Below are positions 1-64,000 of a DNA stretch of 64,000 nucleotides, in pieces. Below the pieces are notes generated by a model. The model was not told where the DNA came from. It searched no databases and saw only the letters and a list, made by a program, of their open reading frames with translations. The position numbers and the translations under genes were made by a program. The DNA comes from Pseudooceanicola antarcticus (GTDB lineage Bacteria; Pseudomonadota; Alphaproteobacteria; Rhodobacterales; Rhodobacteraceae), in assembly GCF_900215355.1 (NCBI RefSeq), contig NZ_OBEA01000008.1, positions 1 through 64,000 of the forward strand, written 5' to 3'. Within the stretch, counting starts at the first letter, position 1, and every line of letters starts with the position of its first letter.

Positions 1-43
1 CTTGCTGCGCCTCAGCCCCGGACTGCGCCGCGCGCTCTCCTGA
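1..43 (+). CDS. C-terminal tail of an upstream gene (partial)
   Basis: Reading from base 2, an open frame gives 13 residues (LLRLSPGLRRALS) and stops at TGA 41-43, seven bases before a strong hairpin. The stop followed at once by a terminator suggests the end of a real rightward gene that starts outside the window. The tail is too short to identify a family. Confidence 0.4.
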   Translation, partial: LLRLSPGLRRALS

Positions 44-49
44 GACGGC

Positions 50-76
50 GGTGGCGGCCCACCTCGGGCCGCCACC
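50..76 (+). terminator. Hairpin terminator after the leftmost partial gene
   Basis: A perfect 11-bp stem (GGTGGCGGCCC / GGGCCGCCACC) with a 5-nt loop sits just after the stop at 43. There is no long T-run, so the call rests on position and stem strength. Confidence 0.6.
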
Positions 77-393
77 CACTTCGGCGCAGGTTCCTTAGTG
101 GCCCCATCGCTTACAGATCATTCCAACCGAAGTGGGCTTTTCCTCCAATTGGCCGAACACGAATACGTCGGTCCGCTAAAAGGTCAGGAGAATTTTGCCC
201 TGATTTCCAGACGCCCCGTCGGCGTGGGCCTTGCACCGGCCAAAGCCCATCGTTGCCCTTCGTACCAGGTGAAGCGGAGGACCGGGCCCTAGCGCCCTCC
301 ATCCTGCCACCGCGCTCATGCTGGTTTGCCCTGTCGGACATGAGGCCCGAACCGGGAGGTCCGGTTCGGGGTTCGGTCAATTGTCGGGAGCCC
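77..393. other. Intergenic stretch with no supported gene
   Basis: About 320 bases lie between the partial gene on the left and the leftward permease gene. Short open frames exist on both strands (for example 98-292 and 111-380), but none has a ribosome binding site or recognisable protein features. The only structured element is the hairpin at 346-370. The stretch may hold the promoter of a gene outside the window, or degenerate sequence. Confidence 0.5.
346..370 (-). terminator. Terminator of the BMP-type ABC operon
   Basis: A perfect 10-bp stem (CCCGAACCGG / CCGGTTCGGG) with a 5-nt loop lies 24 bases beyond the stop codon of the leftward permease gene at 394. Position and stem strength fit the terminator of the leftward operon 394-5003. 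Confidence 0.65.
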
Positions 394-1284
394 TCAGCGA
401 TCCCTGAGTTCTGAGTTTCCTCCGGACAGCTGAGGCCCGCGCAGGCGGCTTGAAACCCATATCGCCATCACGGTTGCAAGGTACGGCACCATCTGAAGCA
501 GGTCGTGCGGCACCCGGTCTCCGAGGACCAGCTGGGCACGGATCCCGAGGGTGCCCAGGACCGCGAAGAGGAATGCCGCCGCCGGAGCGGCCAGCGGGTG
601 GGAGGCGCCGAAAACGACCGCCGCAAAGGCCATGAAGCCGCGACCCGCCGTCATGCCCTGCGCAAAGAACTGCAGCGTCCCACCGGCAAGCTCGGCCCCG
701 CCGATGGCGCAGAGGATGCCACTGATCATCAGCGCGACCAGGCGTATCGCGGAGGGATTGCCGCCGACGCTGCGCAAGGCAAAGGGATGCTCGCCGCTGG
801 CCGACAGGCGCAGGCCGAAGCGTGTCCGCCGCAGCAGCAGCCACATGGCGGCGATCACCAGAGGCAGGGCCGCGACAAAGATCGACAGGACGCCAAACCG
901 GCCGAAGGCCTCGCCCAGGCGCGGCACGCCGAAGGGGGCGCTGACCGTGGCCTGGCTGCCGAAGATCGCTTCCACCGCCAGGGCCGTGCCGCCCAGCCCC
1001 AGCCCCGTCATGCCCAGGCCGGCGATGATCGGATTGGCGCGCAGCTTCTCGATGATGACCCACAGCAGAACCGAGGCCGCCACGCAGAGCAGGATGGCGA
1101 TCAGCATCGCCAGCGCGAAGGACCCGGTGGAGACGATGCCCAGGATCGTCGCGCAGGCGCCGATGATCATGATCCCCTCCAGCCCGAGGTGCCAGATGCC
1201 GGACCTTTGCGCGATGACGCCGGCGAGGGTGACATAGACCAGCGGTGTGCCCGACCGCAGGATGGCGATGAACAGGTCGATCAT
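394..1284 (-). CDS. BMP-type ABC transporter permease (YufQ-like), second permease
   Basis: This is an inner-membrane permease of 296 residues in the branched-chain/RbsC superfamily, of the type that partners BMP-family (nucleoside) binding proteins. The protein is almost wholly hydrophobic with eight or more likely helices. It carries the marker segment RSGIWHLGLEGIMIIGA near residues 25-45, which resembles the '(S)GxxNLGxEGxMxxGA' stretch of this family. The ATG at 1284 is chosen because it overlaps the stop of the preceding permease by four bases (ATGA); the open frame extends further upstream but only antisense to that gene. It is the last gene of a four-gene operon: binding protein, ATPase, permease, permease. 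Substrate is inferred to be a nucleoside or nucleobase from family precedent only. Confidence 0.88.
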   Translation of the reverse strand: MIDLFIAILRSGTPLVYVTLAGVIAQRSGIWHLGLEGIMIIGACATILGIVSTGSFALAMLIAILLCVAASVLLWVIIEKLRANPIIAGLGMTGLGLGGTALAVEAIFGSQATVSAPFGVPRLGEAFGRFGVLSIFVAALPLVIAAMWLLLRRTRFGLRLSASGEHPFALRSVGGNPSAIRLVALMISGILCAIGGAELAGGTLQFFAQGMTAGRGFMAFAAVVFGASHPLAAPAAAFLFAVLGTLGIRAQLVLGDRVPHDLLQMVPYLATVMAIWVSSRLRGPQLSGGNSELRDR

Positions 1285-2318
1285 GAGGAGGTCTCCTTGC
1301 GGCCGGTCAGCCGATCCAGGACGCGTGCGCGCGCCGTGATGACAAGTGCGATGGATGCGTTGATGACCTCGATCGCGGCGGCTGGCAGCCCGGCCATGAT
1401 CGGCAGGTAGAGCGCCGCCGCGGCAAGTCCGCCGAAGAACAGCGCCGCCGCCGCCATCCCGAGGATCGAGAAGTTGGCAACCAGCGCGACCAGCGTCGCG
1501 GTAAAGCCGTGCCCCGGCAGGAAGCCCGAGGCAATGCGCCCGGTGGGCCCGGCGAACTCGACGGCCCCCGCCAGACCGGCCAGCGCGCCGGACAGCAGGA
1601 AGCTGGACAGCCCGATGCGCCAGGACGATGCGCCCTGCCAGCGCACCATGGTGCCGTTGCGCCCGGCCAGCCCCGAGAGCACGCCGAAGGCGGTCCGGTT
1701 GACAAGCAGCCAGATCGCCACGCCCACCACCAGGGCCAGCCCCAGTGTCATCGGCGACACGCCGCTGCTGTCCGAGATGCGATAGGCCGGAGGCAGCACC
1801 GGGCTCGAGGCCTGCTGACCCGATCCCGCCGGATCCTTCAGGGGCCCCGAGGTGACCCATACCAGCAGGAGCCCGGCGATGAAGTTGCCCATCAGCGTGG
1901 TGATGACTTCATCGGTGCCCGAGCCCAGCTTCATCAGCGCCGGCCAGAGCGCCCAGAGCGCCCCGCCCATCATGCCCGCGCAGAGGATCGCCGGGATCAC
2001 CAAGAAGGCGGGACCGCCGTTCAACCCCTGCGCCGCCGTGGCCGCGAAGATGGCCCCCAGGTAGAACTGCCCCTGCGCGCCGATATTGAAGAACCCGGCG
2101 CGAAAGGCGATGCTGACGCCGGTGGCCGTCAGGAACAGCGGCACGCCCCACCTCAGGCTGTTTTCGAAAGCGCCCGAGCGCAGGAAGGCGCCTTCGGCAA
2201 CCGAGGTGAGCACCAGCAACGCGTTGTAGCCAAGCCCCTGCATCAGGGCGGCGCAAAGCGCCAGTGCAAGGCAGACAAAGACCAGGCTGCGCGCAACGGT
2301 GGCAAGGGGAGTGATCAC
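1281..2318 (-). CDS. BMP-type ABC transporter permease (YufP-like), first permease
   Basis: This is a 345-residue integral membrane permease of the nucleoside/BMP ABC subfamily. The segment FRAGFFNIGAQGQFYLGAIFA (near residue 70) is the typical conserved loop of this permease type, and the remainder is a run of hydrophobic helices. The start is a GTG at 2318, overlapping the stop of the ATPase gene by four bases (GTGA); no ATG lies near it. It overlaps the next permease by four bases as well, so the three membrane-complex genes are translationally coupled. The two permeases are assumed to form a heterodimer in the inner membrane. Confidence 0.87.
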   Translation of the reverse strand: MITPLATVARSLVFVCLALALCAALMQGLGYNALLVLTSVAEGAFLRSGAFENSLRWGVPLFLTATGVSIAFRAGFFNIGAQGQFYLGAIFAATAAQGLNGGPAFLVIPAILCAGMMGGALWALWPALMKLGSGTDEVITTLMGNFIAGLLLVWVTSGPLKDPAGSGQQASSPVLPPAYRISDSSGVSPMTLGLALVVGVAIWLLVNRTAFGVLSGLAGRNGTMVRWQGASSWRIGLSSFLLSGALAGLAGAVEFAGPTGRIASGFLPGHGFTATLVALVANFSILGMAAAALFFGGLAAAALYLPIMAGLPAAAIEVINASIALVITARARVLDRLTGRKETSS

Positions 2319-3871
2319 AGGGCTTCTCCTTGAGTTGCCGCGCCTGTCATCGCGGCGCCAACGGCGTTCAGGCTGTAGGGGGGCGAGAACCTGCCGGAAA
2401 TTCGGCCCGACAGCATGACCGCGACCCGGTCCGAAATATCGAACAGCTCGTCCAGGTCGGACGAGATCACCAGCACCGCAGCGCCGCGATCGCGGGCGGC
2501 GCGCAGCGCCTGCCAGACAAAGGACGTGGCCCCGATATCCAGGCCGCGGGTCGGCTGGGCCGCAATGATCAGCCGGGCGCCAGGATCGATTTCGCGCGCC
2601 AGGATCACCTTTTGCGCATTGCCCCCGGAGAGCGATCCAGCCGGCTGCGCCGGGCTGTGATAGCGCACGTTCCACTCATCCAGGGCGGACTTGCAATCGC
2701 GGCGCAGGCGATCTGGGCGCACCGGGGAAAGCAGGCTGCGTTGCAGCAGGCCGCCTGCGCTCCAGTTCTCCCAAAGGCTGCTGCTGAGGCTGAGACCCTC
2801 GGTGTTGCGTTCAAAGGGAATGATGCGTAGCCCCGCCGCGCGGCGGGCGCCCAGGGGCCTGCGGCCCACATCCTGCCCCCCCAGCAGGATACGCCCGCCC
2901 TGCACGGTGGCCAGCCCGGCGATGGCGCGCACCAGGGCCTTCTGGCCGTTGCCTTCGACACCTGCGATGCCGAGGATCTCGCCAGGCGCGATCCGGAGGT
3001 CGACGCCTTCAAGCCCCGGCCCCTCGCTGTCGGCGCCGGTGTGCAGGGCGTGGAGTTCAAGCGCGGGCGTCTGAGTGGAAAAGCTTGCCGCAGAGGCCGG
3101 CCCGGCCTCGGGCCGCGCAGCCTGGATACCCGGTGCGGGGCCTGCCGCGCCAACGATCAGCCGGGTCAGCTCCGCTTCGTCGATGGCCGCAGCCGGGCGC
3201 GGGCCGTCGACCAGACACCCCGCGCGCAGCACGCTGAGGGTATCCGCGATCGCCAGCACTTCACGGATCTTGTGCAGGATCAGGATCACGGTGACTCCGC
3301 TGGCCTTGAGACGCCGCACACGTGCGAAGAGGGTCTCGATGCCAAGCGGTGTCAGTACGGCGGTCGGTTCGTCCAGGATCAGCACGCGGGCCTGGGTGAT
3401 CAGGGCGCGGGCGATCTCCACACCCTGCTGGCTTTCGACCGGCAGGTCGCGAATACGCTGCGCCGGATCGGCGATCACCTGGAGGTCACTCAGGTGCTGC
3501 CGCCAACGCCGCCGGAGGCCGCGCCGTGAAAAAAGGGATCCCTTGCCACTGGCCCCGAACTCCATCGCCTCGGAGACGGTGAAGGAGGGCGGCAGGGCAA
3601 AGCTCTGATGCACCAGCTCGACCCCGGCGGCCCGCGCCGCAGCCACCTGGCCCGTGCGGATCGGCTGCCCGTGGATCGCAACCTCGCCCTCGGCGGGCTG
3701 AACGAGGCCCGCCGCGACACGGGCGAAGGTGGTCTTGCCTGCGCCGTTCTGGCCGACCACCGCGTGGATCAACCCCTGGGCGAAAGCCGCCGTGACGCCG
3801 GACAGCGCGGTGACATCGCCGTAGCGGACAGTCACGTCTCGGCACTCAAGGGCGGGAGCGTTGGAGGTCAT
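2315..3871 (-). CDS. BMP-type ABC transporter ATP-binding protein (double NBD, YufO-like)
   Basis: This 518-residue cytoplasmic protein has two tandem ABC ATPase domains and energises the BMP-type importer. In domain 1 the Walker A motif GQNGAGKT is at residues 40-47 and Walker B is VLILDEPTA, but the signature is degenerate (ESQQG). In domain 2 the P-loop is degenerate (GVEGNGQK), the signature is LSGGN, and the Walker B region reads AAQPTRGLD, which lacks the catalytic Glu. This asymmetry is normal for the sugar/nucleoside subfamily. The gene lies 70 bases after the binding-protein gene, with a hairpin between, and overlaps the following permease by four bases. Confidence 0.92.
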   Translation of the reverse strand: MTSNAPALECRDVTVRYGDVTALSGVTAAFAQGLIHAVVGQNGAGKTTFARVAAGLVQPAEGEVAIHGQPIRTGQVAAARAAGVELVHQSFALPPSFTVSEAMEFGASGKGSLFSRRGLRRRWRQHLSDLQVIADPAQRIRDLPVESQQGVEIARALITQARVLILDEPTAVLTPLGIETLFARVRRLKASGVTVILILHKIREVLAIADTLSVLRAGCLVDGPRPAAAIDEAELTRLIVGAAGPAPGIQAARPEAGPASAASFSTQTPALELHALHTGADSEGPGLEGVDLRIAPGEILGIAGVEGNGQKALVRAIAGLATVQGGRILLGGQDVGRRPLGARRAAGLRIIPFERNTEGLSLSSSLWENWSAGGLLQRSLLSPVRPDRLRRDCKSALDEWNVRYHSPAQPAGSLSGGNAQKVILAREIDPGARLIIAAQPTRGLDIGATSFVWQALRAARDRGAAVLVISSDLDELFDISDRVAVMLSGRISGRFSPPYSLNAVGAAMTGAATQGEAL

Positions 3872-3905
3872 GCGGGCTTCCTGGGGTCAGTTGATCGGAA
3901 GGGCG

Positions 3906-3929
3906 CCGGGGCCAGGATGGCGGCCCCGG
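3906..3929 (-). terminator. Attenuator-like hairpin between binding-protein and ATPase genes
   Basis: A perfect 8-bp GC stem (CCGGGGCC / GGCCCCGG) with an 8-nt loop lies in the 70-base gap between the binding-protein gene and the ATPase gene. It is not followed by a T-run. It probably protects or terminates part of the transcript so that the binding protein is made in excess. Confidence 0.45.
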
Positions 3930-3941
3930 AGGAGAGGCAGG

Positions 3942-5003
3942 TCAGAGCGTGGTGTCGAAGGGCACTTCGACGGTGCCTTCCATGATCTGCTGCTTGATCG
4001 CCTCGACCTCGGGCCAGATCTCTTCGATCCTGCTGACCTGAGCCTCGGGGCCTTCCTCGGCGAAGACGGGCGAGGCGATGAAATCGATCACCCCCGTGCC
4101 CAGGCCGGTACTGACATGACCGCCGGTCCAGCCGTCGGCCATGGCACGGCTGACTTCGTTGTAGAGCGACTGCCCAAAGTCGAGCGAGACCAGCGTGGCC
4201 ACGGTTGCCGGGCCCAGCCTGTACTGCGCAGGAGAGATCGCGCTGACCATGCGGCCGTCGGCCTCGTTCGCGGCGGCGATGATGCCGCCATCGGTGGCCG
4301 CGGCGTCGGTCTGGATGAAATCCGCGCCCTCGGTGTACATCTGCGTCGCGATCTCCTGGCCCTTGGCGGGATCCTGGAAGGAGCCGGCGAAGGCGGACAG
4401 CACCTTGATGTCCGGGTTCACCGACAACGCGCCGGCCTTCATCGCGTTCAGGTCAGCATTCAGCGTCGGCAGCGAGGCACCGCCCACGTAGCCGATCTTG
4501 CCCGTTTCGCTCATCAGTGCGCCGAAAACCCCCGAGAGGTAGCAGCCCAGGTGATAGTCATAGGAGATCGTCGCCACGTTGGGCAGCGCCGGTTCGATCG
4601 GGTCGGCGTAAAGCTGGATCCACTTGGTGCCGGGATATTGAGGCGCCAGAGCCTTCACCGGCGCGCCGACCTCGGCGAAGGTGGTGACGATGACGCTGGC
4701 CCCGGCATCGCCCAGGGTGCGGAAGATCGTCTCGTAGGTGGCGGGATCCTGGGCATAGATGGCGCGGGCCGTCATGCCGGTTTCCTCCGCCAGGTCCTGC
4801 AGACGGGCGATCATGGAATCGACCGGGCCGTTGTCGCCCGCAGCCTGGGTATGCACAAGCGCAAGCATGCCCCCGTCGGCCCGTGCCACGCCGCTGCCCG
4901 CAGTCATGGACAGGCACAGGACCAGCCCAGCGGTAGCGCCCCGCAGAAACGCCCGACGGCGGAGGCGGGCCGAATTTCGGCGATTTGTCTTGTCTTTGTT
5001 CAT
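3942..5003 (-). CDS. BMP-family ABC transporter substrate-binding protein, Tat signal
   Basis: This periplasmic binding protein of 353 residues belongs to the BMP/Med (PnrA-like) family, which binds purine nucleosides or related compounds. The N terminus has a twin-arginine signal (RRRAFLRG, residues about 17-24), a hydrophobic core and an A-x-A-like cleavage region (GVARAD), so it is likely exported folded. Family features include 'IVTTFAEVGAPVKALAPQYPGTKW' type segments and the C-terminal lobe with 'GADFIQTDAAATDGG'. It is the first gene of the leftward operon. A TGACA-N4-TGTCA palindrome at 5085-5098 in the divergent promoter probably controls it. The ligand cannot be read from sequence. 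Confidence 0.9.
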   Translation of the reverse strand: MNKDKTNRRNSARLRRRAFLRGATAGLVLCLSMTAGSGVARADGGMLALVHTQAAGDNGPVDSMIARLQDLAEETGMTARAIYAQDPATYETIFRTLGDAGASVIVTTFAEVGAPVKALAPQYPGTKWIQLYADPIEPALPNVATISYDYHLGCYLSGVFGALMSETGKIGYVGGASLPTLNADLNAMKAGALSVNPDIKVLSAFAGSFQDPAKGQEIATQMYTEGADFIQTDAAATDGGIIAAANEADGRMVSAISPAQYRLGPATVATLVSLDFGQSLYNEVSRAMADGWTGGHVSTGLGTGVIDFIASPVFAEEGPEAQVSRIEEIWPEVEAIKQQIMEGTVEVPFDTTL

Positions 5004-5084
5004 GTGACGTCCCTTCCCTATTCCCGTTAACCTGTTCTCATCCCGCCACCATGCCGGGGCGATAGGGGAAAACTGGTTTTAAGC

Positions 5085-5098
5085 TGACACCTGTGTCA
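5085..5098. promoter_or_regulatory. Candidate TetR operator, divergent promoter
   Basis: TGACACCTGTGTCA has 6-bp inverted arms around a 2-nt centre. It lies 82 bases upstream of the BMP binding-protein start and 103 bases before the TetR start. Two more sites with the TGACA-N4-TGTCA pattern flank the far end of the tetR gene. On the minus strand the right arm overlaps a TTGACA -35-like hexamer, as expected for a repressor site. Confidence 0.65.
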
Positions 5099-5200
5099 AC
5101 TTAATTTCAGATGACGCCTTGCAGATGGGATGATAGCCCTGACCTTGCGCGGCTTTTTTGCGCATTTCGGAGGCACCGGGTCACGAAAGGGGATCGGATA

Positions 5201-5875
5201 GTGGACGACAGCTCGAGGAAGACATCCAGCAAGGCGCGTCGCGGTCGCGCGACAGAGGCAAGCGACGAGCGCATCCGGGAACGCGCCACCCGCACCATCC
5301 TGCGCGCCGCGGCAGAGCTTTTCGCCGAAAAGGGCTACGACGGGGTCAGCATGCTGCAGATCGCCAAGGCCTCGGGCCTGCCGCGCGCGAACGTCTACTA
5401 CTACTTCGACGCGAAAGAGGACATCTATCGCGCCCTGATCAGCGAGCTGATCCACGGGTGGGAGCTGGCCCTGCGCCACTTTTCACCCGAATCCGACCCG
5501 AAAGAAGCGTTTTCCGCGTATATTCGCGCCAAGCTCGACTATGGCCGCCACCACCCGATCCAGTCGCGTCTCTTCGCCACCGAAATCATGGGCGGGGCCA
5601 AGTTCCTGACCCGACGCGATCGCGACTACATGCATGCGCTGACCAAGGAACGGATCCTGGTGCTCGAGCAATGGATGGACGAGGGGCGCATCCGCAGGGT
5701 CGATGCGCGCCATCTGCTGATGCTGCTGTGGGGGGCGACCCAGTTCCTGACGCTGTCCGAACCGGTGGCCTGCGACACCCTCGAGACCGGCACGCTCAAG
5801 CCGGCCGACTTCGATGCCGCAGCCGAAGCGATTTCAGCGATCGTACTGGGAGGAGTGCTGCCCAACTCGAACTGA
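5201..5875 (+). CDS. TetR/AcrR-family transcriptional regulator, RutR-like
   Basis: This is a one-component repressor of 224 residues. The N-terminal helix-turn-helix is clear (SMLQIAKASGLPRANVYYYFDAKEDIYRALI in two parts, residues about 50-80). The C-terminal part, including an LLWGATQFLTLSEPV-like stretch, resembles the RutR/YcdC ligand domain, which in E. coli senses uracil or thymine. The GTG at 5201 is chosen because a GAAAGGGGA ribosome binding site lies just before it; the open frame continues upstream without support. It sits between the BMP importer (divergent) and an SDR-cupin pair (same strand), and palindromes lie on both sides, so it likely represses both directions and itself. 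The effector is inferred, not shown. Confidence 0.85.
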   Translation: MDDSSRKTSSKARRGRATEASDERIRERATRTILRAAAELFAEKGYDGVSMLQIAKASGLPRANVYYYFDAKEDIYRALISELIHGWELALRHFSPESDPKEAFSAYIRAKLDYGRHHPIQSRLFATEIMGGAKFLTRRDRDYMHALTKERILVLEQWMDEGRIRRVDARHLLMLLWGATQFLTLSEPVACDTLETGTLKPADFDAAAEAISAIVLGGVLPNSN

Positions 5876-5877
5876 GC

Positions 5878-5891
5878 TGACACTTCTGTCA
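5878..5891. promoter_or_regulatory. Candidate TetR operator, SDR promoter (site 1)
   Basis: TGACACTTCTGTCA matches the TGACA-N4-TGTCA pattern and lies immediately after the tetR stop codon. Its centre is 34 bp from the next palindrome, about three helical turns, so two dimers could bind the same face. Confidence 0.6.
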
Positions 5892-5911
5892 TTTTTTCCA
5901 TCTGCGAAAGT

Positions 5912-5925
5912 TGACATTAATGTCA
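5912..5925. promoter_or_regulatory. Candidate TetR operator, SDR promoter (site 2)
   Basis: TGACATTAATGTCA is a perfect 14-bp palindrome and the best copy of the TGACA-N4-TGTCA motif. Its left arm is part of a TTGACA hexamer (5911-5916). It lies 70 bases upstream of the ATG of the SDR gene. Confidence 0.68.
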
Positions 5926-5994
5926 GCTTTATGCCTTGCTGAGACCGTGGCCTGCCGTCGGCGGCCTGATCCAACATTCTCACAGCAGGGCCCC

Positions 5995-6825
5995 ATGGCA
6001 GCATTCACCTTTTCCTCGCAGCATCGCAGACCCCTGCCGGTCCGCGATGCCGACCCGCATCCGATCCACGCCGGCAAGCGCTTCCTGGTCCTCGGGGCCA
6101 CGGGCGGCGTCGGCTCTGAAACCTGCGCCCTTCTGCAGGCCCAGGGCGCCGCGGTCTTTGCCGCCGATCTCTCGGCCGAGAAGATCGCGCAACTGTCCGA
6201 CACGCTGAACATCCCCGGCGCGACCGTCGACATCGGCTCGGAGACCGAAACCGCCGCCTGTGTCGAGGCCGCGATCACCGCCCTTGGCGGGCTGGATGGC
6301 CTGGTCAACTGCATCGGCATCGCAGAGCATTTCGCGCCGCTCGACACCAAGCGGTCCCAATGGCAGCGCACGATGGAGATCAACGTGATCGGCGGCTACG
6401 AAGCCGCTGCCCTGGTTGCCAAGCACCTGATCGCCGCAGGCCGCCCCGGCGCCATGGTCAACATTGCCTCAGAAGCGGGAAAGAAGGGCCATTCGGAAAC
6501 CATGCTGGCCTACAGCGTCAGCAAGGCGGCCGTCATCAGCCTGACCCGGATGCTGTCCGAGGCCCTGGCCACCCACGACATCAACGTGAACTGCCTCTGC
6601 CCCGGCAGCATCGCCACGCCCATGCTACAGGATGTCGCCGAGCAGTTCGCCGACATGACGGGTGGCGCGCAGACGGACATCTTCGACAGCATGATCAGCA
6701 CCCAGATGCACTGCCACGTTCAGCCATCCGAAGTGGCCGGAGCGATTTCCTTCCTGTTGAGCGACGCGGCCCTGCCGATCCGGGGCCAGGCCATCAACGT
6801 GGATGGCGGCGATACCCCCTATTGA
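5995..6825 (+). CDS. SDR-family NAD(P)-dependent oxidoreductase
   Basis: This is a cytoplasmic short-chain dehydrogenase/reductase of 276 residues. It has an N-terminal extension of about 28 residues before the Rossmann fold, with the glycine motif GATGGVG at 34-40, and the catalytic set S159, Y173 and K177 (YSVSK). The C terminus INVDGGDTPY is typical of classical SDRs. The canonical NNAG motif is NCIG here. The ATG at 5995 is chosen as the first methionine after the operator region; the frame is open further upstream through the palindrome at 5912, which argues against an earlier start. It is followed 10 bases later by a cupin gene. Substrate unknown; co-regulation with the BMP importer suggests it acts on the imported compound or a product of it. 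Confidence 0.85.
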   Translation: MAAFTFSSQHRRPLPVRDADPHPIHAGKRFLVLGATGGVGSETCALLQAQGAAVFAADLSAEKIAQLSDTLNIPGATVDIGSETETAACVEAAITALGGLDGLVNCIGIAEHFAPLDTKRSQWQRTMEINVIGGYEAAALVAKHLIAAGRPGAMVNIASEAGKKGHSETMLAYSVSKAAVISLTRMLSEALATHDINVNCLCPGSIATPMLQDVAEQFADMTGGAQTDIFDSMISTQMHCHVQPSEVAGAISFLLSDAALPIRGQAINVDGGDTPY

Positions 6826-6835
6826 GGAGAAACCA

Positions 6836-7261
6836 ATGACCCCGACACCTGAACACTACATCAAGGCCCTGAACCTGGAACCTCACGCCGAGGGCGGCTG
6901 GTACAATCGCAAATGGCGCGAGGACGACGGGACGGAGCGCGGCTCGGCCTCGGCGATCTACTATCTCCTGGAGGAAGGTCAGAAAAGCGCCTGGCACCGC
7001 AACACCTTCGCGGAAATGTGGCTTTGGCATGCCGGCCACCCGCTGATCATTGAAACCTGTTCCGACCAGGACGGGCCGGTCAGCCGGCAGACCGTGGATC
7101 AGTTGCACCCGCAAGGTTTCGTGGCCAAGGACCTGTGGCAGACGGCCCGCCCCGTGTCGGGCTGGACGCTGGTCACCTGCGTCGTCTCGCCGGGCTTCGA
7201 CGTGTCCGGTTGGGAACTGGCGCCGGAAGGGTGGGCGCCCTCCGCTGGGCTCAAGGCCTGA
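6836..7261 (+). CDS. DUF985 (cupin_5) family protein
   Basis: This is a small protein of 141 residues with the features of the DUF985/cupin_5 family: an N-terminal helix followed by HAEGGWYNR, SAIYYLL, a metal-box-like WHRNTFAEMWLWHAGHPL stretch, and a C-terminal GWTLVTCVVSPGFD strand. The family is a single-domain beta barrel with structures known but no settled function. The ATG at 6836 follows a GAGGAGA ribosome binding site. It is 10 bases behind the SDR and is followed by a strong terminator, so it closes the tetR-side operon. A role in metabolism of the compound imported by the BMP system is inference only. Confidence 0.82.
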   Translation: MTPTPEHYIKALNLEPHAEGGWYNRKWREDDGTERGSASAIYYLLEEGQKSAWHRNTFAEMWLWHAGHPLIIETCSDQDGPVSRQTVDQLHPQGFVAKDLWQTARPVSGWTLVTCVVSPGFDVSGWELAPEGWAPSAGLKA

Positions 7262-7285
7262 ACGCTCGCCGCACAAAACGTCACG

Positions 7286-7312
7286 GTGGGGGCGCCCTGT
7301 CAGCGCCCCCAC
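7286..7312. terminator. Terminator between convergent cupin and AraC genes
   Basis: A perfect 10-bp stem (GTGGGGGCGC / GCGCCCCCAC) with a 7-nt loop lies between the stop of the cupin gene (7261) and the stop of the leftward AraC gene (7353). It can serve both directions. Confidence 0.7.
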
Positions 7313-7352
7313 GCTCGCGTTCCGCTCGCCTCCCACGAAAGGCCCGCAGGCC

Positions 7353-8486
7353 CTAGGCGGCCTTCCGGTGCTTCAGGCGATAGTCCTTCGGCGTCATGCC
7401 CGTTTCCCGCTTGAACGCCTTGTAGAATGTCGAGCGTGAGTTGAAGCCGACCTCCAGCGCCACGGAAAGAACCGATGCCTCGCCCGCCAGGATCATGGGT
7501 TTGGACGCCTCGATCCGCCACTTCGCCACGAAGTCGAAAAAGCTCTCTCCGATTTCCTGGTTCAGCGTCTGGGAGACTTGATTGGGCAACGCCCCGACAT
7601 GCCGGGACAACTTCTGCAACGACAGGCTCGGATCGAGGTAGAGCGCATCGTTCCGCATCGCCGCCTCGATCCGGGCCGCCAGTTTGGCGGCGTGATCGCC
7701 GGTCAGTGCCGAGCGGGCATATTTGAGCTCCGGCTCTTCCTCATGAACGGTGACGTTCATGTCCAGGACAGTGACGGGGGCAAAGACGTTGAGAACCAGC
7801 AACCCGGCTGCGACCAACACCAGGAAGAGCTCTGCGACAAACAGGCTTCCATCCGCGAGGTTCTCATCGGCAAGAAAGCCTGCCCCAGCGGCCCAGATCA
7901 GCAGGATCAGGACGATCATCACGTCGACCCAGCGCAGATCCCGCGCGTCGGCGTCCGAGTAGAGTTGCCGTATCTCGCGGCGGTAGATCGCCAGGCGGCG
8001 AAGGCTTGCCACAACATAGGCAAGGGACACGACCAGCCAGAGCAGGATCAGCACGAAGGTCGCAAGCGCGAGCGCCGCCGGCAGGACGCCCGGAGGCAGC
8101 TCGCCTGACAGAAACATGGTTTCCCTGGCTTGGGCGGGCAACAGCCAATAGCCGATGCAGACCACGCCCCCCGCCACTGGCAAGGCCAGGTCGCGCCAGG
8201 GGACGGGCGATGCCGGGCCCGTTGATGTCCTGGCAAGGATGTAGTGATGGAACGCAGGCGGCATCGCCAGCAACAGCACCAGCAGCAGCGGCATGTAGCT
8301 GAGCAGCGCGCCGCCGGCAAAGGTCCGGACCAGCGGCAGCGCGACCAGGCCCATGAAGGCAAGGTAGACCAACCCGAGGCTCTGCGAGGCGCGCCACGGC
8401 TCTTGACGCGGCACGACCGTCAGCAGGCCGGACAGGGCCACGCCAAGGCAAAGCCCGGCGAGGGTCAGAAGTGCTGCGTTTTCCAT
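7353..8486 (-). CDS. AraC-family regulator with N-terminal membrane domain
   Basis: This protein of 377 residues has about seven or eight hydrophobic helices in its first 230 residues and a C-terminal AraC-type double helix-turn-helix (last 100 residues, with FNSRSTFYKAFKRETGMTPK, the usual AraC signature). It is therefore a membrane-anchored transcription factor that could sense a signal in or across the inner membrane and act on nearby DNA. The ATG at 8486 (MENAALLTL) is chosen because hydrophobic helix 1 starts there; the frame is open 20 codons earlier. It is divergent from the multi-pass membrane protein at 8637, its most likely target. Ligand unknown. Confidence 0.86.
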   Translation of the reverse strand: MENAALLTLAGLCLGVALSGLLTVVPRQEPWRASQSLGLVYLAFMGLVALPLVRTFAGGALLSYMPLLLVLLLAMPPAFHHYILARTSTGPASPVPWRDLALPVAGGVVCIGYWLLPAQARETMFLSGELPPGVLPAALALATFVLILLWLVVSLAYVVASLRRLAIYRREIRQLYSDADARDLRWVDVMIVLILLIWAAGAGFLADENLADGSLFVAELFLVLVAAGLLVLNVFAPVTVLDMNVTVHEEEPELKYARSALTGDHAAKLAARIEAAMRNDALYLDPSLSLQKLSRHVGALPNQVSQTLNQEIGESFFDFVAKWRIEASKPMILAGEASVLSVALEVGFNSRSTFYKAFKRETGMTPKDYRLKHRKAA

Positions 8487-8636
8487 AGGCCTTGATAGGC
8501 CGGTTTGCCGGGCCTCATCAACGCAACCGCCACGCCAGACCGGCAAAATAAGATGTCCTCGCCGTCACACGCGGACGACAGGACCATGGTTCATGCGGAT
8601 AACCGGGCAAAACCAACCCTCCAGACAGGATGTCTC

Positions 8637-9353
8637 ATGCCCACCCCGGATCTGTTCATACTTGTTGCACATGTAGCGCTCGGCACCCTGGCCGTCGCTG
8701 TCGGCGCCATCGCCCTTGGTTCACGCAAGGGGCGCAGGGTTCATGTAAGGGCGGGCCGGGTGTTCGCCCTCGGCATGGGGGTGTCGTCCCTGTTGGGCGC
8801 CCTTCTGGGCGCACTGAATCACCAGACGCTCTGGATCACCTTCCACGCAGGTATTCTGGGCGCCACGCTGGTCACGAGCGGTGTGCTGGCGGTTCGCATC
8901 CGCGCCCCTGGGGTGAAGAGAGTGTTTGCCGCGATTGCCGGGCTGAATGCCCTCAATGCGGCGGGTCTTTTCTTGGCAGGCTGGCACGCCTCGACCCTGC
9001 CGGAGGCGCATCTTTTCGGCTTTGCGGCAGAGGATTACTTCTTCCTCTTCGGCATGGCCGCCATCGCCGGTCTCGGCGATCTGCGCATGACGCTCGGGAC
9101 GCAGGTTTCAGAGAGGCTGCGCATCGCCCAGCATCTGCTGCGCATGTGCATCGGCTTCTTCATCGCGGCCGGATCGGCCTTCACGGGACCGGGGGCCACG
9201 GTCTTTCCAGAGGCCTTGCGAAACTCGGGCCTCTTGTCGCTGCCGGAGCTGACGATCGTGCTGCTCATGCTGTTCTGGCTCTGGAAGACACTGCGCCGCC
9301 CCCGTCCGGTGGCCGCCACTCCCCAGGCAGGGCCTTGGGCGGAGGGGCACTGA
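8637..9353 (+). CDS. Multi-pass membrane protein, DUF2306-like
   Basis: This is an inner-membrane protein of 238 residues with about seven hydrophobic segments. An early pattern of the type 'H-x-RAGRVFALGMGVSSLLG' resembles DUF2306 and related small membrane families with conserved His residues in or near helices, but I cannot assign a function. The ATG at 8637 (MPTPDLF) has a nearby CAGGATG ribosome binding site and begins just before the first helix. It stands alone, divergent from the membrane-bound AraC regulator, which is its probable controller. Confidence 0.65.
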   Translation: MPTPDLFILVAHVALGTLAVAVGAIALGSRKGRRVHVRAGRVFALGMGVSSLLGALLGALNHQTLWITFHAGILGATLVTSGVLAVRIRAPGVKRVFAAIAGLNALNAAGLFLAGWHASTLPEAHLFGFAAEDYFFLFGMAAIAGLGDLRMTLGTQVSERLRIAQHLLRMCIGFFIAAGSAFTGPGATVFPEALRNSGLLSLPELTIVLLMLFWLWKTLRRPRPVAATPQAGPWAEGH

Positions 9354-9439
9354 AGGACGCGGCGCGAACCGGGTCCGCAGGCGTGCGGCCCTGGGATAGG
9401 CCCTGCCCTCCCCCCTGGCTGCCAGCCTGAGAGCTGACG

Positions 9440-9985
9440 TCAGGCCGCGCCCTTCCAGGCAATCGGCGTGAGATAGATCGCGCTGTCCTCGGCGCTGACC
9501 ATCACTTCGCCGTCCTGGATATTGACCTGAAGCTTCATGGCGCGGCTTGCGAGCTTGGCAAGTGCCGCCGTATCCGGCTCGGGGAAGCGGAAGACCTGCA
9601 GGTTGTCGAAACGGGTCAAGCCGTTGCCGACCTTGTCCCACCAGGCTTCGGCCGTCCGGCCCCCGTAGGCGTAGACGATGACCTGCTTGGCCTTGCTGCA
9701 GGACTGCCGCATGATCTTCTCGCTGGGAAGTCCCAGCGAGACCCAGACATCAATCTCGCCGCTGAGGCTCTTCTGCCAGATGTCGGGCTCATCATCCGTC
9801 GAAAGCCCCTTTGCCAACTCGAGATGCTCATGGGCATTCAGCGCGTAGGCAAGGAGGCGAACCATCAGCCGCTCATCTGTCTCGGAGGGATGCTTGGCGA
9901 CGGTCAGCTTGTGCGTCTCGTAGTAATGGCGATCCATGTCCGAGACCGACAGCTCGACTTTGTAGATAGTGGCGTTCTGCGCCAT
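9440..9985 (-). CDS. yaeQ: YaeQ family protein
   Basis: This 181-residue cytoplasmic protein matches the YaeQ family closely. It shows the N-terminal ATIYKVELSVSDMDRHYYE segment, HPSETDERLMVRLLAYALNA, and GLSTDDEPDIWQKS, then the AKQVIVYAYGGR strand. YaeQ has a PD-(D/E)XK nuclease-like fold and no settled role; E. coli YaeQ was proposed to affect transcript elongation. The ATG at 9985 gives the usual family length; the frame is open 36 codons further, without support. It is monocistronic and unrelated to the catabolic operons around it. The 209 bases upstream (9986-10194) hold only a small 7-bp hairpin (10032-10048) that I can see. Confidence 0.92.
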   Translation of the reverse strand: MAQNATIYKVELSVSDMDRHYYETHKLTVAKHPSETDERLMVRLLAYALNAHEHLELAKGLSTDDEPDIWQKSLSGEIDVWVSLGLPSEKIMRQSCSKAKQVIVYAYGGRTAEAWWDKVGNGLTRFDNLQVFRFPEPDTAALAKLASRAMKLQVNIQDGEVMVSAEDSAIYLTPIAWKGAA

Positions 9986-10194
9986 GATTTTCCCAACCCT
10001 TCCAAGGACCGGGCTGCTTACCCCGTCCTGCCCTGCTTGGAAAGCAGGTAAGCGATCCCGGAGGCGAACGACACGGCGCAGCGCGTTCCCCAAGAGCGGC
10101 CATTGCCCAATGTCGAGCCGGGGTTTCCGGCCAGCCCGCGGGAGGTCCCGAGGCCGCAGCGTGATGATGCCAGGGCCAGCTCAGGGCTGGGGCC

Positions 10195-11034
10195 TCAGGA
10201 CGTCCGCACCAGGTCCGAAAGCCTCTGGCCGAGAGCGGCCTGCGGATCGGCGAGATCAAGGACGATCGTCAGGTGATTGGTCGCCGCCTCGGTTCTCAGC
10301 TCCACCTGCTGCCCCCCGCCTTCCAGCAATGCGCCGAGGGCCACGGCCTGATCTTGGAAGGGTTCGGTCTCGTGTTGGCCGCGGGTGATGATGCGCCGCG
10401 GGACGGGCTCCTGCCGGGCCGAAAGCGGTGACCAGGCACTTGCCTCGTCATCACGCATCTTCGCCTCGTCCCTGAGGAACGAGCCGGGAATGCCCGAGAG
10501 ATCGTAGATCCCGCTGACCATCAGCAAGCCGCGCAGCGCGGGCACGTCCGGAGGGCCGGAGTCTCCCGGTGCCTCGGCGGCAAGCAGAGAGGTCAGATGC
10601 GCGCCCGCAGAATGGCCACTCACGGTGAAGCGGGCGGGATCGGCGCCGATCTCGGGGGCCAGGTGGGCCAGATGCCGCGCGGCGGCGCGGACCTGGGCGA
10701 CGATCTCGGCCAGCCGGGTGTCCGGCATCAGGTCATAGCCGATGAGCGCCGTGATGCCGCCCGCCGCGACCACGGGGGCCGCAACGAGCGTATGGACGTC
10801 CTTGCTGCCGCCGCGCCAGTAGCCGCCATGGATGAACATGTGCAGCGGCGCGCCGGGAGCCGGGTCGGGCGGAAAGACGAGGTCGAAGCTCTGCCGGGGC
10901 GTCTCGCCATAGCTGAGGTTGCGCTCGATACGGACGGTCTCGGCGAAGGCGCGGCTGCGCGCCTCCGTCTCTGCCATGATCGCATCGAAATCGGGGATGA
11001 AGTCCCGGTTGCGGTAGGGATCGCGTGCGGACAT
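10195..11034 (-). CDS. Alpha/beta hydrolase (kynurenine formamidase/esterase-like)
   Basis: This is a serine hydrolase of 279 residues. An oxyanion-hole motif HGGYWRGGSK appears near residues 69-78 and the nucleophile elbow GHSAGAH near 140, with a C-terminal His in a NHLTI context. The HGG-Y-W plus GHSAGAH combination is typical of arylformamidase-like esterases; the natural substrate could be an ester, lactone or formamide. It is the last gene of a leftward four-gene operon (18 bases behind the aldehyde dehydrogenase). Together with three dehydrogenases it suggests catabolism of a compound that is oxidised and hydrolysed, but the substrate is unknown. Confidence 0.82.
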   Translation of the reverse strand: MSARDPYRNRDFIPDFDAIMAETEARSRAFAETVRIERNLSYGETPRQSFDLVFPPDPAPGAPLHMFIHGGYWRGGSKDVHTLVAAPVVAAGGITALIGYDLMPDTRLAEIVAQVRAAARHLAHLAPEIGADPARFTVSGHSAGAHLTSLLAAEAPGDSGPPDVPALRGLLMVSGIYDLSGIPGSFLRDEAKMRDDEASAWSPLSARQEPVPRRIITRGQHETEPFQDQAVALGALLEGGGQQVELRTEAATNHLTIVLDLADPQAALGQRLSDLVRTS

Positions 11035-11052
11035 CGTCTTCCTTTCCCGCCG

Positions 11053-12516
11053 TCAGAATTCGACGGCGAAGTACTTGGGCTCCATGAACTCGAGGATGCC
11101 GGTGACACCGCCCTCGCGCCCCTGCCCGCTTTGCTTGGCACCGCCGAAGGGGGCCGCCGGGTCCGACATCAGCCCGCGGTTGATGCCGACCATCCCGGTC
11201 TCGATCCCGCGCCCGACGCGCATCGCCTGCATGATGTCCCGCGAATAGACATAGGCCGCAAGCCCGTACTCGGTGTCATTGGCCAGCCTGATCGCCTCTT
11301 CCTCGGTGTCGAAACGGTAGATCGCGGCGACGGGGCCGAAGATTTCCTCGTGAGCGAGGGCGGCATCCGTGGGCACGTTCTCAAGCACGGTGGGCGGGTA
11401 GTAATAGCCGCTGCCGTCCAGAGGTGCGCCGCCGGTGGTGGCCCGCGCCCCGCGCGAGGTCGCCTCGGAGACCAGCCGGTCGATCTTGTCGACGGCCTTG
11501 GTGGTGATCATCGGGCCGCATTGGGTGTCGGGGTCGTAGCCCGCCCCCAGCTTCAGCCCGGACATGCGCTCGGTCAGCCCTTTGACGAAGGCATCATGGA
11601 TGCCCGATTGCACGTAGAAGCGGTTCGCCGCCGTGCAGGCCTCGCCGCCGTTGCGCATCTTTGCAACCATGGCGCCGTCGAGCGCCGCAGAGAGGTCGGC
11701 ATCGTCGAAGACCACGAAGGGCGCATTGCCGCCAAGCTCCATCGAGCAGTAGACCACCGTCTTCGCAGCCTCAGCCAACAGGGTGCGGCCAACGCCGGTA
11801 GAGCCGGTGAACGACAGCTTGCGCACCCGCGGATCGGCCAGCATGGCAGAGGTCACGGGGCCGGGGTTCGTGGTGGTCAGCACGTTGACCACGCCCGGCG
11901 GCACCCCCGCCTCTTCCCCGAGACGCGCCATGGCATAGGCGGTCAGCGGAGTTTCCGAGGCGGGCTTGAGGATGACGGTGCAGCCTGCCGCCAGCGCCGG
12001 GCCGATCTTGCGGGTGGCCATGGCGGCGGGGAAGTTCCAGGGCGTGATCAGCACCGCGATCCCGATGGGTTCGTGATCCACCAGGATGTTGTGCGCGCCC
12101 GAGGGCGTATGGCGGAACTCGCCGCCGATGCGGGTGGCCTCTTCGGCGTACCAGCGGAAGAACTCGGCCGCATAGGTCACCTCGCCGCGCGCATCGGCCA
12201 GGGCCTTGCCGTTCTCGAGGCTGATCAGCAGGGCCAGCTCTTCGGCGTGCTCGCTCATCAGGGTGAACCAGCGGCGCAGGATCTCCGAGCGCTCGCGGGG
12301 CGAGGTTTCGCGCCAGTCCGCAGCGGCGGCCTCGGCGGCATCCACGGCACGCATGGCGTCCTCGATGGAGGCATCGGGCACCTCGACCAGCGTCTTCCCA
12401 CTGGAGGGGTCGGTCACGGGGATACCCGTCCCGGCCTCCCACTTGCCGGCGATATAGAGACCCTTGGCGTGCAGCGAGGGGTCGGCATATCCGGTGAAGG
12501 CGGTGTCATTTGTCAT
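11053..12516 (-). CDS. NAD(P)-dependent aldehyde dehydrogenase, succinate-semialdehyde/ketoglutarate-semialdehyde type
   Basis: This 487-residue cytoplasmic enzyme belongs to the GabD/SSADH group of the aldehyde dehydrogenase superfamily. It carries the catalytic Glu motif MELGGNAPF (about residue 255) and the catalytic Cys in GGEACTAANRFYVQ (about 289), with a standard N-terminal NAD domain (ITPWNFPAAM). Length is normal. Members of this group oxidise succinate semialdehyde, glutarate semialdehyde or alpha-ketoglutarate semialdehyde; sequence alone does not separate these. The ATG at 12516 has a GGGAG ribosome binding site. It lies 12 bases after the Fe-type alcohol dehydrogenase. It could also supply the last Weimberg-pathway step missing from the xylX-xylD operon, but it is under a different regulator. 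Confidence 0.87.
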   Translation of the reverse strand: MTNDTAFTGYADPSLHAKGLYIAGKWEAGTGIPVTDPSSGKTLVEVPDASIEDAMRAVDAAEAAAADWRETSPRERSEILRRWFTLMSEHAEELALLISLENGKALADARGEVTYAAEFFRWYAEEATRIGGEFRHTPSGAHNILVDHEPIGIAVLITPWNFPAAMATRKIGPALAAGCTVILKPASETPLTAYAMARLGEEAGVPPGVVNVLTTTNPGPVTSAMLADPRVRKLSFTGSTGVGRTLLAEAAKTVVYCSMELGGNAPFVVFDDADLSAALDGAMVAKMRNGGEACTAANRFYVQSGIHDAFVKGLTERMSGLKLGAGYDPDTQCGPMITTKAVDKIDRLVSEATSRGARATTGGAPLDGSGYYYPPTVLENVPTDAALAHEEIFGPVAAIYRFDTEEEAIRLANDTEYGLAAYVYSRDIMQAMRVGRGIETGMVGINRGLMSDPAAPFGGAKQSGQGREGGVTGILEFMEPKYFAVEF

Positions 12517-12528
12517 TCGGGGTCTCCC

Positions 12529-13734
12529 TCAGTTCGTTTCGAGTGCGGCGCGATCGCCATGGAAGGACGCGCCGACCAGGCGGCGCATGTCCGCAAGCGC
12601 CAGCGGGCGCGGGTTGTTCTGGATGAGCCGGGCGATGCCGCAGGATTGCTCGGCCACCCAGTCAAGCTTGTCCTCGGCCAGCCCCAGGTCGCGGAGCGTC
12701 GGGGGAATGCCGATGCGACCGAAGAGCGACGCGAGGGCCGGGATCACCTCTGCCCCGGTCCCCAGACCGATGGCCCCGGCGATCTGGTCCAGCTCCGCCC
12801 CGATCTCCGGTGCGTTCCAGGCCATGACGTAGGGCATCAGACAAGCAACGCCAGCCCCGTGCGCGGTATGGGTGAGGGCCCCCACGGGATACTGGATCGC
12901 ATGGGCGGCGGCGGTCCCCGCGACACCGAAGGCTAGGCCCGCCATGGTCGCGCCCATCATCACCTGCGCCCGTGCCCCGGCATCGCCGCCATCGGTGCAG
13001 GCGGTCTCAAGTCCCTGCCAGAGCAGGGTAATGGCGCTCAGGGCGAAGTGGTCCGAAGCGGCGTTCTTGCCGACGAAGACCCGCTCCTGCGCCAGGCCTG
13101 GCGTGGGCGCGCGGCGGATCGCGGTGAAGGCCTCGATGGCATGGGTCAGCGCATCCGCCCCGGCGATGGCGGTCAGCATGGGCGGGCAGGTCAGCGTCAG
13201 ATCCGGGTCGCAGATCGAGACGGTGGGGATGATATGGGGCGAAGAGATGCCGACCTTGAGCTGCCGCTCCGCGTCCGACAGCACCGCCACCGGCGTCGCC
13301 TCCGAGCCCGTGCCTGCCGTGGTCGGCACCGCGATCAGCGGCAGGACCGGGCCCGGCACCATGAACTCTCCGTAGTAGTCCTGCGGCCTGCCGCCATGGG
13401 TCAGCAGCACCGCCACGCATTTCGCCATGTCCAGGCAGGAGCCGCCGCCGACACCGATCACCAGGTCGGGGGCAAAGTCGCGCGCTGCTCTGGCGCTGGC
13501 CACCGCGGTCTCGACCGGCACATCCGGCAGGGTCGAGCCATCGACCCGGACCGCCAGCCCGGCGGCTTCGAGCTGGGCGACCATGGCGCGGAAGGCCGCG
13601 TCGCCCTCCAGCCGTTCGTCGGTCACCACCAGCGCCCGCTTGCCGAGTTTCGCCGCAACCTTGCCGAGGGCGTCGCGCTGGCCGCTGCCGAAGATCAATT
13701 CTCGCGGGGCTCTGATCGTACCGAATAGGGTCAT
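12529..13734 (-). CDS. Iron-containing alcohol dehydrogenase
   Basis: This 401-residue enzyme belongs to the group III, metal-dependent alcohol dehydrogenases. The nucleotide-binding loop GVGGGSCLDMAK and the segment PTTAGTGSEATPVAV are diagnostic. Metal ligands are expected at D/H in AGADALTHAIEA and at His residues in the AAHAIQYPVGALTHTAHGAG stretch. The family reduces or oxidises small alcohols and hydroxy acids such as lactaldehyde, 4-hydroxybutyrate or maleylacetate. The ATG at 13734 is preferred over one five codons earlier because AGGAGAG precedes it at good spacing. It sits between the Ldh2-type and aldehyde dehydrogenase genes, with gaps of 21 and 12 bases, so the alcohol to aldehyde to acid order is plausible. 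Confidence 0.88.
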   Translation of the reverse strand: MTLFGTIRAPRELIFGSGQRDALGKVAAKLGKRALVVTDERLEGDAAFRAMVAQLEAAGLAVRVDGSTLPDVPVETAVASARAARDFAPDLVIGVGGGSCLDMAKCVAVLLTHGGRPQDYYGEFMVPGPVLPLIAVPTTAGTGSEATPVAVLSDAERQLKVGISSPHIIPTVSICDPDLTLTCPPMLTAIAGADALTHAIEAFTAIRRAPTPGLAQERVFVGKNAASDHFALSAITLLWQGLETACTDGGDAGARAQVMMGATMAGLAFGVAGTAAAHAIQYPVGALTHTAHGAGVACLMPYVMAWNAPEIGAELDQIAGAIGLGTGAEVIPALASLFGRIGIPPTLRDLGLAEDKLDWVAEQSCGIARLIQNNPRPLALADMRRLVGASFHGDRAALETN

Positions 13735-13755
13735 CTTCTCTCCTGTCATGTGGTC

Positions 13756-14760
13756 TCAGCCCTCAGCGAGGGCGCGGATTTCGTCGTGTAGCGATTGCGG
13801 GATCTCGACACCGTCGCAGAGCGCCCGGTCCCGCCGGGCGCGCATGCCGTCACCGGGCACGGCGACCGGCCGGGCGGGGTCCGCGGGCCGCGAGGCGCGC
13901 AGCCGGTCAAGATAGGCGGCCAGCCCTGCAGCGCTGCCCTCCCCGGCTGTGGGATCGATGAGGATGAGGATGTCGCCCTTGTTGGCCACCTGGCTCGCAT
14001 CGAGCGTGCCGCTCACCTCGGGCGCGAAGGCGGACCCGGCAAGCGCCGCCACAAGCAACTCCACCCCAAGGCCCAGACCATAGCCCTTTGCCGCGCCGAA
14101 GGGCGCGATGGCCCCGGCCTTGGCCGCCTCGGGATCGGTGGTGCGCCGGCCCTGGGCGTCGACCGCCCAATCCTCGGGAATCGGCGTGCCGGTCAGAGCA
14201 TGGTGATAGATCTTGCCCATGGAGACGCGGCTGGTGGCCAGATCGAGAACGTAGGGCCGGGCCCCGGTCGGGATGCCGATGGCAATGGGATTGGTGCCCA
14301 GCATCGCCTCTGTCCCGCCGTAGGGATGCACCAAGGCCTCGCTGGTGGTCATCACGATGCCAATCAGGTTCCGCGCGGCGGCGGCCTCGGCGTAATAGGC
14401 CAGCATGCCGATGTGATTGGCGTTGCGGATCGCGGCCAGCGCGATGCCCTGCCCCGCCGCCAGCTCGGCCAGACGCCCGAGGGTCTGCATCATCACCACC
14501 GGACCAAGGCCGCGCCCGCCGTCCACGGAAAGGACCCCGGCCCGCGTCTCTCTGACATCGCCCGAGGCCTGCGGATCGGCCAGCCCGGCCTTCAGCCGCG
14601 CGACGAGTCGCGGCAGCCTCTGAACCCCATGAGAGGGCAAGCCGCGCAGCTCGGCCTCGATCAGCAGGTCGGCCTGAAGCTGCGCACTACTGGCGGCAAC
14701 CCCCTGCCCCATAAGAGATTTTTCCGAGATCTCCCGAAGATGTCCGACCGAAACCTGCAA
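13756..14760 (-). CDS. Ldh2/malate-type NAD(P)-dependent 2-hydroxyacid dehydrogenase
   Basis: This 334-residue cytoplasmic enzyme belongs to the malate/L-lactate dehydrogenase (Ldh2) family, which is unrelated to ordinary lactate dehydrogenase. Visible hallmarks are SHGVQRLPRLV near residue 45, NANHIGMLAYYAE with its catalytic His near 115-125, and the VMTTSEALVHPYGG region. Known relatives oxidise ureidoglycolate, sulfolactate or malate, or reduce 2,3-diketogulonate and piperideine carboxylates. It is the first gene of the leftward operon, about 110 bases from the divergent gntR start, with a candidate operator between. Which hydroxy acid it handles cannot be told. Confidence 0.87.
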   Translation of the reverse strand: MQVSVGHLREISEKSLMGQGVAASSAQLQADLLIEAELRGLPSHGVQRLPRLVARLKAGLADPQASGDVRETRAGVLSVDGGRGLGPVVMMQTLGRLAELAAGQGIALAAIRNANHIGMLAYYAEAAAARNLIGIVMTTSEALVHPYGGTEAMLGTNPIAIGIPTGARPYVLDLATSRVSMGKIYHHALTGTPIPEDWAVDAQGRRTTDPEAAKAGAIAPFGAAKGYGLGLGVELLVAALAGSAFAPEVSGTLDASQVANKGDILILIDPTAGEGSAAGLAAYLDRLRASRPADPARPVAVPGDGMRARRDRALCDGVEIPQSLHDEIRALAEG

Positions 14761-14782
14761 GCGACGTTCCTCCCCGGATCAG

Positions 14783-14812
14783 ATCGTATATGATATTGTA
14801 TTTGACATACGA
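14783..14812. promoter_or_regulatory. Candidate GntR (FCD) operator in the divergent promoter
   Basis: ATCGTATATGAT (14783-14794) is a near-perfect palindrome with one mismatched pair, and TCGTAT (14784) pairs with ATACGA (14807-14812) as a wider inverted repeat. The site lies between the Ldh2 start (14760) and the gntR start (14870). FCD-type GntR sites usually contain a GTAT...ATAC core, and very similar sequences occur at the other GntR locus at 34807 and 35017. Confidence 0.55.
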
Positions 14813-14869
14813 CATCCTATCAGTGTTAGGTTCGGCCTTGTCAAGAATGCTGAACTTGGGGAGAAGCGC

Positions 14870-15552
14870 ATGGCTGTAACGACGGATCGCGACCAGAAAA
14901 GCGGGTTCGTGCGGCCTCTGAGCATCGCGGAAAGCGTTCATGAACGCATCTATGAACGCATCATGTCGCTCGAGATTCCGCCTGGCGCGCGCATCCCCAT
15001 CGACGGGCTGGCGCGCGAGCTGAACGTCTCGCAGACCCCGGTGCGCGAAGCCCTGACCCGGCTCGAACGCGAAGGACTGGTGCGCAAGGCGCATCTGATC
15101 GGCTACTCCGCCTCGCCGCAGCTGACGCACAAGGAATTCGACAACCTCTACAAGTTCCGCCTGATGCTGGAACCCGAGAGCGCCCGGCAGGCCTGCCTGA
15201 ACCTGACACCAGAGACGCTGGCCCGGATCGAGGCCGCCGCCGCGGACATGGAGCAGGGCGAACAGCCCGTGGACCGCAACAGCCGCTATTCGCGCTTCGC
15301 AAGGGCCGATGCGCATTTCCACGACGAGATCCTGCAGGTGGCGGACAATGAATTCGTCCGCCAGGCGCTCAACGACCAGCATATCCACCTGCATATCTTC
15401 CGCCTGATGTTCCACAGCCGCGTTACCCAGGAAGCGCTGGAAGAGCACGAGCGCCTGCTCGCGGCCTTCCGTGCCGGCGATGCCGACGCCGCCTATTCGG
15501 CCATGCACGATCATATCGAACGGTCCAGGGACCGCCTGGCGGCGGCCTTCGA

Positions 15553-15556
<4 letters not shown>
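14870..15556 (+). CDS. GntR-family regulator, FCD domain
   Basis: This is a DNA-binding regulator of 228 residues. The N-terminal winged helix-turn-helix has the usual GntR wording (IPPGARIPIDGLARELNVSQ, TPVREALTRLEREGLV), and the C-terminal FCD domain is all-helical with conserved metal-ligand residues (D and H near RADAHFH and HEHE-like positions). FCD regulators respond to organic or sugar acids. It is the first gene of a rightward operon and overlaps the sugar ABC ATPase by four bases (ATGA). Being divergent from the Ldh2/ADH/ALDH/hydrolase operon it most likely controls both, so the importer and the dehydrogenases would work on one substrate. Confidence 0.88.
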
Positions 15557-17108
<1,552 letters not shown>

Positions 17109-17112
<4 letters not shown>

Positions 17113-18104
17113 GCAGCGCAGAGATCGCATCGCTTCCAGAGAGCGAAGGCTTCAAGATACGCTGGGGCGACCTCGCCCCCTTCATCGCCCTGGGCGTGAT
17201 CATCCTGCTGGGCACGATGATCAACTCCAACTTCATGTCGGCAAACAACCTGCTGAACGTGATCACCCGCAGCGCCTTCATCGCCATCATCGGCGTCGGC
17301 GCCACCTTCGTCATCGCCACAGGGGGGCTCGACCTTTCCATCGGCTCGATGCTGGCCTTCGTCGTGGGCATCATGATCATGGCGATGAACGCCCTGGCCC
17401 CCGCGCTTGGCCCCTGGGCCATCCCGGCCGGCGCAGTGGTCGCGCTGGTGGTGGGTTCGCTCTGCGGATTGCTGAACGGGCTCATCGTCACCGTGGGACG
17501 CATAGAGCCCTTCATCGTCACCCTTGGCACCATGGGCATCTTCCGCGCCCTCATCACCTACATGACCGACGGCGGCTCGCTCTCGATCGACCGCAGTCTG
17601 CGCAGCGCCTACCGGCCGCTCTACTTCGGCGATTTCCTGGGCGTGCCCTACCCCGTCATCATCACGCTGGTGATCGCCCTGCTGGGAGCCTTCATTCTCT
17701 ACCGCACCAAGTACGGCCGCCGCGTCACCGCAGTCGGCTCGAACTCGGACGTGGCGCGCTTCTCGGGCGTGCACGTGGGCGGCGTGCGCACCATGGCCTT
17801 CGTGATCCAGGGCTTCTGTGTCGCCGTGGCCGCGATCTGCTACGTGCCGCGCCTCGGCGCCGCGACGCCCACCACCGGCCAGCTCTGGGAGCTTCAGGTC
17901 ATCACCGCCGTCGTCATCGGCGGCACGCTGTTGCGCGGCGGCAAGGCCCATATCTGGGGCACCGTCGCCGGCGCACTCATCCTCGAGGTCATCGCCAATG
18001 TCATGGTCCTGTCGGACATGGTGTCGGAATACCTCGTGGCCGCGGTCCAGGGGGCGATCATCATCATCGCCATGCTGGCTCACCGCTTCACAAGCTCACG
18101 CTGA
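17109..18104 (+). CDS. RbsC-type sugar ABC transporter permease
   Basis: This inner-membrane permease of 331 residues belongs to the CUT2/RbsC family. It shows the typical GVGATFVIATGGLDLSIGSM segment, LNGLIVTVGRIEPFIVTLGTMGI, and the cytoplasmic loop with AVGSNSDVARFSGV that docks with the ATPase. Ten or so hydrophobic helices are visible. A single permease gene means a homodimer. It starts with ATG overlapping the ATPase stop and is followed after 40 bases by the binding-protein gene. Confidence 0.9.
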
Positions 18105-18144
18105 AAACGGCTGGAGCTGTTCATACCCAATGGAGGAGGGAAAC

Positions 18145-19110
18145 ATGAAACTGAGGACGAAAGGTGCGGCACTCTTATCTGCCGCGGTGCTCGCGGGGGC
18201 GCTGAGCGGCGCCGCCGCACAGGCCCAGGACAAGCAATTCACCATCGCCGTGTCGATCCCGGCCGCAACCCACGGCTGGACCGGCGGCGTGGTCTACCAC
18301 GCCCAGGAGGCCGAGAAGCAGCTCGAGGCCGCCTACCCCAACATCGACGTGATCGTCTCGACGGCCTCCTCGGCCACGGCCCAGGTCTCCTCTCTCGAGG
18401 ATCTCTCGGCCACCAACGAGCTTGACGCCCTGGTGATCCTGCCCTTCACCTCGGAGGAACTGACGGGCCCGGTGGAACAGGTTGCCTCGAACGGCACCTT
18501 CATCACGGTGGTGGACCGCGGGCTCGCGGATCCCTCGATCCAGGATCTCTATGTCGCCGGTGACAATATCGCCGTCGGCGCCAACACGGCCCAGTGGCTG
18601 GTCGAAAAGCTGGGCGGCGAAGGGGAGATCGTCGTCCTGCGGGGCATCCCGACCGTGATCGACGACGAGCGCATCCAGGGCTTCACCGAGGTCATCGACC
18701 AATCCGACATCAAGATCCTCGACATCCAGTATGCCAACTGGAACCAGGACGAGGCCTTCACCCTGATGCAGGACTACCTGGGCAAGTACCCCAACATCGA
18801 CGCGGTCTGGGCCAATGACGACGACATGCTGCTTGGCGTGATCGAAGCCGTCGACCAGGCAGAGCGCGAAGATGTGCAGTACATGCTGGGCGGCAACGGC
18901 ATGAAGCAGGTGATCGAGATGGTGAAGGCGGGTGACGAGCGCACCCCGATCTCCACCCCCTACCCGCCGTCGATGATCGCCTCGGCCATGTTCATGACCG
19001 CAGCGCAATTCGCCGGCCAGGCGCCGATGCGCGGCTCGTTCAAGCTGGATGCCCCGCTGATCACGCCGCAGAACGCGGATCAGTTCTACTTCCCGGACAG
19101 CCCGTTCTGA
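18145..19110 (+). CDS. Sugar ABC transporter substrate-binding protein
   Basis: This periplasmic binding protein of 321 residues is of the RbsB/Peripla_BP_4 type. A Sec signal peptide covers about residues 1-26 (SGAAAQAQD), and the two-lobed fold is visible from FTIAVSIPAATHGWTGGV, then VDRGLAD, GDNIAVGANTAQWLVEKL and WANDDDMLLGVIEA. The ATG at 18145 has a strong GGAGGAGGG ribosome binding site; the frame is open far upstream but only across the end of the permease gene. Placing the binding protein last among the transporter genes, followed by a hairpin, is slightly unusual. The ligand is probably a sugar or polyol. Confidence 0.9.
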   Translation: MKLRTKGAALLSAAVLAGALSGAAAQAQDKQFTIAVSIPAATHGWTGGVVYHAQEAEKQLEAAYPNIDVIVSTASSATAQVSSLEDLSATNELDALVILPFTSEELTGPVEQVASNGTFITVVDRGLADPSIQDLYVAGDNIAVGANTAQWLVEKLGGEGEIVVLRGIPTVIDDERIQGFTEVIDQSDIKILDIQYANWNQDEAFTLMQDYLGKYPNIDAVWANDDDMLLGVIEAVDQAEREDVQYMLGGNGMKQVIEMVKAGDERTPISTPYPPSMIASAMFMTAAQFAGQAPMRGSFKLDAPLITPQNADQFYFPDSPF

Positions 19111-19122
19111 TCACCCCGATAC

Positions 19123-19150
19123 CTGTCCGGCCCCTCTGGCGGCCGGACAG
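19123..19150 (+). terminator. Hairpin after the sugar-binding protein gene
   Basis: A perfect 10-bp stem (CTGTCCGGCC / GGCCGGACAG) with an 8-nt loop lies between the binding-protein stop and the PfpI-like gene. There is no T-run, so it may stabilise the upstream message or only partly terminate. Confidence 0.5.
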
Positions 19151-19176
19151 ACCACCCAAAGATCCAGGAGGCCCAG

Positions 19177-19770
19177 ATGAGCGGCAAGAAAATCCTCATG
19201 CTCTGCGGTGAATTCACCGAAGAATACGAGATCTACGTTTACCAGCAGGGCATGGAGGCCGTCGGCCATACGGTCCACGTCGTCTGCCCCGACAAGAACG
19301 CAGGCGACATGATCGCCACCTCGCTGCATGACTTCGAGGGGCACCAGACCTACACCGAGAAGCCCGGCCACAACGCGGAGATCAACAAGACCTTCTCAGA
19401 GGCCGAGGCAGAGCTCGACAGCTACGACGCGGTCTATGCCGCCGGCGGTCGCGGCCCCGAGTACATCCGCACCGACCCCCGCATCCAGGCGATGGTCAAG
19501 CACTTCCACGATACCGGCAAGCCGATCTTCACCATCTGCCACGGCGTGCAGATCCTGATGGCGGTGCCCGGCGTGCTGAAGGGCAAGACCGTCGCGGGCC
19601 TTGGCGCCTGCGCGCCCGAGGTCGTGGCCGTCGGCGGCACCTACTACGATGCCGACCCGAAAGAGGCCTATGTCGACGGCAACATGGTCTCGGCCAAGGG
19701 CTGGACCGCGCTGGCGGCCTTCATGCGCGAATGCCTGAAGGTGCTGGGCACCGAGATCCGCCACAGCTGA
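19177..19770 (+). CDS. DJ-1/PfpI family protein
   Basis: This 197-residue cytoplasmic protein has the class I glutamine-amidotransferase-like fold of DJ-1/PfpI. The nucleophile elbow ICHGVQIL places C121 followed by H122, and the conserved Glu is at position 12 in the GEFTEEYE motif. Homologues act as glyoxalases, deglycases, hydratases or chaperones. In a sugar operon a plausible role is handling a reactive carbonyl intermediate, but this is inference. The ATG follows AGGAGG at normal distance. It is the last gene of the operon and is followed by a strong terminator. Confidence 0.88.
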   Translation: MSGKKILMLCGEFTEEYEIYVYQQGMEAVGHTVHVVCPDKNAGDMIATSLHDFEGHQTYTEKPGHNAEINKTFSEAEAELDSYDAVYAAGGRGPEYIRTDPRIQAMVKHFHDTGKPIFTICHGVQILMAVPGVLKGKTVAGLGACAPEVVAVGGTYYDADPKEAYVDGNMVSAKGWTALAAFMRECLKVLGTEIRHS

Positions 19771-19790
19771 TCGCGCTCGTGCCGAAACGA

Positions 19791-19821
19791 AAGCGGGGGC
19801 CGCCACCGGCAGCCCCCGCTT
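19791..19821. terminator. Terminator between convergent PfpI-like and SDR genes
   Basis: A perfect 10-bp stem (AAGCGGGGGC / GCCCCCGCTT) with an 11-nt loop, followed by CTTCC, closes the rightward operon and can also terminate the leftward SDR gene that ends at 19840. Confidence 0.75.
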
Positions 19822-19839
19822 CTTCCTGTCCGGCCTGCC

Positions 19840-20601
19840 TCAGGCAGAGCAGCTATACCCACCATCCACCGGCAGGCCGATCCCGGTGACGAAATCCGAC
19901 GCCCCGGAGCAGAGGAAAAGCGCCGCGCCGGCCAGATCCTCGGGCCGCCCCCAGCGACCCGCGGGGGTGCGCGACAGGACGCGTTCGTTCAGATCCGATA
20001 CCTGCTCTCGGGCCATGACGGTCATGTCGGTGTCGATCCAGCCGGGCAGCAGCGCATTGACCTGGATATTGTCACCCGCCCAGGCGGTGGCCAGGGACTT
20101 GGTCAATTGCACCACCCCGCCCTTCGCCGCCGCATAGGGCGCGGACTTGGGCGACCCGAAGACCGACATCAGGGAGCCGATGTTGACGATCTTGCCGCCA
20201 CCCCGCGCGACCATCAGGGGATAGGCCGCCTGAGAGACCAGGAAGGCCGAGGTCAGGTTGCTGGAGATCAGCCTGTTCCACTCGGCCAGGGAATAGTCCT
20301 GCGGCAGCTTGCGGTCGTTGCTTCCGGCGTTGTTGAGCAGGATGTCCAGACCGCCGAACCGCCGGACGACCTCGGCCAGCGTCTCGGCCACGCTCTCTTC
20401 GTCGGTCATGTCGCCAACGATCGCCACCGGCTCGGGTGCGCCCGGCCGTGCCAGGGCGGCAACCGCGGCGGCGTTCTTGTCGGGGCTGCGCCCGACGATG
20501 GCCAGCGTAGCCCCCGCATCCGCGAGCGCGCTCGCCATGGCAAGACCGATACCGCCATTGCCCCCGGTGACCAGCGCCACCTTTCCCTCAAGGTTCATCA
20601 T
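19840..20601 (-). CDS. SDR-family oxidoreductase (classical)
   Basis: This 253-residue classical short-chain dehydrogenase has the cofactor motif TGGNGGIG at residues 12-19, NNAGSN near 90, catalytic Ser in NIGSLMSVFG, and the YAAAK active site. Its C terminus ends in LPVDGGYSCSA. Such enzymes often act on gluconate-type polyols or sugar acids. The first of two adjacent ATGs (20601) is chosen because AAGGA lies eight bases upstream. It is monocistronic, divergent from the TRAP operon and convergent with the sugar ABC operon, so it could belong to either regulon. Confidence 0.86.
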   Translation of the reverse strand: MMNLEGKVALVTGGNGGIGLAMASALADAGATLAIVGRSPDKNAAAVAALARPGAPEPVAIVGDMTDEESVAETLAEVVRRFGGLDILLNNAGSNDRKLPQDYSLAEWNRLISSNLTSAFLVSQAAYPLMVARGGGKIVNIGSLMSVFGSPKSAPYAAAKGGVVQLTKSLATAWAGDNIQVNALLPGWIDTDMTVMAREQVSDLNERVLSRTPAGRWGRPEDLAGAALFLCSGASDFVTGIGLPVDGGYSCSA

Positions 20602-20953
20602 CTTCCGTATCCTTCTCTCACAGCGCGCCCTCCCCAGGGTTCCGCCCAATCAATCTGGGCGACAAATACGACACCCCTTCGCGGAGAATCGCCGCGCGAC
20701 CCGATGCCATTTTGTCTGACCAGAAAAGCCATTCACACGATAATCACCCACAATCAGACGCCGATCAGCACCAAACATCTGCGATTCTACCCCCTCTTGG
20801 TACAACAAAAAGCGAAAATGAGCGCCCTCAGGCGAAAAGTGAATGTTGATATAATTTTGACCCTATGCCTTATTTGCCCAACCAAAGAGGCGAAGAGGCC
20901 TCTGCCGGTCCTCTGGAGGAATGGGGCCGGAATTCTACCAAAGGGAGGAAGAC
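20602..20953. other. Intergenic promoter region between SDR and TRAP operon
   Basis: These 352 bases hold no gene. The sequence is much more AT-rich than its surroundings, especially 20740-20870, as expected for two divergent promoters. One candidate regulator site is annotated at 20798-20808, and a GGGAGGA ribosome binding site precedes the TRAP gene at 20954. Confidence 0.6.
20798..20808. promoter_or_regulatory. Candidate FadR/GntR-type operator
   Basis: TGGTACAACAA fits the general FadR-group pattern T-N-G-T-N3-A-C-N-A exactly. It lies about 145 bases upstream of the TRAP dctP start, in an operon that encodes a FadR-type GntR regulator (23953-24699). A single match to a short consensus is weak evidence by itself. 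Confidence 0.4.
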
Positions 20954-21979
20954 ATGAATTTCGTTAGAAAGCTTACCGGGCTGGCGGCTCTGACCGTTTC
21001 GGCACTGAGCCTCGCCGGCGCCGCCGTGGCGGCCGATTACAACTGGACGTTCCAGACCTCGGAAACTGCGGGCGAGCCGGGCTTCGTCAACAAGCAGAAA
21101 TGGGCAGAGGATGTCGCCGCGCTGTCCGGTGGCCGGATCGAGATCGAGATCCTGCCGATCGGCTCCGTGGTGCCCCACACCGACACGCTGGACGCGGTCG
21201 GCGCAGGCATCCTTCAGGGCCACCTGACCGATCCCAGCTACTTCTCGGGCAAGGACCCGGCCTTTGCCATGATGGGCAACCTCGTCGGCGCATGGAGCGA
21301 CCCGTTCGAGCTTCTGGGCTTCATGGCCAGCGGCGGCGGCAACGAGCTCTATGCAGAGCTGGTCGCCCCCTATGGCGTGCAGTTCATCGGCGCCGCGGCG
21401 ACCGAGCCGGAGGCCTTCGTCTCGCGCGTTCCGATCCGCACCGTGGAAGACCTGAAGGGCGTCAAGATGCGCGCCCCCGAAGGCATGGTCTACGAGATCT
21501 TCTCGAAGGCCGGCGCCGCGCCGGTGTCGCTGCCCGGCTCCGAGATCTTCTCGGCGCTCGACAAGGGCGTGGTGGATGCGGCGGACAACACCGTCTTCGC
21601 CACCAACCAGTCGCTCGGCATGAACGACATCGCCAACTACCCGCTCTACCCCGGCTTCCACTCGCTGCCGATGATCGACGTGTCGATGAACAAGGCGATC
21701 TGGGACGGCCTGCCCGAGGATCTGCAGGAAATCCTGACCGCTTCGGTGCAGCAGTTCAGCTTCAACCACATCTACTCGGTCCGTCAGCTGGATGCCGCGG
21801 CCGTGGAAGAGGCGAATGCCAACCCGGACATCGAGATCATCAACTGGTCGGGTGACGAACGGGCCAAGTTCCGCCGCATCGCGCAGCAGGAATGGCAGAA
21901 CTGGGCGCCCAAGACCGAGATGACCCAGCGCTACTACGACGCGGTCACCGCCTATCTGAAGGGCCGCAACCTGCTCTGA
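20954..21979 (+). CDS. dctP: TRAP transporter substrate-binding protein (DctP family)
   Basis: This 341-residue periplasmic binding protein belongs to the DctP family of TRAP importers. A Sec signal peptide ends near residue 27 (AGAAVAAD). Family landmarks include the conserved Arg in the DLKGVKMRAPEG segment, which normally binds a substrate carboxylate, and LPGSEIFSALDKGVVDAAD just after it. The ATG at 20954 has a GGGAGGA ribosome binding site. It heads a long rightward operon, and a hairpin separates it from the small membrane subunit. Given the xylonate-type enzymes downstream, a sugar acid or other carboxylate ligand is likely, but this is inferred. Confidence 0.92.
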   Translation: MNFVRKLTGLAALTVSALSLAGAAVAADYNWTFQTSETAGEPGFVNKQKWAEDVAALSGGRIEIEILPIGSVVPHTDTLDAVGAGILQGHLTDPSYFSGKDPAFAMMGNLVGAWSDPFELLGFMASGGGNELYAELVAPYGVQFIGAAATEPEAFVSRVPIRTVEDLKGVKMRAPEGMVYEIFSKAGAAPVSLPGSEIFSALDKGVVDAADNTVFATNQSLGMNDIANYPLYPGFHSLPMIDVSMNKAIWDGLPEDLQEILTASVQQFSFNHIYSVRQLDAAAVEEANANPDIEIINWSGDERAKFRRIAQQEWQNWAPKTEMTQRYYDAVTAYLKGRNLL

Positions 21980-22001
21980 GCGGGTCGCAGTCCAGGAACA
22001 A

Positions 22002-22034
22002 GCTGCGCCCGGCCGAGCTCGTGTCGGGCGCAGC
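22002..22034 (+). terminator. Attenuator-like hairpin between TRAP dctP and dctQ
   Basis: A perfect 9-bp stem (GCTGCGCCC / GGGCGCAGC) with a 15-nt loop lies in the 80-base gap after the binding-protein gene. It has no T-run and sits inside an operon, so it probably sets the ratio of binding protein to membrane subunits. Confidence 0.5.
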
Positions 22035-22059
22035 GCTCAAAGGGGGAGGAGAGCCTGAA

Positions 22060-22632
22060 ATGGCCGATGAGAGCGACATCATCAACAAGATCGAGCAGGG
22101 AGACGTCGAGATCCGCACAGGATTGGATCAGGCGATCTCGACCAGCTCCAAGGTATTCGCATGGGCCATCTTCGTGGCATTCCTGATCACGGTGGTCGAG
22201 GTCATCGCCCGCTACGTCTTCGACAGCCCGACCTTCTGGGCGCATGAGACGACGTCCTTCCTGATCGCGGCGATCTTCCTGGTCGGCGGTCCGGTCGCCC
22301 TGGCCCGCGACAAGCATATCCGCGTCCGGATGTTCTACGATGCGGCCGGCCCCAAGCGGCGGCGCGCGCTCGACATCGTGAACTCCTTGATCGCGCTCAT
22401 TTTCTTCGCGGGCCTGGCCTATGCGGCCTGGGTCATGGTCGGCAAGTCCTGGTTCACCCCCACGGGCGCCCTGCACCTCGAGGGCACCGGCACCTCGTGG
22501 AACCCGCCCACCCCCGCCCTGCTGAAGCTGCTGGTTCTGATCTGCGTGGTGGCGATGTTCATCCAGACGGTGTTCCACCTGATCGACGCGATCCGGCGCG
22601 ACACCTCCAACGCCACTGACGGAGGCGAATGA
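22060..22632 (+). CDS. dctQ: TRAP transporter small permease subunit (DctQ)
   Basis: This 190-residue inner-membrane protein has four hydrophobic helices and the DctQ pattern (VVEVIARYVFDSPTFWAHE, then ARDKHIRVRMFYD near the second loop). It forms the small subunit that complexes with the large DctM channel. The ATG at 22060 has a GGGGGAGGAGAG ribosome binding site and a soluble N-terminal stretch of about 35 residues before the first helix, longer than usual. Its end overlaps dctM by four bases. Confidence 0.88.
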   Translation: MADESDIINKIEQGDVEIRTGLDQAISTSSKVFAWAIFVAFLITVVEVIARYVFDSPTFWAHETTSFLIAAIFLVGGPVALARDKHIRVRMFYDAAGPKRRRALDIVNSLIALIFFAGLAYAAWVMVGKSWFTPTGALHLEGTGTSWNPPTPALLKLLVLICVVAMFIQTVFHLIDAIRRDTSNATDGGE

Positions 22633-23945
22633 CCATGGGCCTGAGTGCTCTCGGGATCGAATACGGATCCTACCTTCTTGTCGGCGCGATCTTCGTCCTG
22701 CTTCTGACCGGCCAGCCCCTGGCCTGGGTCACCGGGCTCGTCGCGCTCATCTTCACCTTCGGCTGGTTCGGCCCCATGGCCCTGCCGCTGGTGACCTCGC
22801 GGATCTTCGGCTTCATCACCGAATACTCGCTTGTCGCCATCCCGATGTTCATCCTGATGGCCGCCCTGCTCGACCGTTCGGGCATTGCCAAGTCGCTGTT
22901 CAACGGCATGCGCATCCTGGCCGGCCGCCTGCCCGGCGGCGTCGCGGTCCAGACCCTGATCGTCGCCATCCTGATGGCCGCCATGTCCGGCGTCATCGGC
23001 GGCGAGATCGTCCTGCTGGGCATCCTTGCCCTGCCCCAGATGCTGCGGCTCGGCTACGATCGCAATCTCTCCATCGGCGTGGTCTGCGCGGGCGGATCGC
23101 TCGGCACCATGATGCCGCCCTCGATCGTGCTGATCATCTACGGGCTGGTGGCCAATGCCTCCATCGCCGACCTCTTCATCGCCGCCATCACCCCGGCGCT
23201 GATGCTCCTGGGCTTCTACGTGGCCTATGTGCTCTTCATCTGCTGGCGCAACCCCGACCTGGGCCCGCCCATGTCGAAGGAGGAAGCCGCGCAGGAATCC
23301 CTGGGCTCTGCCCTGAAGTCGCTCTCGGCGCCGCTCTTCATTGTCTTCGTCGTGCTGGGCTCGATCTACGGCGGCATCGCCTCGATCACCGAGGCCGCGG
23401 CCATGGGCGTCTCGGCGGTGCTGATCATCGCGCTGATCCGGCGCGAACTGACCCTGAGGATGCTGCAGGACAGCCTGGTTCACACGCTGCAGACCTGCGG
23501 CATGATCATCTGGATCGGCATCGCCGCGGCCGTGCTGGTCGGTGTCTACAACCTGATGGGCGGCAACCGCTTCGTCGCGCAGTCGATCCTGGGGATCGAG
23601 GCGGCGCCGGTGGTGATCATCATGGTGATGATGCTGATCCTGCTGGTCCTGGGCATGTTCCTCGACTGGATCGGCATCGCCCTGCTGACCCTGCCGATCT
23701 TCGTGCCCATCGTGATCCAGCTGGGCTACGACCCGATCTGGTTCGGCATCCTCTTCGCGGTGAACATGCAGGTCTCCTACCTGACACCGCCCTTCGGCCC
23801 CGCCGCCTTCTACCTGAAGAGCGTCGCCCCGAAGGAGATCACGCTGAAGCACATCTACACGGCACTCCTGCCCTTCATCGCGCTGCAGTTGGTGGTTCTG
23901 TTGACCATCCTCTTCTTCCCGCCAATCGCAACCTGGCTTATCTGA
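22629..23945 (+). CDS. dctM: TRAP transporter large permease subunit (DctM)
   Basis: This 438-residue membrane protein is the sodium-coupled transport subunit of the TRAP system. About 12 hydrophobic helices are visible, together with family segments such as MSGVIGGEIVLLGILALPQML, GGSLGTMMPPSIVLIIYG and the late VSYLTPPFGPAAFYLK. The start at 22629 overlaps dctQ; an in-frame ATG two codons later is also possible. The next gene, a GntR regulator, begins eight bases after its stop, so the operon continues. Confidence 0.92.
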   Translation: MTMGLSALGIEYGSYLLVGAIFVLLLTGQPLAWVTGLVALIFTFGWFGPMALPLVTSRIFGFITEYSLVAIPMFILMAALLDRSGIAKSLFNGMRILAGRLPGGVAVQTLIVAILMAAMSGVIGGEIVLLGILALPQMLRLGYDRNLSIGVVCAGGSLGTMMPPSIVLIIYGLVANASIADLFIAAITPALMLLGFYVAYVLFICWRNPDLGPPMSKEEAAQESLGSALKSLSAPLFIVFVVLGSIYGGIASITEAAAMGVSAVLIIALIRRELTLRMLQDSLVHTLQTCGMIIWIGIAAAVLVGVYNLMGGNRFVAQSILGIEAAPVVIIMVMMLILLVLGMFLDWIGIALLTLPIFVPIVIQLGYDPIWFGILFAVNMQVSYLTPPFGPAAFYLKSVAPKEITLKHIYTALLPFIALQLVVLLTILFFPPIATWLI

Positions 23946-23952
23946 GTGCCCT

Positions 23953-24699
23953 TTGACGAACAGTAGCGAGGCGAAGACGTTGGACGACACTTTTGAAGAG
24001 AGCAGCCAGGAATCCGCCGTGGACCAGGTCGTGGCCCAGATCCGCGAGCTCATCGACACCGATGGGCTCACGGTCGGGGACAAGCTTCCGACCGAGCGCG
24101 AGCTTTGCGAACGTTTCGCCATCAGCCGCAACACGGTGCGAGAGGCGATGCGGATGCTGAAGGCCTACGGCATCGTCGACGTGCGCCCCAAGGTGGGGGC
24201 CACGATCATCGACGAGCGGATGAACCGGGCGCTGGATATCTTCTCGTTCAACGTGGGCGAGATCTCTCGCCGGACCTTCGATGACATCCAGGGCTTCCGC
24301 GAGCTGATCGAGACCGGCACCGCGCTGGCCATCTTCGATGCGGTGACGCCCAATGACATGGAGGAGCTGCGGGCACTGAACCACCGCATGGTGCAGGCCC
24401 GCAGCATCGTCGAGGCCTCGGAGTTCGACTTCGAGTTTCACATCAAGCTGATCTCGCTGACCGGGAACCGCTCGATCCTCGATGTCTACGGCATCATGAA
24501 GCCGGTGATCCTGCGCATCATGCAGCACGGCAAGACCCGTCGCATCATCGAGGGCGAGACCTTCCAGGAGCACGAGGGCGTCTTGCGCGCCATCGAGGCG
24601 ACCGATCACCTCGCCTATCAATACCTGATGCGGACCCACCTCAGGAAAGGTCTCGCCACCTTCCCCGAGCTGGGCCCCATCCCCGAAAAAAGGAGCTGA
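23953..24699 (+). CDS. FadR-type GntR regulator, FCD domain
   Basis: This 248-residue regulator has a GntR winged helix-turn-helix (LPTERELCERFAISRNTVREAMRMLKAYG in two parts, residues about 45-75) and an all-helical FCD effector domain (EFDFEFHIKLISLTGNRS, then the late EHEGVLRAIEA metal-binding stretch). It probably controls the TRAP and ABC operon in which it lies, in response to a sugar acid. The start is uncertain: a TTG at 23953 is the furthest upstream that does not overlap dctM, and a later GTG at 24019 would still leave the full DNA-binding domain. It separates the TRAP genes from the ABC genes. Confidence 0.85.
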   Translation: MTNSSEAKTLDDTFEESSQESAVDQVVAQIRELIDTDGLTVGDKLPTERELCERFAISRNTVREAMRMLKAYGIVDVRPKVGATIIDERMNRALDIFSFNVGEISRRTFDDIQGFRELIETGTALAIFDAVTPNDMEELRALNHRMVQARSIVEASEFDFEFHIKLISLTGNRSILDVYGIMKPVILRIMQHGKTRRIIEGETFQEHEGVLRAIEATDHLAYQYLMRTHLRKGLATFPELGPIPEKRS

Positions 24700-24776
24700 C
24701 GAGCATCACGAACGAGAGCCGGGATGAGCCGGCCGGAAACTGCAAACTTCAGACTACTCTGGGAGGAGATTAGAAA

Positions 24777-25913
24777 ATGAAGACGAAATCGTTGTTTGCG
24801 ACGCTGGTGACAGCGACGTTTCTGAGCGGGGGCGCGGCTTTCGCGGGTCCCGAGGTGGTATCGGGCCCCGGTGCCCTGCCCGAATGCTTCGCCCCCTGGG
24901 ACGAGGACACGAGCTTCCTGCAATGGTCCGCCAAGGAAGGCCCCTACAAGATCGCCGTGGTCAACGGCTTCGTGGGCAACACCTGGCGCATCCAGATGGT
25001 GAAGACCGCCAAGGCCTTTGCCGAGGACCCGACGATCAAGGACAAGATCTCGGAGTTCAAGGTCGTCTCGACCGGCACCGATGCCCCCGCCCAGCTGGGC
25101 GCCATCGAGGACTTCATCAACCAGGGCTATGACGCGATCATCACCATCGCCGTGGCCCCCACGGGCTTCGACCGGGTGATCCGCCTGGCCGACAAGAACG
25201 ACGTGGTGCTGGTGCCCTTCGACAACGTGCTGGACACCGACAAGGTGATGCAGGTCAACGAGGACCAGCTTGCCATGGGCAAGAAGTGGGGCGAGTTCAT
25301 CCTGGGCGAGCTGCACGAGATGGGTATCGACAGCGGCAAGCTGCTGGAAGTGCGCGGCCTGGCCGGCAACTCCGTCGACCGTGACCGCTCGCTGGCGATC
25401 AACGAGGCCATCGCTGCCGATGGTGGCGACTGGGAGGTGGTCTCGGTCGTGGGCAACTGGGATGACGGCACGACCCAGAAGGTGGTGGCCGACGCCATCG
25501 CCGTGCACGGCCAGTTCGATGCGGTGATCGGCCAGGGCGGCTCCAACGGGATCGTCCAGGCGCTGCAGGACTCGGGCCACCCCTGGGTGCCTGTCGCAGG
25601 TGAATCCGAGAACGGCTTCCGCAAGGCCATCGCCGAGCATTCCGCCGACGGCCTGAAGGGCATCTCGATCGGCCAGTCGCCGGGCCTGGTGGCCGTGGCG
25701 ATGAAGGCGGCGGTCTCGGCGCTGGAAGGCAACGTGATGCCGCAGCTCATCTCGGTGCCGCTGCCTGTGGCCACCTACAAGGGTCTCGAGGACGGCAAGA
25801 ACTACTGGTCCGAACTGCCGGACAACTTCTTCACCGTGAATGAATTCCCGCCCTGCGACGTGAACATCTCCGGTCCGGCCATCATGGCCGAGAGCGAAGA
25901 AGACATGAAGTGA
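24777..25913 (+). CDS. Sugar ABC transporter substrate-binding protein
   Basis: This 378-residue periplasmic binding protein is of the CUT2/Peripla_BP_4 type and longer than RbsB. A Sec signal peptide runs to about residue 23 (GGAAFAG). The mature part begins with a segment containing one Cys (ALPECFAPWDED), and a second Cys lies near the C terminus (FPPCDVNI), so a disulfide is possible. Fold landmarks are KIAVVNGFVGNTWRIQMVK, AIEDFINQGYDAIITIAV and GQGGSNGIVQALQDSGHP. The ATG follows GGGAGGAG. It begins 77 bases after the regulator; whether a separate promoter exists is unclear. With XylX and XylD downstream, the ligand is plausibly an aldopentose or pentonate. Confidence 0.9.
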   Translation: MKTKSLFATLVTATFLSGGAAFAGPEVVSGPGALPECFAPWDEDTSFLQWSAKEGPYKIAVVNGFVGNTWRIQMVKTAKAFAEDPTIKDKISEFKVVSTGTDAPAQLGAIEDFINQGYDAIITIAVAPTGFDRVIRLADKNDVVLVPFDNVLDTDKVMQVNEDQLAMGKKWGEFILGELHEMGIDSGKLLEVRGLAGNSVDRDRSLAINEAIAADGGDWEVVSVVGNWDDGTTQKVVADAIAVHGQFDAVIGQGGSNGIVQALQDSGHPWVPVAGESENGFRKAIAEHSADGLKGISIGQSPGLVAVAMKAAVSALEGNVMPQLISVPLPVATYKGLEDGKNYWSELPDNFFTVNEFPPCDVNISGPAIMAESEEDMK

Positions 25914-25919
25914 TGACAC

Positions 25920-25950
25920 GCGGGCGACCGGGCCTGGCCCGGCCGCCCGC
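25920..25950 (+). terminator. Attenuator-like hairpin after the second sugar-binding protein gene
   Basis: A 14-bp stem with one A-C mismatch (GCGGGCG-A-CCGGGC / GCCCGG-C-CGCCCGC) and a 3-nt loop lies in the 60-base gap between the binding-protein stop and the ATPase gene. It is followed by CCCTTCCCG, not a T-run. Confidence 0.5.
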
Positions 25951-25973
25951 CCCTTCCCGTCAGGATGCGTAGA

Positions 25974-27485
25974 ATGCAAGGACCCATCGTCGAGCTCTCC
26001 GACGTATCGATCAGCTTTGCCGGGGTGAAGGCCCTGGAAGGCGTCGATTTCGCCTGCCACGCCGGGACGACCCACGCCATTCTCGGCGAGAACGGCGCGG
26101 GCAAGTCGACGCTCATCAAGACCATCTCGGGCGTGCTGAAACCCGACACCGGCTCCATCGCCGTCAACGGCAGGGAGGTCCGCTTTGCGGGCCCGGCCGA
26201 GGCCGCGGATGCAGGCATCGTCTGCATGTTCCAGGAGCTTTCGCTGATCCCCGATCTCAGCGTCGCCGACAATATCTCTCTTCAGCGCCCGCCCCGGCAC
26301 ATGGGGCTGATCGACCGCCGCGCGCAGATCGCGCGCGCCGAGGCGCTGCTGGCCCGCGTGCGCTGCGAGGATGTCGATCCGCGCGCCATGGTCCGCGACC
26401 TGTCGCTGTCGCGCCGCCAGATGGTCGAGGTCGCCAAGGCGCTCGGCCGCGACCCGAAGGTGCTGATCCTCGACGAGGCCACCTCGGCGCTGACCCAAAA
26501 GGACGTGGAAACGATCTACGGCCTGCTGGACGAGCTGCGCGCCGATGGTGTCTGCAGCCTCTTCATCAGCCACCGCATGCACGAGGTCGAGGCGCTCTGC
26601 GACCGGCTCTCGGTCTTCCGCAACGGCCGCCATGTCGAGACCTTCGGCAAGGGCGAGCGCTCTGACGCCGAGATCGTGCGGCTGATGATCGGCCGCGATG
26701 TCACGGCGAAATTCCCCCCGAAACCCGCGCCGAAGGAGCGCGAGCCGGTGATCCGCCTCGAGGAGCTTCGCTGGGAAAACCGCCTGAACGGCGTGTCCCT
26801 GTCGCTCGGCAAGGGAGAGATCCTGGGCATCGGCGGCCTGGACGGGCAAGGCCAGAAGGAACTTCTGCTGGCCCTCTTCGGCGTACTGAAAGGCGTCGAG
26901 GGCAAGGTCACGGTGGGCGAAGGCGACGGGCTCGCCGCCTCGCCCCATGCCGCCAAGACCGGACGCAACCGCATCGCGCTGATCCCCGAGGACCGCAAGA
27001 CCGAGGGGCTGATGCTCTCGCTCTCGATCGCCGACAACATCGTGGCCGCGGCGCTCGACAAGGTCTCGGGCCGGGGTGTCCTGGACCAGGCGCGCCTCGA
27101 TGCCGCGATTGCCGAGGGCATGGAGCGCCTGCAGATCAAGGCCGGGTCCACCGAGGATGCGGTCAAGACGCTCTCGGGCGGCAACCAGCAGAAGGTCGTG
27201 CTGGCCAAGTGGCTGATGATCGCGCCCGACGTGATCCTGATGAACGACCCGACGCGTGGCATCGACGTGGGCACCAAGCAAGAGATCTTCCGCATGATGC
27301 GCGCGCTGGCGGACGAGGGGAAATCCATCCTCTTCTATTCCTCCGACTATGCCGAGCTCATCGGCTGCTCTGACCGGGTGATCGTGCTCTACGACGGCCG
27401 CGTGGTCAGCGAGCTGACCGGAGAGGCGATCACCGAGGAAGCCATCGTCGCCGCCTCGCTCAACATTCAGGGAGAAATGGCATGA
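25974..27485 (+). CDS. RbsA-type sugar ABC transporter ATP-binding protein
   Basis: This protein of 503 residues has two ABC ATPase domains. Domain 1 has GENGAGKST, the signature variant LSLSRRQ and Walker B VLILDEATSAL. Domain 2 has a degenerate P-loop (GLDGQGQK), LSGGNQQK, and VILMNDPTRGIDVG, where the usual Asp-Glu pair reads Asn-Asp. The ATG at 25974 is chosen because CAGGAT lies eight bases upstream; another in-frame ATG at 25965 has no such site. It overlaps the first permease gene by four bases. Confidence 0.9.
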   Translation: MQGPIVELSDVSISFAGVKALEGVDFACHAGTTHAILGENGAGKSTLIKTISGVLKPDTGSIAVNGREVRFAGPAEAADAGIVCMFQELSLIPDLSVADNISLQRPPRHMGLIDRRAQIARAEALLARVRCEDVDPRAMVRDLSLSRRQMVEVAKALGRDPKVLILDEATSALTQKDVETIYGLLDELRADGVCSLFISHRMHEVEALCDRLSVFRNGRHVETFGKGERSDAEIVRLMIGRDVTAKFPPKPAPKEREPVIRLEELRWENRLNGVSLSLGKGEILGIGGLDGQGQKELLLALFGVLKGVEGKVTVGEGDGLAASPHAAKTGRNRIALIPEDRKTEGLMLSLSIADNIVAAALDKVSGRGVLDQARLDAAIAEGMERLQIKAGSTEDAVKTLSGGNQQKVVLAKWLMIAPDVILMNDPTRGIDVGTKQEIFRMMRALADEGKSILFYSSDYAELIGCSDRVIVLYDGRVVSELTGEAITEEAIVAASLNIQGEMA

Positions 27486-28513
27486 CCCGCTGGATCGGAC
27501 AGAACCGGGGATTTGCCGCCGCGCTGGCGCTGTTCCTGGCCCTCTACCTTTCGTACCACCTGATGCATCCGCGCGGCTTCTCGACCGCCGTGCTGGTGCA
27601 GAACTCCAACGAGCTGGTGGCCATCGGCTTCGTCGCCATGGCCCAGACGGTGCCGGTGCTGCTTGGCGGGCTCGACCTGTCGGTGGGGGCGATCATGACG
27701 CTGGCGGCCTGCGTGGCCTCCTGGCTGCTCGACGGCACCCCGCTGCAGATCGCCTTCGGCATGATCGCCACTCTCGCGGTCGGCACCGCCTTCGGCCTGC
27801 TGAACGGGCTGATCGTGGTCTACGGGCGGCTGCAACCGATCATCGCCACCCTGGCCACGGGCGCCATCGCCATCGGCCTGGCGCTGCTCATCCGCCCCAA
27901 CCCCGGCGGCAATGTCGACGGAGACCTGAACTGGGCGCTGACCAATTCCGTCTTCGACTTCGCCGAGACCTACGGCATCGGCCAGGACGGCGAGGCCACC
28001 TGGCTCGCCCCCTTCGTCAACATCCCGCTGCCGCTGATCCTGCTCTTCGGCATGGCCTGCCTGGTCTGGCTGCCCTTCAAGCGCACCGTGACCGGGCGCA
28101 CCATCTATGCCATCGGCTCTGCCGAGGGCGCGGCCTTCGCCTCTGGCCTGCCGATCAACCGGGCGCGGATCGCGGCCTTCACGCTGGCGGGCTTCTTTGC
28201 CGCCTGCGGCGGGCTCTACCTCGCCATCCAGACCTCGACCGGCAATGCCGACGTGGTGCAGGCGGGGGCCTATACGCTGAACTCCATCGCCGCGGTGGTG
28301 CTTGGCGGCACCGCGCTTCTCGGGGGAACCGGCGGGGTGATCGCCTCGATCCTCGGAGCGATGATCCTGCGCGCGGTCTCCTTCTACTTCCGCATCCTCG
28401 ACATCGACCCGCTGCTGCAGCCCCTGATCGAGGGGATCGTGCTGCTGGCGGCCGTGAGCGCGGTGGCCTTCCGGACCTTCCGCGTGAAGAACCAACTGGA
28501 GCTCTTCCGATGA
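27482..28513 (+). CDS. Sugar ABC transporter permease, first of two
   Basis: This 343-residue CUT2-type permease shows VAIGFVAMAQTVPVLLGGLDLSVGAIMTL, LNGLIVVYGRLQPIIATLAT and the cytoplasmic loop with AIGSAEGAAFASGLPINRAR that contacts the ATPase. A soluble insertion of about 50 residues with polar sequence (PNPGGNVDGDLNWALTNSVF) lies in the middle. It overlaps the ATPase gene and the second permease by four bases each. Two different permeases imply a heterodimer, less common than the homodimer of ribose-type systems. Confidence 0.9.
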   Translation: MTRWIGQNRGFAAALALFLALYLSYHLMHPRGFSTAVLVQNSNELVAIGFVAMAQTVPVLLGGLDLSVGAIMTLAACVASWLLDGTPLQIAFGMIATLAVGTAFGLLNGLIVVYGRLQPIIATLATGAIAIGLALLIRPNPGGNVDGDLNWALTNSVFDFAETYGIGQDGEATWLAPFVNIPLPLILLFGMACLVWLPFKRTVTGRTIYAIGSAEGAAFASGLPINRARIAAFTLAGFFAACGGLYLAIQTSTGNADVVQAGAYTLNSIAAVVLGGTALLGGTGGVIASILGAMILRAVSFYFRILDIDPLLQPLIEGIVLLAAVSAVAFRTFRVKNQLELFR

Positions 28514-29466
28514 CCGCCCTGACCCGCATCCGCCCGGCGGATCGCCCCATCCTCATCGCCTTCGGCTTCACCATCCTGATCCTGCTGATCGGCACCGCCT
28601 ATACGCTGTCGACCACCGGCACGGTGCCGCTGCTGCAACCCTCCTACCTGATGCAGCAATTGCAGATCGGCTCGTTCCTGGGCCTCTGCGCGGCGGGGAT
28701 GATGCTGGTCATCCTGACCGGCCACATCGACCTCTCGGTGCCCTGGACACTGACCTCGGCGGCGATGGTCGCCACCGCGATCGGCGGCCCCTGGGCGATC
28801 CCGGCAGGGCTTTCGGTGGGGCTCTGCGTGGGCCTGGTCAACGGCTTCGGCGTCTCGGTGCTGCGGGTGCCGGCGATGATCTTCACCCTTGGGCTCGACA
28901 CGGTGCTGCGCGGTCTCATGGTCGCCCGCACCGGGGGCTTCGCCCCGCAGGACCAGGCGACACCGGCGATGCTCTACCTGGCCAAGGCAAAGCTGCTCGG
29001 GGTGCCGGTGGCGCTTTTCGTCTGGATCGCGGTCTCGGTGCTGGTGACCTTCCTGCTGGCACGCACCACCTTCGGCCGCTCGCTCTATGCCATCGGCACC
29101 AAGGAACGCGCGGCCTGGCTCTCGGGCATCCGCACCAGGGCGGTCGTCACCGGAGCCTTCGTCGGCTCGGGCCTGTGCGCGGCCCTGGCCGGCGTGCTGC
29201 TGGCCGGCTATTCGGCCAAGGCCTACCAGGGGATGGGCAACAGCTTCCTGCTGCCCGCCATCGCCGCCGTGGTGCTCGGCGGCACCCATATCCTGGGCGG
29301 ACGCGGACGATACATCGGCACTTTCATGGGCGTCGTGCTGATCGTCCTGTTGAATTCAGTGCTGTCGATCATGCAAATGCCCGAGGCACTGCGGCAAATC
29401 ATTTACGGCACCGTCATCATCGGCATGTTGCTGATCTATGGGCGCGGAACGAGGATCTCGGAATGA
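28510..29466 (+). CDS. Sugar ABC transporter permease, second of two
   Basis: This 318-residue CUT2-type permease carries the LGLCAAGMMLVILTGHIDLSVPW stretch, in which GHIDLSV replaces the usual GGLDLSV, then LVNGFGVSVLRVPAMIFTLG and the ATPase-contact loop AIGTKERAAWLSGIRTR. About ten hydrophobic helices are visible. It overlaps the first permease and the downstream xylX-like gene by four bases each, so the importer and the enzymes are translationally linked. Confidence 0.9.
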   Translation: MTALTRIRPADRPILIAFGFTILILLIGTAYTLSTTGTVPLLQPSYLMQQLQIGSFLGLCAAGMMLVILTGHIDLSVPWTLTSAAMVATAIGGPWAIPAGLSVGLCVGLVNGFGVSVLRVPAMIFTLGLDTVLRGLMVARTGGFAPQDQATPAMLYLAKAKLLGVPVALFVWIAVSVLVTFLLARTTFGRSLYAIGTKERAAWLSGIRTRAVVTGAFVGSGLCAALAGVLLAGYSAKAYQGMGNSFLLPAIAAVVLGGTHILGGRGRYIGTFMGVVLIVLLNSVLSIMQMPEALRQIIYGTVIIGMLLIYGRGTRISE

Positions 29467-30638
29467 CAGAGAACAAGACAATGGCGCTGGCCGCCAAGGA
29501 CATCCTGCCGGACGCCGGCGACGCCACCCTGCTGGGCCGGGTCTGGTCGAAGAGCGCCGAGGGCCCCTGCCCGGTGCTGCTGCGCGACGGCGAGGTGCTT
29601 GACCTCACCCATGTCGCGCCCACCATGGCCGAGCTGCTGGAGATCGAAGACCTGGCCGGCGCGCTTTCCGCCGGTGGCCCCTCGCTGGGACCGCTCGAAG
29701 GGTTCCTCGATCAGGGCGACGGCAAGGGCAGCGCCGGCCAGCTTCTGGCGCCCTGCGACCTGCAGGCGGTCAAGGCGGCGGGGGTGACCTTCGCCGGCTC
29801 CATGATCGAGCGGGTGATCGAGGAACGCGCCAAGGGCGATCCGGCCATGGCGCTCTCGATCCGCTCCGAGCTGGCCGAGATCCTGGGCGGCAACCTGCGC
29901 GGGCTGGTGCCGGGCTCGGACAAGGCGGCAGAGGTGAAGGCGCATCTGCAGAAGGCCGGTCTCTGGTCGCAGTACCTCGAGGTCGGGATCGGCCCCGATG
30001 CCGAGATCTTCACCAAGGCCCAGCCGATGTCCGCCGTGGGTTGCGGTGCCGAGATCGGCATCCATCCCCGCTCGCACTGGAACAACCCCGAGCCCGAGGT
30101 GGTGCTGGCGATCAACTCGCGCGGCCAGATCCGCGGCGCCACCCTCGGCAACGACGTGAACCTGCGTGACTTCGAGGGCCGCTCTGCCCTGCTCCTGGGC
30201 AAGGCCAAGGACAACAACGCCGCCGCCGCCATGGGGCCCTTCATCCGCCTGCTGGACGACGGCTTCGCGCTCGAGGAACTCTCGACCCTCCGGGTCAGCC
30301 TCGAGATCACCGGCGAGGACGGCTTCCTGCTCTCGGATCACTCCGACATGGCGCAAATTTCGCGCCAGCCGGCCGATCTGGCGGCACAGCTGCTGAATGC
30401 GACGCACCAGTACCCGGACGGGGCGATGCTCTACCTCGGCACGATGTTCGCCCCGACCAAGGACCGCGACGGCGAGGGCATGGGCTTTACCCACAAGACC
30501 GGCGACATCGTCTCGGTCTCCTCGCCCGCGCTCGGACGGCTGGTCAACCGGGTCCACCCCTGTGACGCGGTCGCGCCCTGGAGCTTCGGGACCTCCGCCC
30601 TGATGCGCAACCTCGCGGAGCGGGGGGCGCTGAAATGA
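29463..30638 (+). CDS. xylX: 2-keto-3-deoxy-pentonate dehydratase, FAH superfamily (XylX-like)
   Basis: This 391-residue cytoplasmic enzyme belongs to the fumarylacetoacetate hydrolase superfamily, in the long-N-terminus subgroup that includes Caulobacter XylX. That enzyme dehydrates 2-keto-3-deoxyxylonate to alpha-ketoglutarate semialdehyde. The C-terminal FAH domain shows GCGAEIGIHPRSHWNNPEPEVVL, with metal-ligand Glu residues, then GNDVNLRDFEGRSALLLGKAKDNN, and LGTMFAPTKDRDGEGMGFTH. The ATG at 29463 overlaps the second permease by four bases. The neighbouring XylD-type dehydratase would supply its substrate, which supports this reading strongly. Confidence 0.85.
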   Translation: MTENKTMALAAKDILPDAGDATLLGRVWSKSAEGPCPVLLRDGEVLDLTHVAPTMAELLEIEDLAGALSAGGPSLGPLEGFLDQGDGKGSAGQLLAPCDLQAVKAAGVTFAGSMIERVIEERAKGDPAMALSIRSELAEILGGNLRGLVPGSDKAAEVKAHLQKAGLWSQYLEVGIGPDAEIFTKAQPMSAVGCGAEIGIHPRSHWNNPEPEVVLAINSRGQIRGATLGNDVNLRDFEGRSALLLGKAKDNNAAAAMGPFIRLLDDGFALEELSTLRVSLEITGEDGFLLSDHSDMAQISRQPADLAAQLLNATHQYPDGAMLYLGTMFAPTKDRDGEGMGFTHKTGDIVSVSSPALGRLVNRVHPCDAVAPWSFGTSALMRNLAERGALK

Positions 30639-32404
30639 CCAAGCGCCGCCTTCGCAGCCAGGACTGGTTCGACAATCCCGAACACGCCGACATGACGGCG
30701 CTCTACCTGGAGCGTTTCATGAACTACGGGATGACGCCCGAGGAGCTCTCGGAGGGTCGCCCGATCATCGGCATAGCCCAGTCCGGCAGCGACCTTTCGC
30801 CCTGCAACCGCCACCATGTCGACCTGGCCAAGCGGGTGCGCGACGGCATCCGTGACGCGGGCGGCATTCCCATCGAGTTCCCCACCCATCCGATCTTCGA
30901 GAACTGCCGTCGCCCCACGGCAGCCCTTGATCGCAACCTGGCCTACCTGGGCCTGGTGGAGCTGCTGCATGGCTACCCGCTGGATGGCGTGGTGCTGACC
31001 ACCGGCTGCGACAAGACCACCCCCGCCGCGATCATGGCAGCGGCCACCGTCGATATCCCGGCGATCGTCCTCTCTGGCGGCGCGATGCTCGACTCGGTGC
31101 ACGAGGGCCGTCTTGCGGGCTCGGGCACCGTGATCTGGCAATCCCGCCGCCGCTACGCGGCCGGCGAGATCGACCGGCAGGAATTCCTCGAGACCGCGCT
31201 CGATTCCGCTCCCTCCATCGGCCATTGCAACACCATGGGCACCGCCTCGACGATGAACGCCCTGGCCGAGGCCATGGGCCTCTCGCTCACCGGCTGCGCC
31301 TCGATCCCGGCGGCCTACCGCGAGCGCGGGCAGATGGCCTATCGCACCGGCAAGCGGGCCGTCGAGCTGGTGGAAGAGGACCTGCGCCCCTCGATGATCC
31401 TGACCCGCGACGCGATGCTGAATGCGCTGCGGGTCAACTCCGCCATCGGCGGATCGACCAACGCCCAGCCCCATCTCGCCGCCATCGCCGAGGCGGCGGG
31501 CGTCGAGCTGAACAAGGACGACTGGCAGATCCACGGCTACGACATCCCGCTGCTGGCCGATGTCCAGCCCGCCGGGCGCTTCCTGTCCGAGCGCTTCCAC
31601 CGTGCCGGCGGCGTGCCCGCGATCATGTGGGAACTGGCCGAGGCGGGCGTGCTCGAGACCGGCTGTCAGACCGTCACCGGCCAAAGCATGGCCGAGAACC
31701 TCGCGGGCCGCGAGGCCAAGGACCGCGAGGTCATCCGCCCCTACGCAGACCCCCTGATGCAGCGCGCGGGCTTCCGCGTGCTCACCGGCAACCTCTTCGA
31801 TTTCGCCATCATGAAGACCAGCGTGATCTCGGATGACTTCCGCAGCCGCTTCCTGTCGGACCCCGACAAGGCGAATTGCTTCGAGGGCCGCGCCGTGGTC
31901 TTCGACGGCTCGGAGGACTACCACGCAAGGATCAACGATCCCGAGCTCGACATCGACGGTCGCTCGATCCTGGTGATCCGGGGTGCGGGCCCCCTGGGCT
32001 GGCCCGGCTCTGCCGAGGTGGTCAACATGCAGCCGCCGGATCGGCTGATCCGGGCGGGGATCACCAGCCTGCCGACCATCGGTGACGGGCGGCAGTCGGG
32101 CACCGCAGACAGCCCCTCCATCGTCCATGCCTCGCCCGAAAGCGCCGAAGGCGGCGGCCTGGCCTGGCTCAGGAGCGGCGACATGATCCGCATCGACCTC
32201 GATTCCGGGCGCTGCGACATGCTGGTGGACGAGGACGAGATTGCACGGCGTCAGCAAGAGGCCGTGCCCACCACGCCGAAGGCGCAGACCCCCTGGCAGA
32301 AGATCTACCGGCGCGAGGCAACGCAACTCAGCGACGGGGCCACCCTGCGCTCGGCCAAGGGGTTCCACCGCATCGCGGAAAAGCTGCCCCGCCACAATCA
32401 CTGA
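30635..32404 (+). CDS. xylD: Pentonate dehydratase, IlvD/Edd family (XylD-like)
   Basis: This 589-residue iron-sulfur dehydratase removes water from a sugar acid, probably D-xylonate or L-arabinonate, to give a 2-keto-3-deoxy acid. Three cysteines placed as expected for the [2Fe-2S] cluster in this subgroup are C57 (DLSPCNRHH), C125 (TTGCDKTTP) and C198 (GHCNTMGTA). The start RRLRSQDWFDNPEHADMTALYLER is typical of pentonate rather than amino-acid (IlvD) dehydratases. It overlaps the xylX-like gene by four bases and is followed by a strong terminator, so it ends the long operon. Missing here are the sugar dehydrogenase, lactonase and ketoglutarate semialdehyde dehydrogenase. Confidence 0.9.
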   Translation: MTKRRLRSQDWFDNPEHADMTALYLERFMNYGMTPEELSEGRPIIGIAQSGSDLSPCNRHHVDLAKRVRDGIRDAGGIPIEFPTHPIFENCRRPTAALDRNLAYLGLVELLHGYPLDGVVLTTGCDKTTPAAIMAAATVDIPAIVLSGGAMLDSVHEGRLAGSGTVIWQSRRRYAAGEIDRQEFLETALDSAPSIGHCNTMGTASTMNALAEAMGLSLTGCASIPAAYRERGQMAYRTGKRAVELVEEDLRPSMILTRDAMLNALRVNSAIGGSTNAQPHLAAIAEAAGVELNKDDWQIHGYDIPLLADVQPAGRFLSERFHRAGGVPAIMWELAEAGVLETGCQTVTGQSMAENLAGREAKDREVIRPYADPLMQRAGFRVLTGNLFDFAIMKTSVISDDFRSRFLSDPDKANCFEGRAVVFDGSEDYHARINDPELDIDGRSILVIRGAGPLGWPGSAEVVNMQPPDRLIRAGITSLPTIGDGRQSGTADSPSIVHASPESAEGGGLAWLRSGDMIRIDLDSGRCDMLVDEDEIARRQQEAVPTTPKAQTPWQKIYRREATQLSDGATLRSAKGFHRIAEKLPRHNH

Positions 32405-32437
32405 GAGCCGCGCGCAGCTCCCGCGGCGAAGACGAAA

Positions 32438-32470
32438 GACCCCGGCCACCGTTTCCGGTGCGCCGGGGTC
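32438..32470. terminator. Terminator between convergent xylD and racemase-family genes
   Basis: An outer 9-bp stem (GACCCCGGC / GCCGGGGTC) encloses an inner CACCG/CGGTG hairpin. It lies 34 bases after xylD and 51 bases from the stop of the leftward gene, so it can terminate both. Confidence 0.75.
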
Positions 32471-32520
32471 ACTGTTTCAATGACACTGAAAAAGACAGGC
32501 CCTCCCCCGCCTTGCCGGGA

Positions 32521-33162
32521 TCAGCGGGTCAGCATCTCTGCCTGGCGCAGGGCGCAGCGCAGGCCGTCGAGCAGGGGCACCGGCAGATCAGGCGCCAGGG
32601 CCGAGGCCATGCCCGCCGTGATCGCGCCGCCAAGCACCAGCACATCCGGCGCCTCGGCCTCAAGCACCTGCAGGGCCAGCGCGCGCATCTCGCGCAGCGT
32701 GCCCACGGGGTCGGCATGGCTTTCCAGCACGCCGCGCTCCAGCGCATGCACCCCGGTCATCCGCCCGCCCAGGCCATAGCCATCGGCCACCGCGTGAATG
32801 CCCGGCACCGCGGAGGGCGCCACCGTCAGCACCGCGAAGCTGCTGCCCAGCATGCAGGCCTGGAACATCGCCGCCTCTGCCAACCCGACCACGGGGAACG
32901 GGACCGCGCGCCGGGCCTTCATCAGGCCGGGGTCGCTGAAACAGGCCACGATGGCGGCATCGAAGCCGGTGACCGAGGTGATCGCCTCGCAGGTCGCCCG
33001 CGCGGCGGTTTCTACATGGGCCGGGGTCTCGATGGCGGCAGGGCCGAACGAGGCAGTCAGCGCGGTGACATCGGTCCCCGGCGCGGCCATCCGCAGGGCC
33101 TCCTGCCGCAGCAGGTCGGTGATCCCGGCAGAGGTATTGGAGTTGACGATCAGCAGCTTCAT
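32521..33162 (-). CDS. Asp/Glu/hydantoin racemase-family protein with one catalytic Cys
   Basis: This 213-residue cytoplasmic protein is of the HyuE/allantoin racemase type: it begins MKLLIVNSNTSAGITDLLR and has AIVACFSDPGL with the first catalytic Cys at position 74. The second catalytic Cys, normally in an LGCAGM motif, is absent: the equivalent stretch reads LVLGGAITAGM, with Gly at 179. Two-base racemisation is therefore doubtful, and the enzyme may be a decarboxylase, isomerase or a racemase with another base. It is 7 bases behind the PuuE-like gene in a three-gene leftward operon, so a hydantoin, allantoin or related ureide is the likely substrate. Confidence 0.8.
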   Translation of the reverse strand: MKLLIVNSNTSAGITDLLRQEALRMAAPGTDVTALTASFGPAAIETPAHVETAARATCEAITSVTGFDAAIVACFSDPGLMKARRAVPFPVVGLAEAAMFQACMLGSSFAVLTVAPSAVPGIHAVADGYGLGGRMTGVHALERGVLESHADPVGTLREMRALALQVLEAEAPDVLVLGGAITAGMASALAPDLPVPLLDGLRCALRQAEMLTR

Positions 33163-33169
33163 CAGGGGA

Positions 33170-34099
33170 TCAGGCCGCCGCCGTCCAGCGCGGCAACCCC
33201 GCGACAGAGCGCCACTCATGGGCGATCTCGGCGCGGGTGGCGAACCAGACATCGCCCCGCGACCGCATATGCTTCAGCAGCTTCTCCAGCCCCGCAATGC
33301 GGCCGGGCCGGCCGATGATCCGCTGGTGCAGGCCCACCGACATCATGCGCGGACGCTCCGCCCCCTCGCGCCAGAGCCAGTCGAAGGCATCGGCGCAATA
33401 GCGGGTGAAATCATCGGCAAAGACGAAGCCTCCGCCGGGGCTGAACCGCATGTCGTTGGTGTCGAAGCTGTAGGGCAGCACAACGTGAGGGGCCCCCTGC
33501 CCGCTCAGCACATAGGGCAGATCGTCGTTGTAGGCGTCGGAGTCGTAGAGGAAGCCGCCATGCTCGCGCAGCAGCCGCCGGGTATGCACCGAAGAGGCCG
33601 AACGGGTGTGCCAGCCCACCGGAGCCCGTCCCGCGATCCGCGTCAGGCTATCGTAGGTGCGGGCGATGACACGCGCCTCCTCGGCGGCCTCCATCCCCGA
33701 ATGGCTTTCCCAGCGATAGCCATGGCAGGCGATCTCGTGGTCGCGCTCGGCCGCGCCTGCGATGAGCGAGGGCACACGTTCGGCGGCACGGGCACAGGTG
33801 CTGATGGTGGCGCGCACGTCATGGGCCTCGAGCAGCGACAGGATACGGTCGAAACCGGCGCGGGGGCCGTATTCGTAATGCGAGTTCATGCAGGGATCAG
33901 GTGCTCCGAAGACCTCTTCGCGGACCTCGTAGACGGGTTCGTTGCGCTCATCGCCATCGGCGATGGAAAGCTCTGCCCCCTCCTCGAAGTTCAGCACGAA
34001 AGAGACCGCGATACGTGCGCCGCCGGGCCAGCGCCCCGCCGCGGGCTGATCCGCCGGGCGCAGGAAGTCCCGCGCGGCAAGCGTGGCGGCGGCGGTCAT
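33170..34099 (-). CDS. puuE: PuuE-like allantoinase / polysaccharide deacetylase family
   Basis: This 309-residue enzyme belongs to the polysaccharide deacetylase (NodB) fold and most resembles the PuuE allantoinases, which open the allantoin ring. It has the PuuE-type start RWPGGARIAVSFVLNFEEGAELS, then MNSHYEYGPRAGFDRIL, EIACHGYRWESHSGM and GLHQRIIGRPGR. Related proteins also hydrolyse other amides or peptidoglycan, so allantoinase is likely but not proven. The ATG overlaps the gntR stop by four bases. With the racemase-family gene behind it and a TRAP importer diverging, it fits a ureide uptake and breakdown locus. Allantoate-degrading enzymes are not in the window. Confidence 0.83.
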   Translation of the reverse strand: MTAAATLAARDFLRPADQPAAGRWPGGARIAVSFVLNFEEGAELSIADGDERNEPVYEVREEVFGAPDPCMNSHYEYGPRAGFDRILSLLEAHDVRATISTCARAAERVPSLIAGAAERDHEIACHGYRWESHSGMEAAEEARVIARTYDSLTRIAGRAPVGWHTRSASSVHTRRLLREHGGFLYDSDAYNDDLPYVLSGQGAPHVVLPYSFDTNDMRFSPGGGFVFADDFTRYCADAFDWLWREGAERPRMMSVGLHQRIIGRPGRIAGLEKLLKHMRSRGDVWFATRAEIAHEWRSVAGLPRWTAAA

Positions 34100-34794
34100 G
34101 ACTTGTCTCCCAGGTGGGCAAAGGCCTTGGCCAGCGCCTGCGACTTGCGGCCCTCTTCCCCGAGGTCCAGCGTCTCCATCACGTCCTGCAGGTGGTGGCG
34201 CATGGCATGGGCGGCGGCGTCCTCGTCCCCGGCCTCGATCTTGTCGACCAGGTCCGCGTGCCCCCCCAGCGAACAGCCCGAAGAGGACGGCCGCTGGTAG
34301 AGAGCCACCACGAGGCTGTCGCGCGAGACCAGCTCGCGCACCACTTCCGAGACCACGTCATTGCCGGTGATCCGCGCCAGCTCGCAGTGAAACTCTCCTG
34401 TCAGGCGATGCGCCCGGCCGCCGTTGCGGCCCTCGCGGGCGCGCTGCTCTTCGGCAACGATCTCGCGCAGCATCTTCAGGTGCTGGGGCTGGGCGACGCG
34501 GGTGGCGGCGCGGATGACCCCCTCTTCGATGATCTGGCGCGCGGCGTTGACCGCGCGGGCATCCTCGACCGAAGGCCGGGCCACGAAGGCGCCGCGCATC
34601 GGCTCCATCACCACGATCTTCTGATCCGAGAGCCGGTGCAGGATGGGACGGATACGCGTCTTCGACACCCCGAAGACCTTGCCCAGCTCATCCTGCCCCA
34701 GTTTCTCACCGGGCGCGAGGCGACCCCCGACGATTGCGTCAAAGATCTCGCGGTGGATCTCGTCGTCGGTCATTGGTTCCGTTGTTGCCGTCAT
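34096..34794 (-). CDS. GntR-family regulator, FCD domain
   Basis: This 232-residue regulator has an N-terminal winged helix-turn-helix (APGEKLGQDELGKVFGVSKTRIRPILHRLSDQKIV in two parts) and an FCD effector domain (HRLTGEFHCELARITGNDVVSEV, then GGHADLVDKIEAGDEDAA). FCD domains bind metal and an organic acid. The ATG at 34794 follows GTGGGA; the frame is open 54 codons upstream through the promoter region and its operator, which argues against a longer protein. It is the first gene of the leftward operon and divergent from a TRAP importer. Two identical 12-bp elements, one near each start, are its probable sites. Confidence 0.87.
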   Translation of the reverse strand: MTATTEPMTDDEIHREIFDAIVGGRLAPGEKLGQDELGKVFGVSKTRIRPILHRLSDQKIVVMEPMRGAFVARPSVEDARAVNAARQIIEEGVIRAATRVAQPQHLKMLREIVAEEQRAREGRNGGRAHRLTGEFHCELARITGNDVVSEVVRELVSRDSLVVALYQRPSSSGCSLGGHADLVDKIEAGDEDAAAHAMRHHLQDVMETLDLGEEGRKSQALAKAFAHLGDKS

Positions 34795-34806
34795 TCCCAC
34801 TTCCAG

Positions 34807-34818
34807 ATCGTATACTAT
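34807..34818. promoter_or_regulatory. Candidate GntR operator, autoregulatory copy
   Basis: ATCGTATACTAT contains the palindromic core GTATAC. It lies 12 bases upstream of the gntR start codon, a position that would block expression of the leftward operon. An identical copy is at 35017-35028. Confidence 0.62.
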
Positions 34819-35016
34819 CTTCTGATGATTTGGCACACCACTTGTGCCGCAGCCGCCCGGACCTTGCAAGCCCCTCCACCGAACCTGACTCGCTTTCAGA
34901 GGCGATTCCCTAGTGATTCCCGCGAAACTCGCGGGATTTGGCCGGCCGCCGCGCAATTGAGCCCAAAAAACACGCAGCGAGGCGCGCAGAGGCAGATTTT
35001 CCGATCCATCGCTAAA

Positions 35017-35028
35017 ATCGTATACTAT
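35017..35028. promoter_or_regulatory. Candidate GntR operator, TRAP promoter copy
   Basis: A second exact copy of ATCGTATACTAT, in the same orientation, lies about 90 bases upstream of the TRAP dctP start. It links the TRAP importer to the GntR regulator that diverges from it. Confidence 0.62.
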
Positions 35029-35120
35029 TGGACTTGAAAAAGAGATCCCCTTTCACTGACATCAGCTCATCCGCCCGCCTCGCGGGAACTGGCAACGATA
35101 AACACTCAGGGAGACATCCA

Positions 35121-36107
35121 ATGAACGTCCTTCTCAAGGCCCGGACCCTTCTGGCCGCAACCGCCCTCGCCGCCGGCGCCTCCGCCGCCACGGCCGAGAC
35201 CACCTGGACCATGGCCAGCGGCTATGCCGACAGCAACTTCATGACCCAGAACATCCAGAAGTTCATCGAAGAGGTCGAGGCCTCGACCGAGGGCGAGCTG
35301 AAGATCACCCTGCATTCCAACGGCACGCTGATGAAGCTGGATGCGATCCGCCGCGCGGTGCAGACCGAGCAGGTGCAGATCGGCGAGATCCGTCTTGGCT
35401 CCTATTCCAACGAAGATCCGATGTACAACCTGGCCGGTCTGCCCTTCGTGGCCGGCGACTACGACAGCGCCTGGGCGCTGATGCAGGCCCAGAAGCCCTA
35501 CTTCGACGAGCTCTTCGACGGCATCGGCCTGAAGGTGCTGGCCTACCAGCCCTGGCCGGGCCAGGGCTTCTACACCAAGGAGCCGGTGAACGGCCTCGCC
35601 GACTTCGAGGGCCAGAAGCTGCGCATCTACTCCAAGGCCACCCAGGACATGGGCAACGCGCTTGGCTTCGAGGCCACCATCCTGCCCTTCGCCGAGATCC
35701 CCCAGGCCTTCGCCACCGGGCTGATCGACGCGCTCTTCACCTCGCCGCAGACCGGCATCGACATCCAGGCCTGGGACAACACCAACTACTTCACCGCCGC
35801 CGGCGCGATCCACACCAAGAACGCCATCGTGGTCAACAAGGACGTCTTCGAGGCCCTGCCCGAAGAGCTGCAGGCCGCGCTTGTCGCCGCCGGTGAAGCC
35901 GCCACCGCCAGCGGCTGGGAGATGAGCAAGGCCACCTATGCCGCGCAACTCGACATCCTGGCCGAAAACGGCATGACGGTGACCGAGGCCTCCCCCGAAA
36001 TCATCGCCAAGCTGAAGGAAATCGGCCAGAGCATGATGAGCGAATGGGAAGCCACGGCCAGCCCCGAAGCCAAGGCCGTGCTCGAGACCTACCAGTCCGG
36101 GCTCTGA
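35121..36107 (+). CDS. dctP: TRAP transporter substrate-binding protein (DctP family)
   Basis: This 328-residue periplasmic binding protein belongs to the DctP family. A Sec signal ends near residue 25 (AATAET). The conserved Arg lies in FEGQKLRIYSKAT, and the partner strand is LPFAEIPQAFATGLIDALFTS. ATG at 35121 has AGGGAGA nine bases upstream; the frame is open to 35028 but includes the operator. Its ligand must be anionic if the Arg works as in other family members. The divergent allantoinase-like operon suggests a ureide or an acid derived from it, such as allantoate or a hydantoin; this is inference. Confidence 0.91.
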   Translation: MNVLLKARTLLAATALAAGASAATAETTWTMASGYADSNFMTQNIQKFIEEVEASTEGELKITLHSNGTLMKLDAIRRAVQTEQVQIGEIRLGSYSNEDPMYNLAGLPFVAGDYDSAWALMQAQKPYFDELFDGIGLKVLAYQPWPGQGFYTKEPVNGLADFEGQKLRIYSKATQDMGNALGFEATILPFAEIPQAFATGLIDALFTSPQTGIDIQAWDNTNYFTAAGAIHTKNAIVVNKDVFEALPEELQAALVAAGEAATASGWEMSKATYAAQLDILAENGMTVTEASPEIIAKLKEIGQSMMSEWEATASPEAKAVLETYQSGL

Positions 36108-36127
36108 TCCCCTCCGACCAAGCTGCT

Positions 36128-36155
36128 CCCGCTCCCGGCACATGCCGGGCGCGGG
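36128..36155 (+). terminator. Attenuator-like terminator between TRAP dctP and dctQ
   Basis: A compact hairpin (CCCGC-T-CCCGGCA / TGCCGGG-C-GCGGG) with a 2-nt loop is followed by TCTTT, which makes it look like a real intrinsic terminator. Because it lies inside an operon it probably acts partially, raising the binding-protein level. Confidence 0.6.
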
Positions 36156-36187
36156 TCTTTCACGTTCCGCTCCGGGAGAGCACGCAC

Positions 36188-36712
36188 ATGCGCAGAAGTC
36201 TTGATCTTCTCTACAAGGTCAGCGGCGGTATCGCCGCCTTCTTCCTGATGATGATCGCCCTCACGATCGTCGCCCAGATCATCGGTCGCCTGATCGGCGT
36301 CACCATCGACTCCACCGAAAGCGGAGGCTTCTTCCTGGCCGGGACCTCTTTCATGGGGATGGCCTATACGCTGAAAACCGGGGGACATATCCGGGTCTCG
36401 CTGCTGCTGTCGCGGCTAAAACCGGGGCTGGCCCGCGCCGCCGATGTGCTGGGCTGCGCCTTCGCCGCCTTCGGCTGCGCCTACCTCTGCTGGCAGACCT
36501 GGGACATGATCCATGATTCCTGGCGCTTCGGCGATCTCAGCCCTGGCCTGATGGCGATCCCCTTCTGGATACCGCAATCGGTGATGCTGGCGGGGCTGAT
36601 GGTGCTGACTATCGCCTTCCTCGACGACCTGGCCCTGCTGCTGCGCGGTCGCATGCCGGGCTTCGCCGCCCCGCACGAACCCGCCCTGGACGACATCGAA
36701 CAGGGCGAATGA
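36188..36712 (+). CDS. dctQ: TRAP transporter small permease subunit (DctQ)
   Basis: This 174-residue inner-membrane protein has four hydrophobic helices and DctQ features (IVAQIIGRLIGVTIDSTESGGFFLAG, then YTLKTGGHIRVSLLL). It is the small partner of DctM. The ATG at 36188 begins just before the first helix; the frame is open further upstream, but that portion crosses the hairpin and end of dctP. The protein ends with a short acidic tail, 22 bases before dctM. Confidence 0.87.
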   Translation: MRRSLDLLYKVSGGIAAFFLMMIALTIVAQIIGRLIGVTIDSTESGGFFLAGTSFMGMAYTLKTGGHIRVSLLLSRLKPGLARAADVLGCAFAAFGCAYLCWQTWDMIHDSWRFGDLSPGLMAIPFWIPQSVMLAGLMVLTIAFLDDLALLLRGRMPGFAAPHEPALDDIEQGE

Positions 36713-36734
36713 GCCCCGCTGAGGAGACACCCAA

Positions 36735-38039
36735 ATGGACATTCTGACAATCACGGCCATCCTCGGCGCCATCCTGCTGCTTCTGCTGGCAGGCGGGCTG
36801 TGGATCGGGGCGACGCTGATGGTGGTGGGCTATATCGCTCTCGACATCTTCTCTCCGGCCCCGGCGGGCTCTCTGCTGGCCACCACGCTCTGGGACCACA
36901 GCTGGGGCTGGGCCCTGACCGCCCTGCCGCTCTTCGTCTGGATGGGAGAGATCCTGTTCCGCGCCCGCCTCTCGGAGGACATGTTCGCAGGCCTCGCCCC
37001 CTGGCTCGACCGCCTGCCCGGCCGCCTGCTGCATGTGAACATCGTCGGCTGCGGCGTGATGGCCGCCGTGGCGGGCTCCTCCGCCGTCACCGCCGCCACC
37101 GTGGGCCGGATGAGCCTGCCCGAACTGAAGAGCCGCGGCTACAGCGAGACCATGGCCATCGGCACCCTGGCGGGCTCGGGCACGCTCGGCCTGCTGATCC
37201 CGCCGTCGATCATGATGATCGTCTACGGCATCTCGGCGCAGCAGAGCATTTCGCGGCTGTTCATCGCGGGCATCGTGCCGGGGCTGCTGATCATGGGGCT
37301 CTTCATGGGCTACGTGATGATCTGGTCCGCCTTCAACCGCGACAAGGTTCCCGCCGCCGCCGAGCGCCTGCCGCTGGTCGAGAAGCTGCGCCGCTCGCGC
37401 CGGCTGATCCCGGTGATGCTGCTGATCTTCGCGGTCATCGGCTCGATCTACGGCGGCTATGCCACGCCGACCGAGGCCGCGACCCTCGGCGTCTTCGGGG
37501 CCCTTGGCCTGGCGGCGCTTTCGGACGCGCTCAGCTGGCACACTTTCACCGAAAGCCTGCTGGCCGCCACCCGCACCAGCTGCATGATCATCGCCATCAT
37601 CCTCGGCGCGGCCTTCCTGTCGGTCGGCATGGCCTTCCTCGGCATCCCGGTGACGCTCGCCGAATGGGTCTCGGGTCTGGGGCTCTCGCCGGGCATGCTG
37701 CTGGCGCTGCTGACGCTGATCTACGTGGTGCTGGGCTGCTTCCTCGAGGGCGCCTCGATGATCGTCCTGACCACCTCGGTGGCGCTGCCCATGGTGGTGG
37801 CGGCCGGCTTCGATCCGATCTGGTTCGGCATCTACCTGATCGTCGTCGTCGAGATGGCCCAGCTGACCCCGCCCGTGGGCTTCAACCTCTTCGTGCTGCA
37901 CGGCATGAGCGGGCGCGACATGTGGACGGTCACCCGTGCCTCGCTGCCCTTCTTCGCGCTGCTCGTGCTGGGCGTGGTGCTGCTGGCGATCTTCCCCGGC
38001 CTGGCCACCTACCTGCCCGACCTCATGCTGTCCCGCTGA
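36735..38039 (+). CDS. dctM: TRAP transporter large permease subunit (DctM)
   Basis: This 434-residue membrane protein with about 12 helices is the ion-coupled channel subunit. Family segments include AVAGSSAVTAATVGRMSLPEL, TLAGSGTLGLLIPPSIMMIVYG and the late AQLTPPVGFNLFVLHG. An AGGAGA ribosome binding site precedes the ATG. It ends the TRAP operon and is convergent with the second BMP-type importer, with a shared hairpin between. Confidence 0.92.
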   Translation: MDILTITAILGAILLLLLAGGLWIGATLMVVGYIALDIFSPAPAGSLLATTLWDHSWGWALTALPLFVWMGEILFRARLSEDMFAGLAPWLDRLPGRLLHVNIVGCGVMAAVAGSSAVTAATVGRMSLPELKSRGYSETMAIGTLAGSGTLGLLIPPSIMMIVYGISAQQSISRLFIAGIVPGLLIMGLFMGYVMIWSAFNRDKVPAAAERLPLVEKLRRSRRLIPVMLLIFAVIGSIYGGYATPTEAATLGVFGALGLAALSDALSWHTFTESLLAATRTSCMIIAIILGAAFLSVGMAFLGIPVTLAEWVSGLGLSPGMLLALLTLIYVVLGCFLEGASMIVLTTSVALPMVVAAGFDPIWFGIYLIVVVEMAQLTPPVGFNLFVLHGMSGRDMWTVTRASLPFFALLVLGVVLLAIFPGLATYLPDLMLSR

Positions 38040-38055
38040 TCCCCGGCGGGACCGT

Positions 38056-38085
38056 CTTCCGGGCGCTCAGTCGCGCGCCCGGAAG
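38056..38085 (+). terminator. Terminator of the second TRAP operon
   Basis: A perfect 10-bp stem (CTTCCGGGCG / CGCCCGGAAG) with a 10-nt loop is followed by GGTTTT. It lies 17 bases after the dctM stop and covers the last codons and stop of the convergent permease gene. Confidence 0.7.
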
Positions 38086-38990
38086 GGTTTTCCAAGCGAT
38101 AGCGGCACATCCAGCGCCATCCGCGCGCGGTTCTGCGAAATCACCACCAGCACCAGGATCGTGGCAACGTAGGGCGCCGCCGAAAGCGCCTCGGAGGGCA
38201 CCGGCAGGCCCAGGATCTGGCCATGCAGCTGAAGGATGGTCACGCCACCGAAGAGCACCGCACCGGCCAGCACCCGGAACGGTCGCCAGGTGGCGAAGAC
38301 CACCAGCGAGAGCGCGATCCAGCCGCGCCCGGCGGTCATGTTCTCGACCCAGATCGCGGTATAGGCCAGCGACAGGTAGCCGCCCGCCAACCCCGCCAGC
38401 GCGCCGCCCCAGAGGATCGCGAGGAAGCGGATGCGCAGCACGTTGTAGCCAAGCGCATGGGCATTGCCCGGTGCCTCGCCCACCACCCGCAGCACCAGTC
38501 CGGCCCGGCTGCGGTTGAGCCACCACCAGGTGACCGGCACCAGCGCCAGGCCAAGATAGACCATGATGTCGAAGCGGAAGAGCAGCGGCCCGAGCAGGGG
38601 CAGATCAGCAAGCGGCCCGAGGTTCAGCGGTGCCAGCGCCTCGATCGGCTGTGATCCGAAGCCCACCCCCAGCGTCGCCGAGACGCCGGAGCCGAAGATC
38701 GCCAGCGCCAGCCCGGCGGCATATTGGTTGGTCAGGAAAAGCAGCGTCAGCACCCCGAAGAGCGCCGCCGCGACAGCACCCGCAAGGGCCGCCACCGCGA
38801 AGGCGGGCAGAAGGCCCCCGCCCTGCACCGCGACCAGGAAGCCCGCAGCCGCCCCGATCAGCATCATGCCCTCGATCCCGAGGTTCAGCACGCCGGACTT
38901 CTCGACCACCAGCTCGCCCAGGGCGGCCAGCAGCAGCGGCGTGGCGGCAATCAGCGTGCCGGTGAAGATGGAAATCGCAAGCTCGCTCAT
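38067..38990 (-). CDS. BMP-type ABC transporter permease, second permease (purine locus)
   Basis: This 307-residue permease belongs to the nucleoside/BMP ABC subfamily. It shows the KSGVLNLGIEGMMLIGAAAGFLVA landmark near residue 32 and eight or more hydrophobic helices. The ATG overlaps the first permease stop by four bases. It is the last gene of the leftward importer operon. The importer is divergent from the Ndm-like oxygenase and guanine deaminase genes, so its substrate is probably a purine base or nucleoside. Confidence 0.9.
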   Translation of the reverse strand: MSELAISIFTGTLIAATPLLLAALGELVVEKSGVLNLGIEGMMLIGAAAGFLVAVQGGGLLPAFAVAALAGAVAAALFGVLTLLFLTNQYAAGLALAIFGSGVSATLGVGFGSQPIEALAPLNLGPLADLPLLGPLLFRFDIMVYLGLALVPVTWWWLNRSRAGLVLRVVGEAPGNAHALGYNVLRIRFLAILWGGALAGLAGGYLSLAYTAIWVENMTAGRGWIALSLVVFATWRPFRVLAGAVLFGGVTILQLHGQILGLPVPSEALSAAPYVATILVLVVISQNRARMALDVPLSLGKPFRARD

Positions 38991-40057
38991 GCGGCGGCCC
39001 TCCCGGTGCGGACAAGCCGGTAGCTGACGAAGAATTCAGAGGCCAGCAGCAGGAACAGCAGCAGGCCCTGGAAGACGCGGGTGATGGGCGACGGGATGCC
39101 GTGGCTCATCTGGACGCTCTCGCCGCCGACATAGGTCAGCGCCAGGAAGAGACCTCCCAGCAGGATGCCGGGGGCCGAGAGACGGCCGACGAAGGCCACG
39201 ATGATCGCCGCGAAGCCATAGCCCGGAGAGATCACCGCCGAAAGCTGCCCCAGGGGGCCTGCGGCCTCGTAGAAACCGGCGATCCCGGCGGCGGCCCCCC
39301 CCGTGAGCAGTCCGACCCAGATCGCACCCTTCTCGGAGAAGCCCGCGTAGCGCGCCGCGCGCGGGGCCGCGCCGCCGACCGACAGCCGGTAGCCCGCGAA
39401 GCTGCGCGCGGTGACGACCCAGAGCGCCACCAGCGCGATCAGCGCGAAAACGACCGAGGCGGTGACGCGATACATCGGATCGAGCGGTTCGAGCATGCCC
39501 TCGTAGGGCAGCAGCGCCGTCTGGGGGAAGTTGTAGCCATTGGGATCGCGCCAGGGCCCGCGCACCAGGAACGACAGGAAGAGCCCGGCGATATAGGTCA
39601 GCATCAGCGTGACCAGGATCTCGTTGGTATTGAGCTTCGTGCGCAACAGGGCCGCGATCCCGGCCCAGGCCGCGCCCCCGACGAGGCCGGCCACGAACAT
39701 CAGCGGCAAGAGCATCGGGTAGAGCGCCTCGGGCGCGAAGAGCCCCACCCCGGTCGCCGCGATGGCCCCCATGGTCAGCTGTCCCTCGGCACCGATGTTC
39801 CAGACATTGGCGCGGAAGCCCACCGAGAGCCCGGCGGCGATGATGATCAGCGGCACCGCCTTCACCAGCAGCTCGGTGAAGCCGTACATGGACGAAACGG
39901 GGCGGATGAAGAAGGCGGTGAGGGTCTCGATGGGCGGATAGCCCAGCACGGCAAAGAGCGCGCCACCGAAGAGCAGGGTCAGAGCCACGGCGATGACCGG
40001 GGCCAGCAGGTTGGCCAGGGCCGAGGCATTGCGGCGCGGTTCGATACGATAGCTCAT
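38987..40057 (-). CDS. BMP-type ABC transporter permease, first permease (purine locus)
   Basis: This 356-residue permease carries FRANVWNIGAEGQLTMGAIAATG near residue 85, the family landmark, and TNEILVTLMLTYIAGL in the cytoplasmic loop region that follows. It pairs with the 307-residue permease, whose gene it overlaps by four bases, to form the membrane channel. Its start is three bases from the ATPase stop. Length and layout match YufP-type subunits. Confidence 0.9.
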   Translation of the reverse strand: MSYRIEPRRNASALANLLAPVIAVALTLLFGGALFAVLGYPPIETLTAFFIRPVSSMYGFTELLVKAVPLIIIAAGLSVGFRANVWNIGAEGQLTMGAIAATGVGLFAPEALYPMLLPLMFVAGLVGGAAWAGIAALLRTKLNTNEILVTLMLTYIAGLFLSFLVRGPWRDPNGYNFPQTALLPYEGMLEPLDPMYRVTASVVFALIALVALWVVTARSFAGYRLSVGGAAPRAARYAGFSEKGAIWVGLLTGGAAAGIAGFYEAAGPLGQLSAVISPGYGFAAIIVAFVGRLSAPGILLGGLFLALTYVGGESVQMSHGIPSPITRVFQGLLLFLLLASEFFVSYRLVRTGRAAA

Positions 40058-40060
40058 GTC

Positions 40061-41581
40061 TTACTCCGCCGGCTCGGCAACGGGCCCCAGCTCTCCGCCG
40101 GTCATCAGCGCGCCGAGGCGGTCCTTCGTGGCTTCCTCGCGGGGCACCGCCTCGCTGAGTTGGCCCTCCGAGAGAACATGGATGCGGTCGCAGATCTCGA
40201 TCAGCTCGTCGAGCTCTTCCGAGAAGACCAGAACCGCCGCGCCATCGCGCGACAGGTCGATCAGGCGCTGGCGGATGAAGGCGGCGGCGCCCACGTCGAC
40301 GCCCCAGGTGGGCTGGGCGACGACCAGCACGTCGGGCGCCAGCGCCAGCTCGCGGCCCAGGATGAATTTCTGCAGGTTGCCCCCCGAGAGCGAGGAGGCC
40401 AGCGCCCCCGGCCCGTCGGCCTTGACCGAGAAACGCTCGATCACCGCGCTCGCACGGCGGCGGGCCTCGGCGAAGCGCACCATCCCATGGCGCACAAGGC
40501 CCGAGGCATAGCCCGTCAGCACCGTGTTGGCGGTCAGCGACTGGCCCGGCACCGCGCCGCGGCCCAGCCGTTCCTCGGGCACATAGGCCAGCCCCGCGCG
40601 GCGACGCGCATCGGGGCGCATCTGGCCAACCGGGGTCTCGCCCAGAAGCACCTGGCCCGCCGGGCAAAGCGCCTCGCCCGAGAGGCAGGCCGCCAGCTCG
40701 GACTGGCCATTGCCCGAGATGCCGGCGATGCCCACGACCTCGCCCCCGAAAAGATCAAGAGAGATATCCTGCAGGCGGCGCCCGGCCAGGCCAAGGGGCC
40801 GGCCCGAGAGCCCGCGCAGCGACAGGCGCGGCGTGGCGGAGGGCGTGGAGGCGGGGCGTTCGGGGATCGGCAGGTCGCTGCCCACCATCATCACCGCCAG
40901 TTCATGGCTGGTGGCCTGACGCGGGTCGACCTCGCCCGTGACCCGCCCGCCGCGCAGCACGGTGGCGGCGTGGCAGAGCGCGCGCACCTCGTCCAGCTTG
41001 TGGGAAATGTAGATGATCGAGCAGCCCTCGGCGGCAATGCGGCGCAGCACGGTGAAGAGCTGCTCCACCGCCTGCGGCGACAGCACCGAGGTCGGCTCGT
41101 CGAGGATCAGCAGGCGCGGATCGCGCATCAGGCAGCGCAGGATCTCGAGCTGCTGGCGCTCGCCCATGGACAGATCCATGACGATGCGGTCGGGATCGAC
41201 CGCCAGCCCGTAGCGCGCGGCGGTCTCGCGGATGCGCAGCCGCAGGGCCGGAAGATCCAGCCGCCCTTCCAGGCAGAGCGCCACGTTCTCGGCCACCGAG
41301 ACCGTCTCGAAAAGGGAAAAGTGCTGGTACACCATCTCGATGCCGAGGGCCCGCGACTGGCCGGGGCTATGCGCCTCCAGCAGCTTGCCGTCGTAGCGGA
41401 TCTCGCCCGCATCGGGGGTGGTGACCCCGTAGATGATCTTCATCAGCGTGGATTTGCCCGCGCCATTCTCGCCCAGGATGGCGTGGATCTCTCCCCCGGC
41501 GACCGAGAGAGAGATATCGTCATTGGCCACCACACCAGGGTAGGCCTTGGAGACACCGGCCAGTTGCAGCCTTGCAGTCAT
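40061..41581 (-). CDS. BMP-type ABC transporter ATP-binding protein (purine locus)
   Basis: This 506-residue protein has two ABC ATPase domains. Domain 1 has the Walker A GENGAGKST near residue 38, the signature LSMGERQ and Walker B LLILDEPTS. Domain 2 has a degenerate P-loop (GISGNGQS), LSGGNLQK, and VLVVAQPTWGVDVG, in which the catalytic acidic pair is lost. This pattern is normal for the BMP subfamily. It lies 53 bases behind the binding-protein gene and directly before the two permeases. Confidence 0.92.
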   Translation of the reverse strand: MTARLQLAGVSKAYPGVVANDDISLSVAGGEIHAILGENGAGKSTLMKIIYGVTTPDAGEIRYDGKLLEAHSPGQSRALGIEMVYQHFSLFETVSVAENVALCLEGRLDLPALRLRIRETAARYGLAVDPDRIVMDLSMGERQQLEILRCLMRDPRLLILDEPTSVLSPQAVEQLFTVLRRIAAEGCSIIYISHKLDEVRALCHAATVLRGGRVTGEVDPRQATSHELAVMMVGSDLPIPERPASTPSATPRLSLRGLSGRPLGLAGRRLQDISLDLFGGEVVGIAGISGNGQSELAACLSGEALCPAGQVLLGETPVGQMRPDARRRAGLAYVPEERLGRGAVPGQSLTANTVLTGYASGLVRHGMVRFAEARRRASAVIERFSVKADGPGALASSLSGGNLQKFILGRELALAPDVLVVAQPTWGVDVGAAAFIRQRLIDLSRDGAAVLVFSEELDELIEICDRIHVLSEGQLSEAVPREEATKDRLGALMTGGELGPVAEPAE

Positions 41582-41634
41582 GCAGGGGGTCCTTTCTGCC
41601 GGTATCTCCGGTCGTGAGCCCGTCGGGCCGGCGA

Positions 41635-42717
41635 TCAGCCCAGGGTGCCGATCATGCCAGCGGTCAGCCAGTCGATGCCGCGAACGTCCCCATCCGAGAG
41701 CACCTCGCCCGCCGGGACGATCTCGTTGCCGGCGTTGTCCGAGATCGGGCCGGCGTAGGGCTGCACCTCGCCCGAGCCGACGGCGACCACGAGCGCTTCG
41801 AGCTCGGCGCGGACCTCGGCCGGGATGGCCTCGTGGAAGGGTGCCATGGTGACGACACCGGCGGCCAGACCATCCCAGGCGCTTTCGGTTTCCCAGGTGC
41901 CGTCGAGCACGGCACGGGCGGCGCCGACGTAATCCTTGGACCAGTCCAGCACCACCGAGGTCAGCTGGCTGTCAGGCCCGAACGAGATCAGGTCCGAAGC
42001 GTAACCGACAGAGAAGACACCCTTTTCCTGAGCAGTCTGGACGGCGACGCCGGTATCGGTCATGCCCAGCAGAACGTCTGCACCCTGGGCGATCAGGGCG
42101 CTTGCGGCTTCCTTTTCCTTGCCCGGATCGAACCAGGAGTTGAGGAAGACGGCGTTGCAGGTGATCTCGGGGTTCACCGATTGCGCACCCAGCAGGAAGG
42201 CATTGCCGGGGCCGACGATGTCGGGGATCGGGAAGCCGCCGATGAAGCCCAGCTTGCCGGTCTTGGTCATATGGCCCGCGGCGACACCGGCCACGTACAT
42301 GCCCTCGTAGTACTTGGCCTCGAAGGTGGCCAGGTTGTCGAGGTGGACGATGCCCGAGCAATGCTCCCAGGCGACATCGGGGAAGCGCGGCGCCACCTTC
42401 TGCATCGGCGCGCCGAGCGAGAAGGAGGTGCCGAAGATCAGGCCATGGCCGGTGGCGGCCATCTCGCGGAAGACGCGCTCTGCGTCCTGGGGCAGGAAGG
42501 TGTTGTCGACGACGGTCACCTCGACGCGGTCACCGAACTCGGCCTTGATCGCCTCGATGCCCAGGGCGTGCTGCTTGGCCCAGCCGATATCGGCGGCGGG
42601 CGAGGCATTGACCTGGCCGATCTTCAGGACGCCCTCGGCGCTGGCAAGGCGCGGCAGGGCCAGGGTGCCCGCCAGGGCGGCGGTGCCCTGGAGCAAGGTG
42701 CGGCGGTTGATGGTCAT
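41635..42717 (-). CDS. BMP-family substrate-binding protein, Tat signal (purine locus)
   Basis: This 360-residue periplasmic protein belongs to the BMP/Med family of nucleoside-type binding proteins. The twin-arginine signal INRRTLLQG is at residues 3-11, followed by a hydrophobic core and an ASA cleavage site. Family landmarks are GIHHLDNL-like SGIVHLDNLATFEAKYYEG, then GFIGGFPIPDIVGPGNAFLLGA and ADVLLGMTDTGVAVQTAQEKG. The ATG at 42717 has an AGGAG ribosome binding site; the frame is open upstream without support. Divergent genes for an Ndm-like oxygenase and guanine deaminase suggest a purine, perhaps methylated, as ligand; this is inference. Confidence 0.9.
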   Translation of the reverse strand: MTINRRTLLQGTAALAGTLALPRLASAEGVLKIGQVNASPAADIGWAKQHALGIEAIKAEFGDRVEVTVVDNTFLPQDAERVFREMAATGHGLIFGTSFSLGAPMQKVAPRFPDVAWEHCSGIVHLDNLATFEAKYYEGMYVAGVAAGHMTKTGKLGFIGGFPIPDIVGPGNAFLLGAQSVNPEITCNAVFLNSWFDPGKEKEAASALIAQGADVLLGMTDTGVAVQTAQEKGVFSVGYASDLISFGPDSQLTSVVLDWSKDYVGAARAVLDGTWETESAWDGLAAGVVTMAPFHEAIPAEVRAELEALVVAVGSGEVQPYAGPISDNAGNEIVPAGEVLSDGDVRGIDWLTAGMIGTLG

Positions 42718-42779
42718 CTCTTCTTCTCCTGTTGTCAGGCCCGGCACGGGCCAGGCGGTCTGGGTCTTTACCGTCCGTC

Positions 42780-43478
42780 TCAGGCGGGTGCGGTTTCCGT
42801 CTCGAGCCATGGCGCCAGTGCTTCTTTCAGACTGGCCGGTTCGGCAACCGGTGCCTCGACGTCATATCCTCGGGCGATGGATTGGTAGTGGTTCTGGATC
42901 AGCGAAAGCGCCTCGGTGACGCGGCCCGCGCGCATGTGATCCAGCAGATCGCGGTGATCGTCGTTCAGGCGGCAGCGGTGGTAGTCACGGTTGACGTAGA
43001 GCTGCCGCAGCAGCTGCATCCGGCGCACCAGACGGGCATGGACCTCCTGCAGCGCGCGATTGCCCGAGAGGGCCAGCAGGTGATCGTGGAAGATCGGGCC
43101 GATATCGTCCGCATGGACATTGTCGCCCAGGTCGATCGCGGCATCGACCTCGTCGACATTGGCCGCCATGACCTCCCATTCGCGGCCCGAGAGCCGTTGC
43201 ATCAGTTGGAAGGCCACCCCCTGCTCGACCGCGCTCAGCGCCTCGAAAAGCTCGTAGGCCTCGCGCTGGCCAAGCTGCGCCACCGAGGCACCTCGGTTCA
43301 TGCGCGTGTCGACCAGGCCGCTCTCTCCGACGATGATCAGCGCCTGCTTGATCACCGCGCGGGAGGTGCCCCAGACCTCGGCCAGCTCGCGTTCGCCCAG
43401 CTTGGTGCCGGGGGGCAGCGCCTGGGCGACGATAGCCGCGATGATCGCCTTCGCGATCTGTCTGGGTCGGTCGGTCAT
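42780..43478 (-). CDS. GntR-family regulator of the purine locus
   Basis: This 232-residue regulator has a GntR-type winged helix (LPPGTKLGERELAEVWGTSR, AVIKQALIIVGESGLV) and an FCD-type helical effector domain (IFHDHLLALSGNRALQEVHARLV). It is the first gene of the leftward operon, 62 bases before the BMP binding protein, and divergent from the ndmC-like gene. A short inverted repeat at 43580-43596 is a possible site. The ATG at 43478 gives the normal domain start; the frame is open 23 codons upstream. Related proteins respond to small organic acids; a purine-derived effector is only guessed. Confidence 0.86.
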   Translation of the reverse strand: MTDRPRQIAKAIIAAIVAQALPPGTKLGERELAEVWGTSRAVIKQALIIVGESGLVDTRMNRGASVAQLGQREAYELFEALSAVEQGVAFQLMQRLSGREWEVMAANVDEVDAAIDLGDNVHADDIGPIFHDHLLALSGNRALQEVHARLVRRMQLLRQLYVNRDYHRCRLNDDHRDLLDHMRAGRVTEALSLIQNHYQSIARGYDVEAPVAEPASLKEALAPWLETETAPA

Positions 43479-43579
43479 GGCCGCTTTGCCTATTGCCTGT
43501 GCAACGAAGTTGACCCGACAAAGCGATTGCGCATCTGATCTTGTCAAGCCAGACGAAGCATTGTCATAGCTAAATTCAA

Positions 43580-43596
43580 AGATTGCTATTCAATCT
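43580..43596. promoter_or_regulatory. Candidate operator upstream of the ndmC-like gene
   Basis: AGATTG and CAATCT form a perfect 6-bp inverted repeat around CTATT. It lies in the AT-rich 144-base divergent region between gntR and the oxygenase gene, 27 bases before the GTG start, so binding there could block the rightward operon. Confidence 0.45.
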
Positions 43597-43622
43597 GCTC
43601 AAATGCTGCACGGAGAGCCCCG

Positions 43623-44480
43623 GTGAACACCATGACCCAGCCCGACCCGTTCATGTTGAACCAATGGTATCCGATTGCATCTCTGCAAGAGATACTGCCC
43701 GGTCAGCCCCGTGCCACCAAGCTCTTTGGCCAGCGTATCAGCTATGAACGTAACGTCGCGGGCGCCCTGCAGGTCAGCGATGGCAGCCGCGCCCTGCCGG
43801 TGCTCGAGCAATACGGCTGCCTCTGGACCTCGCTCGGCGAGCCGGACGAACTCTTCGATGTGCCCGAATATGCCGAGCCCGACCGGCGCAATGTCAACGC
43901 GGGCTCCGTCGGCGTGCAGGTCTCGGCGCAGCGCGGCATCGAGAACTTCCTCGACATGGGCCACTTCCCCTACGTGCACACCGGCATCCTGGGTGCCCTG
44001 CCCCATACCGAGGTCAAGGAATACAATGTCGAGATGATCCGCGACGGCCGCGAAATCATCGCCACCGAATGCCTCTTCTACCAGCCCATGGCCTCGACCG
44101 TGTCGACCTCGGGCGCGGATGTGGAATACATCTACCGGGTGCCCCACCCCACCTGCTCGGTGCTCTACAAGAGCTCTCCGATGGATGAGAAGCGGCTGGA
44201 TGCCATCGCGCTCTTCGGCCAGCCCACGGGCGAGGAAACTTTCCGCGGCCACATGGTGCTGTCGATCCTCGACGACGTGAACACCGACGATTTCATCAGC
44301 TATTTCCAGCTGCACATCTTCGGCCAGGACAAGCCGATCCTCGAGAACCAGATGCCCAAGCGCCTGCCGCTTGATCCGCGCGCCGAGACCCCGATCCGCG
44401 CCGACAAGACCTCGATCATGTATCGCCGCTGGCTGACCGGCCATGGCGTGACCTACGGCACGATCCCGGCAGCGGCCTGA
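43623..44480 (+). CDS. ndmC-like: Rieske-less non-heme iron oxygenase subunit (NdmC-like)
   Basis: This 285-residue protein is the catalytic domain of a VanA/NdmA-type ring-hydroxylating or demethylating oxygenase, but it lacks the Rieske domain. The normal N-terminal start (FMLNQWYPIAS) runs straight from an ISYERN strand to LEQYGCLWTSLGEP with no C-x-H and C-x2-H pairs between. The mononuclear iron site is visible: NFLDMGHFPYVH with D111, H114 and H119. GTG at 43623 is preferred because GGAGAG lies five bases upstream. The next gene encodes a reductase that carries the missing Rieske domain. Exactly this split is known for NdmC of caffeine-degrading Pseudomonas putida CBB5, an N7-demethylase of 7-methylxanthine. 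The substrate here is unproven. Confidence 0.85.
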   Translation: MNTMTQPDPFMLNQWYPIASLQEILPGQPRATKLFGQRISYERNVAGALQVSDGSRALPVLEQYGCLWTSLGEPDELFDVPEYAEPDRRNVNAGSVGVQVSAQRGIENFLDMGHFPYVHTGILGALPHTEVKEYNVEMIRDGREIIATECLFYQPMASTVSTSGADVEYIYRVPHPTCSVLYKSSPMDEKRLDAIALFGQPTGEETFRGHMVLSILDDVNTDDFISYFQLHIFGQDKPILENQMPKRLPLDPRAETPIRADKTSIMYRRWLTGHGVTYGTIPAAA

Positions 44481-44498
44481 GGCGAGAAGGACCTGAAC

Positions 44499-46181
44499 AT
44501 GCACGACAAGACCTGGGTCCCGGTGGCCAACAGCACCGACCTTGCGCCGCATCACGTCTTCCAGGGACGGCTGATGGGACAGGAGCTGGCGATCTGGCGG
44601 GCCGATGACGGCCATGTCAACGTCTGGGAGAACCGCTGCCTGCACCGTGGCGTGCGCCTCTCCATCGGCATCAACACCGGCAGCGAGCTGGTCTGCCAGT
44701 ACCACGGCTGGCGCTATGCCAACCGCAATGCCGGCTGCACCTATATTCCCGCCCACCCCGCCGATGCCCCGGCGCGCACCATCTGCTCGAAGACCTGGCC
44801 GGTGATCGAGACGGGCGGGCTGATCTGGACCCACTTTGAAGACCGCGACCCGCCCCTGCCCGAGCTGCCCGAGGGCGGCGCGGCGCTGCGGCCCCTGCCC
44901 CTTGCGGCCGCGCCCGAGATGGTGCGCGAGAGCCTTGCGGGCCTCGCGCCCGAAGGCTTCGGCCCCCTCGACGAGACGCTTCAGGCCCGCGGCCCCGCGG
45001 GTTCGCTGCACCTGATGGTCCAGCCCGCCGACGCGGGCCGCGCCGTGATCCGCGGCATCGTGCAAAGCGACGAGCCCGAGCTGGCGCTGCTGCGCCGCCT
45101 CAACCTCTTCCTGCGCTCCGCCCGTGACCAGATCCTGGCCCAGGCGGCGCTGACCCCGGCCCCCGAGCCCATCCCGCACCGCCCCGAGCGCGTCTCGGAG
45201 GAGCTGGCAGAGATGCCCGAGATGGTTTCGGGCCCCGCCCGCCTGCGGGTCCAGGTGGCAAAGAAGGAGCTGGTGGCCAAGGACATCGTCGCGCTCGAGC
45301 TGGAGCCCCTGCGTGGCGCGCTGCCCGCCTCTCAGCCCGGCGCCCATATCGACGTGGCGCTGCCCAACGGGCTGCTGCGGCAATATTCACTGGTCAACGC
45401 GCCGGGCGAGACCGGTCGTTATGTCATCGGCGTGAAGCGCGAGCCCGAAAGCACCGGCGGCTCGGCGGCGATCCACGACAGCCTGGCCGAGGGCGACCTG
45501 CTGGCGATCTCGGAGCCGCGCAACAATTTCACCCTGCGCCGCGATGTCGAAGAGACGATCCTTGTCGCCGGCGGCATCGGGGTGACGCCGCTGCTGTCGA
45601 TGGCCGCCGCGCTGAAGGACGACGGGCTCCCCTTCCGCCTGCACTACTTCGCCGGCAGCGAAGAGCAGATCGCCTTCGGCGAACGCCTGGCCGCGCTTGG
45701 CGACCGGTTGGTCAACTACATCGGCCTCGACCCCGAGAAGACCGCCCTGGCGCTGAAGGGTATCCTCAAATCCCCGGCTCCCCATGCACAGGTCTATGTC
45801 TGCGGCCCCGCGCCGATGCTGGACGTCACACGCGCCACCGCCGCCGAAGCGGGCTGGCCCGACGCCGCCGTGCATTTCGAGTATTTCGCCAACACCCGCG
45901 AGATCGACACCTCGTCGAGCTTCCGCATCGAGCTGGCGCGCTCTGCCGTGACGCTGGAGGTGCCCGCCGGGCGCTCCATCCTGTCGGTCCTGCAGGAGGC
46001 GGGCGTCGCGCCGCCCTCGTCCTGTTGCCAGGGGGCCTGCGGCACCTGCATGGCCCGCGTCATCGAAGGCGAGCCCGACCACCAGGACGTCTATCTGAGC
46101 GAGGCCGAGAAGGCCGCCGGAGACAAGATCCTGACCTGTGTCAGCCGTGCAAAGTCCGACCGCCTCATCCTGGATCTCTGA
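44499..46181 (+). CDS. ndmD-like: Rieske-containing oxygenase reductase (NdmD-like)
   Basis: This 560-residue electron-transfer protein has four parts. An N-terminal Rieske [2Fe-2S] domain has ligands C47, H49, C66 and H69 (CLHRG, CQYHGW). A middle region of about 130 residues (100-230) looks like the shrunken remains of an oxygenase domain. A ferredoxin-reductase module follows, with flavin motif RQYS (294-297) and NAD motif GGIGVTP. A C-terminal plant-type [2Fe-2S] domain has C509, C514, C517 and C547. Electrons would pass from NAD(P)H through flavin and ferredoxin to the Rieske centre, then to the NdmC-like subunit. NdmD of P. putida CBB5 has the same unusual N-terminal Rieske domain. It is 18 bases behind the oxygenase gene and three bases before the GST-like gene. 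Confidence 0.87.
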   Translation: MHDKTWVPVANSTDLAPHHVFQGRLMGQELAIWRADDGHVNVWENRCLHRGVRLSIGINTGSELVCQYHGWRYANRNAGCTYIPAHPADAPARTICSKTWPVIETGGLIWTHFEDRDPPLPELPEGGAALRPLPLAAAPEMVRESLAGLAPEGFGPLDETLQARGPAGSLHLMVQPADAGRAVIRGIVQSDEPELALLRRLNLFLRSARDQILAQAALTPAPEPIPHRPERVSEELAEMPEMVSGPARLRVQVAKKELVAKDIVALELEPLRGALPASQPGAHIDVALPNGLLRQYSLVNAPGETGRYVIGVKREPESTGGSAAIHDSLAEGDLLAISEPRNNFTLRRDVEETILVAGGIGVTPLLSMAAALKDDGLPFRLHYFAGSEEQIAFGERLAALGDRLVNYIGLDPEKTALALKGILKSPAPHAQVYVCGPAPMLDVTRATAAEAGWPDAAVHFEYFANTREIDTSSSFRIELARSAVTLEVPAGRSILSVLQEAGVAPPSSCCQGACGTCMARVIEGEPDHQDVYLSEAEKAAGDKILTCVSRAKSDRLILDL

Positions 46182-46184
46182 GAC

Positions 46185-46826
46185 ATGATCAAACTCTACG
46201 ACTTCGACCTCTCGGGGAATTGCTACAAGGTCCGGCTGCTGCTCGGCATCCTCGGCCTCGAATTTGAACGCAAGAACGTCGACTTCTTCCCCGGTTTCAA
46301 GCACCGCGCCGCCGAGTTCCTCGCGGTGAACCCCCTGGGCCAGCTGCCGGTGCTGGAAGACGGCGACCTCAGCCTGCGCGACAGCCATGCGATCCTGGTC
46401 TACCTGGCCTCGAAATACGATGGCTCCGGGCGCTGGTATCCGACGGGCGATGCGGCGCTTCTGGGCGAAATCCAGCAATGGCTCTCGCTGGCCGAGGGCC
46501 TGACCGCAACCGCCTCGGCGGCGCGACTAGCCGAGGGGATGGATTTCGACTTCGACGCCGAGGCCGCCCGCAAGGGCGCCTACCGCCTCTTCGACGTGCT
46601 CGACGAACACCTGTGGTTCCGCGAGCGCGAGGGATCCGACTGGATCTGCGCGCCCGCGCATCCGACCATCGCCGACCTGGCCTGCTTCCCCTATGTGATG
46701 CTGTCCGAAGAGGGCGGCGTCTCGCGCGAGGACTACCCGGCGATCCGGCGCTGGACCGACCGGGTGAAGCGCATCCCCGGCTTCTCGGTCATGCCCGGCA
46801 TCTTCCCCGCCCAGCTCGGGTCCTGA
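46185..46826 (+). CDS. ndmE-like: Glutathione S-transferase-like protein (NdmE-like)
   Basis: This 213-residue protein has a thioredoxin-like N-terminal GST domain (MIKLYDFDLSGNCYKVRLLL, NPLGQLPVLEDGDLSLRDSHAILVYL) and a helical C-terminal domain. In a typical GST the DSHAI(S) motif binds glutathione. In caffeine degraders the GST-like NdmE is not a free transferase but a structural partner that holds NdmC and NdmD together. Its place directly after the oxygenase and reductase genes, and the Rieske-less state of the oxygenase, make the same role likely here. A genuine glutathione-dependent activity cannot be excluded. Confidence 0.83.
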   Translation: MIKLYDFDLSGNCYKVRLLLGILGLEFERKNVDFFPGFKHRAAEFLAVNPLGQLPVLEDGDLSLRDSHAILVYLASKYDGSGRWYPTGDAALLGEIQQWLSLAEGLTATASAARLAEGMDFDFDAEAARKGAYRLFDVLDEHLWFREREGSDWICAPAHPTIADLACFPYVMLSEEGGVSREDYPAIRRWTDRVKRIPGFSVMPGIFPAQLGS

Positions 46827-46829
46827 TTG

Positions 46830-48194
46830 ATGGGCACAGCAGACTTCGCCCGTGTCATCACGGGCACCGCCTTTCATACCCCCGCCCGGGACCGTCTGGA
46901 GGTGCTGGAAGACCACGCCTTCGTGCTGGATTCCACGGGGACCATCACCCAGATGCTGCCCGCAGGCGATGCCCGCCGGACAGAACTCGTCGAGGCCGCC
47001 CGCAGCCGCGGCGTGCTCGAGGAACTGCCCAAGGGCAGCTTCCTGATCCCCGGTCTGGTCGACCTGCACATCCACGCGCCGCAATGGCCGCAGCTCGGCA
47101 AGGCACTGGATGCGCCGCTCGAGGTCTGGCTGCATAAGTACACCTTCCCCATGGAGGCGCGCTTCGCCGATACCGCCTTCGCGGCCGAGGTCTATGACGA
47201 GATGGTCGCCACCCTGCTGGCCCATGGCACCACCACGGCGGTCTATTTCGGATCGGTCGAGGTCGAGCCCAACCTGGTGCTGGCCGAGGCCTGCCTGCGC
47301 CATGGCCAGCGGGCGCTGATCGGCAAGGTCGCCATGGACGACCCCGACAATTGCCCGCCCTACTACCGCGACGACAGCGCCCAGGCCGGTCTGGACGCCA
47401 CGCGCCGCTTCATCACCGAGCTGCGCCAGATGGCCGGAGAGGACCCGCTGGTGCTGCCGGTGGTCACCCCGCGCTTCATCCCCTCCTGCTCGGACGAGCT
47501 TTTGGCCGGTCTCGGGGCGCTGGCGAAAGAGCTCGACTGCCACGTGCAGACCCATTGCTCGGAAAGCGACTGGGAGGTCGGCCATGTCGCCGCCCGTCTC
47601 GGCCAGACCGATTGCGAGGCGCTCTCGGGGCATGGTCTGCTGACCGAACGCACGGTGCTGGCGCATTCCAACTTCATCACCGAGGACGACATGGGCCTGC
47701 TTTGTGCCCATGGCTCAGCCGTGGCCCATTGCCCGATGTCCAACGCCTATTTCGCCAATGCGGTCTTCCCGCTTCGCCAGGCGCTGGAGCGCGGTGTGAA
47801 GGTTGGGCTCGGCACCGATATCTCGGGCGGCTTCAGCCCCTCGCTCTTCGATGCGGCGCGCCATGCGCTTATGGCCTCGCGCCATGCGGCCTCCGGCACC
47901 GACCCCTCGCTGCCCCCCGAGGCACGCGGCCCCGGCAGCCGCCCGCTCAGCACGGTCGAGACCTTCTGGCTGGCCACCGCCTCCGGCGGCGCGGCGCTGG
48001 ATCTGCCGATCGGGCAATTCGCCCCCGGCTACCGTTTCGATGCCCTGGCGATCGAAGCCAATGCGCCGGGCTCGGGCTTCCGCCATTACGCCGCGCTCGA
48101 TGCGCCGGAAGATTGTTTCGAGAAACTGGTGCTGACCGCGGACCGGGGTGCCATCGCGCGCATCTGGGTCGACGGCACGCCCCGGCTCGACTGA
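46830..48194 (+). CDS. guaD: Guanine deaminase (amidohydrolase)
   Basis: This 454-residue zinc amidohydrolase converts guanine to xanthine and ammonia. Metal ligands are in PGLVDLHIHAPQW (H80, H82), THCSESDWEVGH, AHSNFI and GLGTDISGG. The stretch AHCPMSNAYFANAVFPLRQALE and the PQW motif after HIH mark it as guanine deaminase rather than another chlorohydrolase. The ATG at 46830 is chosen; a TTG just before it is also in frame. It is the last gene of the operon and lies three bases behind the GST-like gene. It suggests that the oxygenase complex makes or uses a guanine-type purine. Confidence 0.9.
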   Translation: MGTADFARVITGTAFHTPARDRLEVLEDHAFVLDSTGTITQMLPAGDARRTELVEAARSRGVLEELPKGSFLIPGLVDLHIHAPQWPQLGKALDAPLEVWLHKYTFPMEARFADTAFAAEVYDEMVATLLAHGTTTAVYFGSVEVEPNLVLAEACLRHGQRALIGKVAMDDPDNCPPYYRDDSAQAGLDATRRFITELRQMAGEDPLVLPVVTPRFIPSCSDELLAGLGALAKELDCHVQTHCSESDWEVGHVAARLGQTDCEALSGHGLLTERTVLAHSNFITEDDMGLLCAHGSAVAHCPMSNAYFANAVFPLRQALERGVKVGLGTDISGGFSPSLFDAARHALMASRHAASGTDPSLPPEARGPGSRPLSTVETFWLATASGGAALDLPIGQFAPGYRFDALAIEANAPGSGFRHYAALDAPEDCFEKLVLTADRGAIARIWVDGTPRLD

Positions 48195-48200
48195 GCAAAT

Positions 48201-48227
48201 CCCCGCGCCGGGCCTTCCGGCGCGGGG
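48201..48227. terminator. Terminator between convergent guaD and manganese importer operons
   Basis: A perfect 11-bp stem (CCCCGCGCCGG / CCGGCGCGGGG) with a 5-nt loop lies six bases after the guaD stop and 17 bases from the end of the leftward operon. Confidence 0.75.
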
Positions 48228-48243
48228 CCTCAGGTCCTTGGAC

Positions 48244-49086
48244 CTAGCCCGGCACCCCCATGCGTGAAGCGCGGCGGGTGGCGATGTTGCGCCAGATGAA
48301 GGCCACGAGGAAGATCGCCGTCAGCACCAGGACCACGGTCGCCGCCGGGGCGCTGTCCAGCCAGAAGCTGGCATAGGTGCCCAGCAACATCGAGACCGCG
48401 CAGACCAGGACCGAGATCGCCAGCATGCGCCCGAAGCTGCGGGTGATGAGGAAGGCGATGGCCCCCGGCGCGATCAGCAGCGCCACGGCCAGGATCAGCC
48501 CCGTCGCGGTCAGCGTGGCGACGATGGTCAGCGACAGCAGCGTCAGCAGCCCGTAGTGCAAAAGCCCCACGGCCAGCCCCGAGGCCCGTGCCTGCGCCGG
48601 GTCGAAGGCATGCAGCAACAGGTCCTTCCACTTCAGCAGCAGCGCGCCCGAGACCACCAGGGCGATCATGCCCGCGGTCCAGAGATCCTCTGTCCCCACC
48701 CCCAGCATGTTGCCGAAGAGGATATGGTCGAGGTGCACATTGGTATGGATCGAGGTGTAGAGCACGATCCCCAGCCCGAACATGCCCGAGAAGACGACCC
48801 CCATGATGGTGTCCTGCTTCACGCGGGAGTTCTCGGCCAGGTAGCCCGTGGCCAGGGCGGTGGCCATGCCCGCGCCGAAGGCGCCGAGGATCAGCGGGAA
48901 GCCCAGGATATAGGCCAGCACCACGCCGGGCAGGATGGCATGAGAGATCGCGTCTCCCATCAGCGCCCAGCCCTTGAGCACCAGGAAGCACGACAGCAGC
49001 CCGGTCGGCACCGCGACGATGGCGCCGATCAGGAAGGCCTTCTGCATGAAGGCGAATTGCAGTGGCATCAGCAGGGTGTCGATCAT
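48244..49086 (-). CDS. sitD: Manganese/iron ABC transporter permease (SitD-like)
   Basis: This 280-residue permease belongs to the ABC-3 (ZnuB/SitC/SitD) family of metal importers. About eight hydrophobic helices are visible, with landmarks such as VLKGWALMGDAISHAILPGVVLAYILGFPLI in the first third, and IAPGAIAFLITRSFGRML in the later third. It overlaps the previous permease gene by four bases. Two related permeases form the channel. The metal is judged from the binding protein; last gene of a four-gene operon. Confidence 0.88.
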   Translation of the reverse strand: MIDTLLMPLQFAFMQKAFLIGAIVAVPTGLLSCFLVLKGWALMGDAISHAILPGVVLAYILGFPLILGAFGAGMATALATGYLAENSRVKQDTIMGVVFSGMFGLGIVLYTSIHTNVHLDHILFGNMLGVGTEDLWTAGMIALVVSGALLLKWKDLLLHAFDPAQARASGLAVGLLHYGLLTLLSLTIVATLTATGLILAVALLIAPGAIAFLITRSFGRMLAISVLVCAVSMLLGTYASFWLDSAPAATVVLVLTAIFLVAFIWRNIATRRASRMGVPG

Positions 49087-49955
49087 GCGGCGGCCTCCCC
49101 GCTGTCGTCGGCCAGCGCCTCGGCGGCGCGACGACGGGCGGCCAGCATCCCGTGCTTCGGCGCCCAGAGGAAGACGCCCAGGAAGATCAGCGTTTGCAGG
49201 ATGACGATCACGCCCCCCGTCGCCCCGTCGAGGAAGTACGAGATATAGGCGCCGGCGAAGCTGGTCCCGGTGCCGATGGCGACCGAGGTGACGATCAGCC
49301 GGGGGAAGCGGTCACAGAGCAGGTAGGCCGTGGCCCCCGGCGTGACCACCATGGCGATGACCAGGAAGGCCCCCACGGTCTGCATCGCCGCCACCACCGA
49401 GGCCGAGAGCAGCACGAAGAACACCGCCTTCAGCAAACCCGGCCGCAGCCCGATGGAGCGCGCATGGCTTTCGTCGAAGAAGACCACCATCAGGTCCTTC
49501 CACTTGGCCAACAGCACGATGAGAGAGACGACACCGATGATCACCAGCTGCAGGGTGTCCTCCGGCGCGATGGCCAGGATATTGCCCATGGTGATGGTCT
49601 GGATCGACACGGCTATGGGGTTCACCGAGGCCATGAAGAGGCCAAGCCCGAAGAAGCTGGTGAAGATCAGCCCGATGATCACATCGACCTTCAGGCCCGA
49701 GCGGTCCGACAGGAAGAGCATCGCCGCCGCCGCCAGCCCGCCCGAAACGAAGGCGCCAAGGGCGAAGGGCAGGCCCAGCATGTAGGCGCCTGCCACGCCG
49801 GGCACGACCGAATGGGACAGCGCATCACCGATCAGCGACCAGCCCTTGAGCATCAGGTAGGACGACAGGAAGGCGCAGACCCCGCCCACCAGGGCCGAGA
49901 CCCACATGGCATTGACCATGTAGCCGTAGGAGAAGGGCTCCAGCAGCGGGCTCAT
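49083..49955 (-). CDS. sitC: Manganese/iron ABC transporter permease (SitC-like)
   Basis: This 290-residue ABC-3 family permease has landmarks [32 protein letters not shown] near residues 35-65, [18 protein letters not shown] and a cytoplasmic C-terminal tail. It overlaps the ATPase and SitD-like genes by four bases each. The two permeases in one operon match sitABCD rather than znuABC, which has one permease. Confidence 0.88.
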
Positions 49956-50866
49956 TCACCGCCCTCCTGCACCTTGGTCTGCTCGCCGTATTGCACGAAA
50001 GGACGCTCGTCATCGGTCAGTATGGTGACGTGGCGCGCGTCCTCGTCGTCATGCAGGTCGGTGCCCCCCAGGGTGAAGTGGCGCAGCACGCCGCCGAAGG
50101 CCTGGGCCAGGTTCTCGTGGGTGAAGGTGGTCTCGGTGGGCCCGAAGCCCAGCACGGTGCCCTTGACCAGCACGGTGCGGTCGCAGAACTCGGGCACGGT
50201 GCCAAGGTTGTGGGTCGAGACCAGCATTACCCGCCCCTCGTCGCGCAGCTCGCGCAGCAGCTGGATGATCTGGTCCTCTGTCTTCACGTCGACGCCGGTG
50301 AAGGGCTCGTCCAGCAGGATCACCTGACCCTCCTGCGCCAGCGCGCGGGCCAGGAAGACACGCTTCTTCTGACCGCCCGAAAGCTCTCCGATCTGGCGCT
50401 TGCGGAAGTCCAGCATGTTGACCCGGCCCAGCGCCTGTTCGACGGCGGCATGGTCGGCCGCCTTCGGGCGACGCAGGAAGCCCATGTGGCCATAGCGGCC
50501 CATCATCACCACATCCTCGACCAGCACCGGGAAGGACCAGTCGACCTCCTCGCTCTGCGGCACATAGGCCACGAGGTTGCGCCGCAGCGCCTCGCGCACG
50601 GTCATGCCGAGCAGCCGGATCTCTCCGCCCGCCACCGGCACGAAGCCCATGATCGCCTTGAACAAGGTGGATTTGCCGGCCCCGTTGACCCCGACGAGCG
50701 CGGTGACGGTGCCGCGCGGGATCTCGAAGCTGGCATGACGCAGGGCCGTGTGGCCGTTGCGGTAGGTGACCGTCACATCGGCGGCCATGATGCCGCCGGC
50801 GGGGTCGGTGTCGAAGCTTGCCTTCCGGCCCGGCTCCGTCACCGGGACTTGCTGTTCGTCTTTCAT
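49952..50866 (-). CDS. sitB: Manganese/iron ABC transporter ATP-binding protein (SitB-like)
   Basis: This 304-residue ATPase has one ABC domain: Walker [10 protein letters not shown] near residue 58, signature LSGGQKKR, Walker [13 protein letters not shown]. The first 30 residues before the domain and the last 45 (beyond the switch His) are extensions, the C-terminal one rich in acidic and His residues ([17 protein letters not shown]), which could bind metal. It lies 79 bases behind the binding-protein gene, with hairpins in the gap. Confidence 0.88.
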
Positions 50867-50886
50867 CTCATTCGCTTTCCGCCGGT

Positions 50887-50936
50887 GCCACCACCAGGTG
50901 GCGGGTCGGCCAGTGACGGGCCGCCCCGGGGCGGCC
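50887..50936 (-). terminator. Two hairpins between metal-binding protein and ATPase genes
   Basis: Two GC-rich hairpins occupy the 79-base gap: GCCACC/GGTGGC (50887-50902) and GGCCGCC/GGCGGCC (50919-50936). They match the pattern seen after other binding-protein genes in the window and may raise the binding-protein message level. Confidence 0.42.
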
Positions 50937-50945
50937 GCGCCGCAC

Positions 50946-51848
50946 TCAACTCAGACCGTCTTCCAGGCCATTTGCAATGGTTTCCGCCGTCACACGCAGA
51001 AGATCGAGGTAGGAGGGCACCGGGCCGCCCTCTTTCGACAGGCTGTCGACGTAGAGAACGCCGCCGTAATGGGCACCCGTCTCGCGCGCCACCTGCTCGG
51101 CCGGAGAGGTGTTCACCGTGCTCTCGCAGAAGACCACCGGGATCTCGTTGTCGCGCACCCCGTCGATGACCGCGCGCACCTGCTGCGGCGTGCCCATCTG
51201 GTCGGCGTTCATCGGCCAGAGGTACAGCTCCTTCATGCCGAAATCGCGGGCCAGGTAGCTGAAGGCGCCCTCGCAGGTCACCAGCCAACGCTGCGTCTCG
51301 GGGATCTCGGCGATCTCGGCGCGCAGGGGCTCCAGCGTGGCCTTCAGCTCTGCCGCGTAGGCCTCGGCATTGGCGGCATAGATCTCGGCGTTCTCGGGGT
51401 CCTGCTCGCTCAGGGCCTTGCGGATGTTCTCGATGTAGATCAGCGCGTTATCCAGGCCCATCCAGGCATGGGGATTGGGCAGGCCCTCGTAGGCGCCGGC
51501 CGCGATCGGGATCGGGTCGATCCCGTCCGAAAGCGTCGCCGAGGGCACGTCGCGCAGGTTCGCAAGGAACTGCTCGAACCAGAGCTCGAGGTTCAACCCG
51601 TTCCACAGTACGAGGTCGGCATCCTGCGCCCGCACGATGTCGCGCGGGGTGGGCTGGTAGCCGTGGATCTCGGCACCGGGCTTGGTGATCGAAGCCACCT
51701 CGGCGGCGTCCCCCGCCACCTGGCTTGCCATGTCGGCCAGCACGGTGAAGGTGGTCACCACCTTCAGCTTCTCCGCCGCCCATGCCCCCTGCCCCAGCGC
51801 CAGGGCCAGCGCGGCGCCTCCAAGCAGCGATCTTGCCACGGTCCTCAT
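50946..51848 (-). CDS. sitA: Manganese ABC transporter substrate-binding protein (SitA-like)
   Basis: This 300-residue periplasmic protein belongs to the cluster A-I metal-binding family (PsaA/SitA/ZnuA). A Sec signal ends after residue 25 (GAWAAE). The four expected metal ligands are all present: H62, H127, E193 and D268. The His2-Glu-Asp set favours Mn(II) (or Fe(II)), and the His-rich loop of zinc-specific ZnuA is absent. The ATG at 51848 follows an AGAG-type weak site. It is the first gene of the leftward operon, with a possible Fur/Mur-type box upstream. Confidence 0.9.
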
Positions 51849-51867
51849 CTCTGCATCCTTTTGTTGC

Positions 51868-51878
51868 GAGTTATTCTC
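51868..51878. promoter_or_regulatory. Possible Fur/Mur-type box upstream of sitA
   Basis: GAGTTATTCTC carries a GAG/CTC inverted pair around an AT core, inside a 21-bp stretch ending CATGTAA, 20 bases before the sitA start. Alphaproteobacterial manganese importers are often controlled by Mur (a Fur relative) at similar AT-cored sites. The match is loose. Confidence 0.3.
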
Positions 51879-52100
51879 ATGTAAGAGCGCGACGACGCGG
51901 GAAGTCAAGGCTCCTGAGAACCATTCGCAAGAAAAAGCCGGCCCCGGTCTCTCCCTGCCCGAATGCTGCGCTGCGACAGGGTCGCTTTCTGCATCTGCAC
52001 GGGTAACTCTTGCGGTGAACGCAACAAACCTGCCGATCTTTGCAATTTTTGTTGCCCTCGCCCGGCTTCTAAGGTGAGGCACGATCCAAGGGAGGATACC

Positions 52101-53630
52101 ATGCAACAATTCCGTTGGCGCCATCTCGGCGCCGCGAGCGCACTTGCGCTTGCCACCGCGATCTCTCCGGCCTTCGCAGGCCCGTCGGACGATACGCTGC
52201 GCGCAGCTATGTCCGAAGAGATCCTGAACCTCGACTACAATTACACCACCAAGCGCGAATACATCATCCTCGCCCAGCTGACGGATGCCACGCTCTTCAA
52301 CATCGACCCCGAGACGCAGGAGGTCCTGCCCTCCATCGCCACCAGCTATGAATTCTTCGACGAGACGACGCTGGACGTGACCCTGCGCGATGACGTGAAG
52401 TTCCACGACGGCAGCAAGCTGACCCCCGCCGATGTCGCCTATACCTACAATTGGATCAAGGACGAGCGCAGCGAGTCCAACGCCGCCGGCGTGGTGCGCC
52501 GCTGGCTCGACACTGCCGAGGTGACGGGCGAGAACACGCTCCGCTTCCACCTGGCCTCGGTCTATCCGCTGGTCATCCGCGACATGGCCGCCCGGATCAT
52601 GATCCGCAAGGACGGCACCTATGACGCCGGCGGCGAGGTCGACCGCGACGCCATGGCCCAGGACCTGATCGCCACCGGCCCCTACAAGGTCGCCTCCTTC
52701 GAGCCCGGCACCGAGCTGGTGCTGGAGCGGAACGAGGATTACTTCGGCGAAAAGCCCGCCATCGGCACCATCGTGGTGCGCAACATCCCCGATATCGGCA
52801 CCCAGCAGGCCGAGATGATGTCCGGCGGCCTCGACTGGATGTTCAAGGTTCCTCTCGACCTGGCGCAGAGCCTGGGCGCCACGCCGCTGGCCACCCATCT
52901 GTCCGGCAATGACCTGCGCGTCGGCTTCCTGGTGCTGGACAGCCACGGCTACACCGATCCCGAAGGCCCGCTGACCAACGTCAAGGTGCGCCAGGCGATC
53001 AACCACGCGCTCAACAAGCCCGAGATGGCCGAATACCTGATCGGCGGCTCGTCCGAGGCGATCCACACCGCCTGCCACCCGGCGCAGTTCGGCTGTGACA
53101 CCTCGGTCACCGATTACCCCTACGATCCCGAGAAGGCCCGCGCGCTGCTGGCAGAAGCGGGCTACGAGGACGGCTTCACCCTGCCGCTCTGGGCCTACCG
53201 CGACAAGGCCGCGGCCGAAGCCATCGCGGCGGACCTGACCGCCGTCGGCATCGACGTCGACCTGCGCTACGTCAAGCTGCAGTCGCTGAACCAGGCCCGC
53301 GCCGCGCGCGAGATCCCGGCCTACTTCGGCACCTGGGGCTCGGGCGGCACCGCCGACACCGCGGCCATCGCGCGTATCCACTTCGACATGGAAAGCGATC
53401 GCAACATGTCGGGCGACCAGGCGCTGGCGGACGAGATCCTCTCGGCCGAGCAGACCGTCGACCAGGAAGAGCGCAAGGAGATCTATTCCTCCGCCCTCGG
53501 CAAGATCGCGGACGAGGCCCTCTGGGCGCCGCTCTTCACCTATTCGGCGAACTACCTCGTCTCGCCCGAACTGGACTTCCCGCTGGACCCCGACGGGCTT
53601 CCCCGTCTGCAGAATTCCAGCTGGAAATAA
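52101..53630 (+). CDS. Dipeptide/oligopeptide-type ABC transporter substrate-binding protein
   Basis: This 509-residue periplasmic protein belongs to the SBP_bac_5 (DppA/OppA) family. A Sec signal ends near residue 25 (SPAFAG). Family landmarks are TLDVTLRDDVKFHDGSKLTPADV near residues 90-115, DLIATGPYKVASFEPGTELVLERN, and KVRQAINHALNK. The ATG follows GGGAGGA. It starts a rightward operon of two permeases, a fused ATPase and a lyase. Such proteins bind peptides, but also opines, glutathione, or aminopolycarboxylates; the lyase gene suggests a special ligand. Confidence 0.92.
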   Translation: MQQFRWRHLGAASALALATAISPAFAGPSDDTLRAAMSEEILNLDYNYTTKREYIILAQLTDATLFNIDPETQEVLPSIATSYEFFDETTLDVTLRDDVKFHDGSKLTPADVAYTYNWIKDERSESNAAGVVRRWLDTAEVTGENTLRFHLASVYPLVIRDMAARIMIRKDGTYDAGGEVDRDAMAQDLIATGPYKVASFEPGTELVLERNEDYFGEKPAIGTIVVRNIPDIGTQQAEMMSGGLDWMFKVPLDLAQSLGATPLATHLSGNDLRVGFLVLDSHGYTDPEGPLTNVKVRQAINHALNKPEMAEYLIGGSSEAIHTACHPAQFGCDTSVTDYPYDPEKARALLAEAGYEDGFTLPLWAYRDKAAAEAIAADLTAVGIDVDLRYVKLQSLNQARAAREIPAYFGTWGSGGTADTAAIARIHFDMESDRNMSGDQALADEILSAEQTVDQEERKEIYSSALGKIADEALWAPLFTYSANYLVSPELDFPLDPDGLPRLQNSSWK

Positions 53631-53670
53631 GACCGCCCGATCAGATCACCTGATCTCGGGCTGACCCGAA

Positions 53671-53698
53671 GGCAGGGGCCGCGCATCCGGCCCCTGCC
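53671..53698 (+). terminator. Attenuator-like hairpin between binding-protein and permease genes
   Basis: A perfect 10-bp stem (GGCAGGGGCC / GGCCCCTGCC) with an 8-nt loop lies in the 84-base gap, followed directly by the ribosome binding site of the permease gene. A smaller inverted repeat (GATCAG/CTGATC) precedes it. Confidence 0.52.
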
Positions 53699-53714
53699 CC
53701 TTGGAGGACCCAGA

Positions 53715-54632
53715 ATGCTCAGATACATCGCCCTGCGGGCCGCGCTCGCGCTCGCCGTGGCCTTCACCGTTTCCCTCGCGGCCTTCCTGCTGCTGAACGT
53801 GGCCGGCGACCCCGCCCAGGCCATCGCCGGAGAGGACGCCACCCCCGACGTGATCGAGGCGATCCGCGATCGCTACGGCCTCGACCGCCCCCTGCCCGTG
53901 CGCTATTTCGACTGGCTCGGCGGCGTGCTGCAGGGCGACTTCGGGACCAGCTACTACTGGCACAAGCCGGTGGCCGAACTGGTCGCGGATCGCGCCGACG
54001 AGACCATCACCCTGGCGCTCTCGGCCCTCTCCGTCACCATCATCATCGCCCTGCCCCTGGGTGCGCTGGCCGCGCTGAACCCCAACAGCTGGATCGACCG
54101 CTTCGCCCTCGGCGTCGCCGTCTCGGCGCAGGCGGTGCCCAACTTCTGGCTGGGCCTGATCATGATCATCCTCTTCGGGGTGATGATGCCGATCTTCCCG
54201 GTTTCGGGCGACAGCACCTGGAAGCATTTCGTGCTGCCGGCCTTCGTCCTCGGCGCCTCCTCGGTGCCGGCCGTGATGCGCCTGACCCGCACTGGCCTGA
54301 TCGAGGTCATGGGCGCCGACTACATCCGCACCGCCCGCTCGAAGGGGTTCCGCGGCTGGCCCCTGCTGCGCCGCCACGCCATGCGCAATGCGCTGCTGCC
54401 CGTGATCTCGGTGCTTGCGGTGCAACTGGGCCAGAAGTTCGGCGGCTCGGTCATCACCGAAAGCATCTTCGCCATCAACGGCCTCGGGCGACTGGCGCTG
54501 GAAAGCATCCTCGGCATGGATATCCCCACCGTGCAGATGCTGATCTTCGTCTTCGCCATCGTCTTCGTCGCCATGAACCTGCTCGCCGACATCCTGAATG
54601 CGGCGCTTGACCCGAGGATCCGTATCGGATGA
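53715..54632 (+). CDS. Dipeptide-type ABC transporter permease (DppB-like)
   Basis: This 305-residue permease has six hydrophobic helices and the binding-protein-dependent transport motif for the ATPase (the EAA-type loop ADYIRTARSKGFRGWPLLRRHAMRNALLP in two parts, late third). The N-terminal region RYGLDRPLPVRYFDWLGGVLQGDFGTSY is typical of DppB/OppB. TTGGAGGA precedes its ATG. It overlaps the DppC-like gene by four bases. Confidence 0.92.
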   Translation: MLRYIALRAALALAVAFTVSLAAFLLLNVAGDPAQAIAGEDATPDVIEAIRDRYGLDRPLPVRYFDWLGGVLQGDFGTSYYWHKPVAELVADRADETITLALSALSVTIIIALPLGALAALNPNSWIDRFALGVAVSAQAVPNFWLGLIMIILFGVMMPIFPVSGDSTWKHFVLPAFVLGASSVPAVMRLTRTGLIEVMGADYIRTARSKGFRGWPLLRRHAMRNALLPVISVLAVQLGQKFGGSVITESIFAINGLGRLALESILGMDIPTVQMLIFVFAIVFVAMNLLADILNAALDPRIRIG

Positions 54633-55543
54633 GCACCACAGACATCACCCTGACGGCGGTCGAGGACAGCGAGACCACGCCCCTTACCCCCGGCCAGATC
54701 TTCCGCCAGCGCCTGTTCGGCCATACCGGCTTCCTCATCGGCGCCTCGATCATCTTGGCGATCGTCGTGGTGGCGATCTTCGCCCCGCTGATCGCGCCGC
54801 ATGATCCCTACGTGCAGTCGCTGTCGACCCGCATGCTGCCCCCGGTCTGGTCCGAGGGCGGCAGCTGGGAGCACCTGCTGGGCACCGACCAGAACGGCCG
54901 CGACTACCTCAGCCGGCTGATCTACGGCACCCGCGTGTCGATCACCATCGGCATCGGCGCAGCCACCGTGGGCCTGATGATCGGCGTTACGCTCGGCGTC
55001 ATGGCGGGCTATTTCGGCGGCTGGATCGACCATGCCATCAGCTTCCTGCTGACCGCCCAGCTGGCCCTGCCGGGCCTGCTGCTGGCCATGGCGCTGGTCT
55101 TCATCATCGGCCCGTCGATCTGGGTCGTGATCGGCATCGTCGGCGTGCTGCACTGGACCTACTACCTGGTGGTCACCCGTGCCGCCACGCAGCGCATCCG
55201 CAACCTTGATTTCGTCGCCGCCGCCAAGGCCTCGGGCGCCTCCTCGCGCCAGATCATCTGGCACGAGATCCTGCCCAACCTCGCCTCTTCGATCATCGTG
55301 ATCTTCACCTTCGAGCTGGGCATCGCCATCCTCGCCGAAAGCTCTCTCAGCTTCCTCGGTGTCGGTATCCAGCCGCCGATCCCCTCCTGGGGTCTGATGA
55401 TCGCGGAGGGCAAGCAGGCCATGTTCTACCGCCCCTGGCTGGTCGTTCTCCCCGGCATCTGCCTGTTCCTGCTGGTCATCGGCGCCAACCTGATGGGCGA
55501 CGGCCTGCGTGACATCACCTCTCCGGAAGGGCGCAACGAATGA
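54629..55543 (+). CDS. Dipeptide-type ABC transporter permease (DppC-like)
   Basis: This 304-residue permease has a cytoplasmic N terminus, six helices and DppC-type segments (FAPLIAPHDPYVQSLSTRMLPP, LGTDQNGRDYLSRLIYG), plus the EAA loop DFVAAAKASGASSRQIIWHEILPN. It pairs with the DppB-like subunit. It overlaps the neighbours on both sides by four bases, so the membrane and ATPase genes are translationally coupled. Confidence 0.92.
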   Translation: MSTTDITLTAVEDSETTPLTPGQIFRQRLFGHTGFLIGASIILAIVVVAIFAPLIAPHDPYVQSLSTRMLPPVWSEGGSWEHLLGTDQNGRDYLSRLIYGTRVSITIGIGAATVGLMIGVTLGVMAGYFGGWIDHAISFLLTAQLALPGLLLAMALVFIIGPSIWVVIGIVGVLHWTYYLVVTRAATQRIRNLDFVAAAKASGASSRQIIWHEILPNLASSIIVIFTFELGIAILAESSLSFLGVGIQPPIPSWGLMIAEGKQAMFYRPWLVVLPGICLFLLVIGANLMGDGLRDITSPEGRNE

Positions 55544-57171
55544 GCCTGCTTGATATCCAGAACCTCGACGTCACCCTGGCACTGCCGAACGGCCCGCTGA
55601 AGGCGGTGCGCGACGTGACCCTGACGCTTGAGCCCGGCGAAAGCCTTGGCATCGTGGGCGAAAGCGGCTCGGGCAAGTCGATGACCGCGCTGGCGCTGAT
55701 GCGCCTGCTGCCCCGGTCGGCCACCTGCGAGGCCGAGGCGCTGCGCTTCGATGGCCAGGAGCTGCGCGATCTGGGCGATCCCGCCTTCGCACGCCAGATC
55801 GCCGGTCCCCGCATCGGCATGATCTTCCAGGAGCCGATGACCTCGCTGAACCCGGTCTATACCATCGGGCGGCAGATGACCGAGGCCACCGTGGCCCGCG
55901 GTCTGCTCTCCGAGGCCGAAGCCCGCCGCAAGGCCATCGACCTGCTCGACCGCGTCGGCATCCCCGACCCGGAGGGCCGGATGAACCAGTTCCCGCACCA
56001 GATGTCCGGCGGCCAGCGCCAGCGCGTCATGATCGCCATGACCCTGATGCTGGACCCCGAGCTGCTGATCGCGGACGAGCCGACCACCGCGCTGGACGTG
56101 ACGGTGCAGGCGCAGATCCTTGACCTGCTGGACGACCTGCGCCGCGAGCGGGGCATGGGCCTGATCCTGATCAGCCATGACCTTGCCGTGGTGGCCGAAC
56201 GCACCGACCGCGTGGCGGTGATGTACCTGGGCGAGATGGTCGAACAGGGCACCGCGCAGGAGGTGCTCTACCACCCGCAACACGATTACACGAAAGCCCT
56301 GCTGGCCGCGATCCCGCGCCTTGACGGCCCGGCCCGCGTGCCGGCCCAGGAGGCCGCCGCGCCCGAGGTGGAAAAGGTCATCTCGGCCACCAACCTCTGC
56401 CGCGAGTTCCATTCGCGCAAGGGGCTGTTCGGACCCAAGAAGACCGTGCGCGCCCTGGACGATGTCTCGCTCGAGCTGCGCCGCGGAGAGACCCTGGCGG
56501 TGATCGGAGAGAGCGGCTCGGGCAAGTCGACCCTGGCGCGGATCCTGCTGGGGCTCGACCTGCCCGATGCGGGCGACGTGCGGATGCTGGGCCGCCCGGT
56601 GCTGGACCTGCCCGGTGCCGAACGCGCCAGCCTGGTGCAGCCGGTGTTCCAGGACCCCTACACTTCGCTCAACCCGCGCCGCAGGCTGAGCGAGATCATC
56701 TCCCGCCCCCTGGTGCTGCGCGGCGAGGGCGACAGCGCCTCGCGCCTGGCCGCGGTCAAGGACGCCATGGAGAAGGTGCGCCTGCCAGGACGCCTGATCC
56801 ACGCCTACCCCAGCCAGCTTTCCGGCGGCCAGCGCCAGCGTGTCGCCATCGCCCGCGCCCTGATCACCGAGCCCGAGGCTCTGATCTGCGACGAGCCGAC
56901 CTCGGCGCTGGATGTCTCGGTGCAGGCGCAGATCCTCGAACTGCTGGACGACCTGCGCGCGAAGATGGGGCTGACCTGCCTGATCATCACCCATGACATG
57001 GCGGTGGTGCATGAGATCGCCGACCGCGTCGCCGTGATGTACCAGGGGCGCGTGGTCGAAGAGGGCAGCGCCAGTGCGGTGCTGGATCATCCCTCCAACG
57101 ACTACACCGCGCGCCTGCTCGCCGCCGCGCCGCGCTTCGGCGCCACGCGGGACCTGGAGGTGGTGCAGTGA
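55540..57171 (+). CDS. Fused dipeptide-type ABC ATPase (DppD-DppF)
   Basis: This 543-residue protein fuses the two ATPases that are separate genes in DppDF or OppDF. Both domains are intact: domain 1 has GESGSGKSMTA, MSGGQRQR and LLIADEPTTALDVT; domain 2 has GESGSGKSTLA, LSGGQRQR and LICDEPTSALDVS. Each domain is followed by an oligopeptide-type C-terminal extension, but the Cys ligands of a 4Fe-4S cluster seen in some DppD are not obvious. It overlaps the lyase gene by four bases. Confidence 0.92.
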   Translation: MSLLDIQNLDVTLALPNGPLKAVRDVTLTLEPGESLGIVGESGSGKSMTALALMRLLPRSATCEAEALRFDGQELRDLGDPAFARQIAGPRIGMIFQEPMTSLNPVYTIGRQMTEATVARGLLSEAEARRKAIDLLDRVGIPDPEGRMNQFPHQMSGGQRQRVMIAMTLMLDPELLIADEPTTALDVTVQAQILDLLDDLRRERGMGLILISHDLAVVAERTDRVAVMYLGEMVEQGTAQEVLYHPQHDYTKALLAAIPRLDGPARVPAQEAAAPEVEKVISATNLCREFHSRKGLFGPKKTVRALDDVSLELRRGETLAVIGESGSGKSTLARILLGLDLPDAGDVRMLGRPVLDLPGAERASLVQPVFQDPYTSLNPRRRLSEIISRPLVLRGEGDSASRLAAVKDAMEKVRLPGRLIHAYPSQLSGGQRQRVAIARALITEPEALICDEPTSALDVSVQAQILELLDDLRAKMGLTCLIITHDMAVVHEIADRVAVMYQGRVVEEGSASAVLDHPSNDYTARLLAAAPRFGATRDLEVVQ

Positions 57172-58526
57172 AGCTATCGACCCCCGCCCTGACGCCCTCG
57201 ACGCTCTTTGCCCGCGAAACGCTCTGGCAAAGCTGGCTTGATGTCGAGGCCGCCCTGGCCGAGACCCAGGCCGAGATGGGGATCATCCCCGCCGACGCGG
57301 CAAGCGGCATCCGCGAGGCCGCCAGCCTTGCACGCATCGGCATCGAGGAACTTCAGGCCGACATCCGCATCACCCATGCGCCGATCCTGTCGCTGACCCG
57401 TCTGCTGGCGGCGGCGGCGGGCGAGGCCGGGGCCTATGTGCACTGGGGCGCCACCACGCAGAACGTCATGCAGACCGGGCGCATCCTGCTGATCCGCGAG
57501 GCCGACGGGGCGATCCGCCGCGCGCTCGGCCAGGCGCTGGTGAAGCTGGCCGACATGGCCGAGACCCATGCCGACACCCTGATGCCGGGGCGCACCAACC
57601 GCCAGCACGCCCTGCCGATCACCCTGGGTTTCAAGGTGGCCGGCTGGATCGAAGAGCTGACCCGCGCGCTGGATCGCCTGTCGGATGGCGGCCGTCGCCT
57701 CTTCGTGCTGCCCTTCGGCGGTGCGGTCGGCGCCATGCATGCCTTCGGACCCGAGGGAGCCGAGCTGAACCGCCGCCTCGCCGCGCGCATGGGGCTGGGC
57801 ACCCTGCTGGTGCCGGGCCGGGCGATCAACGATCTCTTTGCCGACTACGTCACCCAGCTTTCGCTGCTTGCCATGACGCTGGAGCGGGTGGCGGCAGAGC
57901 TCTACCTGCTGATGACCCAGGAGATCGGCGAGATCTCGGAACGGCTGGACGCGGGCACCGTGGGCTCTTCCACCATGCCGCACAAGGTGAACCCCAAGTA
58001 CGTGGTGCGCGTGCTGGCCCAGACGGGCGAGCTGCGCGGCCTCGCCGCCCCGGCGATGGAGACCGGGCGCTCCAGCCACGAGGGGGATTCCGCGCAGAAC
58101 CAGATGCTCTCGGCATTGCTCGACCGTGCCGTGCCGCTGGCCTGGGACATGGCCGAGGGTTTCGACGCGCTGCTTGGGCGTATCGTGGTGCATGCCCCCC
58201 GCATGGCCGAGAACGCCGCGCTCTCGGGTGGGGCCATCGCCACCGAGGGGCTGATGATGCGGCTGGCGCCGGTGACGGGACGGGCCGAGGCCCATGACCT
58301 GATCCATCACGCCCTTGACCACCGCCCCGAGAGCGAGACCCCGACCGAGGCGCTGGTGGCCGATGCAGGCCTGCGGGCCCATCTCTCGGAGGCCGAGATC
58401 CGCAACGCCATGGACCCTGCCGCCTATTGCGGCGACAGCGCCCGGATCGCGCGGGACGCGGCGGCACTGGCGCGCCAGACGGCGCGCGCCATCGCCGGCC
58501 AGATCAGCGGCCAGACAAGCGGCTAG
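57168..58526 (+). CDS. Fumarase/aspartase superfamily lyase (adenylosuccinate lyase/CMLE-like)
   Basis: This 452-residue enzyme belongs to the superfamily that includes fumarase, aspartase, argininosuccinate and adenylosuccinate lyases and carboxymuconate cycloisomerase. The three conserved regions are present: TTQNVMQTG (96-104), RTNRQHALP (142-150) and the signature GSSTMPHKVNP (266-276). Such enzymes usually cleave a C-N bond and release fumarate. It is the fifth gene of the peptide-type ABC operon and overlaps the ATPase gene by four bases, so it probably acts on the imported compound, for instance an aminopolycarboxylate of the EDDS or iminodisuccinate kind. The exact substrate is inferred only. 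Confidence 0.83.
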   Translation: MKLSTPALTPSTLFARETLWQSWLDVEAALAETQAEMGIIPADAASGIREAASLARIGIEELQADIRITHAPILSLTRLLAAAAGEAGAYVHWGATTQNVMQTGRILLIREADGAIRRALGQALVKLADMAETHADTLMPGRTNRQHALPITLGFKVAGWIEELTRALDRLSDGGRRLFVLPFGGAVGAMHAFGPEGAELNRRLAARMGLGTLLVPGRAINDLFADYVTQLSLLAMTLERVAAELYLLMTQEIGEISERLDAGTVGSSTMPHKVNPKYVVRVLAQTGELRGLAAPAMETGRSSHEGDSAQNQMLSALLDRAVPLAWDMAEGFDALLGRIVVHAPRMAENAALSGGAIATEGLMMRLAPVTGRAEAHDLIHHALDHRPESETPTEALVADAGLRAHLSEAEIRNAMDPAAYCGDSARIARDAAALARQTARAIAGQISGQTSG

Positions 58527-59452
58527 ATCAGGTAGACGAGTCCGGCCATGCCGGGCTCGTCCTGCCGGCGCGTCTCGACATGGGCGGCCAGACCATCCAG
58601 GAAAAGCTCTGACAGATCGGCGCGCGGGCCCTTGGCATGGACGCTGGCGTAGGTGATCCAGTGCTCGCCCTCCAGGGGGCGCATCACCAGCCCGGCCATG
58701 GCCGAGGCGGGCAGCACCACCGGGTCGATCAGCGTCAGGCCCAGGCCCTGGCGCACCATCTCGACCGTGACCAGGGTCGAGCCCGTCTCGAAGGCGATCC
58801 GCGGCCTCAGCCCCGCCTCGCCCATCACCTCTTCCAGCCGGTAGCGCCAGCGCTGCCCCGTGGCCAGGGTGACAAGCGGCTCTTCGGCGAGCTGCCCCAG
58901 CGAGACACTTTCGCCCGCGGCCAGCGCATGTGCCTCGGGCATCAACACGCAAAGGCGCGAGCGCAGCAGCGGCATGATGTCGATGGGGATGATCTCGTTC
59001 TCGACCGGCAGCGAGATCAGGCCGATGTTGTAGCCCCGCGCCGCCACCTTGCTTTCGATCTCGAAACGGTTCTCGACGTGGACCGTGCATTCCAGCTCGA
59101 CCCCCTCCCGGCGCAGCCGCGCGATGGTCGGCACCACCAGGCCATTGGCCATGGGCGCCGCCGTCACCACCGACAGCCAGCTGCGCGAACGAGAGCGCAG
59201 GTCGCGGGCGATCAGCGGGATCTCCTCGAGCCCGTCCAGGGTGTTGGAGATCTGCTGGTAGAACAGCGCCCCCTCTTCGGTCAGTTGCAGGTTGCGCCGG
59301 TCGCGCGAGAAGAGCGCGATCTGCAACTGCCCCTCCAGCTGCGCCAGCAACCGGCTGGCCGCCGAGGGCGAGAGGTTCAGCCGGTCCGCCGCCTCGGCCA
59401 GGGAGCCCGTCGCCACCACCCCGCGAAAGAGCCGCAATCCTCTCAGGTTCAT
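58523..59452 (-). CDS. LysR-family transcriptional regulator
   Basis: This 309-residue regulator has the LysR helix-turn-helix (LRLFRGVVATGSLAEAADRL, NLSPSAASRLLAQLEGQL) followed by a two-lobed effector domain (TAAPMANGLVVPTIARL). The ATG at 59452 is preferred because the DNA-binding domain begins there; the frame is open 83 codons further without support. Its stop codon overlaps the lyase stop on the other strand through the palindrome CTAG, so the two genes converge with no gap. It probably regulates the peptide-type ABC operon or genes elsewhere; it is not divergent from either neighbour. Confidence 0.88.
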   Translation of the reverse strand: MNLRGLRLFRGVVATGSLAEAADRLNLSPSAASRLLAQLEGQLQIALFSRDRRNLQLTEEGALFYQQISNTLDGLEEIPLIARDLRSRSRSWLSVVTAAPMANGLVVPTIARLRREGVELECTVHVENRFEIESKVAARGYNIGLISLPVENEIIPIDIMPLLRSRLCVLMPEAHALAAGESVSLGQLAEEPLVTLATGQRWRYRLEEVMGEAGLRPRIAFETGSTLVTVEMVRQGLGLTLIDPVVLPASAMAGLVMRPLEGEHWITYASVHAKGPRADLSELFLDGLAAHVETRRQDEPGMAGLVYLI

Positions 59453-59561
59453 CCGGCCCTCCCCGCCTGATCCGCTTTGTCCGTCTGCCAAGGGCAGCAG
59501 CCCCGACGACCTGCCAAAGTCGCAACACTCTGCGGCTTTCGTGCAGGATACGCAACCATAC

Positions 59562-60665
59562 CTAGGGACGCCCCGGCCCGAAGGCATCGCGCCAGCGGGA
59601 GGTGAACTGCGCCACCTTGGCGGGGTCCATGGCCAGCAGCAGCGGCAGGCCCAGCCCGATGGGCACCTGCCGCCCGGCCTCCTCCTCTGCATCGGGGTCA
59701 AGCCCGATGAGCCGCTCCCGCGCCAGCGCCAGCTGACCCTCGGCGGACAGCAGGAAGTCCAGCAGCGCCCCGGCGCGCGGATCGGCCACCGGGCCCGGCA
59801 GGATCGCCGCCCGGCTCAGCACCAGCGTGTAGTCCGACGGCGCCACGATCCCCAGCAGCGGGTCCTCGGCGGCGCGGGTCTGCGCATAGGAGCCCAGCAC
59901 ATTGTAGGCCATCAGGTAGCGCCCTTCCTGCACACCGCGGATGATCTCGGCGGAACAGCAGGTGGCCACGGCGCCGGTGCGGGCGAAGGCCTCCATCAGC
60001 GCGCCGAAGGTGCTGGCCTCCTGGCTGTCCATGAAGGCAAAGAGGAAGCCCAGGCCCGAGGCCTCGATGTCGTAGGTGGCGACCTTGCCGGCGTAGGGCG
60101 TGCGCTCGGGGCGCAGCAGGTCCAGCAGGTCGAAGCGCGAGCGCGGCACCTCCGAGGCGGGCACCAGGGCGCGGTTGTAGACGATGACGGCGGGCTCTCG
60201 GGTAATGCCCCAGATCTCGTTGCGCCAGACCAATGCGTCGGGCAGAGCGGCCGCGGGGCCGGAAACCCAGGGCGCGGCGCAGCGGTCGTTGACCAGCTTC
60301 ACCAGGTGATGCACCGCCGAGCTGATCACCAGATGCGCCCCCGGCGTCCCCGCCGCGCATTCCTCGGCGGTGAGAGCGAAGAGGTCGTTGGAGCCCCATT
60401 GCTCGTAGCGCACCGACAGATCGGGACGCGTCGCCAGGAAGCGCTCCACTGCCGGGGCCATGGCGCCGATATCGGTGGTGGTGCGCAGCACGATCTGCGC
60501 CCCCTCGCCGAACTCCCGGATCGCCTCGGGTTCGGCCCGTGCAGCCCCCGGCATCAGTCCGAAGAGCACCGTCGCCCCGGTCAGCAGGGCACCGACCAGC
60601 AGCGCCACCCCCCGGCCCGGCACCCCGCGCCGATGCCTTTGCCCGCCCTTGGGAAGCGTCCTCAT
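59562..60665 (-). CDS. Periplasmic binding protein of the TctDE operon (Fe3+/thiamine-type SBP fold)
   Basis: This 367-residue protein has a long charged N-terminus (about 18 residues), a signal segment (about 19-44, ARAEPE) and an ABC-type extracellular solute-binding fold of the Fe(III)-binding type, with EIWGITREPAVIVYNRALVP and SSAVHHLV landmarks. It has cysteine pairs that could form disulfides. There is no permease or ATPase gene near it. It overlaps the histidine kinase gene by four bases, so it most likely acts as a periplasmic sensor that presents a ligand to the kinase, a third component of the TctDE system. A transport role with distant genes is possible. Confidence 0.78.
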   Translation of the reverse strand: MRTLPKGGQRHRRGVPGRGVALLVGALLTGATVLFGLMPGAARAEPEAIREFGEGAQIVLRTTTDIGAMAPAVERFLATRPDLSVRYEQWGSNDLFALTAEECAAGTPGAHLVISSAVHHLVKLVNDRCAAPWVSGPAAALPDALVWRNEIWGITREPAVIVYNRALVPASEVPRSRFDLLDLLRPERTPYAGKVATYDIEASGLGFLFAFMDSQEASTFGALMEAFARTGAVATCCSAEIIRGVQEGRYLMAYNVLGSYAQTRAAEDPLLGIVAPSDYTLVLSRAAILPGPVADPRAGALLDFLLSAEGQLALARERLIGLDPDAEEEAGRQVPIGLGLPLLLAMDPAKVAQFTSRWRDAFGPGRP

Positions 60666-62053
60666 TCCGCCACCTCCAGCACCAGCGCCATGCGGAAGGG
60701 CGCGCCCTCTCCGCCGGTCATTTCCAGCCGCCCGCCAAAGGCCTCGGCCACGGCACCGGCGATCGACAGACCCAGGCCGCTGCCCGAGCCGCCGCCCTGC
60801 GCCGCGCCTGCCACGAAACGCTCGCCAAGCCGCGCGCGCACCTCTGCGGAGGGCCCCGGCCCCGCGTCCTCGACCCAGAGCCGGGCCTCCCGGCCCTGCT
60901 GGCTGACCCCGACCCGGACAGGCGCCTGCCCGTGTTTCAGCGCGTTGGACAGCAGGTTCTTCGCCGCCTCGGTCAGCGACAGCTCGTCACCGCGTACCGG
61001 CACCGGGTCCTCTTCGATCTCCAGCGCCACCGAGGCGCCCTCGGCGATCAGCTGCGGATCTCCGGCCTCGACCGCCGCCAGCGCGATGTCGCGCAGGTCC
61101 AGCACCGCACGACGGGCGGAATCGCCGCGGTGCACCACCATCGCCCGCGAAAGCATCTGGTCCAGCAGGTGACCCAGCCCCACGGTGCGCGCATGGATAC
61201 GCGCCACCAGCAGCCGCTGGCGCTCGGGGTCCGGCTCGTCACGGGCCAGGTCGGCCTGGGCGCGCAGGGCGGCGACGGGATTGCGCAGCTGATGCGCCGT
61301 GTCCGAGATGAGCCGCCGCATGGTGCCGAACTGGCGGTCCAGCCGCCCCATGAACCCGTTGATCCCCTGCACCATCGGCAGCACCTCGCGCGGGACGCGG
61401 CCATCGAGCGGGGTCAGGTCCTGGGGGTCGCGCGCCTCCAGCCGTGCCGCCAGCCGGTCCAGCGGCCCGAGCGCGCCGCGCACGATCAGCAGGGCCAGCA
61501 GCAGCATTGCCAGCCCGCCGATGGCCAGCACCACCAGCGCCTTGCCGGTGATGTCGCGGGCCAGGTCGTTGCGGGCCCGCAGCGTCTGCCCCACCACCAC
61601 CTCGACCCGCCCCGAGAAGCTGCGCTCGGCAAAGCGGCGCGAGACCACGATGTAGCGGGCGGGCTCGCCCAGGAAGGCGGCGTCGTAGAAGGCCGGACCG
61701 CCGCCCCTCGAGGGCGGGTCGGGCAGGTCCTCGTAGCCGGTCAGCAGCTTTCCTCCGGGGCCCGAGACCCGGTAGGCCACCCGGTCCTCGGGGGCCAGCG
61801 CCAGCAGTTGGAAGGCCGAGGCGGGCAGATCGACCACCACCTGCCCTTCGCGGATCGAGATCGCGCTGGCGATGTCATTGGCCGCGCCGACCAGAAGCCG
61901 GTCGAAGGCCTCGCGCGCGGCCGTGCGCCCATAGGCGAAGGCCGCCAGCGCCAGCACCACGCCGCCGATCGCCAGAAGCGCCCCCAGCCCCGCAACCAGC
62001 CGCGCGCCAAGCGACAGGGTGGGCCGCAGCTCAGCCATCGGCGTCAAGGACAT
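60662..62053 (-). CDS. tctE: Sensor histidine kinase (TctE-like)
   Basis: This 463-residue inner-membrane kinase has two membrane helices (about 17-41 and 171-192) around a periplasmic domain of about 130 residues, then a HAMP-like linker, the phospho-acceptor H254 in SDTAHQLRNPVAAL and the ATPase boxes NLLSNALKHG, EDAGPGPS and GSGSGLGLSI. The DTAHQLRNP wording is typical of TctE-type kinases. The annotated ATG (62053) overlaps the response regulator by 23 bases; ATG 62038 is an alternative. It probably senses a tricarboxylate or related acid, with help of the SBP encoded behind it. Confidence 0.9.
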   Translation of the reverse strand: MSLTPMAELRPTLSLGARLVAGLGALLAIGGVVLALAAFAYGRTAAREAFDRLLVGAANDIASAISIREGQVVVDLPASAFQLLALAPEDRVAYRVSGPGGKLLTGYEDLPDPPSRGGGPAFYDAAFLGEPARYIVVSRRFAERSFSGRVEVVVGQTLRARNDLARDITGKALVVLAIGGLAMLLLALLIVRGALGPLDRLAARLEARDPQDLTPLDGRVPREVLPMVQGINGFMGRLDRQFGTMRRLISDTAHQLRNPVAALRAQADLARDEPDPERQRLLVARIHARTVGLGHLLDQMLSRAMVVHRGDSARRAVLDLRDIALAAVEAGDPQLIAEGASVALEIEEDPVPVRGDELSLTEAAKNLLSNALKHGQAPVRVGVSQQGREARLWVEDAGPGPSAEVRARLGERFVAGAAQGGGSGSGLGLSIAGAVAEAFGGRLEMTGGEGAPFRMALVLEVAE

Positions 62054-62702
62054 AGCCCAGCCCCCGCAGGGTGCGGATCACCGCCCCCGATCCGGCGATC
62101 TTCTTGCGCAGCCGCGCCACGTAGAGCTCGATGGCATTCACCCCCACCACCGTGTCGTCGAAGGAATAGAGCCCCTCCAGCAGCCGGTCCTTGGAATGCA
62201 CCTGTCCCCGGCCCCGCATCAACATGCCCAGCAGGGCGAATTCGCGCCGGGTCAGGTCCAGCGGCGCGCCGTCCAGCAGCACCCGGCCGGCGACCGGATC
62301 GAAGACCAGCCGGCCAAGGGCGATCTCTCCGGCCCTCTCGACGCTCTCGCGGCGGGCCAGCACATGCAGACGGGCCTCGAGCTCTCTCTGGTCGAAGGGT
62401 TTCACCAGGTAGTCGTCGGCGCCAAGCGAGAAGGCCGAAACCTTGTCGTCGACCGAGAAATGCGCCGTCAGCATCAGCACCGGCATCTTCAGCCCCCCGG
62501 CCCGCATCTCGCGCAGCAGATCGACGCCAGAGCCATCGGGCAGCGTGATGTCCAGCACCACCACGTCATAGCCCTGCACCCGCAGGCAGTCGCGCGCCTC
62601 GCCAAGCGTCATCGCATAGTCGCAGGCCATGCCCCCCGCGCGCAGCCGCGCCAGCGTGGCATCCGCCAGGTCCTGAGTATCCTCCACCAGCAATATGCGC
62701 AT
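62031..62702 (-). CDS. tctD: Response regulator, OmpR family (TctD-like)
   Basis: This 223-residue regulator has a receiver domain with phospho-acceptor D51 (VVLDITLPDG) and acid pocket ED (residues 7-8), and an OmpR/PhoB winged helix (LTRREFALLGMLMRGRGQVHSK and the C-terminal VNAIELYVARLRKKI). It is the first gene of the leftward signalling operon and divergent from tctC. A tandem direct repeat in the promoter between them (62764-62781) is its likely binding site. Confidence 0.92.
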   Translation of the reverse strand: MRILLVEDTQDLADATLARLRAGGMACDYAMTLGEARDCLRVQGYDVVVLDITLPDGSGVDLLREMRAGGLKMPVLMLTAHFSVDDKVSAFSLGADDYLVKPFDQRELEARLHVLARRESVERAGEIALGRLVFDPVAGRVLLDGAPLDLTRREFALLGMLMRGRGQVHSKDRLLEGLYSFDDTVVGVNAIELYVARLRKKIAGSGAVIRTLRGLGYVLDADG

Positions 62703-62763
62703 TCAAGTCTCCCCAACGGCTGCCGCGTCACCGTCCCGGCGGGCCGATCAGAGGCCCAAGCCT

Positions 62764-62781
62764 GTGACAGCTTGGTGACAG
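62764..62781. promoter_or_regulatory. Tandem GTGACAG repeats, candidate TctD site
   Basis: GTGACAG occurs at 62764-62770 and again at 62775-62781, 11 bases apart in the same orientation. OmpR-family regulators bind direct repeats with about one helical turn between them. The pair lies 70 bases upstream of tctC in the divergent region. Confidence 0.55.
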
Positions 62782-62850
62782 GTTCAACCGCTATATCACG
62801 CGGCACTGGTCGCGGGCCTGCCTGGCCGCGACCCATGAGGAGGAAAACCA

Positions 62851-63837
62851 ATGGCATTCAAACATCTTCGCACGGCGCTGGCCGTCGCGGGCCTGGCCCT
62901 GACCGCAACCGCAGCCTCGGCGCAGTTCGCGCCCGAGCAGCCCGAGTGCATCGCGCCCGCCAACCCCGGTGGTGGCTGGGACTTCACCTGCCGCCAGGTG
63001 GGCAAGTCGATGCAGGACATCGGCCTGATCTCGAAGACCATGCAGGTGGTGAACCTGGCCGGTGGCGGCGGCGGTGTCGCCTACGCCGAGGTGGTCAACA
63101 AGCGCGGTGACGACAACGACCTGATCGTCGCCGCCTCGACCGCCACGGCCACCCGCCTGGCCCAGGGCGCCTATCCGGGCAACACCATGGACCAGGTCCG
63201 CTGGCTGGCCACCATCGGTGCCGACTACGGCGTGATCGCCGTCGCCGCCGACAGCGAGATCGAAACCCTGCCCGCCCTGCTGGACATGATCAAGAACGAC
63301 CCGCGTTCGATCTCCGTGGCCGGCGGCTCTGCCGTGGGTGGCTGGGATCACCTGAAGGTGCTGATCGCGGCCAACGCCTATGGCATCGAGGACGTGCGCA
63401 GCGTCAAGTACATCGCCTTCGACGGCGGCGGCGAGGCCGTGACCCAGCTTCTGGCCGGCTCCGTGCAGGCCTTCACCGGCGACCTCTCCGAGGCCAAGGG
63501 CTTTGTCGACAGCGGCGACATCAAGGTGATCGCGGTGCTGGCACCCGAGCGCCTGGAGGGTGAGTTCGCCGCCTTCCCGACCGCCATGGAACAGGGCGTC
63601 GACGCCATCGGCGCCAACTGGCGCGGCTTCTACGCCCCCGGCGGCATGTCCGACGAGGCCTATGACGCCTGGGTCGGCAAGATCGCCGAGCTCTACGGCT
63701 CGCCCGAGTGGAAGGACATCATGGCCGCCAACGGCCTGGCCCCGCTCGACCTGCAGGGCGCCGACTTCGAGGCCTTCGTGGCCGACAGCGTCGCCCAGAT
63801 CCAGACCATCTCCCGCGAGATCGGCATCATCAAGTAA
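62851..63837 (+). CDS. tctC: Tripartite tricarboxylate transporter binding protein (TctC family)
   Basis: This 328-residue periplasmic protein belongs to the Bug/TctC family. A Sec signal ends near residue 25 (AASAQ). It begins with PECIAPANPGGGWDFTCRQVG, where the APANPGGGWD loop is the usual carboxylate-binding turn and two Cys could pair. Later landmarks are GGGGGVAYAEVVNKR and GWDHLKVLIAANAYG. AGGAGGA precedes the ATG. It is followed by a hairpin and the start of tctB, so it opens a tctCBA operon. The ligand is probably a citrate-like acid. Confidence 0.92.
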   Translation: MAFKHLRTALAVAGLALTATAASAQFAPEQPECIAPANPGGGWDFTCRQVGKSMQDIGLISKTMQVVNLAGGGGGVAYAEVVNKRGDDNDLIVAASTATATRLAQGAYPGNTMDQVRWLATIGADYGVIAVAADSEIETLPALLDMIKNDPRSISVAGGSAVGGWDHLKVLIAANAYGIEDVRSVKYIAFDGGGEAVTQLLAGSVQAFTGDLSEAKGFVDSGDIKVIAVLAPERLEGEFAAFPTAMEQGVDAIGANWRGFYAPGGMSDEAYDAWVGKIAELYGSPEWKDIMAANGLAPLDLQGADFEAFVADSVAQIQTISREIGIIK

Positions 63838-63845
63838 TGCAACCC

Positions 63846-63890
63846 GGCGCGCGGCGGGCCCCGGGTCCGCCTTCTCGCCCGCCGCGCGCC
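63846..63890 (+). terminator. Strong hairpin between tctC and tctB
   Basis: A perfect 13-bp GC stem (GGCGCGCGGCGGG / CCCGCCGCGCGCC) with a 19-nt loop is followed by TTTAATT. It lies within the operon and should cause partial termination that favours tctC. Confidence 0.68.
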
Positions 63891-63910
63891 TTTAATTCCG
63901 GGAGGTCAGA

Positions 63911-64000
63911 ATGAGCGACCGTATCTTCGGAGCCTTCGGGCTTCTCCTTGCCCTGTTTTACGCCTGGGCCACCCTGCAGATCGAGGAAAGCTTCCTGTCG
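63911..64000 (+). CDS. tctB: Tripartite tricarboxylate transporter small subunit TctB (5' part)
   Basis: The first 30 residues are MSDRIFGAFGLLLALFYAWA and onward; the gene runs off the window. A short charged start followed by a hydrophobic helix is typical of TctB, the four-helix small membrane subunit. GGGAGGT precedes the ATG by a normal spacer. Its place after tctC supports the call. Confidence 0.75.
   Translation, partial: MSDRIFGAFGLLLALFYAWATLQIEESFLS

What the first reader, a model, noticed from the sequence alone, without database searches (positions are those of the whole stretch)
43623..48194. Ndm-like split Rieske demethylase complex with guanine deaminase: candidate 7-methylguanine or other purine-opening pathway
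Four tightly packed genes encode a Rieske-less oxygenase, a reductase carrying an extra N-terminal Rieske domain, a GST-like protein and guanine deaminase. The first three match the special NdmC-NdmD-NdmE set of caffeine-degrading Pseudomonas putida CBB5, whose activity is removal of the N7-methyl group of 7-methylxanthine. Here no NdmA/B-like gene is seen, and a guanine deaminase follows instead. A purine-type BMP importer diverges. An attractive reading is salvage of 7-methylguanine (from turnover of m7G RNA or alkylated DNA): demethylation to guanine, then deamination to xanthine, or the reverse order through 7-methylxanthine. An oxidative hydroxylation of a free purine is the main alternative.
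Basis: partly seen in the sequence, partly recalled or inferred. Interest (0 to 1): 0.9.

Follow-up and report, generated by a model that had tools for sequence, protein, structure and literature searches.

The report
Predicted 7-methylguanine import and demethylation operon
A probably marine bacterium carries a compact gene set, related to the bacterial caffeine-eating machinery, that appears built to import a methylated purine base such as the 7-methylguanine shed by worn-out RNA, strip off its methyl group and feed it into normal purine breakdown; the parts are clear, the exact substrate is a prediction.

Summary
43623-48194 encodes a Rieske-less oxygenase (NdmC-like), an NdmD-type reductase carrying its own Rieske domain, a GST-like NdmE and a guanine deaminase, diverging from a GntR regulator and a BMP-type ABC importer. 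Against a caffeine ndmABCDE cluster (L102) the window NdmC is 45% identical; it lies in a separate, widespread clade but keeps each substrate-shell residue I could map. Three lines point to demethylation of an imported guanine-type base: formaldehyde-detoxification genes FrmA/FrmB near NdmC in 14 of 94 loci; a second, non-housekeeping GuaD clade near NdmC in 12 of 94 loci and co-occurring with it in a 387-genome sample; and an importer whose closest ligand-known relatives hold guanine and adenine, with both sandwich aromatics in 41 of 41 aligned homologues. Best reading: 7-methylguanine to xanthine. N-demethylation of a methylated purine is about 85% likely, 7-methylguanine itself 50-55%. NdmCDE-like clusters of unknown function are already in print; the search listings showed no paper linking them to guanine deaminase or 7-methylguanine.

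The parts
43623..44480 (+). NdmC-like Rieske-less non-heme iron oxygenase subunit (285 aa)
   Evidence: VanA_C Pfam 58.3 bits; no Rieske motif; iron ligands H114, H119, D236; 45% identical to NdmC of a caffeine cluster; AF2 model pLDDT 81.8, best PDB matches GxtA/SxtT then NdmA
44499..46181 (+). NdmD-like reductase: N-terminal Rieske domain, flavin/NAD domains, C-terminal plant-type ferredoxin
   Evidence: Rieske part 54% and reductase part 39% identical to NdmD of L102
46185..46826 (+). NdmE-like GST-fold protein
   Evidence: GST_N/GST_C; 59% identical to NdmE of L102
46827..48194 (+). guanine deaminase of a second, non-housekeeping clade (called GuaD2 here)
   Evidence: TIGR02967 401 bits, above cut-off; motifs DLHIH 79, HAPQW 83, TPRF 214, THCSES 242, AHSNF 279, GTDIS 329; separated from 30 canonical GuaDs, 100/100 support
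42780..43547 (-). GntR/FCD-family regulator, divergent
43566..43589 (.). candidate operator ATAGC-N14-GCTAT in the divergent promoter region
   Evidence: in 3 of 27 divergent intergenic regions examined (window, L015, L022); 8 matches in all in 1.68 Mb of loci, these included
41635..42810 (-). BMP-family substrate-binding protein, purine type (likely start near 42717)
   Evidence: Bmp Pfam; 303.6 bits to 3s99 and 285.7 bits to guanine-bound AtzT 6pi5; W77, W226, S129, F130, D197, D252 at AtzT's ligand positions
40061..41581 (-). ABC importer ATPase
38987..40057 (-). ABC importer permease 1
   Evidence: BPD_transp_2
38067..38990 (-). ABC importer permease 2
   Evidence: BPD_transp_2

Best explanation
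The locus is a catabolic unit for an imported N-methylated guanine, most likely 7-methylguanine released by turnover of m7G-containing RNA and by repair of alkylated DNA. The BMP binding protein and ABC importer take up the base. NADH electrons pass through the flavin and ferredoxin domains of the NdmD-like protein to its own N-terminal Rieske cluster and then to the mononuclear iron of the Rieske-less NdmC-like subunit; the GST-like NdmE holds the split oxygenase together. The iron hydroxylates the N7-methyl group, which leaves as formaldehyde. GuaD2 supplies the other step (guanine -> xanthine, or 7-methylguanine -> 7-methylxanthine before demethylation), and xanthine goes to the cell's xanthine dehydrogenase. 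Shown here by sequence: the parts, the split architecture, the iron ligands and mapped pocket residues, the recurring links to importer, deaminase and (in relatives) formaldehyde genes. Inferred: substrate, regiochemistry, order of steps, complex formation, electron path, regulation.
For: (1) All parts of the split NdmCDE system are present and match a caffeine-type ndm cluster whose NdmA and NdmB match the solved enzymes. (2) At the substrate-shell positions I could map from the SxtT/GxtA papers (F109, D193, H210, Q229, I232; also F233) the window equals the P. putida-type NdmC (4 of 4 rows) and 85-87 of 87 main-clade rows, while NdmA/NdmB have F at 210 and N/Q at 229, and the paralogue NdmC' has M229. 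(3) FrmA and/or FrmB, which dispose of formaldehyde, lie in 14 of 94 loci, mostly 2.4-4.7 kb from NdmC (one of each checked by family model). (4) GuaD2 lies 2.4-8 kb from NdmC in 12 of 94 loci, in four NdmC clades and several gene arrangements; it needs 6 changes on the NdmC tree, 4 if the cut-short locus L062 and the first of L044's two NdmC rows are left out. (5) Sample not chosen through either gene's neighbour: 387 alphaproteobacterial genomes, GuaD2 (E<=1e-95) in 6, NdmC (E<=1e-50) in 7, both in 3; without the window's own genome 2 of 386, hypergeometric P=0.002; in G318 they share a contig, GuaD2 at the end of the BMP importer operon. (6) Other guanine-type deaminases occur with NdmC: Nocardioides (another GuaD subfamily, with xanthine dehydrogenase and purine permease genes), Rhizobium SU303 (8-oxoguanine-deaminase-like) and others. 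(7) The binding protein's closest ligand-known relatives hold guanine (AtzT, KD 0.11 uM) and adenine (3s99 model); both sandwich aromatics and the Phe are kept in 41 of 41 aligned NdmC-linked homologues, the window's own included. (8) The genome has a canonical GuaD, XdhB and FrmA elsewhere, so the operon GuaD is an additional one.
Against: I know of no activity shown for any member of this clade, and none can be tested here. GuaD2 was not found in 82 of 94 NdmC loci (some cut short by contig ends) and occurs in genomes where the same searches gave no NdmC or none near it (G073, G117, G323 in the 387-genome sample; G014, whose NdmC copies lie on other contigs); G117 has no other GuaD over the cut-off. 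So GuaD2 is not a dedicated methylguanine enzyme. The 94 loci are mostly the best matches and are phylogenetically redundant; the co-occurrence P value is not corrected for relatedness and rests on two genomes besides the window's own, one of which (G390) has the genes on different contigs. FrmA/FrmB are in relatives' loci, not in the window. Mapped pocket residues are equally compatible with 7-methylxanthine, the known NdmCDE substrate, and with other methylated guanines. Twelve columns conserved in the main clade differ in the caffeine-type NdmC (e.g. H128, P174-H175, E241), so the substrate may differ in an unknown way. In the binding protein, AtzT's Asn218 is Met and Glu165 is Asp, so guanine-type binding is not proven.
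Confidence: 0.55

Rival explanations
1. The complex N-demethylates a different methylated guanine (1-methylguanine, N2-methyl- or N2,N2-dimethylguanine), also RNA-derived, before or after deamination.
For: A 2026 paper reports dedicated N2,N2-dimethylguanine hydrolases in the AtzB/8-oxoguanine deaminase cluster, so methylated guanines are real bacterial substrates; amidohydrolases most like 8-oxoguanine deaminase lie 0.7-8.2 kb from NdmC in L052, L097, L100 and L106. The main NdmC clade differs from caffeine-type NdmC at 12 conserved columns.
Against: The window deaminase is a TIGR02967 GuaD, only 104.6 bits to the 8-oxoguanine deaminase model (cut-off 532). Mapped pocket residues equal those of the P. 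putida-type N7-demethylase NdmC.
Confidence: 0.17
2. It is simply a 7-methylxanthine (methylxanthine) N7-demethylase, as in caffeine degraders, and the guanine deaminase and importer are ordinary purine-salvage neighbours.
For: The characterised NdmCDE uses 7-methylxanthine (PMC4408171 passages); mapped first-shell residues match.
Against: Separate clade from caffeine-type NdmC; no NdmA/B partner found near it to make 7-methylxanthine; the second GuaD clade recurs with NdmC in several lineages; AtzT, a relative of the importer's binding protein, prefers guanine and binds the other nucleobases tested poorly apart from adenine (xanthine is not in that table).
Confidence: 0.15
3. Oxidative hydroxylation of a free purine ring (guanine, xanthine, urate) without any methyl group, like a Rieske purine hydroxylase.
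For: Rieske oxygenases hydroxylate C-H bonds; the nearest solved structures, SxtT and GxtA, are hydroxylases of a guanidinium-bearing tricycle.
Against: FrmA/FrmB in 14 of 94 loci suggest formaldehyde; the genome already has a xanthine dehydrogenase XdhB at 1183.9 bits.
Confidence: 0.08
4. The substrate is not a purine (for example an s-triazine-like or other heterocycle) and the purine neighbours are historical.
For: AtzT and AtzB, relatives of such importers and deaminases, are tied to atrazine catabolism.
Against: Purine genes recur near NdmC in distant bacteria: GuaD types, xanthine dehydrogenase, purine permeases.
Confidence: 0.05

Closest known systems
NdmCDE of caffeine-degrading Pseudomonas putida CBB5 (7-methylxanthine N7-demethylase)
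   Same: Rieske-less oxygenase, Rieske fused to the reductase, GST-like third subunit, gene order C-D-E, same mapped substrate-shell residues; compared through the CBB5-like cluster L102 and three related plasmid clusters (PMC4408171 passages)
   Different: 45% identity in NdmC, separate clade, 12 signature columns differ; no NdmA/B and no FrmA/FrmB next door; guanine deaminase and BMP importer instead
ndmCDE-like clusters of unknown function in Sinorhizobium, Mesorhizobium and others
   Same: same main clade, about 57-62% identity in NdmC, same type of importer and regulator in many
   Different: many carry an extra NdmC' paralogue with M229, some FrmA/FrmB; only some carry GuaD2
Guanine deaminase (E. 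coli/human GuaD, TIGR02967)
   Same: family score above cut-off, catalytic motifs kept, human GDA the best PDB match
   Different: distinct clade from the housekeeping GuaD of its relatives; second type seen in 3 of 22 genomes of the genus, own included
AtzT / 3s99 purine-binding BMP proteins
   Same: 303.6 bits to 3s99, 285.7 bits to AtzT; aromatic base sandwich and Ser-Phe kept
   Different: AtzT Tyr45 is Trp, Glu165 is Asp, Asn169 is Pro, Asn218 is Met, Asn220 is Asp in the window
N2,N2-dimethylguanine hydrolases (NdmH; unrelated use of the letters Ndm)
   Same: another route for methylated guanine catabolism (PMC13054789; abstract, section 7 and passages)
   Different: hydrolytic removal of the substituted amine by an AtzB-cluster amidohydrolase, no oxygenase; a term search of its main text found no 'Rieske', 'operon' or 'demethyl'

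Membership tests
NdmCDE split Rieske N-demethylase | oxygenase subunit without a Rieske motif but with intact mononuclear iron ligands | tested here: met
   no CxH..CxxH in P0001; H114, H119, D236 present; none of the 128 NdmC-like aligned stretches has the motif, NdmA and NdmB of L102 both do (in the relatives only the stretches aligned to NdmC were tested)
NdmCDE split Rieske N-demethylase | Rieske domain at the N-terminus of the FMN/NAD/ferredoxin reductase | tested here: met
NdmCDE split Rieske N-demethylase | adjacent GST-like NdmE | tested here: met
   59% identity to NdmE of L102
NdmCDE split Rieske N-demethylase | substrate-shell residues of NdmC | tested here: met
   positions 109, 193, 210, 229, 232, 233 equal to 4 of 4 P. 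putida-type rows; SxtT positions 226, 228, 230 could not be placed because of a gap; the PDB search at E<=0.001 listed no solved NdmC
NdmCDE split Rieske N-demethylase | falls inside the caffeine-type (P. putida) NdmC clade | tested here: not met
   separate clade; 12 columns conserved in at least 95% of 87 main rows are absent from the 4 caffeine-type rows
NdmCDE split Rieske N-demethylase | N7-demethylation of 7-methylxanthine, stable C-D-E complex | not testable with these tools
   needs protein
guanine deaminase (TIGR02967) | score above the curated cut-off and catalytic motifs | tested here: met
   401.3 vs 375.4 bits; motifs against the human GDA alignment
guanine deaminase (TIGR02967) | same clade as the housekeeping GuaD of its relatives | tested here: not met
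   13 GuaD2 rows against 30 canonical rows, one branch, 100/100
AtzB-cluster NdmH / 8-oxoguanine deaminase | scores as 8-oxoguanine deaminase (PRK08203) above cut-off; no NdmH model was at hand | tested here: not met
   104.6 of 532 bits for P0004
purine-binding BMP (AtzT-type) importer | base-sandwich aromatics and hydrogen-bonding residues | tested here: inconclusive
   Tyr45->W, Trp194, Ser97, Phe98 kept, Glu165->D; Asn218->M, Asn220->D, Asn169->P
VanA-type O-demethylase oxygenase | own Rieske domain plus VanA_C domain | tested here: not met
   VanA_C domain present (58.3 bits, cut-off 23.5) but no Rieske domain

The most novel reading that the evidence does not exclude
The main NdmC clade (87 rows here, from Alpha- and Gammaproteobacteria and Actinomycetota) is a widespread 7-methylguanine N7-demethylase, an oxidative salvage route for the methylated base shed by RNA turnover and DNA alkylation repair, and the caffeine-type NdmCDE is a derived offshoot that lost guanine-type contacts (candidates H128, P174-H175, E241).
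Probability: 0.45. Interest if true: 0.78.

Novelty: new variant of a known kind. Interest (0 to 1): 0.62.

Why it matters
7-Methylguanine is a common breakdown product of ribosomal and transfer RNA, mRNA caps and alkylated DNA (general knowledge), yet the listings of my searches of the held open-licence library (titles and abstract starts only, 25 of 39 and 12 of 25 papers listed) showed no paper on a bacterial enzyme that demethylates it. If right, this explains what many NdmCDE-like clusters of unknown function do, gives caffeine catabolism a possible evolutionary source, and opens a nitrogen and one-carbon route from spent RNA in soils and the sea. It is testable at once with existing E. 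coli guanine-auxotroph growth assays.

Tried and rejected
Considered and set aside: a VanA-type O-demethylase (no Rieske domain in the oxygenase); an AtzB/8-oxoguanine-type deaminase; GuaD2 as an enzyme exclusive to methylguanine (it occurs without NdmC). Tried with little result: palindromes in the divergent promoter (one candidate, in 3 of 27 regions); the marine transporter paper PMC10130141 holds none of six purine or BMP terms; literature searches on methylguanine catabolism in bacteria listed nothing on the point. SxtT residues 226, 228 and 230 could not be mapped across a gap and were left out. The structure model came without coordinates, so no docking was possible. Rows dropped: NdmC-like hits aligned over about 150 residues or less, or at 30% identity or less (128 of 130 features kept in the tree); BMP rows aligned over 250 residues or less (41 of 45 loci kept); L017, a second copy of the L077 locus.

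Features in the 94 loci were assigned by best tblastn match to reference proteins; most were not checked by a family model. Row classes (main, prime, caffeine, third, split) were assigned by me from the tree. The two 387-genome samples are taken to be the same set because number and listed handles agree. The 6 changes of GuaD2 on the NdmC tree fall to 4 when L062 (contig ends early) and the first of the two L044 rows are left out.

Full report
What is there. The four genes at 43623-48194 are real and tightly packed. The first encodes a 285-residue oxygenase with a VanA_C catalytic domain (58.3 bits) and no Rieske motif; the second a Rieske + flavin/NAD + plant-type ferredoxin reductase; the third a GST-fold protein; the fourth a guanine deaminase above its curated cut-off. 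Upstream and divergent lie a GntR/FCD regulator and a complete BMP-type ABC importer on the minus strand. The flanking genes I scanned that matched a family are TRAP, manganese/iron ABC and oligopeptide/nickel-type ABC transporter parts and one LysR regulator. One relative, G016, of the same genus, has a contig of 4,365,781 bases with NdmC at the same place as in the chromosome of Pseudooceanicola spongiae HQ09 (NZ_CP045201.1), so the window's genus is very probably Pseudooceanicola (inference; that the genus is marine is recalled).

Positive control. Pseudomonas putida MT178 plasmid pTmex-577K (L102) carries a caffeine-type cluster: its NdmB matches PDB NdmB at 785 bits, its NdmA PDB NdmA at 764.6 bits and its reductase the solved NdmD ferredoxin domain at 163.8 bits. 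Against it the window proteins are 45% (NdmC), 54% (Rieske), 39% (reductase) and 59% (NdmE) identical. An AlphaFold2 model of the window NdmC (pLDDT 81.8, pTM 0.83, 27-row alignment) matches 24 chains of GxtA/SxtT first, then NdmA and NdmB.

Distribution. In 60 genomes (own included), 10 had a match at E<=1e-10; 7 of these, all of the window's genus (22 sampled, own included), carry a full-length NdmC-like gene. One scan of species genomes gave 530 confirmed loci, the best 80 kept; 232 plasmid records match. I mapped features in 94 loci (window, 6 relatives' loci, 80 species loci, 7 hand-picked plasmid loci): NdmC in 94, Rieske 84, reductase 78, NdmE 78, all four 74; a BMP protein in 52, in 45 of them closest to the window's. 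Several relatives have the Rieske domain as a separate gene (L019, L020, L106, L159).

Chemistry. FrmA and/or FrmB, the enzymes that oxidise formaldehyde through glutathione, lie near NdmC in 14 of 94 loci: 13 rhizobial, rhodobacterial or related loci, 2.4-4.7 kb away, whose main NdmC is 56-61% identical to the window's, and the caffeine control. One FrmA and one FrmB were confirmed by family model (L045); the rest are tblastn assignments at 46-98% identity. At one or two copies per genome of 4-7 Mb, about one or fewer such neighbours would be expected among 94 loci of up to 20 kb (my estimate; no control loci were run). This is the strongest evidence for demethylation rather than ring hydroxylation. 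The window lacks them; the genome has an FrmA over the cut-off elsewhere.

Substrate class. The operon GuaD is not the housekeeping one. The genome has a canonical GuaD at 506 bits on another contig. Across 60 genomes, 34 have a GuaD at E<=1e-90; 35 canonical matches score 486.5-557.9 bits, and a second type at 389.9-401.3 bits occurs in the window's genome, G003 and G014 only. In a tree, 13 such GuaD2 proteins and 30 canonical ones separate on one branch with 100/100 support. GuaD2 lies 2.4-8 kb from NdmC in 12 of 94 loci: in the window's clade, in Mesorhizobium and in Granulosicoccaceae; it needs 6 changes on the NdmC tree, or 4 with the cut-short L062 and the first L044 row left out. Because those were found through NdmC, I ran a test that does not start from the neighbourhood: in 387 alphaproteobacterial genomes GuaD2 (E<=1e-95) is in 6 and NdmC (E<=1e-50) in 7, with 3 shared; leaving out the window's own genome, 2 of 386, P=0.002 (relatedness not corrected). 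In G318 the order is BMP-ATPase-permeases-GuaD2, facing NdmE-Rieske-NdmC-GntR: same parts, different layout. In G390 the two lie on different small contigs. Against: GuaD2 without NdmC on the stretch occurs in G014, G073, G117 and G323, with XdhA-like or NCS2-permease-like genes on the stretch in G117 and G323, and G117 and G390 have no other GuaD over the cut-off. GuaD2 thus looks like a general guanine deaminase repeatedly recruited here.

Independent deaminases. Nocardioides immobilis pairs NdmCDE with a different GuaD subfamily, xanthine dehydrogenase genes and a purine permease/OHCU-decarboxylase ORF. Rhizobium SU303 has Rieske-NdmC-NdmE followed by an 8-oxoguanine-deaminase-like amidohydrolase (370.5 bits, below the 532 cut-off) and the BMP importer. 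L052 and L100 carry 8-oxoguanine deaminases over the cut-off, 3.4 and 6.6 kb from NdmC.

Importer. The binding protein's nearest solved relatives are 3s99 (303.6 bits) and AtzT 6pi5 (285.7 bits). Passages of PMC6834077 report that AtzT holds guanine through purification, KD 0.11 uM against 2.5 uM for adenine, that guanine lies between Tyr45 and Trp194 with Ser97, Phe98, Glu165, Asn218 and Asn220 in contact, and that 3s99 was modelled with adenine. Counting along the alignment, these map to W77, W226, S129, F130, D197, M250, D252 in the window; in 41 aligned NdmC-linked homologues (window included) both Trp and the Phe are in 41, Ser in 39, Asp or Glu at 197 in 41, Met or Ile at 250 in 34, Asp at 252 in 37. 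The site is purine-like but altered where AtzT touches the guanine amine.

Active site of the oxygenase. SxtT/GxtA contacts (Ser159, Asp239, Met/Tyr255, Tyr273, Thr/Val276, iron ligand Asp280; passages of PMC7293229 and PMC8752792) map through the alignment to F109, D193, H210, Q229, I232, D236. D193, whose counterpart binds the substrate guanidinium in SxtT and GxtA, is Asp in all 128 NdmC-like rows and faces a gap in NdmA/NdmB. Positions 229 and 233 correspond to the two NdmA residues changed in the 'QL mutant' structures listed (that these are N282 and F286 is recalled). The window equals caffeine-type NdmC at all of these; NdmC' has M229 in 27 of 27 ungapped rows and a third paralogue H229/L233 in 4 of 4. 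So the window keeps the mapped part of the N7-type pocket. Yet 12 columns conserved in at least 95% of 87 main rows are absent from the four caffeine-type rows, among them H128 -> L, P174-H175 -> (A/T)R and E241 -> I/L. That fits a related but different purine, which I take to be 7-methylguanine; whether these residues touch substrate is unknown, and E241 is shared with NdmA and NdmB.

Assembly of the argument. An imported base + guanine deaminase + an enzyme with the mapped N7-demethylase pocket residues + formaldehyde genes in relatives + xanthine dehydrogenase in the genome (1183.9 bits) gives 7-methylguanine -> xanthine + formaldehyde + ammonia. The order is open: a second GuaD beside a housekeeping one would suit deamination of the methylated base first, yielding 7-methylxanthine, the known NdmCDE substrate; GuaD2 as the only GuaD over the cut-off in G117 suits plain guanine deamination after demethylation.

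Novelty. A 2015 review (PMC4408171, passages) already counts 18 further organisms with ndmCDE-like clusters of unknown function, naming Sinorhizobium and Mesorhizobium. A 2026 paper (PMC13054789; abstract, section 7 and passages) describes N2,N2-dimethylguanine hydrolases. Searches for 7-methylguanine with NdmC and demethylase, and with Rieske, found 0 papers; wider searches joining 7-methylguanine, guanine deaminase, Rieske, GST or demethylation listed no paper making this link (listings only, capped in 16 and 93). Only open-licence papers are held. So: new variant of a known kind, with an unproven but specific and testable function.

Noticed in passing
L107 8074-8940; L040, L050, L061, L064: Rhizobia carry NdmC' (M229 instead of Q229) just upstream of NdmC, and these four loci a third paralogue (H229, L233) with another BMP importer type: likely demethylases for other positions of methylated purines, sharing one NdmD/NdmE.
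   Followed up: partly
L106 8336-10487, L159 15960-18133, L019, L020: Versions of the system in which the Rieske domain is a gene of its own, not fused to the reductase.
   Followed up: partly
window 43566-43589: ATAGC-N14-GCTAT palindrome in the divergent promoter, shared with L015 and L022 among 27 regions examined: candidate GntR operator.
   Followed up: partly
L097, L100, L069, L094: Acidimicrobial loci combine NdmC with adenosine-deaminase-family proteins, an 8-oxoguanine-deaminase-like protein (L097, L100) or a 2-oxoglutarate/iron oxygenase (L069).
   Followed up: no
L104: Klebsiella pneumoniae plasmid from a urine isolate carries NdmCDE plus an NdmB-like gene (70% to NdmB) with insertion sequences on both sides.
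   Followed up: no
window 10684-10774: ARAGORN calls a 91-base tRNA-His with anticodon ATG that overlaps long ORFs; probably a false positive.
   Followed up: no
L143 (G014): GuaD2 73% identical to the window's, without NdmC on the 20-kb stretch but near another BMP-type importer.
   Followed up: partly
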